Virus record (IMG/VR): IMGVR_UViG_3300012950_000020
Location: 1-27,044 of that record
DNA: 27,044 nt
Direction: 5' to 3' (one strand)
Origin: a virus
Shown here one piece after another: positions 1 to 27,044 of this stretch. Numbering within the stretch: the first letter of the stretch is position 1; every line of letters begins with the position of its first letter. The translations under genes were made by a program, and so were the position numbers. The notes beneath the pieces were generated by a model. The model saw nothing but the letters and a program-made list of their open reading frames with translations. It had not been told where the DNA came from and did not search any database.

Positions 1-138
1 ACAGATTGGCTAGATGAACTTTCCACTTTCCCAGAAGCATGTGATCATGACGACCAAGTGGACTCCGCAACAGGAGCGTTTACACATTTAACAGGATTGG
101 GGTTGCCACAGCGCAAACGAGTCGCTATCGTTGTGTGA
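1..138 (+). CDS. terL: Terminase large subunit, C-terminal end (partial)
   Basis: Only the last 45 residues are present; the gene begins upstream of the window. Frame 1 ends in TGA at 136-138. The visible part reads WLDELSTFPEACDHDDQVDS, which matches the end of the RNase-H-fold nuclease domain of large terminases, where a conserved HDDxVDA-type motif supplies a metal-binding aspartate. The protein is the packaging motor ATPase and nuclease that cuts concatemeric DNA and pumps it into the prohead. The ATPase half cannot be checked here. It is followed by a recombination block rather than by portal and capsid genes, which is not the usual order. Confidence 0.85.
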   Translation, partial: TDWLDELSTFPEACDHDDQVDSATGAFTHLTGLGLPQRKRVAIVV

Positions 139-176
139 CGTAATACTAATAACTCTACTTACTAAACGGAGATACC

Positions 177-665
177 ATGAATTTGGAGAATGTAAATACT
201 CTTCGTCTTCTCATAGCTCAACTCGACGAGCGAGTAAAAGACATAGACGGAGATGCCCAGGAAGTTGCCAGCTTGGTCCTGGAGCTAAATATTGCAAAGA
301 TGGAATTAGCGACGGTTTACGATCAAGTCTCAGGACAACTGGGCAAACTAATGATCGATGACCCTCTAATCGAATTACGAAATGGAGCCCAAGTCGAACG
401 CAAGGTCGGATCAAGCCGCAAAGGTTGGAACCATAAAGATCTTGCAGGTGTCGTCATGGATCGCATCCAACAGTCGTCCATTGATATGGACACTGGAGAA
501 GTAGTCAAGTCCCCAAAGGAAATGGCTATGCAAATGCTTGACTATCTTGCACCTTCATATTGGAGGGTAGGAAAGTTAAATGAGATTGGTCTCAACGCCG
601 ATCTTTACTGTGAGCCGTCTGAACCTAAGACGAGCGTTATTGTTAGGAGGGGCGAAGCCCAATGA
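177..665 (+). CDS. Hypothetical phage protein upstream of the Rad52-like gene
   Basis: A 162-residue protein with a GGAG ribosome-binding site at 168-171 before ATG 177. The N-terminal half (about residues 1-60) is charged and predicted helical, possibly coiled coil. The middle holds a stretch GSSRKGWNHKDLAGVVMDRI followed by a helical segment, then a short C-terminal tail. From memory, proteins with this central stretch recur near recombination genes in actinophages, but I know no function. It is translationally coupled to the next gene: its TGA (663-665) overlaps the ATG at 662. Position suggests an accessory role in phage recombination or replication; this is inference only. Confidence 0.7.
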   Translation: MNLENVNTLRLLIAQLDERVKDIDGDAQEVASLVLELNIAKMELATVYDQVSGQLGKLMIDDPLIELRNGAQVERKVGSSRKGWNHKDLAGVVMDRIQQSSIDMDTGEVVKSPKEMAMQMLDYLAPSYWRVGKLNEIGLNADLYCEPSEPKTSVIVRRGEAQ

Positions 666-1321
666 GCGAGTTACTACAAAACCTTTCGGAACCTTTCCCG
701 CGTGAAGTTGAACGAAGCATGAAAAAGGGTGGGACTTCTCTCACTTACATTCCTGTTTCAGAAGTCATCACCCGCCTGAATACAGTTTTAGGAATTGAAA
801 ATTGGTCCTATGACGTTAAGGACTGTAGCCGTGATGCCTTAGACCCTGAATGGGTTATAGCTCATGTCACTTTAACCGCCATAATAGATGGTCATGCCGT
901 TTTCAAAGATGGCTTCGGCGGTCAAAAGATTAAACGGATGAAGAGTGGTGATCCTGTTGATCTCGGAGACGAGATGAAAGGTGCCGTTTCAGATGCCTTG
1001 AAGAAAGCCGCACAACATTTAGGTGTTGGTCTTTACCTTGCAAGATCCGATGAGTCGCTCCAACTGGAACAAGAAGAGGCAATTCTTGAATCTGTTGATC
1101 CTGCCGTTCAGAAAGCATGGGACAACTTTGTTTCACTAGCAGGAAGTTTGGATGAGGAAAAGAAAACGCAACTTAACGCATTTTGGGTTGAGCATTCTAG
1201 TGGTCGTCCAAAACCACAATTAACCACTGCAACTGTCGTAGATTTAACTGCTCTGTCGGAAGAGGCTATTCGTCTTTCTTTTGATGCAGAGTTTGTTGAA
1301 AACGACGAGCAAAGTGAGTGA
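662..1321 (+). CDS. Rad52/22-family single-strand annealing protein
   Basis: A 219-residue protein. The N-terminal 130 residues carry the Rad52-type signature: an early helix and strand region with TSLTYIPVSEVITRLNTVLG, a beta region around WVIAHVTLTAIIDG, and the diagnostic segment from D100 to about 126 (DLGDEMKGAVSDALKKAAQH followed by LGVGLYL). Family members anneal complementary single strands and drive recombination of phage DNA ends. The C-terminal 90 residues are acidic and less recognisable, as in many phage annealases where this part binds a single-strand binding protein. It starts at ATG 662 in an ATGA overlap with the previous gene. The Cas4-like nuclease two genes on is a likely partner that would make the single-stranded substrate. 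Confidence 0.85.
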   Translation: MSELLQNLSEPFPREVERSMKKGGTSLTYIPVSEVITRLNTVLGIENWSYDVKDCSRDALDPEWVIAHVTLTAIIDGHAVFKDGFGGQKIKRMKSGDPVDLGDEMKGAVSDALKKAAQHLGVGLYLARSDESLQLEQEEAILESVDPAVQKAWDNFVSLAGSLDEEKKTQLNAFWVEHSSGRPKPQLTTATVVDLTALSEEAIRLSFDAEFVENDEQSE

Positions 1322-1655
1322 TGGGGCGACCAAACGTAACGCCGCGATGCGGTTGGTTGAATCAAACGCAAAACCACACTTAAAAAGAGCAGCAAAATGG
1401 GCGATTCATCACATCGCTACAACATTTCCTTCTGACGTTCATTGGACAACGGATGCTGTTTTAGATCGATTAGATGATCAAGGGGTAAGCCTTCAAGACA
1501 ATCGTCTATTAGGACCTTTGATGAAAGCCGCTGAACGGGCTGGATTGATCGAACCTGTGGTTTGCCCAACATGTAGAAGAACGGAGACCGCCATGTCTAG
1601 TAGACCATCACGACATAAGGCTCCTCAACATTTATGGAGGTCGGTCGATGCTTGA
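1314..1655 (+). CDS. Small DNA-binding-like protein with CxxC motif
   Basis: The GTG at 1314 is chosen because it gives an 8-base overlap with the preceding stop (1319-1321); an upstream TTG/ATG at 1281/1284 would overlap the annealase gene by about 40 bases. The product has about 113 residues. It begins basic, has a helical central part with a segment like a winged-helix recognition region (WTTDAVLDRLDDQGVSLQDN), then CPTC, and ends with a basic tail RPSRHKAPQHLWRS. Small phage proteins of this plan often precede nuclease genes and may bind DNA. The ribosome-binding site is weak, so translation is probably coupled to the upstream gene. Function not established. Confidence 0.65.
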   Translation: MSDGATKRNAAMRLVESNAKPHLKRAAKWAIHHIATTFPSDVHWTTDAVLDRLDDQGVSLQDNRLLGPLMKAAERAGLIEPVVCPTCRRTETAMSSRPSRHKAPQHLWRSVDA

Positions 1656-2415
1656 AAAATTAGAAGCACCACCACATTTATCCCCATCTTCGATGGGTAC
1701 CTATAACCAGTGTCCGATGAAATTTCGGTTCAGCAAAATTGACAAACTACCTGATGAGCCTTCTGAGGCGACTCTACTTGGAAACCTTGTTCACGATGTT
1801 TGTGAACAGTTTTACATGTACGAACCTGATGAAAGAACTAAAGAATTAATTGTTCCTTTGTTTACGGAGGTTTGGGAATCGGGTAATTGGATAGAACGAA
1901 TCCATCCATATGTTATTGGTGATAAAAAAATTCGTGAATTCAAATGGCGTGCCGTTTGGTGTGTTGAAAATCTATGGAAAGTTGAAACCCCTAAAGACAT
2001 AGAACCGGAAGGTTTGGAATATAAATTAAATGGTGAATTGTCCGGTGTGAATCTTTTAGGTTTTATTGACCGCTATTCGCTCTCTGACAACAAGCTCGTT
2101 ATTAGTGACTATAAAACGGGCAAGGTGCCAAATCCAAAGTATGGTGGTGACAAGTTTCTACAACTCAAAATTTATGCTTCTTTAGCTAAAGAATTAGGAG
2201 TTGGGGAAACCGGAAAATTAGAATTATTGTACCTAAAAGATGGCGTAAAACTTGAACACGATTTCACTCAAAGTGATTACGATGAGACGGTTGAATACGT
2301 CACAAATACTAAAAAAGCTATAGAGGTTTCCTGTGAGACTCATGAATTTGACACTAATAAAACGGCTCTTTGTAACTGGTGTGCCTATAAATCAGAATGC
2401 CCTGCTTGGAGGTAG
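1648..2415 (+). CDS. Cas4/RecB-like PD-(D/E)XK nuclease with Fe-S cysteines
   Basis: A 255-residue protein with a strong GGAGG site at 1636-1640, 7 bases before ATG 1648. It carries the family pattern in order: LSPSSMGTYNQCPMKFRF with Cys22, an active-site His49 in LLGNLVHD, Asp141 in GFIDRY, the catalytic D154-Y-K156 in ISDYKTGK, QxxxY at 172-176 (QLKIY), and a C-terminal cluster C242, C245, C251. Cys22 plus these three form the 4Fe-4S site seen in Cas4 and AddB. Such enzymes are single-strand exonucleases; in phages without CRISPR they commonly act beside Rad52- or RecT-type annealases. No CRISPR array or other cas gene is in the window, so a recombination role is more likely than spacer acquisition. 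Confidence 0.88.
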   Translation: MLEKLEAPPHLSPSSMGTYNQCPMKFRFSKIDKLPDEPSEATLLGNLVHDVCEQFYMYEPDERTKELIVPLFTEVWESGNWIERIHPYVIGDKKIREFKWRAVWCVENLWKVETPKDIEPEGLEYKLNGELSGVNLLGFIDRYSLSDNKLVISDYKTGKVPNPKYGGDKFLQLKIYASLAKELGVGETGKLELLYLKDGVKLEHDFTQSDYDETVEYVTNTKKAIEVSCETHEFDTNKTALCNWCAYKSECPAWR

Positions 2416-2417
2416 AC

Positions 2418-2921
2418 GTGCAGTTAACAGATGAAGCTTTCGCCCAATTGGTGGCGGAAGAAGTAAAAAATAAGTTATCTCCTGAACAGCGAGAAACTTT
2501 ATTGAACTCAACACATTGGGATAGATGGATGCGAGCATTAAATGCTCTTGCTGAAAATCTTCAATCTCAAATAGAGAGTATTGAAATGGATGCAGAGTCG
2601 GATGCGAATCGCTATACCGCTTTAGGTCGAGAAGGAAAAAAGTTAGCCAGAGAAGCAGAAAATGCTTATGCATCCAAAAGAGCAAAGATTGAACGTTTCA
2701 AGTTTCATGTTGACAAACGCTTAGACCAAGTAATGGGAATGATCCAAACGGGTAAGCCCATTGATATGAATCCATTTGAGTCAGCCAACTTTTATCGACG
2801 CGCAATTTCCAAACATAGGGAATTGATGAACACTTACGATCTTGAAGACACCGCTATAGATCGTGCCCTATGGGCGGCGTTGGAAAACAAGTGGGACTTC
2901 GATGAGGTGACCACTGTATGA
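2418..2921 (+). CDS. Hypothetical helical protein
   Basis: The GTG at 2418 is preferred over ATG 2397 because GGAGG at 2408-2412 sits 5 bases upstream, and it starts just after the previous stop (2413-2415). The 167-residue product is almost entirely charged and predicted alpha-helical. The stretch from about residue 45 to 100 (rich in Glu, Ala, Lys, Arg) looks like a coiled coil. There are no cysteines or catalytic motifs. The stop overlaps the HNH gene in an ATGA. It is probably an accessory factor of the recombination block, but I do not recognise the family. Confidence 0.75.
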   Translation: MQLTDEAFAQLVAEEVKNKLSPEQRETLLNSTHWDRWMRALNALAENLQSQIESIEMDAESDANRYTALGREGKKLAREAENAYASKRAKIERFKFHVDKRLDQVMGMIQTGKPIDMNPFESANFYRRAISKHRELMNTYDLEDTAIDRALWAALENKWDFDEVTTV

Positions 2922-3316
2922 AACGCAAGAAACCGATGAAGCGTAGCGGACCCCTTAAGCGCAATACTCCGTTAAAGAGGACAAGTTCACTTAAGAGGAC
3001 GGGTTCTCTTAAACCACGCAGTAAAAAGACTCAACAGAAATATGTTGAACGTCGTAAGGTGGTTGCTCGTCTTTTAGAGGAGCGACCATATTGTGAAGCG
3101 TGCCCTGTTTGGGCAAAGCATGATGAGGTTACGCTTTATAAGCGAAATGCCAGTGTTGATATTCATGAATTAAAACGACGCTCTCAGGGTGGATCAATTC
3201 TGGATGAAGAAAATCTTATGGCTGTTTGTCGTGAGTGTCATGATCGCATAGGACGAGAACCAGCTTTGTCCATAGAACTTGGATTAGCGGTACATGGATG
3301 GTGGCAAAAACCATGA
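2918..3316 (+). CDS. HNH endonuclease with Lys-Arg repeat N-terminus
   Basis: A 132-residue protein. Residues 1-35 are a run of short basic repeats of the type PLKR/SLKR, probably binding DNA nonspecifically. The HNH fold follows: zinc-binding pair C59/C62 (CEAC), catalytic region H83-E84 (VDIHELKRRSQGG), then C104/C107 with H108 (CRECHDRIG). These enzymes nick or cut DNA with one metal ion. Small phage HNH proteins with this basic leader often lie near terminase or recombination genes and can assist packaging cuts. The gene is embedded in a coupled operon (ATGA overlaps on both sides), which argues for a phage function rather than a free-standing homing endonuclease, though homing cannot be excluded. 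Confidence 0.88.
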   Translation: MKRKKPMKRSGPLKRNTPLKRTSSLKRTGSLKPRSKKTQQKYVERRKVVARLLEERPYCEACPVWAKHDEVTLYKRNASVDIHELKRRSQGGSILDEENLMAVCRECHDRIGREPALSIELGLAVHGWWQKP

Positions 3317-3855
3317 GGTTTATGGGTCTGGATTTGTCGCTTACCTCCACAGGGTATTCCTGTGACGGAGATACAGGTACGATCGCAGTCAAAACTAAAG
3401 GGGTTGAACGTCTTTTCAATATCCGTGATGAAGTGATGCTTGCTTGTCGTGAACATCGACCTGATGTTGTTGTTATTGAAGGTTACGCATTTTCGTCAAG
3501 AGCGAGCCATGCCCATTCGATTGGTGAATTAGGTGGCGTGATTCGTATTGCCCTCTATGAAAACAGTTTTGTTTTTGTAGAGATTCCTCCCACTTGTCGA
3601 GCAAAGTTTGCTACTGGTCGAGGGAACGCATCTAAAACTGAAGTGGTATCCGCCATCTCCGCTAGGACTGGAAAGACGTGGATTGGTAAAGGTGCAGATG
3701 ATGAATGCGATGCGTGGATTCTTGAACAAATGGGTCGAACTCAATTCGGATTTTCCGATTACGAATGGCCTATAAAAAACTTAGAGTCTTTAGCGGGCGT
3801 TGACTGGATACCCGCTTATGGGAAGTTAAACGAGAAGGAGCAAAATGAATTATAG
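3313..3855 (+). CDS. RuvC-like Holliday-junction resolvase
   Basis: ATG 3313 is selected over the upstream ATG 3298 because it forms an ATGA overlap with the HNH stop and begins directly at the first beta strand (MRFMGLDLSLTSTG). In this 180-residue reading the RNase-H/RuvC acidic residues fall at D7 (GLDLS), E56 (VVIEGYAF) and D130/D133 (ADDECDAWIL), the expected order and spacing. The family cuts four-way or branched junctions made by recombination or replication. It completes the block of annealase, exonuclease and HNH enzyme, and would resolve branched concatemers before packaging. Confidence 0.85.
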   Translation: MRFMGLDLSLTSTGYSCDGDTGTIAVKTKGVERLFNIRDEVMLACREHRPDVVVIEGYAFSSRASHAHSIGELGGVIRIALYENSFVFVEIPPTCRAKFATGRGNASKTEVVSAISARTGKTWIGKGADDECDAWILEQMGRTQFGFSDYEWPIKNLESLAGVDWIPAYGKLNEKEQNEL

Positions 3856-4192
3856 AACCTCTCCTATTAGTCAAGTCGATATTGAGAATCATCTTTTAAG
3901 ATTGATTGATGAGTTAGAAAGTGAAACTGAAGCATTCGAAGCTCTCGCTGAAGATCACGCAAAAAAAGAAGCCGCATATAAATCATCTTGGGCAAAAGAA
4001 TATTTATCAGCTAAAGGTTCGATTAAAGAAAGAGAATCTTGGGCCGACTACAAGTTGGCAGATGAACAGTATTTCTTCAAGATGGCTGAAGCTTTATTGA
4101 AGTCCAAACGTGAAAAGCTTCAGTCATTACGAACGGCTATAGATGCCATGAGAACGTTAAACGCAAATGTAAGGGTGCAGGTGGGGCCATGA
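3845..4192 (+). CDS. Hypothetical coiled-coil protein
   Basis: A 115-residue protein starting at ATG 3845 with GAAGGAG just upstream; it overlaps the end of the resolvase gene by 11 bases in another frame. Residues about 10-100 are highly charged with heptad-like spacing of hydrophobic residues, so one long helix or coiled coil is likely. No catalytic motif is visible. It is coupled to the ParB-like gene by an ATGA overlap at 4189-4192. Function unknown. Confidence 0.7.
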   Translation: MNYRTSPISQVDIENHLLRLIDELESETEAFEALAEDHAKKEAAYKSSWAKEYLSAKGSIKERESWADYKLADEQYFFKMAEALLKSKREKLQSLRTAIDAMRTLNANVRVQVGP

Positions 4193-4971
4193 CAGACAAC
4201 CATAAAGTTCACGAATCACTTAGTGATCTATTAGTTCCATTAAGTGATTTACAACCTTTGGAAAATAATCCAAGAGTAGGAAATATTGATGCAATTGTCG
4301 CATCATATGATGAATTCGGGCAGGTTAAACCTATTGTTATCCGCCCTAATAAGGACGACAAGGCAACTGTTATTGCCGGTAACCACCAAGTCCAAGCCGC
4401 AAAAAAACTTGGGTGGACTCATATTGCAGCCGTCCCCTTTGACGGAGACGACAAGCGAGCCGTTGCGTTTGCTTTGGCTGACAACCGGACGATGGAATTA
4501 GGACATACCGATACTGCTAGAGCCGCTGACATGATTTTAGAAGTCGTAGACGAGTACAACGATTTAATGGATGGACTTCTTTGGGATGACTTTGAAATCG
4601 CCCTATATGAAGAGCACGCTGAAAACGCCGCTGAGCGTGAGGGTGGTTCAACCACGTTCATTCGACCAGAAATTATTGAACCAACAAACGATGCTTTAGA
4701 TTCATTAGTTCAAGAAGATGAAGATGGTGAAAGAAAGATAGTTGCAGACGGCGATGTTGACCATAATGAAATTGCCGTAAAGGGAAGCACTGTTACTTCA
4801 CAGGGAGCATCACCTAAAGCAGTTGTTCAGTACACATTGGTGTTCGATGATCCTGCTCAGCAAAAAGAATGGTACGAATTTATTAGATGGCTTCGCTCTC
4901 AGCCCGCCTATGACGGTGAGACGACTGCCGAAAAACTTATGTCTTTTGTTGAGGCCCATTCAGAATTATGA
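4189..4971 (+). CDS. ParB/Srx-fold protein (IbrB-like), first of two
   Basis: A 260-residue protein. Residues 14-105 have the ParB N-terminal fold: LVPLSDLQPLENNPR with N27-P28-R29, a GQVKPIVIRP strand, the nucleotide/catalytic-loop equivalent ATVIAGNHQVQAAKKLG (G64-N65-H66-Q67 in place of the usual GxRR/GHHR), then ALADNRTMELG. Proteins of this fold include chromosome-segregation CTPases, nucleases and sulfiredoxin; phage members are poorly characterised. The middle is acidic, and the last 55 residues (from about VVQYTLVFDDPAQQKEWYEF) form a separate small domain common in phage ParB-like proteins. ATGA overlaps couple it to genes on both sides. The adjacent PP-loop gene reproduces the IbrB/IbrA pairing known from E. 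coli, so joint action is likely. Confidence 0.8.
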   Translation: MTDNHKVHESLSDLLVPLSDLQPLENNPRVGNIDAIVASYDEFGQVKPIVIRPNKDDKATVIAGNHQVQAAKKLGWTHIAAVPFDGDDKRAVAFALADNRTMELGHTDTARAADMILEVVDEYNDLMDGLLWDDFEIALYEEHAENAAEREGGSTTFIRPEIIEPTNDALDSLVQEDEDGERKIVADGDVDHNEIAVKGSTVTSQGASPKAVVQYTLVFDDPAQQKEWYEFIRWLRSQPAYDGETTAEKLMSFVEAHSEL

Positions 4972-6095
4972 CCCGTCAAAGAATGTTTCTCGACATCTCT
5001 TGTGTCGATGCCGCACGCCAACGAATACGTCACGTTTATGACACTTTTGACACAGTGTGCGTGCAGTTCTCTGGAGGGAAAGACAGCACGGCAGTTCTTT
5101 ATTTAGCTAAAGAAATTCATGAAGAGCGTGGGTTAGGGCCAGTCAAGGTCATCTTTAGGGATGAGGAAATGGTTAGCCCTCTCGTTCTTGAATATGTTGA
5201 AATGGTTAGAGATTTCGACTGGGTTGACATGGAATGGTATTGCCTCCCATATGGCGGAGAGGTTTGGGTTCTTGGACGACGACAACCCGTAGTGCTTTGG
5301 GGTGACTATCGAAAACAGCAAGATCGATGGGTTCGTGAAATGCCTGAAGGGGCGATTACAGCCGAATCGTTTGGATTAGAAGCAGGTGAGCCGCTACCTG
5401 AAGCTGTTGATTTTTACACAATGCAAGGCAAGCAAGGAAGCGTTGCTTTTATTACTGGTGTGCGAGCGGCAGAGTCAATGATTCGTTACCGCTCTTTGGT
5501 TCAAAAACTTCATGAAAATTATATTGTTACCCCTTATGGGTTGAAGCGTGGCACGCCTTTGAAGTTTGCGAAAGTTATTTATGATTGGAACGTAAATGAT
5601 GTTTTCAAATTCATAACAGAAGAACATGATGCTCCCTATTGTGAATATTACGACAGAGCCGCTTTAACAGGTTCTAATACACGAGTCGGTATTCCACTTC
5701 ACTCTGTCGCTATTAGACGTATCGGAGATGTTGTTGCTACGGAACCAGATTTTTATGATCGCTTGTATGAATGTTTCCCTCAGATCGACGCACAGCGTCG
5801 CTGGTGGCCCGACTTTGCTATAGAGCAATTGATTGAAAGTTATGCCGAGCGAGGTTGGGATGGCGTCACGGACGTCATAAACGATTACATGATTGGTGAC
5901 TCTAAGTTGCGTAGGGCTAAGGCTTATACTGCGGAATTCAGAAAGAAGCATGCGTTAGACCCACACTCTTATCCAATTAACTGGTTGATTAGAAATCTTT
6001 TATTAAACGAACTCACTACAACATCGGCTTCCCCTGTGGGACCGAAAACTAGGGCTCACACGTTGAGACAGAAAGCAGCGGAGGAAGCTTCATGA
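4968..6095 (+). CDS. PP-loop ATPase of the 'PAPS reductase' fold, IbrA-like
   Basis: A 375-residue protein. The PP-loop SGGKDST is at residues 35-41, after a short helix and strand (YDTFDTVCVQF), and marks an N-type ATP pyrophosphatase that adenylates a substrate. Downstream are FITGVRAAESMIRYRS (a substrate-binding region seen in PAPS reductase-fold proteins), IYDWNVNDVFKFI, and YYDRAALTGSNTRVGIPLHS, a pattern of IbrA/DUF3440-type proteins. The C-terminal ECGLH catalytic motif of true CysH is absent, so sulfate assimilation is not supported. It lies between two ParB-like genes with ATGA overlaps on both sides. Possible roles, all inference, include thiolation or other modification of nucleic acid, or regulation as reported for E. 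coli IbrA/IbrB. Confidence 0.82.
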   Translation: MTRQRMFLDISCVDAARQRIRHVYDTFDTVCVQFSGGKDSTAVLYLAKEIHEERGLGPVKVIFRDEEMVSPLVLEYVEMVRDFDWVDMEWYCLPYGGEVWVLGRRQPVVLWGDYRKQQDRWVREMPEGAITAESFGLEAGEPLPEAVDFYTMQGKQGSVAFITGVRAAESMIRYRSLVQKLHENYIVTPYGLKRGTPLKFAKVIYDWNVNDVFKFITEEHDAPYCEYYDRAALTGSNTRVGIPLHSVAIRRIGDVVATEPDFYDRLYECFPQIDAQRRWWPDFAIEQLIESYAERGWDGVTDVINDYMIGDSKLRRAKAYTAEFRKKHALDPHSYPINWLIRNLLLNELTTTSASPVGPKTRAHTLRQKAAEEAS

Positions 6096-6643
6096 ATATA
6101 GAACAATGTTCTTTAGATGAATTAAACGTTCCAGAGTGGAATGCTACATACATTCTTAGACCGGATTTATTAGTGCTCACATCTTCACTTATGGATTACG
6201 GAGTTCTTTCCCCTTTGGTTGTTCAAAAGGATGGAATGAATGTCATAGATGGCTCTCAAAGATTGCAGGTAATGAGAGGCAATAAGTATTTATCGGAAAA
6301 ATTTGCTGATGGTGTGCCTGTTCAAATAATTGATTGTGGTGACACGGAAGCGATGGCTTTGCATATTCAATTAAATCGTGGACGCGGGAACATTGTCGCC
6401 CACAAACTTTCCCGAATCGTAAAACAGTTAAAACGGTCTAAAGCATTTTCTGTAGAAGATTTTGTAAGTCGCTTTTCAATGAAAGGTGACGAACTCGAAT
6501 TAATGTTAGATGGTTCGATTATCAAGCATCGTAAAGTTCCTAATCATAGGTATTCAATGGCATGGGTTCCGGTTGAAGCTCCACCTGGAACAGTTGAGAA
6601 AAAAGAACCTAAAACCGAAAAACCACCTGGTCCTGATAGGTGA
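6092..6643 (+). CDS. ParB-like protein, second of two
   Basis: A 183-residue protein. Its N-terminal half is ParB-like: CSLDELNVPEWNATYILRPD, GVLSPLVVQKDG, then VIDGSQRLQVMRG (residues 51-63, equivalent to the VIDGHHR loop), and ALHIQLNRGRGNI. The centre (about 100-150) is helical and could contain a helix-turn-helix (RIVKQLKRSKAFSVEDFVSR). The tail is Pro/Lys/Glu-rich and probably disordered. It shares little sequence with the first ParB-like protein apart from the fold, so the two are not a recent duplication. It is the last gene of the coupled series, ending at TGA 6641-6643 just before a probable promoter region. Confidence 0.75.
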   Translation: MNIEQCSLDELNVPEWNATYILRPDLLVLTSSLMDYGVLSPLVVQKDGMNVIDGSQRLQVMRGNKYLSEKFADGVPVQIIDCGDTEAMALHIQLNRGRGNIVAHKLSRIVKQLKRSKAFSVEDFVSRFSMKGDELELMLDGSIIKHRKVPNHRYSMAWVPVEAPPGTVEKKEPKTEKPPGPDR

Positions 6644-6713
6644 CAATTACCGGCTATATACTGTAAGGCCCTAGTGCTACACTAGACTAGAACGTATCTA
6701 GGAAGGTGTAATT
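6644..6713 (+). promoter_or_regulatory. Intermodule region, probable promoter
   Basis: This 70-base gap is the first real break after a long series of overlapping genes and lies where recombination genes give way to virion genes. It holds two -10-like boxes, TATACT at 6657-6662 and TACACT at 6678-6683, and the repeated element CTAG (in ACTAGACTAG and TATCTAGG). No convincing -35 box is visible. GGAAGG at 6701-6706 is the ribosome-binding site of the following gene. A promoter is likely from position; the exact start is uncertain. Confidence 0.4.
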
Positions 6714-6887
6714 ATGCCCTCACCCGGTAGAGGAAGAGAATTCGGTTTTCGACGAGCAGGACGACTTCGTCGAAGTATTCGTAATGTTTTGCGTGCCCGT
6801 GAAGCTCGTGGTAGACGTGGTCGTTTAGCCACTGGTCGTGTGCGAGATATTATTCGTGGTAGAGACCGTGGCGGCGTTATCAGATAG
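6714..6887 (+). CDS. Very arginine-rich 57-residue protein
   Basis: ATG 6714 has GGAAGG 7 bases upstream and the frame runs to TAG at 6885-6887. Of 57 residues 20 are Arg and none is Lys, spread evenly as RGR, RRAGR, RGRRGR, with Gly and small hydrophobic residues between. It mixes AGA, CGA and CGT codons and avoids Lys codons, so the bias is at the protein level rather than composition. No fold is recognised; it resembles protamine-like or nucleic-acid-condensing peptides. It directly precedes the head-tail connector (9-base gap, whose GGAG overlaps the end), so a virion or packaging role is possible. Alternative: an RNA-binding regulator. Confidence 0.7.
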   Translation: MPSPGRGREFGFRRAGRLRRSIRNVLRAREARGRRGRLATGRVRDIIRGRDRGGVIR

Positions 6888-6896
6888 GAGCTATAA

Positions 6897-7532
6897 ATGG
6901 CTCTAGTAACTCGTGCCGATCTAAAAACCTATATGGATATTGACATGACCTTGCGTCAAGAAGATGCTTGCGACATGATCCTTGGTGGACTTCAGTCAGA
7001 ACTTGAAACTTATTTAGGTAGAAAAATAGAAGCGGCTTCTGTAACAGAAGTGCATGTTTTGGACTCGACTCACGTTGGTGTTCCAATGGGGTCTTTTTTC
7101 TACAACACGGATGGATATGACACGGGTTCACAACCTTTGACATACACACACCCTCCTTCAACTATTTATTTGAGGGAAAGTCCTGTCAACTCAATTACCT
7201 CTGTGAAACTCACACCGGTATCACCTGGCAGCACGCAGGTTACTTTGACTGAAGGAACAGAATGGGTGGGTCGTCGTTTTGGAGTAGATGTTTACAGAGG
7301 GTATGCAAATGACTCTATTGAGATTATTTACAATGCTGGTTTAGCTGGCACAAGTATCCCTACTTTTAAATTAATGATTCTTAGAGCCGCAACAAGAGAA
7401 ATGCAAAACATGCATGACGATGTTGTCGGGCTTAAAGATCTTGAAACTCGAAATGTTGCCCCTCTTGAAACAGGATTTACGGACAGGGAGTTACTGGCAG
7501 TCAAACGACACCGCCGAGTTCGGGTGGCTTAG
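6897..7532 (+). CDS. Head-tail connector protein (gp6/Ad1-like)
   Basis: A 211-residue protein with GGAG at 6887-6890 before ATG 6897. The N-terminus MALVTRADLKTYMDIDMTLR begins a helical bundle typical of phage connector proteins, in which a short helical pair packs under the portal. A beta-rich middle follows (IYLRESPVNSITSVKLTP, DSIEIIYNAG), then a helical return (FKLMILRAATREMQNMHDD). The insertion of a beta domain makes it longer than the 100-residue HK97 gp6. Such proteins form the ring that joins portal to tail. Position before the gpG-like gene agrees. Confidence 0.75.
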   Translation: MALVTRADLKTYMDIDMTLRQEDACDMILGGLQSELETYLGRKIEAASVTEVHVLDSTHVGVPMGSFFYNTDGYDTGSQPLTYTHPPSTIYLRESPVNSITSVKLTPVSPGSTQVTLTEGTEWVGRRFGVDVYRGYANDSIEIIYNAGLAGTSIPTFKLMILRAATREMQNMHDDVVGLKDLETRNVAPLETGFTDRELLAVKRHRRVRVA

Positions 7533-7534
7533 TT

Positions 7535-8044
7535 ATGGGTATTATTAATAGGGCACGTCGAGCACGCGGTGTTCAAATTGAGTTTGACACCAAGTTCAAC
7601 ACGCAACCTTTAAAGCGTGAGATCAATGGCATGCAACGTCGTTCGAGAGATTTCACTCCTGTATTCGAACGTATTCGTGATGATTTAAAACAATCTTGGG
7701 CAGGCAATTTCACCACTCAGGGTTTACCTGTGGGCGGGTGGGCACCATTGGATGCAGAGTATGCGTCGTGGAAGTCTGCGCGTTTTCCCGGAGCACCGCC
7801 GATGGTTCAGACTGGCAAGTTATTTAACAGTTTGTCGAGTTTGAGAGGCAACCCAAATGAGATTCATCCCAAGCGTGCTATTTTTGGTACAGATATTGAA
7901 TGGGCCAAATTTCATCAAACGGGCACAAACAAGATGGCTAAACGTCAAATTGTTTTCGAACCAGTCGAAGCTGGTGTTCGTTGGACTGATTGGGCTGCAG
8001 AATATATGGCAGAAGGACGAGAAGCATTGGAGACTGAAATCTAA
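7535..8044 (+). CDS. Phage virion morphogenesis protein (gpG/gpS-like)
   Basis: A 169-residue protein; a GGGTGG-type site precedes ATG 7535. The centre has WAGNFTTQGLPVGGWAPLDA, then MVQTGKLFNSL, and TDIEWAKFHQTGTNKMAKRQ, the hallmark of the Mu gpG / P2 gpS tail-completion family (W(A/P)PL, L..SG.L..S, YA..HQxG....pxRp). These proteins act in joining heads to tails. The stop and the next start share TAATG at 8042-8046. The family assignment is from motifs and gene order. Confidence 0.8.
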   Translation: MGIINRARRARGVQIEFDTKFNTQPLKREINGMQRRSRDFTPVFERIRDDLKQSWAGNFTTQGLPVGGWAPLDAEYASWKSARFPGAPPMVQTGKLFNSLSSLRGNPNEIHPKRAIFGTDIEWAKFHQTGTNKMAKRQIVFEPVEAGVRWTDWAAEYMAEGREALETEI

Positions 8045-8712
8045 TGACGACTGATCATAATCTCATGCATGGCGCTCAGTTCGCCAAAGAATATGTGAAC
8101 AACTATTTGAAGTCTGACCTTCCTGTTCGTCTCACTGAATACAGAAATGGTTGGGATGTCGATACGACAAAATTGCCAGAGCCAATAAAATATTTAACTT
8201 GGGAACCAATCGCTATTGACACTTGGCCAACGATTATCACTGTCGTTGTGTCTACTTCAAATATGGAGAGGATTGGATGGTCGGTTGATGCTCCTCCTGC
8301 ACCTGAGTACAGAGTGGATTATGTGATGCGAACTTATATTTGGACAAAGTCAAATGGCGCAGAACTTGTTACATACATGCGTGACCGCTTAACAACTGTT
8401 TGCAGAGCGGCACTTCTTGACCGTCCATGCCTGAAAGCGACTGATGAAAGAGACACTTGGAAAGTTGAAATTGATGAATCTTCTTTACGAGAAGAATTTT
8501 CTGATTTGACTTTAGTGAAAGGTGACCGCGTTATGGCGGGTGCGTATCTTGGATACAACCTAAGCATCAATGAAGTTGTTGATCGTGCACCTGTTGGAAA
8601 GGTTAAAGAAGAAGGTATTCAGATTGGCGTTAAGAATGTGAGCGTTGATAATGCTTCTCTCGACTTGCCAACGAATCTTGACTACACAACTACTGGAGGT
8701 TCATCAGAATGA
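8044..8712 (+). CDS. Tail completion/terminator candidate
   Basis: A 222-residue protein starting at ATG 8044 overlapping the previous stop. The first 130 residues alternate strands and helices (LPVRLTEYRNGW, WPTIITVVVSTS, EYRVDYVMRTYIW, LVTYMRDRLTTVCRAALLD), a layout found in tail terminator proteins that cap the tail tube. The last 90 residues are an extension of unclear fold ending in a Thr/Gly/Ser tail. There is no decisive motif; the call rests on position between gpG-like and sheath genes. It ends in an ATGA overlap with the next gene. Confidence 0.55.
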   Translation: MTTDHNLMHGAQFAKEYVNNYLKSDLPVRLTEYRNGWDVDTTKLPEPIKYLTWEPIAIDTWPTIITVVVSTSNMERIGWSVDAPPAPEYRVDYVMRTYIWTKSNGAELVTYMRDRLTTVCRAALLDRPCLKATDERDTWKVEIDESSLREEFSDLTLVKGDRVMAGAYLGYNLSINEVVDRAPVGKVKEEGIQIGVKNVSVDNASLDLPTNLDYTTTGGSSE

Positions 8713-8969
8713 GTTGTTGTTTATGTCAAAATGTTCCGCGTGGCGCTGCTGACGCGATTTCTATGAATTATGAACGAAAGAATTGTATCGTTGTACATAG
8801 TAAAGTGCAACATATAATTGAGACTTGCAGTTGTTGTGGTCACAGGATAGAGCCATTAAGTAATATGCTGTGTCTGAACACAGATTTAATTTCTGGTTCC
8901 CTAGCTAAGAATCATTTAGAAGTTATTGCCCAGTTTGACGACATTGGGCTTATCATCAACAAAGAATAA
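8709..8969 (+). CDS. Small zinc-ribbon-like protein
   Basis: An 86-residue protein with two CxxC pairs, C3/C6 (MSCCLC) and C40/C43 (ETCSCCGH), 33 residues apart, the spacing of a zinc ribbon. C4, C26 and H45 are further possible ligands. The remaining C-terminal part is plain. It is coupled by ATGA to the upstream gene. A zinc ribbon inside a virion-assembly operon may be structural or regulatory; function is unknown. Confidence 0.65.
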   Translation: MSCCLCQNVPRGAADAISMNYERKNCIVVHSKVQHIIETCSCCGHRIEPLSNMLCLNTDLISGSLAKNHLEVIAQFDDIGLIINKE

Positions 8970-8971
8970 GG

Positions 8972-8977
8972 TACAAT
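8972..8977 (+). promoter_or_regulatory. -10-like box placed for a leaderless transcript
   Basis: TACAAT lies exactly 6 bases before the ATG at 8984, which has no good ribbon of purines at a normal Shine-Dalgarno distance (the nearest, AAGG at 8967-8970, is 13 bases away). In Actinobacteria a TANNNT box at this distance typically produces mRNA starting on the start codon. A weak -35-like TTATCA at 8950-8955 gives a 16-base spacer. The 10-base string GTACAATCAG (8971-8980) recurs at 26854-26863 before the last fibre gene. Confidence 0.45.
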
Positions 8978-8983
8978 CAGATT

Positions 8984-9337
8984 ATGGATTCATTTAAAGT
9001 ATTTAGCAGCCTCGAACGTGAACAGGCACATGCCTGTGCAAACGATGGCGCTCTTGTGGTCTACAACCTAGGTCACGCCATTCGAGAAGTAGACGAAGAA
9101 GGACACACAATCCCTATTGGTCATTTCGGTTGCCTACCGGAAAGCAATTCTATTGTAGAAGGGCTAATTGACGGTGGATTTTTGAATCTTATTGGGGGCG
9201 AACCAGCTCCTAAGAAAAAAGCTGCTCCTAAGAAAAAATCTTCATCTAAAGCAGATGGATACAACCCAGACGCCAAAGATGGCGACGGTGACGGGCTTGT
9301 TCAGGACGGCACTCAGTGGGAACGGGCAGTAGAGTGA
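8984..9337 (+). CDS. Small protein with Lys repeats and Asp-rich Ca-loop-like tail
   Basis: A 117-residue protein. Residues 1-75 look like a small mixed fold (SLEREQAHACANDGALVVYN). A linker with two APKKK repeats follows at about 76-85, then a Ser/Lys stretch. The tail from D96 reads DAKDGDGDGLVQDG and ends TQWERAVE; D99, D101, D103 and the following Gly-Leu-Val resemble an EF-hand/dockerin calcium loop, though position 12 is Thr110 instead of an acid. From memory similar DGxxQDGTxWERP endings occur on several actinophage virion proteins, so a surface or attachment role is possible. It precedes the sheath gene and may be expressed from its own leaderless promoter. Confidence 0.65.
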   Translation: MDSFKVFSSLEREQAHACANDGALVVYNLGHAIREVDEEGHTIPIGHFGCLPESNSIVEGLIDGGFLNLIGGEPAPKKKAAPKKKSSSKADGYNPDAKDGDGDGLVQDGTQWERAVE

Positions 9338-9480
9338 ACATTCACTGTAAAGCCTCATTAGAGAAAGCCTCTAATCTGATAACCTATAAACAACAGTTAC
9401 ACGGATATGCGAAAGCGTTTTGTAGAATAAACAAGGTGGCTCCGATACCCGGAAGCTCCAAGTAGGAACGGGAAGGTCTT
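9333..9480 (+). promoter_or_regulatory. Inverted repeats and leader before the sheath gene
   Basis: This 143-base non-coding gap (plus the end of the preceding gene) holds an inverted repeat AGTGAA (9333-9338) / TTCACT (9341-9346) over the stop codon, and a perfect 7-bp stem ATTAGAG (9357-9363) / CTCTAAT (9369-9375) with loop AAAGC. AAAGCCTC occurs twice here. No U-run follows, so an intrinsic terminator is not supported. A -10-like TAGAAT is at 9423-9428 and GGGAAGG at 9470-9476 is the ribosome-binding site. A promoter or processed leader for highly expressed sheath and tube genes is plausible. Confidence 0.4.
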
Positions 9481-10971
9481 ATGCCTGGCGTAGTTATTAA
9501 TACAGCAGTAAGAACGGGTCCATCGACTGACACGGTTCGCGATTCATCGCAAGCGTTTTTTGTCGGTTTGGCCCTGAGAGGCCCTGAAGAAAAGGCCGTA
9601 AAAATAACCAGTATTGCCGATTTTGAATCGGTTTATGGTACTTACCAGTCTTATGCATACTTGCATTCGACTGTGGAAACATTTTTTGAAGAGGGTGGAT
9701 CACAGTGCTACGTAGTTCGCGTTGTGGGTCCTGCCGCTACCGAGGGCGCACACAAGTGTCTTGATGGCTCCTCTGGCGACTCAGTCCAGTTGACCGCTGT
9801 TGGTCCTGGTGTGTGGTCCGCAAACATGACATTCACAGTCACTGATGGAACAATTGCCAGCAGTAAAATTGTGAAACTCTTTTACTACGGCGTAGAAATC
9901 TTCACGACAGGCAACTGCACCACCACTGATCAAATCACTGGTTCAATCAATGGAAGCGCTCTCGCATCAAAGTATGTGACATGTACAACACTAGGAACTA
10001 ACCTTCCAGCGAACCTAACTTCAACTACTTTAGAGCACTCAGATCAGCCTTCTGGCGGTACAACTGATTCCACAGATGATCGTGCAAACATCACAGCCTC
10101 ACACCACACTGCGGCATTGACCAAATTCAATCACGCTTATGGTACAGGTTGCGTGGCAAACCCAGAATCTGCAGCAACAGCGACCTATCAAGGTCTTATT
10201 GCTCACGCAAACAGCCACAACAGGATTGCTTTAGTGCATCCGGCTGCTTCACAAACAGTTGGACAAGCAGAAACATTTGCTGAGACAATCACAGCAAGTG
10301 AAACCAATACGGAACATGCAGCTTGCTACTTCCCATGGATCAACGTTCCTACCTCGACAGCAGGTGTAACACGCTTGATTCCACCAGACGGATACATTGC
10401 AGCCGCTCGTTCACGAGCACACAATCAGGTTGGACCACAACAGGCAGGCGCAGGAATCATCTCAAGTGCCCGTTGGGTAGTTTCCACAGAGTTGGAGATC
10501 GACCAAACCGACGGCGATGCACTAGACGTAGCAATGTGTAACGCTTTAAGGGTTATCAATGGTTCGCTTCGAGTTTACGGAGCACGGTCCCTATCGGGAG
10601 ACTCAACAAACTTCCGTTACATCACCGGTCAAGACACAGTCAACGGTGTAGTTACAGAAGCCAATGTGGCCTTGGAAGATCTTATCTTCGCAGTAATCGA
10701 TGGTCGAAATGACATCTTTACAGAAGTTGAGAGCAAGCTAGTTGCGATTCTTGAGCCACTCCGTCAGAGCGGAGCACTTTATGAAGCTTTTGATGTTAAC
10801 GGTAAACGAATCGACAAAGGCTACACCGTTATTTGTGATGCGTCGGTTAACCCAGTTACGCAACTTGCAGATGGACTCGTAAAAGCCAAAATTGGTCTTC
10901 GAGTTTCAAGTGTCGGTGACAAAATTGAAGTTGACATCGTCAAATCCAATCTAACGAACTCAGTGGTATAG
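9481..10971 (+). CDS. Tail sheath protein
   Basis: A 496-residue protein with a strong GGGAAGG site. The N-terminus MPGVVINTAVRTGPSTDTVR and the segment SQAFFVGLALRGPEEKAV, then DFESVYG, FFEEGGSQCYVVRV, are typical of contractile sheath proteins. The C-terminal third has the conserved helical core: FRYITGQDTVNGVVTEANVA, DIFTEVESKLVAILEPLRQS, GALYEAFDVNGKR, and an end strand of the VDIVKSNL type used to weave neighbouring subunits. The central part carries a Thr/Ser-rich beta insertion that would decorate the outside. The sheath forms the contracting cylinder around the tube and defines this phage as a myovirus. The tube gene follows after 13 bases. Confidence 0.93.
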   Translation: MPGVVINTAVRTGPSTDTVRDSSQAFFVGLALRGPEEKAVKITSIADFESVYGTYQSYAYLHSTVETFFEEGGSQCYVVRVVGPAATEGAHKCLDGSSGDSVQLTAVGPGVWSANMTFTVTDGTIASSKIVKLFYYGVEIFTTGNCTTTDQITGSINGSALASKYVTCTTLGTNLPANLTSTTLEHSDQPSGGTTDSTDDRANITASHHTAALTKFNHAYGTGCVANPESAATATYQGLIAHANSHNRIALVHPAASQTVGQAETFAETITASETNTEHAACYFPWINVPTSTAGVTRLIPPDGYIAAARSRAHNQVGPQQAGAGIISSARWVVSTELEIDQTDGDALDVAMCNALRVINGSLRVYGARSLSGDSTNFRYITGQDTVNGVVTEANVALEDLIFAVIDGRNDIFTEVESKLVAILEPLRQSGALYEAFDVNGKRIDKGYTVICDASVNPVTQLADGLVKAKIGLRVSSVGDKIEVDIVKSNLTNSVV

Positions 10972-10984
10972 GGAGGGCTAACTA

Positions 10985-11482
10985 ATGGCCAAAATTTCAC
11001 AACGACAAGTACTAGCGACCATCGCGCCAACCAATAATGCTGCGGGAACAGGTTCATCGAATCTACCCAAATGGGAAACATTTAAGTTTGCCCAAGTTTC
11101 TGGTGGAGAGATAACTGCTGCTGTCGAAAGAATTTACGAAGGTGGTGACAAGTTCCCCAAGGTTCTATGTGCACCTTACGAAATCGGAGACATCACTTTA
11201 ACTGCCCATTACGACGATGACCTTACTCCTGCTGATTCTGGAGCAGGTATTGCCCTTAAGTTGAATCAACTTAGAGATAAAGTTGGAAGCGCTTACTATG
11301 ACATTACGGTAAAGACTTACGATTGCGATATTCTTGTCAAGAATATGGACAGACAGTATGGCAACGCTTTACTTGTAGGGCTCACAGAGCCTGAAGGTGA
11401 TGCATCTTCAGGTGCGCCCGCGACATTCGCACTAACTTTCGCAGTGCAAGGCATTACAGGTGGCGGCACAAGCGCCAACTAA
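10985..11482 (+). CDS. Tail tube protein
   Basis: A 165-residue protein with GGAGGG at 10972-10977. Size, beta-rich composition, and position immediately after the sheath fit the inner tube subunit of myophage tails. Visible elements are WETFKFAQVSGGEITAAVER, a loop with DKFPKVLCAP, strands around IGDITLTAHYDDD and YDITVKTYDCDIL, and a closing strand ATFALTFAVQGI followed by a Gly/Thr tail. Hexameric rings of the protein would stack to form the DNA channel. There are few cysteines (two), unremarkable. Confidence 0.85.
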   Translation: MAKISQRQVLATIAPTNNAAGTGSSNLPKWETFKFAQVSGGEITAAVERIYEGGDKFPKVLCAPYEIGDITLTAHYDDDLTPADSGAGIALKLNQLRDKVGSAYYDITVKTYDCDILVKNMDRQYGNALLVGLTEPEGDASSGAPATFALTFAVQGITGGGTSAN

Positions 11483-11531
11483 ATAACTTATTATCCCCAC
11501 GAGAGGGAAATAGCGTGATAGTGTACGCCTT

Positions 11532-12080
11532 ATGAGTGATTCACTATACGAAGAAGGAGCTGAAGCCACAGAAGCTTCAGACTCGAAAAGTACCACTAAG
11601 AAAGCCAAGGACACTTCTACGGGCGTTTTGCCAAAAGAAGAAACAGTTCTTGATCGCTTAAAGACAGTTATTGAATCTCAGGTAGAACGTAAAGTTGTTT
11701 TACTAGAGGTTCCTGACCGTCCAGGTGTTCATCTGCGGATTAGCCCAAACATTACACAAGCCCAAATGAAAGCTTGGCGTAAAAATGCAGGTGAAGAAAG
11801 CAAAAATGGGTTAGATCCAATCCGATTCGCCTGCCAAGTAGTTGGTCAAACAACAGTTGGCATGGAGATAGAGGGCGACGAAGCATTTGATGATGCTGGA
11901 AATTCATTGAATTTCGCTGCACCAGAAGTCTTAGAGATGACTAATGCCACCCGACCTGTTCCAGAAGCCGTTAGAAACTTCTTTGGTACAGATCCACATG
12001 TGGAGGGGGCAGCATTGGCAATTCTCGAAGCCGCTGGTTATGGTGACACCGTTGATGTTGTCGAGGACCCTACGAACTAG
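11532..12080 (+). CDS. Tail assembly chaperone, short form (gpG-like)
   Basis: A 182-residue protein read in the zero frame. The N-terminus is acidic and disordered; from about residue 45 a folded part begins (QVERKVVLLEVPDRPGVHLR, FACQVVGQTTVG), and it ends FFGTDPHVEGAALAILEAAG YGD, a typical actinophage chaperone end. Position between tube and tape measure is diagnostic. The start ATG 11532 has no clear Shine-Dalgarno; GAGAGGG lies too far away (about 20 bases), and no in-frame alternative exists upstream before a stop. The reading frame immediately downstream in -1 phase continues as the long form. Confidence 0.85.
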   Translation: MSDSLYEEGAEATEASDSKSTTKKAKDTSTGVLPKEETVLDRLKTVIESQVERKVVLLEVPDRPGVHLRISPNITQAQMKAWRKNAGEESKNGLDPIRFACQVVGQTTVGMEIEGDEAFDDAGNSLNFAAPEVLEMTNATRPVPEAVRNFFGTDPHVEGAALAILEAAGYGDTVDVVEDPTN

Positions 12081-12086
12081 CGTTCG
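12065..12086 (+). other. Probable -1 frameshift site
   Basis: The shift must occur between 12056 (after an in-frame -1 TGA) and the zero-frame TAG at 12078. No canonical X-XXY-YYZ heptamer is present. The best candidate is GGACCCT at 12065-12071, where the tRNA on CCT can re-pair with CCC. A perfect 5-bp hairpin CGAAC/GTTCG with a TAGC loop (12073-12086) begins 1 base after it and encloses the zero-frame stop, and could stimulate the slip. Confidence 0.5.
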
Positions 12087-12259
12087 AGCTGTTAACGCAG
12101 CAAAATGTAATAAAGAACGCTGCGCGCCTATCTGAAGTCTTTCACACTAGTCCCTTACAACTACTAGATTGTACTGATGATGAATGGTTGATACTTATGG
12201 CCTGTGCTAAAGTTGTAGAAGAAGATCGTGAGAAAATGGAGCGCGAACGGGAGCAATAA
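12071..12259 (+). CDS. Tail assembly chaperone, frameshifted C-terminal extension (gpGT-like)
   Basis: The -1 frame is open from 12056 to the TAA at 12257-12259 and has no usable start of its own. From 12071 it encodes 62 residues beginning YELAFELLTQQNVIKNAARL and containing DCTDDEWLILMACAKVV and a charged end EEDREKMEREREQ. This is the characteristic T-domain of phage tail chaperones, so a -1 programmed frameshift of the preceding gene would give a fusion of about 242 residues. T-domains bind the tape measure and recruit tube subunits. The junction near 12071 is inferred. Confidence 0.8.
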   Translation, partial: YELAFELLTQQNVIKNAARLSEVFHTSPLQLLDCTDDEWLILMACAKVVEEDREKMEREREQ

Positions 12260-12312
12260 AAGGTCCTTAAACGCTACCTAATGGCCCAATTTGAGTTAAA
12301 GGGTGGCAAAGT

Positions 12313-15300
12313 ATGGCCGCAGAAACCGAACTAAAGATTCAGGTTGATGTTGACGGCACCCGTAAACTCGACCGGTTAGAGCGCAAGATACGCTCACTGG
12401 AACGCACTGTTGACAAACTAGGGATGAAATCCACTCGTGTTTTCCGTGATTACGGAAGAACGATGGAAAACACGATCGGTAAATCGTCTGGTAAATGGAA
12501 AAGACACTTTGATGATTTAGATGGTCTTATTAAAAAGTTTGGTACCGCCACTCTTGGTGGATTAAAACTTGCCTTAAAGGCTGCTGGTGCGGAAATGGCT
12601 TTAATGGCCATTTCTATGGTTGCTTTACATGGTTTATTTAAAATAGGGCAAGGTCTTGTCAAAACATATCAAGGTTTATTAAACGTTCTTTCTGGCGCTG
12701 CTGCTGGTGCAGCCGTTTCTTTAGCTGCCGTTTCCGCTGCTCTTCGAGAGCAGAATGCTGCGATGTTTGCCTTTAGGGGCAACACAATGAAAGGATATGA
12801 CGGTTTTGTCAATGGAGTAAATAAAGTTCGTGTAGTAATGCGCGGCCTTCACCGTGACCAATCTATGGCTGCTGCCGGAGCCGCCAACTTAGATGCAGCT
12901 TTTGCGGCAGTATCGCGAAAATCGACATTTACTGGTGGATCACAAAACATGCTTCGTGATTTGATGGATTTCGCTGCTGCAGGTGGCGACATCAAAAAAG
13001 GAATGTCCACTGCTGGCGACTTGATCGGAACATTGCAGACAGAGAAAGGCACCGGCTGGAAAGGCATAGCTAAAAGCATGGGTCCCCAGATGGAGCAAGC
13101 TTTTAGGGAACTCGGTATTAAAAGCAGGGAAGAGTTCCAGGAGGCTTTATCATCTGGAGCGTTGGCAAAAGCAGGTGGCGTAACAGGACAATGGGGTGCC
13201 GTTAGTGGAACTCTAATTTCAGAATTTAAAAAAGCGACGACAATAATCAGAGCAGACTTTGCTGATCTAGGTCAATCGCTATTAAAGCCACTTAAAGAAA
13301 CATTAGATGAAATGGTTGCCACATTCCGTAATGGACTGAACAGGGTTTGGTTGCCTTTACTTGAATTCGCTCATGGTCCTTTCTTGGACTCTTTAGGTGG
13401 ATTCACTGAAAAGCTATCTGACATGTTCGTAAGTCTCGTTCGACGTGGCCCAGAAGTCGAAGGAATGTTTGAACGTATCGGCGATCGTTGGCGAGGATTC
13501 GTTGACGGCTGGAACGACGTAATTGAACGCTTACAGCCCATGATCGAAGGAGCCAGAGTTCTCGAAGGCATGTTCGGAGAGATGTTTGGATCTATAGGTG
13601 ACTACATAAGAGAGTCATTCGGTCGATTCAGTGAGTTGCTACAAGAGAACGAACCTGAAGTCCGAAAATTTGGAGCACGCTTAGGTGAACTATTTGCTTC
13701 TTTTGGAAGATTCCAAAACGAATTGAAAGAGCTTTTCTTTCAAGCATTGCCTTTCATAAACAAAGTTTTAGGAGGCGTGCGAAACATCGTAGACGTATTA
13801 GGTTCAGTCATTCGTGGCGGTCGCGGAATAATGGGCGCTGTCGGAGACGGAGCCGGAGCTTACGGACTCATGGCAGGAGCCATGGTTATTTTAAGCAAGC
13901 TTAGAAGTTGGGCTGGCGGTTTCCTTTTCCAAAAACAAACAAACACAATGAATGTGACCGCAGGGTCAGTCAACGTGGGCGGAGCACCCCTAGGCGGCGC
14001 TACTGGCGTGACTGGCGGCGGACAAATGAACGCTGTGAAACGGGCTGAAATGGAAAAACAGGGCATGAGGTCAATGACCTATGGTCAAAGAGTAGCTTCA
14101 GATAATCGGGCCATGCAACATCAAGCGGCGATGGGTGGGTCACAACCAACATGGGTTCAAAGAAAAATCGGTTCTAGATGGCGTGCCATGCGTCAACCTT
14201 CGGAAGCTATGCGTGGCAGAATTTCTGGGAGCATGGGCACCCGAATGGGCTTAGGTATGGGCTTGGGTATACTTTCAAGTCGTGTAGATGAAGAATCTCA
14301 AGGCGTTATGGGTCTCGGTGCAGCCGCATCATTTGTTAATCCAATGATTGGTGGGGCCATCGCCGGACTCGGTGTGGCATCTACGAGCACAAGTACCGTA
14401 CAGTCAACACTCGGTGGTATCGGCGGTGGAGCCGCACTAGGTATGCAACTTGGCGGACCTTGGGGTGCTTTAGGTGGAGCCATCATAGGTGGCGCTTATG
14501 GTGCACTTACTGCTGGTGCTCGTAAAGCAGCCAAGCAGAAAAAAGCTGCTCGTGCGGCTGGCGAGGCCATGTCTAACGCACTTTTTGAAAGTGTGACCAG
14601 TCACCTTGAAGGTCAAGCTAAAATAGTAGGTGGTGCCCGCGCTGGAACAATTACAAACATAAAAGGGGCACTACAGTCAACTGGCTTAAGGGATCTGACT
14701 CAGAGACTCGCCGTAGCTCAAGCCACCGGGCTGGGGCATGGAGAATTACTAGGCGAACTTTCGAAAGATTCACGTTTCAAGGATCTAATTCCTGAAGATC
14801 TTAAAGAAGAAAACTGGGGCGACGTTATCGGCGCAATGGCGACGCGGGCGACCGAAGATTGGGTTGCTCTTTCAAAAACACTGAACAATACTGAAAAAAA
14901 TATAAACGCTGTTAGTAAAGCTTTCGGAGTAGGCAATATAGCCATAAACGAAATGGCTGCGGTTACTGAAACTGACCTGGTCAGCGCTACCGCCGGATTT
15001 GGATGGATAGCAAAGAGTTTAGCTGGCGCTCTAGTTAATGACATACGGGAATTAGGTTATGCACAAGCAGATCGAACAGCGGCCATACAGTCAGGGCTTG
15101 CAAATTATGGAAAGAAATTAGAAGCTCCTAAATCGTTCGACGAAGCAGCCCAAAACATTAGAAATATTGTGCAAGCTTCTGACGGCAATTTATCTGATAC
15201 CGACAAAGTCGGCATCGCTGATGAACTCAGCAATATGTTTAGGTACTCACAAGAGTTAACAGGTTCCGCCACTGGCGGAGCCAGAGCAATGAACGAACTT

Positions 15301-16101
15301 TTCGGACCTGGTGGGCAAATTTTTGGTGAAAATCAAATGCTGGAAGGAATGGAAGGTACGTTAATGAACATTCCTGGCATCGCAGCAGCCATAGGGGCTA
15401 ATGACGCCAGTGTCAGAAATCAAAGATTCGATGCTTCTGAAGTCTTAATATCCCAGCTTCTATCTGCCGATATGAAGGGCGCTAATGGGGAGTTAATCAA
15501 CCAATCAGATATTCTTTCACAGCTTAGTAATTCCGATATGCAGATGCTTGAGAACTCTGGGCTCCTTAGTGCAAATGCATTCTTCGACGATCAGGGCAAC
15601 GCCATGACTGCTAGTCAAATTGAGCAAATGCTACTTGAAAAAGGTGGCATAAGGCTTTCACTTAAACAAATGAGTGAGGAAGAGCTACGAGGGCCAGAAG
15701 ATGCGTTCTCGGCGGCTGTAGATAACTTTGTTACCGCTGTTAACACCATGATAAAGGGAGATACCTCCACCCCTCGTCGAAACATGGTGAAAATGAGCAA
15801 CATGCTTGGTAGGTCAAGCTCTTCAGACCATGCGTCTGGAGATGCTTTCGACTTATATGGCAGTGGACTAGGTTCTGAGATGACATCCATTCGCAATGCT
15901 GGTGGATACGCGGATATGCACGGTGCTGGAAAAACACGCCATTTACACGCTGTACCCGGTCAGGGAATGGGTGGCGGCGGAACCAGTAACCAATACGTAA
16001 TCAATGTAACGGGTGGAGATAATGCCTCTCCTGCACAGATAGCAGACGAAGTCATGGATCGAATTGATCGACGTTCTGTAGATAATTACGAAAGGGCTTG
16101 A
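12313..16101 (+). CDS. Tape measure protein with C-terminal peptidase-like motif
   Basis: A 1262-residue protein with GGGTGG before ATG 12313, by far the longest gene. Residues 1-65 are coiled coil (RKLDRLERKIRSLERTVDKL). A hydrophobic Ala/Gly-rich region at about 80-145 and a glycine-zipper-like stretch at about 630-740 could insert into the host membrane. Between them are long amphipathic helices. Near the end SDHASGDAFD (H1173, D1180) with RHLHAV (H1210, H1212) follows the H-x(6)-D...H-x-H layout of M15-type or related cell-wall peptidases; family members in actinophage tape measures carry the same element. Its length sets tail length: at about 1.5 angstrom per residue, some 190 nm (rule of thumb). 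The last residues bind the hub complex. Confidence 0.9.
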   Translation: MAAETELKIQVDVDGTRKLDRLERKIRSLERTVDKLGMKSTRVFRDYGRTMENTIGKSSGKWKRHFDDLDGLIKKFGTATLGGLKLALKAAGAEMALMAISMVALHGLFKIGQGLVKTYQGLLNVLSGAAAGAAVSLAAVSAALREQNAAMFAFRGNTMKGYDGFVNGVNKVRVVMRGLHRDQSMAAAGAANLDAAFAAVSRKSTFTGGSQNMLRDLMDFAAAGGDIKKGMSTAGDLIGTLQTEKGTGWKGIAKSMGPQMEQAFRELGIKSREEFQEALSSGALAKAGGVTGQWGAVSGTLISEFKKATTIIRADFADLGQSLLKPLKETLDEMVATFRNGLNRVWLPLLEFAHGPFLDSLGGFTEKLSDMFVSLVRRGPEVEGMFERIGDRWRGFVDGWNDVIERLQPMIEGARVLEGMFGEMFGSIGDYIRESFGRFSELLQENEPEVRKFGARLGELFASFGRFQNELKELFFQALPFINKVLGGVRNIVDVLGSVIRGGRGIMGAVGDGAGAYGLMAGAMVILSKLRSWAGGFLFQKQTNTMNVTAGSVNVGGAPLGGATGVTGGGQMNAVKRAEMEKQGMRSMTYGQRVASDNRAMQHQAAMGGSQPTWVQRKIGSRWRAMRQPSEAMRGRISGSMGTRMGLGMGLGILSSRVDEESQGVMGLGAAASFVNPMIGGAIAGLGVASTSTSTVQSTLGGIGGGAALGMQLGGPWGALGGAIIGGAYGALTAGARKAAKQKKAARAAGEAMSNALFESVTSHLEGQAKIVGGARAGTITNIKGALQSTGLRDLTQRLAVAQATGLGHGELLGELSKDSRFKDLIPEDLKEENWGDVIGAMATRATEDWVALSKTLNNTEKNINAVSKAFGVGNIAINEMAAVTETDLVSATAGFGWIAKSLAGALVNDIRELGYAQADRTAAIQSGLANYGKKLEAPKSFDEAAQNIRNIVQASDGNLSDTDKVGIADELSNMFRYSQELTGSATGGARAMNELFGPGGQIFGENQMLEGMEGTLMNIPGIAAAIGANDASVRNQRFDASEVLISQLLSADMKGANGELINQSDILSQLSNSDMQMLENSGLLSANAFFDDQGNAMTASQIEQMLLEKGGIRLSLKQMSEEELRGPEDAFSAAVDNFVTAVNTMIKGDTSTPRRNMVKMSNMLGRSSSSDHASGDAFDLYGSGLGSEMTSIRNAGGYADMHGAGKTRHLHAVPGQGMGGGGTSNQYVINVTGGDNASPAQIADEVMDRIDRRSVDNYERA

Positions 16102-16102
16102 G

Positions 16103-17692
16103 ATGGGAAATCGGGTAAATGGTAAAGAATGGATAGATAAGCTGAGTATACCTTACGGTAAATTTAAAGCGTTGAACCTTGGTGTTGGTGGGGACTTCAG
16201 TACCGCAGTGGATAGTTTAGAAACACAACGAAGGTGGGATGGCAAAAGCCAGACAGGTGGCTTTTGGGGCGCTGATACGGATTGGACTGTTTATAGATTT
16301 ACTGGTTATGTTGGTTTAAGAGAAGACGATGGCAAATTTAATGCTGTCTACTTGGCTGTTAAAGATTCATACAAAGGTAGCCTCGGTTCAGCCGATACTG
16401 TATTTTATTTTCCACACAAGAAGGATAGAACGTGGGCCCCGGATGAAGTTGTGTTTTCCCAGTATGCGGGAAAAGGTAACTTTAAAGCAAAAACCCCAGA
16501 GGAATACTCAGACTGGTTAATGTATAACGGGATCATGGAAAAACCAAGTGGAACTGTCATTAGCGGTCCATTTCTACCCGGAACCAGACCAGGAGGATCA
16601 GATGACACGAGTGTAAGCAGACCTGACGCGGGTTTTGACGCTTACTATGAGGAACCAACCACTACTGGTGGAAATTCTGGTGCTTCACGAGCACTTTTCG
16701 AAGAAGCCATGTACGGCACCCCACGCTTAGAAAGCAAACTCACTGAACACCGTGTGTCTATGAGACAAATCGCCAATCGTGCCACTAAGTCATTCGAGGT
16801 ATCTGTTCACCCCAGAGGCCAAACAGCCTCCGCTATGGCTGCCGCTATAAATGACGCTTTAGAAGATGCTGGCTACACAGACGCACAAATTGAATGGTAT
16901 TACGAAGGTGGCGTAACTGATCCAGGAAATGTTTGGGGATTATCGAATCAGGCAGGGAGCACTACAATTGGCTCTTCACCCCCGGCCCCTAAGATAACTC
17001 CCCCTACTCCTGCTGTAAAACGAATCGTTGTTCGCGGCCCAGTAGGGTATACCGAACCAGCTGCTCGTCTTCCGGATTCAAAACCATACATTCAACAGGT
17101 TTATGCAGGTCAGGCAGAACCTGACAGGCATTTCTTTCACAACATCCCAAATACTGTCAGTTATCAAGGATTAGGTTCTCGTTGGGTAGAAATACCCCGC
17201 AAGGGAGATTTCCCTATTGTCGAGTGGTCCGACTGGGCATTAATGAAAGTCTCTTTTGATTTTCTTATTGCTCATGAAATGGATGGTCTCTATAAGGATG
17301 TAGCTGACGATATAGACCAATTGCGACGAATGTCTCAAAGACCTTACCCGGTTTCTGTTTTCGGTTTAGATCAACTATTTGCTTTTCAGATGAAAAGAGC
17401 CCAAGGTACAGGTCGAGCGATGCAATTCGTGATTGCTAATTTTACTGTTAAGTCTGCTCGCAGAACAGTAGGAGAAGGCGACAAACAGATCTCTGCAGCC
17501 CAATGTCAAATAACTTTGCAGGAAATCCCAATTGAGAATATGAAGATTGTCGAGATGACAATGCCTGCATTGAGCGGTCCTACAGTTCCCTCTCCCCCAG
17601 GTGGCGATGAGGAAAGTTCAAGCCCTGATATGCCAAGTGAATTAGGTGGGGTGCAGAGTAATATAGACAAGAGTTCAATATTAACTCCGTGA
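16103..17692 (+). CDS. Large baseplate-proximal protein of unknown family
   Basis: A 529-residue protein immediately after the tape measure. Residues 1-150 contain a compact aromatic-rich segment (RRWDGKSQTGGFWGADTDWT). About 155-190 and 290-310 are Gly/Pro/Ser/Thr linkers. The middle has a region typical of short extracellular modules (VSVHPRGQTASAMAAAIND). Residues about 370-480 form a conserved-looking end, SFDFLIAHEMDGLYKDVADD, SQRPYPVSVFGLDQLF, RAMQFVIANFTVKSARRT, that by place resembles the tail-tip or gpU-type proteins at the tape-measure end. The tail is disordered. I cannot name the family. It likely links tube and hub. Confidence 0.6.
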   Translation: MGNRVNGKEWIDKLSIPYGKFKALNLGVGGDFSTAVDSLETQRRWDGKSQTGGFWGADTDWTVYRFTGYVGLREDDGKFNAVYLAVKDSYKGSLGSADTVFYFPHKKDRTWAPDEVVFSQYAGKGNFKAKTPEEYSDWLMYNGIMEKPSGTVISGPFLPGTRPGGSDDTSVSRPDAGFDAYYEEPTTTGGNSGASRALFEEAMYGTPRLESKLTEHRVSMRQIANRATKSFEVSVHPRGQTASAMAAAINDALEDAGYTDAQIEWYYEGGVTDPGNVWGLSNQAGSTTIGSSPPAPKITPPTPAVKRIVVRGPVGYTEPAARLPDSKPYIQQVYAGQAEPDRHFFHNIPNTVSYQGLGSRWVEIPRKGDFPIVEWSDWALMKVSFDFLIAHEMDGLYKDVADDIDQLRRMSQRPYPVSVFGLDQLFAFQMKRAQGTGRAMQFVIANFTVKSARRTVGEGDKQISAAQCQITLQEIPIENMKIVEMTMPALSGPTVPSPPGGDEESSSPDMPSELGGVQSNIDKSSILTP

Positions 17693-17703
17693 GTTGATCA
17701 TGT

Positions 17704-18831
17704 ATGGCTGAATCTCTTAATATTACAGATGCAAAACTGACAGGACCCAGAGAAGCAGATCTCAGATGGGACGATGTGACCCTAAGTGGGGGCAAATCTA
17801 GTATCACAGAATCAGTTACATCCATTCAAACTCAATACAGTATGGATTTGGCCACACAGGTCACTGTCCAAGTTCATGATCCTAATTTTATTTTGGCTAG
17901 AAACCATTATTTTGCGATAGGTCGAACCGTTTGGTATAGAAGTTGGACTTTGAGCACCATCCAACTACCTCAAGATCCTGGTCTTGTTGATGGTTCACGA
18001 ATTTGGCATCGTATGGAAATTGCAAGTGCCGCAATGGGGCAAGGACCAGGCTTGTCGGCAATATGGACTATCCAGCTTCGACCCAAAGGTATTCAACAAC
18101 TAAAACGTCTCAGGGAGGAAAATGGAATCTCTGGGAATGGAACTGAATTCATAAGACAGGCAGCCGAGTGGGCTGGTTTGTATTGTGTCGCTGAAGAGAC
18201 AACAGAAGGCGACGGGTCCTGGCAAGCGGATGACAGCGAACATGGACGTAAAGAATCGGCATGGGATGTGATGACGCGCGTCGCTGGTAGCGCCTCACCC
18301 GACGATGAGCCGTTGAGATTCATGCTTTATGAGGTTGACAATGTTCTATTTTTTGGTACTCAAAGGTGGCTTTTGGGAAGGTGGGGAACGGATTATGCGG
18401 AAGGTGTTGACGTTACAACAGTTATTCCTGGTGGCGAAAAACGATTAGGACTTAATTATGTTTATATGGGTTGGCCCGGAACTCAACTTGGTACTTCCAG
18501 TCGTGATGTTTTTAGACTATTAGGTATGCCCAACGTGACTAGATCGGATAATAATCCGTTAGAAGTAACTGGAAGTATTCTGCTGGATCGTTTTAATGCT
18601 AGATGTTTAAGGCCCGGTATGACGATTTTCTTAGATCTAGACAAGGGTGTAAACGGCACTAGCTATTTCAATGGCTATTATTTAATTAGTAGTGTTACTT
18701 TTGAACATTATGGAACTGCACCAGTAAATATTAGTTTCAGGTCCCCCGAAAGACTTGAGAAGGATATTCCTTCAATTGCAATTGGGCCAACTGGAGATAT
18801 TAGAAAAAATACGACTTTAGGGATACGATGA
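17704..18831 (+). CDS. Baseplate hub protein (gpD / gp27-like)
   Basis: A 375-residue protein, starting at ATG 17704; the ATG at 17700 is in another frame and stops at once. Early residues ITESVTSIQTQYSMDLATQV and VTVQVHDPNFIL form the beta barrel of hub proteins, followed by GTEFIRQAAEWAGLYCVAEE, a helical segment (ESAWDVMTRVAGSAS), LRFMLYEVDNVLFFGTQRWL and a final barrel with LRPGMTIFLDL. This matches gpD/XkdQ-type late control proteins. It would form the trimer or hexamer adaptor between tube and spike. The spike gene is next after 3 bases. Confidence 0.8.
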   Translation: MAESLNITDAKLTGPREADLRWDDVTLSGGKSSITESVTSIQTQYSMDLATQVTVQVHDPNFILARNHYFAIGRTVWYRSWTLSTIQLPQDPGLVDGSRIWHRMEIASAAMGQGPGLSAIWTIQLRPKGIQQLKRLREENGISGNGTEFIRQAAEWAGLYCVAEETTEGDGSWQADDSEHGRKESAWDVMTRVAGSASPDDEPLRFMLYEVDNVLFFGTQRWLLGRWGTDYAEGVDVTTVIPGGEKRLGLNYVYMGWPGTQLGTSSRDVFRLLGMPNVTRSDNNPLEVTGSILLDRFNARCLRPGMTIFLDLDKGVNGTSYFNGYYLISSVTFEHYGTAPVNISFRSPERLEKDIPSIAIGPTGDIRKNTTLGIR

Positions 18832-18834
18832 GAT

Positions 18835-19671
18835 ATGGGGCATAGCGATTTCGATCCTCGAAGATTCATTTCTCGATACGGCGGTTCTAGTGGGAAAATC
18901 GAGCCAGGTGCAATTTATGAAGCAGATGTTCTAAACGTTGCTTCTTCTTCCTCTACTTTTCAAAATCTCGGTTACACAAAAATCGGACAATCTAGTTTAT
19001 TTATAAAAACATTGCGAATAAAAGTAAAAAATGTTTCTATCACTAATCACACTCCCATGGACCCTTTGAAGGCTGGAGATCGTGCACTGGTTACGTTTCT
19101 AGATCATGAATTTAAAAGATGTGTTTGTCTTGGTCGTTTGGACGGTCAAGAGGATGTTTTTATTCCTTTATCTGACACCGACGGTAAAGATGGTTCTCGA
19201 CCAGCTTTCACGGGAACTATTAGTGGCGAAAAAATTACATTAACTGGCTCAGGAACAGCTCTTGACGTAGCAAATCATGCAGAATTCGGAACAATTAATG
19301 CAGATTCTCATAGCCATACGTCTGACAAACGTGCAAAAACTCGTATTAAACCGATTACGAATGCGTTAGAACGTATCAAACGTTTGGCGGGCGTCAAATA
19401 CAAGAGACGAACTGCTGTAGGTAGTACTGAAGAATTTCAAACTATGGATGGCTACCAGTATGGTCTTTTAGCTCAAGATTCGGCTGCCGTTATCCCTTCT
19501 GCTGTAATCTATAACCCTGATAGGGATGTCGAAAATACTCACGGCTGGTCAGATGCTTATGGGATTGACTATGGAACGATAGCTCCTGTTCTTATTGAAG
19601 CGATAAAAGAACTCGCGGAAAGAGTAGAGGAACTAGAGAACCACCAGAAACCCAGTTCTGACGTAGGGTAA
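18835..19671 (+). CDS. Baseplate spike protein with C-terminal S74 chaperone domain
   Basis: A 278-residue protein. Residues 1-115 look like the OB-fold of gpV/gp5 spike proteins (IEPGAIYEADVLNV, PLKAGDRALVTFLDHEFKRC, VCLGRLDG). A short beta-rich region (about 117-160) would form the needle. From S163-D164 (SDKRAKTRIKPITNALERIK) the rest is a Peptidase_S74 intramolecular chaperone: KRLAGVKYKRR, YGLLAQD (209-215), DYGTIAPVLIEAIKELAERV and a final coiled coil. In this family self-cleavage between Ser and Asp releases the chaperone after trimer folding, here about 115 residues. S74 domains are usual on tail fibres and sialidases; on a central spike they are uncommon. Confidence 0.82.
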   Translation: MGHSDFDPRRFISRYGGSSGKIEPGAIYEADVLNVASSSSTFQNLGYTKIGQSSLFIKTLRIKVKNVSITNHTPMDPLKAGDRALVTFLDHEFKRCVCLGRLDGQEDVFIPLSDTDGKDGSRPAFTGTISGEKITLTGSGTALDVANHAEFGTINADSHSHTSDKRAKTRIKPITNALERIKRLAGVKYKRRTAVGSTEEFQTMDGYQYGLLAQDSAAVIPSAVIYNPDRDVENTHGWSDAYGIDYGTIAPVLIEAIKELAERVEELENHQKPSSDVG

Positions 19672-19700
19672 ACTATTATTCATAGTGGAGGTTGGCTAAC

Positions 19701-20000
19701 ATGATGAAATTTCCTGTCTCATTTACAGAAACTAATGGTGGCTACCAGTCGCTTGGAAGAAATCAAGATGATTATTACAAACAATTATTGTCTGTAATAG
19801 CTAGAACTGAGCCCGGAACGCACCCCCTAACTCCTGATTATGGAGTGATGGACCCGACATTTAAAGTCGCTGACCGTGGTCAATTCTTGTTTCAAGCAGG
19901 AAGATATGTTCCTGAAATAAAAGTTATTTCTGTAGAGACAAACATTGATGAAGATGACGGACTAAATGAAATAACCGTCAGCTTCACTAGACGAGGTTAA
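19701..20000 (+). CDS. Baseplate wedge protein, gp25/gpW-like
   Basis: A 99-residue protein. ATG 19701 is 9 bases from GGAGG (19687-19691); a TTG at 19692 lies directly against the same site and is not usable. Size, and the motif MMKFPVSFTETNGGYQSLG... then LLSVIARTEPGTHPLTPDYG, YVPEIKVISVET, VSFTRRG, are those of the gp25-like lysozyme-fold wedge proteins (enzymatically inactive). It sits between spike and J-type genes, its normal place, and connects hub to wedge. Confidence 0.88.
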   Translation: MMKFPVSFTETNGGYQSLGRNQDDYYKQLLSVIARTEPGTHPLTPDYGVMDPTFKVADRGQFLFQAGRYVPEIKVISVETNIDEDDGLNEITVSFTRRG

Positions 20001-20004
20001 GAGT

Positions 20005-21462
20005 ATGCCAGCAGATTTTAAACAATATGTAGACATGGTTCCAGAGGATGTCACTCCAGGTGACATTTACGTTGGGTCAATTGAATTAGCAAGAATAACG
20101 GTGCCAGAATTTAAAGTTCGTCAAGGAACTCCAGAAGATGCACTTTTGCAGGCTGCGGCACACATGAACCATTTAACTATTTCCCATATAAATAGGCTCC
20201 CTCCACGAATTATGGAAGGAGTGGGGCGTCTTTTAGGGGTAACAAAAAATGAAGGGGCGCGGTCAAAAATCGAAGTGACCATCACTTTAAATCAGGGTAC
20301 AGGTATTAATATTCCAAGTGGGACAGTCTTTTACTATGAAGCAGTAGCAGACAATGTTGTAAGTCAATACCCCTATCAAACGACTGACCCTATTGAGGTT
20401 GCTGATTGGTCTGGCTCTCCTGCTTCCATAACTGTAGTTTTATCAAGTGCTGGAGTTGGTATTTCTCCTGTTATTACAACAGGCACACTTTTTTCTTCAC
20501 AAAGTGTGATCTTTGAGGTTGATACTGTAAAAGCACAACAGTCGGGCACAGCCCAAGCGGGGACTTCTACTTCAATTACGTTGGCAGCAACAGCATCAGC
20601 GACAGATGATTATTACAACAATAAGGAAATTGAAATCACTGGCGGAACAGGTCAAAGTACAACAAAAGTGACTATCACCGACTATGTGGGTTCTACAAAA
20701 GTTGCCACTGTCGCCTCTTGGCCTTCAGGAACACCAGATGCTACTTCTACTTATATTGTGGATGCGAGTTTCACAAATGGCGCTCATGCTGAACAAGCTG
20801 TGAACTATTTGAGTCGAACTAGAAACCATATTGAGAGTTTGTCATCAGCTTTAACTAAAGCAACTCATGCCAGACAATCTATTATGAATAATATTAGCTA
20901 TGTGTCTCGTGTTAAAACTTATGATCTTACAAACAACGGAGGAACCTACCCACGCTTATTGGCAGACCCAAATGATTTAGGCTATGTAACTATTTACACT
21001 TATGGTGGAAATCGTCAATTAACAGCAACCGAAAAACAAGAAGTGGCAACACATGTTGCTGACAAAAGTGTTGCTGGATTAACGGTCGGGTGTTTAGACA
21101 TGGATCTCTGCGATTTTGACGTAACTACGAGCATTAAATACGACTCATCTTTCAATAATGCCGAGATAACAAAAGACATTCAGTCAGAGATACTACAGTA
21201 TTTGTCTCCACTAGGATTCAACGGATCTGACGAAGGATTCACGGTGGGTGATATTACGTCTGTAGTTATGGGTATTGGAGGTGTGTTATTTGTCGATTCC
21301 ATGACATTGGCTGTTGCTTCTGGAAACAGTTCCAGTGGTACTGCCCATAGCTCGCTGTATCAAATAACAAGTGGAAACGTTGACTATCTAGCAAAAGGCA
21401 TTCTACCTAGCTTAACACTTGCCAATCTATCGATTACCCTCACAGCCGTAACGGTGTCATAA
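20005..21462 (+). CDS. Baseplate J-like protein carrying an inserted domain
   Basis: A 485-residue protein. N-terminal helices (PEDALLQAAAHMNHLTISHI, RIMEGVGRLLGV), a beta region GARSKIEVTITLNQGTGINI PSGTVF and the C-terminal block (RTRNHIESLSSALTKATHAR, GYVTIYTYGGN, FTVGDITSVVMGIGGV, VDSMTL) match the gpJ/Mu gp47 family. Residues 180-252 are an extra 73-residue beta-rich domain that also occurs in the next gene (77% identical). J-type proteins form the wedges that open during contraction; the insert probably projects outward. Its TAA shares an A with the next ATG (21462). Confidence 0.85.
   Translation: MPADFKQYVDMVPEDVTPGDIYVGSIELARITVPEFKVRQGTPEDALLQAAAHMNHLTISHINRLPPRIMEGVGRLLGVTKNEGARSKIEVTITLNQGTGINIPSGTVFYYEAVADNVVSQYPYQTTDPIEVADWSGSPASITVVLSSAGVGISPVITTGTLFSSQSVIFEVDTVKAQQSGTAQAGTSTSITLAATASATDDYYNNKEIEITGGTGQSTTKVTITDYVGSTKVATVASWPSGTPDATSTYIVDASFTNGAHAEQAVNYLSRTRNHIESLSSALTKATHARQSIMNNISYVSRVKTYDLTNNGGTYPRLLADPNDLGYVTIYTYGGNRQLTATEKQEVATHVADKSVAGLTVGCLDMDLCDFDVTTSIKYDSSFNNAEITKDIQSEILQYLSPLGFNGSDEGFTVGDITSVVMGIGGVLFVDSMTLAVASGNSSSGTAHSSLYQITSGNVDYLAKGILPSLTLANLSITLTAVTVS
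20542..20760 (+). repeat. Inserted 73-residue domain, copy 1
   Basis: Encodes residues 180-252 of the J-like protein, from SGTAQAGTSTSITLA to the TYIV end. Core motifs are DDYYN, TGGTGQSTT and ITDYVGSTKVATVASWPSGT. It is the same length as copy 2 (219 bases) and 56 of 73 residues agree, while many third codon positions differ. Confidence 0.9.
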
Positions 21463-23039
21463 TGGCTGCAACGACAGTCAACTTGCTCGGACTTAATGAA
21501 GCTCTTTCGTCTAAAGATTCATCTGGTGATTTTCAAGATACAAATCAATATATTACGGAGTGGAGAGTAGCTTCACTTAACGCTTCTTACGAAATAGCGG
21601 ATACTAAAGAACTAGGGTTAGCTCCCTCTTACTATTCTCTAAATGTTTCTCCAAGTGATTTTGATCCTGTAGTTATTGAACTTGATAATCAGCGAGTTTT
21701 AGGTACACAGGCGTTCAATTGCAATTTAGCTTTTTCGGCAAATTTATTATCAGACCAGGATGTGACAATAAAAACTGAAATTTGTCAAGACAGTGATTCA
21801 TTTGGTGCAGTGTCTCTCCCTAACCCAGATCCGACAACAGGAAATATTTACACGATTCTAGTTAAAGAATATCCAAATTATATTTCAACCAAAGAAAGTT
21901 TGAACATACCTGGTCAGTGGACAGCTTTTCGTAGTAACTATTATCCGATTGTGGAAAATAGATCAGCATTGAACACCAGTACTTACGATATGAAAATTCG
22001 GATCACAATATATGGGCATAATTCAAAACCATTTCAAATTACCACTTGTGCTTTAATCGATGACACCGCTTTTTATCTCAATAGATATGTCCAAACAGGT
22101 CAATCTTATATTCCTACCTTCTATTGGGATTTAGATGCAAAAGAAACAAACCCGACATATCCCTACTATAAATTGCTCGACATTTTGACTTCTGAAGGAA
22201 ATTATGCTCTTAGTAGATATAAGGACTGGTTCGATTATGAATTAGGTGAGCTTCAGGCAGAAAATGACGGAACGGAACAGTGGACTCGAAGCACGCTGAC
22301 TGACCCCACTTATGTGGGATCGGGTTTATCCACCGCTAAGCAAAGAGAGGTTCGAACATGGTTGGCGCAATTTGTCGGAGCGCCTTTGAAGTACAACGTT
22401 TGGGCAACAGGCATAAACACAAATGCTGCTGGTGGTACACCTAACTCTCAATTTGAGTCATGGTTGACTGACGAAGGTGCTTATCTTGCTTGGCAGCTTC
22501 AAAATGGATATTACGGATTACATGGAGGAACACGAGACGCTGTTATTAACTCAGTTAGACAGGTGCTCAGTGGCGACAAGGAAGTCGCAATATACCCAAA
22601 CGCTGCATTGAACTCAGGCACGGCACTAGCAGGCTCAAGCACCTCGATAACGCTTGCTTCTGACGCGTCTGCGGTTGATGACTATTACAACGGGTCACAA
22701 ATCACTTTGACGGGTGGAACAGGACAAAGCACCACTATTGTCGATATCACGGATTACGTAGGTTCTACAAAAGTAGCGACGGTAGCCAGTTGGCCTTCAG
22801 GGACGCCCAGTACGGACACCACATATAGCGTTACGAATCATTGGCATTTGTTGATTCAGACAGTGACATCTCAAACGCCTGACGCAGATACAACTGGAGA
22901 CACTTCTGCGCCTGTTATGGATGCGGTAGAATTAGCAAAGCCCATGGGGTATTTTTACACACACGCTGTTGTACTCGCCCTTTATTTAACATTGGATAAT
23001 ATGGGTATAGGACGATTAGACGGCAATAAGCTTGGATAG
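21462..23039 (+). CDS. Baseplate/tail protein (gpI-position) with the same inserted domain
   Basis: A 525-residue protein that overlaps the previous stop by one base (TAATG). The first 200 residues are beta-rich. A central segment, TYPYYKLLDILTSEGNYALS, helical with an aromatic-rich DWFDYELGELQAEND, and the part VRTWLAQFVGAPLKYNVWAT, AYLAWQLQNGYYGLHGGTRD, AVINSVRQVLSG look like a gpI-type baseplate protein or actinophage minor tail protein. Residues 385-457 are copy 2 of the domain shared with the J-like protein. The end (MGYFYTHAVVLALYLTLDN) is hydrophobic. It likely connects the wedge to the fibres. Confidence 0.7.
   Translation: MAATTVNLLGLNEALSSKDSSGDFQDTNQYITEWRVASLNASYEIADTKELGLAPSYYSLNVSPSDFDPVVIELDNQRVLGTQAFNCNLAFSANLLSDQDVTIKTEICQDSDSFGAVSLPNPDPTTGNIYTILVKEYPNYISTKESLNIPGQWTAFRSNYYPIVENRSALNTSTYDMKIRITIYGHNSKPFQITTCALIDDTAFYLNRYVQTGQSYIPTFYWDLDAKETNPTYPYYKLLDILTSEGNYALSRYKDWFDYELGELQAENDGTEQWTRSTLTDPTYVGSGLSTAKQREVRTWLAQFVGAPLKYNVWATGINTNAAGGTPNSQFESWLTDEGAYLAWQLQNGYYGLHGGTRDAVINSVRQVLSGDKEVAIYPNAALNSGTALAGSSTSITLASDASAVDDYYNGSQITLTGGTGQSTTIVDITDYVGSTKVATVASWPSGTPSTDTTYSVTNHWHLLIQTVTSQTPDADTTGDTSAPVMDAVELAKPMGYFYTHAVVLALYLTLDNMGIGRLDGNKLG
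22614..22832 (+). repeat. Inserted 73-residue domain, copy 2
   Basis: Encodes residues 385-457 of the gpI-position protein, from SGTALAGSSTSITLA to TYSV, with DDYYNG, TGGTGQSTT and ITDYVGSTKVATVASWPSGT. Ungapped alignment with copy 1 gives 56/73 identical residues. Confidence 0.9.
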
Positions 23040-23052
23040 CGGAGGATAAATA

Positions 23053-23343
23053 ATGGCTAACGGTTTTAAGGTATTTAACCAAAATGAAGTTTTAACTGCA
23101 GCAAATGTTAATGATTATTTGGCTGAACAAGCAGTTTGTGTATTTGCTGACTCCTCCGCAAGAGACACAGCTTACGGCTTTATGGACGGCGGACAACACG
23201 ACGGACTGTGCTGCTATTTGGAAGATGTTGACGAATTTCAAGTTCGAATCGGTGCATCTTGGGCACGCATGGGAACAAAAGCTGAGGTCGATGCTGCTTC
23301 TGCTGACATAGCGCGACTCGAATTGTATATGGAAGTTCTTTAA
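23053..23343 (+). CDS. Small tail fibre-associated protein
   Basis: A 96-residue protein with GGAGG at 23041-23045. The opening ANGFKVFNQNEVLTAANVND is a recurring start of small actinophage tail proteins: an N-terminal segment, then VFADSSARDTAYGF, an aromatic strand pair (GLCCYLEDVDEFQVRIGASW) and a C-terminal helix. It may be an adaptor that attaches receptor-binding parts to the baseplate. Function not proven. Confidence 0.7.
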   Translation: MANGFKVFNQNEVLTAANVNDYLAEQAVCVFADSSARDTAYGFMDGGQHDGLCCYLEDVDEFQVRIGASWARMGTKAEVDAASADIARLELYMEVL

Positions 23344-23360
23344 TCGTGTAGGTTTAGCCT

Positions 23361-23999
23361 GTGCCTTCTATTGTTTCAGCTATTCCAAATTTATATTCTG
23401 AAGAAACTCACAAGAATATTATTGACTTCATAGATAATGAAGTATTTGATTACACGCCGACACGGGCTAAGGATCATTGCAACAGACATATATGGAATGA
23501 TTTAGATTTTTTCAAGGAAGAACATCATCGTTTATCTTCACTTGTGTCTAAAGTTTTCGAAGAACCTGTTGTCCCTACTTACACCTGTCTTTCACTGTAC
23601 GACGAAACTATAGGAATTTTGCCCCCTCACATAGATCGTCCACGTTGCAGGTACACGCTTTCTTATATGATTCGTTGTTCCGATATTCCTTTTTGGCCTA
23701 TATATGTTGCTAAAAAAGAACTTTCTGACCAAGAATATTCCGTAGCTTTTGATGACACTCCCAAAATTGTCACAAATGGACTAGCCGTAACGAGTGAAGA
23801 AGAGGAATATATTAAAAACTCTACCGAGTGGGCAAAAATAGATCATTCACCTAACTCTGCAGCTTTTTTTTCTGGCACCCATAGGTGGCATTATCGAGAT
23901 GAAATCCCCAAAGGATCAGCGCAAATAGTGCTTTTTCATTATCTTCCTTTACACCCAGATAGACCCAGACCCGAAACGGACAAACCTCCACTGGTATAA
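23361..23999 (+). CDS. 2-oxoglutarate/Fe(II) oxygenase-like protein
   Basis: A 212-residue protein starting at GTG 23361; no other in-frame start is near. The double-stranded beta-helix motif is visible: H90-I-D92 in PPHIDRPRCRYTLSYMI, and the distal part NSAAFFSGTHRWHYRDEI followed by AQIVLFHYLP, giving the second His (H174 or H177) and an Arg (R179) for 2-oxoglutarate. The N-terminus looks like prolyl-hydroxylase-type proteins (FIDNEVFDYTPTRAKDHCNR, HIWNDLDFF). Such enzymes hydroxylate protein side chains, small molecules or bases. It lies between fibre-related and holin genes, so it could act on a tail protein or on host metabolism. Substrate unknown. Confidence 0.72.
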   Translation: MPSIVSAIPNLYSEETHKNIIDFIDNEVFDYTPTRAKDHCNRHIWNDLDFFKEEHHRLSSLVSKVFEEPVVPTYTCLSLYDETIGILPPHIDRPRCRYTLSYMIRCSDIPFWPIYVAKKELSDQEYSVAFDDTPKIVTNGLAVTSEEEEYIKNSTEWAKIDHSPNSAAFFSGTHRWHYRDEIPKGSAQIVLFHYLPLHPDRPRPETDKPPLV

Positions 24000-24000
24000 T
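23992..24000 (+). promoter_or_regulatory. Extended -10 promoter for the holin
   Basis: TGGTATAAT is a consensus extended -10 element, overlapping the stop codon (23997-23999) of the oxygenase gene. No -35 is apparent, as allowed for extended -10 sites. Transcription would begin near 24007, giving a leader of about 33 bases before the holin ATG at 24040, with AGGAGG just upstream of it. Confidence 0.5.
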
Positions 24001-24039
24001 GAGTAAGGACCACTAACTGCAAACCTAGGAGGTTTTCTT

Positions 24040-24255
24040 ATGAGTATGTCCTTTATAAAAGATACAATTGAGCGCGCTGGGCGTACATTCATCCAAGCTT
24101 ATTTGGGTGTTTGGATGGCTACAGGTGCCGATTGGGATGGGCTTGGAAGTATGGATAACGTCAAAGCTGGCGTTGTCGCTGTCTGCCTATCCATCGCTAT
24201 GGCGATGGGCTTAAAGAATGTTGGACCTAACAAAGATTCAGCATCTGTTGGCTAA
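24040..24255 (+). CDS. Holin, r1t type
   Basis: A 71-residue protein with a strong AGGAGG site. The start MSMSFIKDTIERAGRTFIQA with a first membrane segment (YLGVWMATG), a short loop DWDGLGSMDNVK and a second hydrophobic segment AGVVAVCLSIAMAMGL is the plan of r1t-like phage holins, frequent in actinophages. The protein would permeabilise the host membrane at lysis. No endolysin gene is in the window, so it must lie elsewhere. It may have its own promoter (23992-24000). Confidence 0.83.
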   Translation: MSMSFIKDTIERAGRTFIQAYLGVWMATGADWDGLGSMDNVKAGVVAVCLSIAMAMGLKNVGPNKDSASVG

Positions 24256-24326
24256 ATATAAGGCGTAAACTCCCCGATATAAGGCGTCCTGATACTCTAC
24301 AATGAATAGAGTATAAGGAGCGCTTG
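24256..24326 (+). promoter_or_regulatory. Regulatory gap with direct repeat and hairpin
   Basis: ATATAAGGCGT occurs at 24256-24266 and 24277-24287, offset by 21 bases, two helical turns. Next come a -10-like TACAAT (24298-24303) and a perfect 8-bp stem ATACTCTA (24292-24299) / TAGAGTAT (24307-24314) with a 7-base loop enclosing most of it. GGAG at 24317-24320 is the ribosome-binding site of the next gene. A regulated promoter or operator is the simplest reading. Confidence 0.45.
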
Positions 24327-24704
24327 ATGATCGCTGGAATTTACAATTTAACATGCGAACAGGGTGCTGACTTTTTACGGTCTATCATCCTTAAGTATCC
24401 AGACGCAAACGATCCCACTGGTTCGACGTATTTGAACTTTGATCTGGCTGGTTATACGGCCCGTATGCAAGTACGTCGGACTGTGGAGTCGTCTTCGACG
24501 ATGATTTCTCTGACTACCGAGAACAATGGTATTACCATTGAACCGGCTACAACAAAGGGAGAAATTAGACTAATTATGTCAGCAGCAGATACAGCAGCTT
24601 TAGATTCTAACGGTGTTTATGATCTCGAAATTATTTCGGGTTCTGGCACCGTTTCTCGTGTTATACAGGGGTCTTTCACGCTTGACCTAGAGGTCACGCG
24701 ATGA
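24327..24704 (+). CDS. Fibre-region beta-sandwich protein
   Basis: A 125-residue protein, start ATG 24327 preferred over TTG 24324 since GGAG is 6 bases upstream. The opening MIAGIYNLTCEQGADFLRSI, the centre LAGYTARMQVRRTVESSSTM, GITIEPATTKGEIRLIMSAA, and an end LEIISGSGTVSRVIQGSFTL occur, as far as I recall, in many marine and actinobacterial phages next to fibre genes. It is probably an all-beta structural domain. It is ATGA-coupled to the next gene (24701-24704). Exact role unknown. Confidence 0.7.
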   Translation: MIAGIYNLTCEQGADFLRSIILKYPDANDPTGSTYLNFDLAGYTARMQVRRTVESSSTMISLTTENNGITIEPATTKGEIRLIMSAADTAALDSNGVYDLEIISGSGTVSRVIQGSFTLDLEVTR

Positions 24705-25006
24705 CTACCCCAAACCAAGTACTCGTTTACGAAGATGCCCGTAATCAAGTCAGTGTGACAGAAGAGGCCCCAACTCAAATTGTTGTTCAGTTGGGTTTAG
24801 CACAATCTTTCACAAGTCGCTATGTTCATACACAGTCTAGTGCTGCTACTTCTTGGACTGTTTCTCACCCTTTAGGTGGGCGACCTCAAGTAACAGTAGT
24901 AGATACTTCTGATACGACAGTAATAGGTGATGTAATATATAACAGCGACACTCAAATAACGATCTCGTTCACAGCGGCCTTTGCTGGGAACGCATATCTC
25001 ACTTGA
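24701..25006 (+). CDS. Small beta-domain tail protein
   Basis: A 101-residue protein. The N-terminus is plain (NQVLVYEDARNQVSVTEEAP). From about residue 40 there is a beta domain with VHTQSSAATSWTVSHPLGGR, PQVTVVDTSDTTVIGDVIYN, TQITISFTAAFAGNAYLT. The same domain type ends the following fibre protein (FALVHNYGTRAVTVQVYD and VTVSFATAPSASAYV), so the two probably share a structural role, such as a fibre joint. Confidence 0.7.
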   Translation: MTTPNQVLVYEDARNQVSVTEEAPTQIVVQLGLAQSFTSRYVHTQSSAATSWTVSHPLGGRPQVTVVDTSDTTVIGDVIYNSDTQITISFTAAFAGNAYLT

Positions 25007-25020
25007 TAGGTAGGTAGGGG

Positions 25021-26283
25021 ATGGCGACAAAATTCGTTACAAATCTTGATTTAAATCAAAACCAGCTGCTCAATGGGCAGTTCGAATCACTGGCTTCCGA
25101 TCCAGGCTCTGGAAACTTTGAGGGTCGGCTCATATACAACAGTACCGAAAAGGTACTTAAGTACTACACGGGTTCAGCGTGGCGTAAAGCATTACACACT
25201 GCAAGTTCTGACACTAATGCTCTAACAGTTAGTGAATCCAATGGAACTGTCACTTTTGCTATTGCTAACTCTGTTGCAGGTGGGGATGCTGGTCTTTTAG
25301 AAGGTAGTGACAAAACTAAACTAGACAACGCTACAAGCACTAACACCAACTCAACTCTTGCCCTTCGTGATGGAAGTGGTCGTTTACAGGTTTCAACTCC
25401 TGCCGCTGATTTGGATGCTGCTAACAAAGCGTATGTTGATGCTGCTAGAACTGGTCTTGATGTAAAGGCATCTGTTCGAGCCGCTTCTACTGCCGCCCTC
25501 ACTCTTGCGAGTGGTGTCGAAAATGGTGACACCCTCGATGGTGTGACATTGGCCACAGGCGACAGGATCTTAATCAAGAACCAAAGTTCCGGTGCAGAAA
25601 ACGGTATCTATATAGTTGCCGCTTCAGGTGCGCCAAGCAGGGCAACTGACGCAGACGCCAACACGGAGATGACACCGGGAATGTTCACCTTCGTAGAAGA
25701 AGGTACAACGAACGCTGATTCCGGTTGGGTAATGACTAACGATGGTGCAATCACCGTCGGCACAACTGCTCTCACCTTCGCTCTTTTCTCAGTCGCTGGC
25801 ACAATCTTTGCCGGTGACGGCCTCAGTAAGACCGGCGACGTACTTAATGTCAACGTCAAATCTGATGGTGGTTTGCAAATCACCAGTGATGATGTCGAAA
25901 TTAAACTCGATTCCGGCACCAATGGTCTTGAGACAACCTCTAGTGGTCTTGCTCTTACAACTGTTGAAATCACTGAAGGTGGTACAAATGCAGCCACTGC
26001 AGCCGCTGCTCGTGACAACCTTGCAGAAACTTCAGCTTCAGGTCTTACAGTTTCCACACCAACCCTTTCCCGTGTCGCTAGTCAGACAATCGGTGATGGA
26101 AGTGCCACAAGTTTTGCTTTAGTCCACAATTATGGAACCCGAGCCGTAACGGTTCAGGTTTATGACGCAGCGTCTTATGACACTGTGATTGCTGATGTTG
26201 TCCGAACAGACACAAACACAGTCACTGTTTCATTTGCTACTGCGCCTTCTGCCAGCGCTTATGTCGCTGTAATTACAGGCTAG
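25021..26283 (+). CDS. Tail fibre protein
   Basis: A 420-residue protein with AGGTAGGGG just upstream. The opening MATKFVTNLDLNQNQLLNGQ, a fibre repeat GSGRLQVSTPAADLDAANKAYVD region, the domain GVTLATGDRILIKNQSSGAE NGIYIV, alternating shaft segments (LSKTGDVLNVNVKSDGGLQI), and the phage-fibre repeat GGTNAATAAAARDNLAE are typical of trimeric fibres. The last 70 residues repeat the beta domain of the preceding gene. It is a candidate for receptor binding or a shaft that carries the next proteins. Ser/Thr/Ala-rich low-complexity codons explain long antisense frames here. Confidence 0.85.
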   Translation: MATKFVTNLDLNQNQLLNGQFESLASDPGSGNFEGRLIYNSTEKVLKYYTGSAWRKALHTASSDTNALTVSESNGTVTFAIANSVAGGDAGLLEGSDKTKLDNATSTNTNSTLALRDGSGRLQVSTPAADLDAANKAYVDAARTGLDVKASVRAASTAALTLASGVENGDTLDGVTLATGDRILIKNQSSGAENGIYIVAASGAPSRATDADANTEMTPGMFTFVEEGTTNADSGWVMTNDGAITVGTTALTFALFSVAGTIFAGDGLSKTGDVLNVNVKSDGGLQITSDDVEIKLDSGTNGLETTSSGLALTTVEITEGGTNAATAAAARDNLAETSASGLTVSTPTLSRVASQTIGDGSATSFALVHNYGTRAVTVQVYDAASYDTVIADVVRTDTNTVTVSFATAPSASAYVAVITG

Positions 26284-26300
26284 AAATAATAAATTCCCAA

Positions 26301-26316
26301 ATGCTCTGAGGGGCAT
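26301..26316 (+). other. Small stem-loop between fibre genes
   Basis: ATGCTC and GGGCAT around loop TGAG form a 6-bp stem with one G-U pair. No U-run follows, so it is not a normal terminator. It lies just before the ribosome-binding region of the next gene. Confidence 0.3.
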
Positions 26317-26329
26317 CTAACGGAAAGGC

Positions 26330-26782
26330 ATGGTTGAGGCCGTGGCTCAGAAATTCAAAACTGGTTTAACCCTTGAAGAATTAGCTTCAGCATCATCGCA
26401 AGCTATAGGGATAAAAGTAGATGGCGATTCTGATCCACGAATCAAACTTGATGCCGGTGGAAAAATCACTTGGGGTAGCGGATCTGCTGCCGGTGATGCA
26501 ACTCTTTACCGTTCTGCTGCAAATACGATTAAAACGGATGACACTTTCGAAGCAGCCGGTGGAATAATCACTTTAACCACAGATGGTGAACCCAGCGCGT
26601 CATTACCTAATGGCGCTTTTGCTGTTGACACCACTAACCATCTTTTTTATTTTCGTTCTGATTCGACTTGGACTCAAGTTTCAAGTGGCGGCGATGGATA
26701 TCAAATTAATCTTGAAGGTGGAGCACCAGACACCACTGACTACGCGACGGCTTCTAGCCCTGTAGATGGAGGAACTCCGTAA
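26330..26782 (+). CDS. Fibre or fibre-tip protein
   Basis: A 150-residue protein. ATG 26330 has a close GGAAAGG; GTG 26342 (starting MAQKFKTGLTLEELAS) is an alternative. The first part is a fibre-like opening; the middle is beta-rich: IKVDGDSDPRIKLDAGGKIT, DATLYRSAANTIKTDDTFEA, ending in PNGAFAVDTTNHLFYFRSDS TWTQVSSGG, a structure seen at the ends of phage fibre modules. It has a Gly/Thr tail. Its stop overlaps a possible small ORF (TAATG). Specific role not known. Confidence 0.68.
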   Translation: MVEAVAQKFKTGLTLEELASASSQAIGIKVDGDSDPRIKLDAGGKITWGSGSAAGDATLYRSAANTIKTDDTFEAAGGIITLTTDGEPSASLPNGAFAVDTTNHLFYFRSDSTWTQVSSGGDGYQINLEGGAPDTTDYATASSPVDGGTP

Positions 26783-26895
26783 TGACTTCGCTTGCTTCTC
26801 AGAGGCTCTCAGAGGCTCCTACGGCGCTCTCAGGGGCTTCTAGGGTTAATAACGTACAATCAGTAGTGGGTATTCAAGTCCACGAGTATAACTAG
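26782..26895 (+). CDS. Possible small ORF, 37 residues
   Basis: ATG 26782 forms a TAATG overlap with the previous stop and has GGAGG at 26768-26772, 9 bases upstream, so translation is possible. The product MTSLASQRLSEAPTALSGAS plus 17 further residues resembles no known protein and is partly encoded by short DNA repeats. The alternative is a non-coding regulatory stretch. Low confidence. Confidence 0.35.
   Translation: MTSLASQRLSEAPTALSGASRVNNVQSVVGIQVHEYN
26798..26838 (+). repeat. Three CTCAGRGGCT repeats, helically phased
   Basis: CTCAGAGGCT is at 26798-26807 and 26808-26817 (tandem) and CTCAGGGGCT at 26829-26838. Start spacing of 10 and 21 bases puts all three on the same face of the helix. 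They lie upstream of TACAAT (26855-26860) and the last fibre gene, so may bind a regulator. Confidence 0.5.
26854..26863 (+). promoter_or_regulatory. -10-like element before the last fibre gene
   Basis: GTACAATCAG is identical to 8971-8980, where it has a leaderless layout. Here transcription would start near 26867 with a leader of about 56 bases, including AGGTAGG at 26911-26917. A -35 box is not visible. Confidence 0.35.
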
Positions 26896-26922
26896 AGTAA
26901 AATCGTACAGAGGTAGGAATAC

Positions 26923-27044
26923 ATGGCCGTACAAATTCAAATAAGACGAGGAACAGCAAGTCTTTGGACTTCTACTAACCCGACAATTGCTGCGGGCGAA
27001 TTCGGTTATGAAACCGATACAGGAAAACTAAAGATTGGTGATGG
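26923..27044 (+). CDS. Tail fibre / receptor-binding protein, N-terminus (partial)
   Basis: ATG 26923 has AGGTAGG 5 bases upstream and the frame is open to the window end (40 residues). The start MAVQIQIRRGTASLWTSTNP followed by TIAAGEFGYETDTGKLKIGDG is the common N-terminal attachment module of phage fibre and hyaluronidase-like proteins (RRGT..W....P.L..GE.G.ET.T..KIGDG). The main body is outside the window, so enzyme or receptor function cannot be judged. Confidence 0.8.
   Translation, partial: MAVQIQIRRGTASLWTSTNPTIAAGEFGYETDTGKLKIGD

Follow-up and report, generated by a model that had tools for sequence, protein, structure and literature searches.

A phage gene cassette of two ParB-fold proteins and an IbrA-like PP-loop protein as a probable DNA-modification module

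Several described systems combine a PP-loop enzyme with a ParB-like partner. In E. coli, IbrA carries a PAPS_reduct and a DUF3440 domain and IbrB is ParB_N-like; to our knowledge, the sole described role of the pair is that of a co-activator of prophage genes, the eib genes. PP-loop "lysidine-like" DNA modifications in phages were reportedly predicted by Iyer et al. in 2013. The Dpd system consists of DpdA, the ParB-like DpdB and QueC/D/E, while Dnd/Ssp phosphorothioation pairs the PP-loop writer DndC with the ParB-fold proteins DndB, DndI and SspE. Phosphorothioation of the DndC type needs cysteines for the [4Fe-4S] cluster and for sulfur transfer (PMC11662687, PMC10853773), and ParB-superfamily ATPases partner further DNA writers, as seen in DpdB, DndB and ParB-methylase fusions (PMC12839542, PMC10853773, PMC5512222).

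We analyzed the viral record IMGVR_UViG_3300012950_000020, a 27 kb fragment whose whole stretch of 27,044 nt is here called the window, and focused on three genes, g1 to g3. The features relevant to the analysis are the following:

2918..3316, + strand: HNH endonuclease of the same operon, upstream of g1 (Pfam HNH 6.8e-5)
3298..3855, + strand: RuvC-like resolvase of the same operon, upstream of g1 (phrog_159 8e-39)
4189..4971, + strand: g1, ParB-fold protein 1, 260 aa (Pfam ParB_N 7e-8, phrog_723 2.6e-34)
4968..4971, + strand: ATGA overlap of g1 and g2, from the sequence
4968..6095, + strand: g2, IbrA-like PP-loop ATP pyrophosphatase, 375 aa (PAPS_reduct 1.2e-9, phrog_2302 1e-75)
5070..5087, + strand: PP-loop motif SGGKDS of g2, residues 35-40, invariant among relatives
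6092..6095, + strand: ATGA overlap of g2 and g3, from the sequence
6092..6643, + strand: g3, IbrB-like ParB-fold protein 2, 183 aa (phrog_2159 2.6e-22)
6248..6262, + strand: nucleotide-pocket motif DGxxR of g3, residues 53-57 (D53, G54 and R57 invariant)

A preliminary description had placed these genes, linked to one another by ATGA overlaps, at the end of a recombination operon, and the coordinates, both junctions and the placement held: Pfam and PHROGs identified Rad52, PD-(D/E)XK, HNH and RuvC genes upstream, and head-tail genes follow the cassette directly. The gene family of the upstream HNH endonuclease was found in 22 loci of the near clade, the window's own, which we defined by a g2 identity of at least 60% (48 loci). 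A scan of the window for promoters and terminators gave no excess over shuffled sequences, and the window contained no Rfam family and no tRNA. Synonymous sites were saturated in every pair tried (dN 0.05-0.37), and therefore only strong amino-acid conservation can be claimed from the dN/dS analysis.

Like IbrA and IbrB, g2 and g3 are adjacent and coupled PP-loop and ParB genes. IbrA and g2 have the invariant motifs SGGKDS, D..E, GIRAxES and DW..D in common and align over 336 profile columns (E 1.4e-45), whereas DUF3440 was not found in g2 at E 0.1 (Enterobacter IbrA, 7e-34). The second, g1-type ParB sets the cassette apart: a g3 homologue lies beside g2 in 59 of 60 bacterial loci and g1 in only two of them, whereas near-clade loci have g3 downstream of g2 in 46 and g1 in 45 of 48, in agreement with the earlier reading of an IbrA/IbrB-like pair with an added ParB. 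With Dpd, the cassette has the g1-type ParB in common, and both modules occur at the same Bclasvirinae locus, but it contains no TGT/DpdA and its PP-loop enzyme is of the PAPS-reductase type and not QueC. Like Dnd/Ssp, it joins a PAPS-reductase-class PP-loop enzyme to ParB-fold partners. The match of DndC to g2 is weak and confined to the PP-loop (3e-7), however, and g2 lacks conserved cysteines for an Fe-S cluster or persulfide; no DndA, DndD or DndE was found among the window neighbours in the Pfam/PHROGs scan of this 27 kb fragment. The PAPS-reductase-like domain of FAD synthase (FMN adenylyltransferase) shares a YC..YD motif with g2, but the identity is about 19% and the C-terminal helical region of g2 (residues 270-375) is unmatched. 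Cassettes of the actinophages Kovu (Arthrobacter) and Obutu (Mycobacterium) contain the same three genes in the same order at about 35-38% identity; many relatives add a GNAT or methyltransferase gene plus an HNH-like gene, which the window cassette does not have.

In an alignment of 80 g2 relatives, the SGGKDST stretch was located at residues 35-41, as first described, with S35-S40 invariant, and R19, R123, R166, R173 and R239 were invariant or nearly so. The preliminary description had denied g2 a CysH function unless a C-terminal active site should prove it. The PAPS_reduct fold is present, but the C-terminal ECGLH motif with its catalytic cysteine occurred in none of the 80 relatives, and no cysteine was invariant across them. 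Because of the missing invariant cysteine, Fe-S thiolation of the DndC or TtcA kind is unlikely, as is the thio-modification once suggested for the cassette; thiolation of the DndC, TtcA and LarE types was rejected for g2 given the absence of conserved cysteines. The AlphaFold2 model of g2 (pLDDT 91) had as its top structural match the PAPS domain of human FAD synthase (VIA Z 16.6, rmsd 3.0, 171 residues), with APS/PAPS reductases at Z of about 14-15. The nearest solved folds thus include FAD synthase, APS/PAPS reductase and ATP sulfurylase, and this modelled proximity suggests adenylyl transfer as the chemistry of g2. No fusion of g2 with a ParB was seen among 396 loci.

The two ParB-fold proteins had been thought unrelated, which did not hold: their profiles align over 133 columns with E = 9e-15. 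The g1 protein consists of a ParB N-domain, a helical domain, a linker and a conserved C-terminal "VQYTxVFDxxxQQxxWYxFxRWLR" segment, matches a Noc/ParB profile at 3e-19 and is orthologous to the gp1 family of Rosebush-type, Cooper-type and Acadian-type phages; its nucleotide pocket is altered, as GNHQ stands in place of GERR. The g3 protein consists of an N-domain, HTH-like helices and a disordered but conserved tail with the pattern WVPxE...PPxxDR. Pfam gave no match for it, and the ParB assignment comes from phrog_2159 and the fold: the AlphaFold2 model (pLDDT 87) retrieved the ParB/Noc/KorB fold, with Z 13.5 to Myxococcus ParB with CTPgammaS and Z 12.9 to KorB over residues 1-155. The DGxxR and NR motifs are conserved in the g3 family and, by predicted fold and nucleotide-pocket motifs, g3 is a candidate ParB-type CTPase DNA clamp.

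To survey the triplet across phages, as had been proposed, we used 46 non-redundant viral g2 relatives with full flanks. Both ParB genes were present in 41 and g3 was downstream in 45, a co-occurrence far beyond chance. Relatives of g2 were found in 215 phage and 568 plasmid records. Of the 60 bacterial IbrA loci, 15 have an SNF2 helicase and 10 a GNAT among the neighbours, a toolkit that differs from that of the window's clade. The triplet is less novel than the preliminary description had it: SEA-PHAGES records already label ParB, PAPS reductase-like and ParB genes in Arthrobacter and Mycobacterium phages.

The left genome end of Bclasvirinae phages has a constant layout, in which the g1-type ParB gp1 is followed by a variable module and the terminase; the terminases are 57-75% identical to each other and 52-56% identical to that of Gordonia phage Ligma. 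Between gp1 and the terminase, Arbiter contains DpdA-QueC-QueD-QueE-GCH1, Saguaro a DpdA/Que set, Stinger Tet_JBP with a P-loop nucleotide kinase, Acadian Tet_JBP with a TAGT glycosyltransferase and PIG-L, and Obutu IbrA-IbrB, with gp4 as the PP-loop protein and gp1 and gp5 as the ParBs. Arbiter (Rosebushvirus; the same species as Rosebush according to its record) here stands in for Rosebush, whose DNA carries dPreQ0 at a level that LC-MS put at about 28% of G (PMC6884629). Elsewhere, the g1-type ParB directly adjoins Mom in Phonegingi (gp46-47; Mom Pfam 5e-46, ParB HMM 3e-42) and is separated from it by one small gene in Zartrosa (gp71-73; Mom Pfam 4e-61, ParB HMM 9e-35). The g1-type ParB is thus a neighbour of DpdA/Que, TET/TAGT, TET/kinase and Mom modules; in Hanem (DUF4417 fusion) and Jace (GNAT/AAA), its neighbours have no tie to DNA modification, which counts against this role for the cassette.

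In the sister clade, one operon slot held only a GNAT in 29 of 60 loci, only a methyltransferase in 21, neither in ten and both in none. The mutual exclusion is significant (Fisher P 5.6e-9), the two were exchanged 17 times on the tree, and 727 kb of distal flank contained neither. These GNATs match generic GNAT families and show no match to Mom. In the window's clade, GNAT or methyltransferase genes were found in 0 of 48 loci, and searches of 18 longer near-clade records found no GNAT, methyltransferase or HNH-like gene, the GNAT and methyltransferase searches having positive controls. The sister-clade and positional-replacement loci have a g2 identity of about 25-37% to the window, and that both lines of evidence come from such relatives is a point against DNA modification; another is that the window's clade lacks tailoring genes and has the cassette between recombination and head-tail genes, and a third is the absence of g2-ParB fusions.

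As its relatives stand where related phages carry established DNA-modification genes, the cassette most likely writes a chemical mark on phage DNA, and we consider a DNA-modification module the probable identity of the cassette, the best supported among the roles first suggested for it. Under this model, g2 would be the catalytic subunit, its PP-loop binding ATP. By transferring or using an adenylyl group, it would activate an acceptor that bears phosphate or oxygen and that most likely belongs to DNA or to one of its precursors, in a reaction free of iron-sulfur or cysteine chemistry. The translationally coupled g3 would be the DNA-binding partner, a nucleotide switch of the ParB type that brings g2 onto DNA, and the conserved disordered tail of g3 may provide the contact with g2. 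The g1 protein would serve as an additional accessory, a ParB of the kind that phages combine with several chemically different DNA modifiers (DpdA, TET, Mom). In the sister clade, the acetyltransferase or methyltransferase would finish the product, and the swappable slot predicts at least two finished forms of the mark. The presumed benefit is that phage DNA is shielded from host nucleases.

The regulator role, also suggested at first from E. coli IbrAB, was reduced to a rival. IbrA-IbrB, with g1, would then switch phage or host genes, a KorB/Noc-like g3 acting on DNA and g2 modifying or sensing a nucleotide or an RNA polymerase partner. The g3 fold being closest to ParB/Noc/KorB, the long alignment of g2 with canonical DUF3440 IbrA and the database records that name such genes co-activators of prophage gene expression agree with this, and the description of E. 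coli IbrAB as a prophage gene co-activator speaks against DNA modification. Regulation nevertheless leaves unexplained why the pair takes the place of the DpdA/Que and TET modules next to a shared ParB and why the GNAT/methyltransferase slot is exclusive, and the invariant catalytic residues of g2 exceed the needs of a pure regulator; we regard it as unlikely. Somewhat more doubtful is a role in counter-defence or host takeover in which a protein, RNA or the nucleotide pool is modified, for instance by passing AMP to a tRNA or a host protein, and the ParBs are NTPases. FAD-synthase and ATP-sulfurylase folds do pass AMP to small acceptors, proteins or RNA are often substrates of GNATs and methyltransferases, and NTPase activity is possible for ParB domains (PMC5512222), but the two ParB/HTH partners of DNA-binding type and the locus common to DNA-modification modules favour DNA. 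Helpers of recombination or packaging, with the ParB-fold proteins as nicking nucleases or clamps and the PP-loop protein as regulator, would fit the nearby Rad52, PD-(D/E)XK, RuvC and terminase genes; this is very improbable, as other phages and prophages carry the ParB-PP-loop-ParB set at sites remote from recombination genes and the cassette, not its neighbours, sets the gene order. Auxiliary sulfur metabolism with g2 as a true PAPS reductase, suggested by its PAPS_reduct Pfam domain and like labels in viral surveys (PMC8319345, PMC10434257), is scarcely credible given the absence of ECGLH and an invariant cysteine in 80 relatives and the constant coupling of g2 relatives to ParB genes.

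Returning to DNA modification, our best reading is that the kind of system is already known and the ParB-PP-loop-ParB variant is new, DNA being the putative substrate. The positional replacement gives a previously vague annotation a form that can be tested, and cultured, harmless phages are available for this (Pipefish-type mycobacteriophages, Arthrobacter phages and a Bacillus subtilis phage). Hundreds of phages, prophages and plasmids carry IbrA/IbrB-like pairs, and phage IbrA-like genes are routinely tallied as sulfur-metabolism genes in viromes. More tentatively, the cassette may represent a new class of DNA hypermodification, in which ParB-type clamps direct a cysteine-free PP-loop enzyme of the PAPS-reductase fold and this enzyme adenylylates DNA, or a base, to allow the attachment of a group, which an interchangeable acetyl- or methyltransferase then caps in the sister clade. 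The class would also take in E. coli IbrAB and many viral "cysH" genes and, if so, the regulation of the eib genes by IbrAB would merely follow from the marking of DNA.

The complete 27,044-base IMG/VR record represents a contractile-tailed phage (tail sheath match to phrog_23), and its three adjoining genes g1, g2, and g3 most likely form a phage DNA-modification cassette:

4189-4971, g1, ParB-fold protein (ParB_N, 7e-8)
4968-6095, g2, IbrA-like PP-loop protein (PAPS_reduct, 1.2e-9; phrog_2302, 1e-75)
6092-6643, g3, IbrB-like ParB-fold protein (ParB-like phrog_2159, 2.6e-22)
9481-10971, tail sheath (phrog_23)

The three-ORF layout of the preliminary description was confirmed, with ATGA at the g1/g2 and g2/g3 junctions alike; the two ParB proteins, described there as unrelated-looking, turned out to be homologous (profile comparison, E 9e-15). 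Rad52-type, PD-(D/E)XK, HNH, and RuvC-like genes lie 5' of the cassette in the same orientation, and head-tail genes lie 3'. Between g3 and the head-tail adaptor is a very arginine-rich 57-aa ORF (6714-6887), with an arginine-rich 133-aa protein at the equivalent position in the relative L157. A 1,262-aa ORF (12313-16101), with no PHROG match at 1e-4, is by size and position a probable tape measure.

Close g2 relatives are encoded on 586 viral stretches, of which 80 loci were fetched. Among 46 nonredundant viral relatives with complete flanks, g3 was found downstream of g2 in 45, and 41 had both g1 upstream and g3 downstream, so the proposed triplet recurs in other phages. In a larger set from the window's clade (g2 identity at least 60%), g1 was present in 45/48 and g3 in 46/48 loci, while bacterial IbrA loci retained g3 in 59/60 cases but g1 in only 2/60. 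The core pair is therefore g2-g3, and g1 was added by phages. Amino-acid conservation is strong and synonymous sites are saturated. Some relatives in the window's clade carry a thyX-like gene (flavin-dependent thymidylate synthase) between g1 and g2 (L022, 6719-7411; L039, 7336-8004), called by eye from the motif RHRxxSxNExSxRY. Two relatives encode a predicted secreted protein of ~350 aa between g2 and g3 (L016, 9143-10192; L017, 9143-10213) with a zinc-protease-like HESTH motif (HExxH).

We considered the strongest support for the DNA-modification reading to be positional replacement. In Bclasvirinae phages, the left genome end consists of the gp1 ParB, a module, and the terminase; the terminases are 57-75% identical to each other and the g1 profile recognizes the gp1 ParBs at 1e-31 to 1e-65. 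The modules there and in a related Gordonia phage, Ligma, are as follows:

Arbiter, DpdA-QueC-QueD-QueE-GTP cyclohydrolase
Saguaro, the same DpdA/Que set by annotation
Stinger, Tet_JBP (score under the Pfam cut-off) and P-loop nucleotide kinase 3
Acadian, Tet_JBP (under the cut-off), TET-associated glycosyltransferase (6.5e-38), and PIG-L
Ligma, GNAT and formyltransferase
Obutu, two small ORFs and IbrA-IbrB (g2 35% identical to the window's)

In Rosebush, of the same species as Arbiter, mass spectrometry put dPreQ0 at about 28% of the guanines (PMC6884629). A g1-type ParB directly adjoins a Mom gene in Phonegingi (Mom Pfam, 5e-46) and is separated from one by a single small gene in Zartrosa (4e-61). 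Some g1-type ParB neighbors are not known DNA modifiers. In Gordonia phage Hanem (L403, 3432-5015), DUF4417 is fused to a g1-type ParB domain.

In a tree built from 235 g2 sequences, the window's clade stands apart from a sister phage clade (about 25-37% identity); Arthrobacter Kovu, Bacillus 031MP002, and a Nocardia prophage belong to the latter. There the ParB-PP-loop-ParB operon is extended by a GNAT (29/60 loci) or a phrog_11826 methyltransferase (21/60), with neither in 10/60 and both in none (Fisher exact P 5.6e-9); in 48/60, an HNH-like protein follows whose C-C-H-Y-C-C-H-H positions are invariant. Pfam GNAT domains are matched by the GNAT families, whereas Pfam support for the methyltransferase, which carries a class-I SAM motif, is weak. 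Neither slot family had a match in 727 kb of distal flank. The slot label changes 17 times over 61 tips, near the random mean of 19.2, and well-supported sisters such as L104/L105 differ in it. A small-group modification pathway would be expected to show this kind of slot, filled by interchangeable finishing enzymes. With search controls run, neither enzyme was found in the window's clade or in 18 longer records. The M. abscessus prophage prophi79-1 (L402, 5026-9834) reads ParB-ParB-PP-loop-ParB-methyltransferase-HNH, then terminase, its PP-loop gene being annotated "nucleotidyltransferase."

Across 80 aligned g2 sequences, SGGKDS, D65, E67, W111, G164, R166, E169, R173, D206-W207, D211, Y228, and R239 are invariant. 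The absence of ECGLH, first noted in the window, extends to all 80, none of the cysteines is invariant, and CysH is a misnomer for this family. The confident AlphaFold2 model (pLDDT 91) best matches human FAD synthase (Z 16.6), followed by APS/PAPS reductases (about 14-15), FMN adenylyltransferase (14.7), and the ATP sulfurylase CysD (14.6), where matches within 1 Z unit count as tied and a common fold does not prove function. Leaving aside the APS/PAPS reductases, which depend on cysteine, the enzymes listed here transfer AMP onto phosphate or sulfate; because g2 lacks the cysteine route, we infer that it may activate an anionic or oxygen acceptor by ATP-dependent adenylyl transfer. IbrA aligns with g2 over 336 columns and carries DUF3440, whereas g2 has no DUF3440 match.

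In the g3 model (pLDDT 87), a ParB N-domain is followed by helices and then a disordered tail. The N-domain matches ParB with CTPgammaS (Z 13.5), residues 1-155, helices included, align with KorB (Z 12.9), and the nucleotide-pocket positions D53-G54-x-x-R57 and N95-R96 are conserved. Since "WVPxE...PPxxDR" is kept across the clade, the tail may be a binding peptide. g1 retains the ParB fold (Noc, 3e-19) and a conserved C-terminal segment, although GNHQ replaces the GERR of ParB.

For other DNA writers, the published partners from the ParB superfamily are DpdB (PMC12839542), DndB (PMC10853773), ParB-methylase fusions (PMC5512222), and, in the vicinity of CmoX cytosine carboxymethyltransferases, ParBc genes (PMC12783734). 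The cassette's kinship is with phage DNA modification employing ParB accessories and with the IbrA/IbrB family. In the proposed scheme, g2 would be the writer, g3 the loader, and g1 a general ParB accessory. By analogy with E. coli IbrAB, a regulatory role is possible, and is compatible with regulation arising as a side effect of DNA marking. An SNF2-type helicase (15/60) and/or GNAT (10/60) directly adjoins IbrA-IbrB in bacterial loci (e.g., L173, L199, L231, and L191), suggesting a larger bacterial IbrAB toolkit. Microbacterium phage Rasputia (L006, 1110-6167) has a modification-like neighborhood without ParB: three glycosyltransferases, an acetyltransferase, a methyltransferase, and lastly a PAPS-reductase-like gene.

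The papers searched contain no description of the cassette as a modification system; its genes are already visible in databases. Studies of viral metagenomes widely report "cysH" auxiliary metabolic genes on the strength of the PAPS_reduct domain; ParB-linked members like the g2 family have no catalytic cysteine and ought to be left out of sulfate-assimilation counts.
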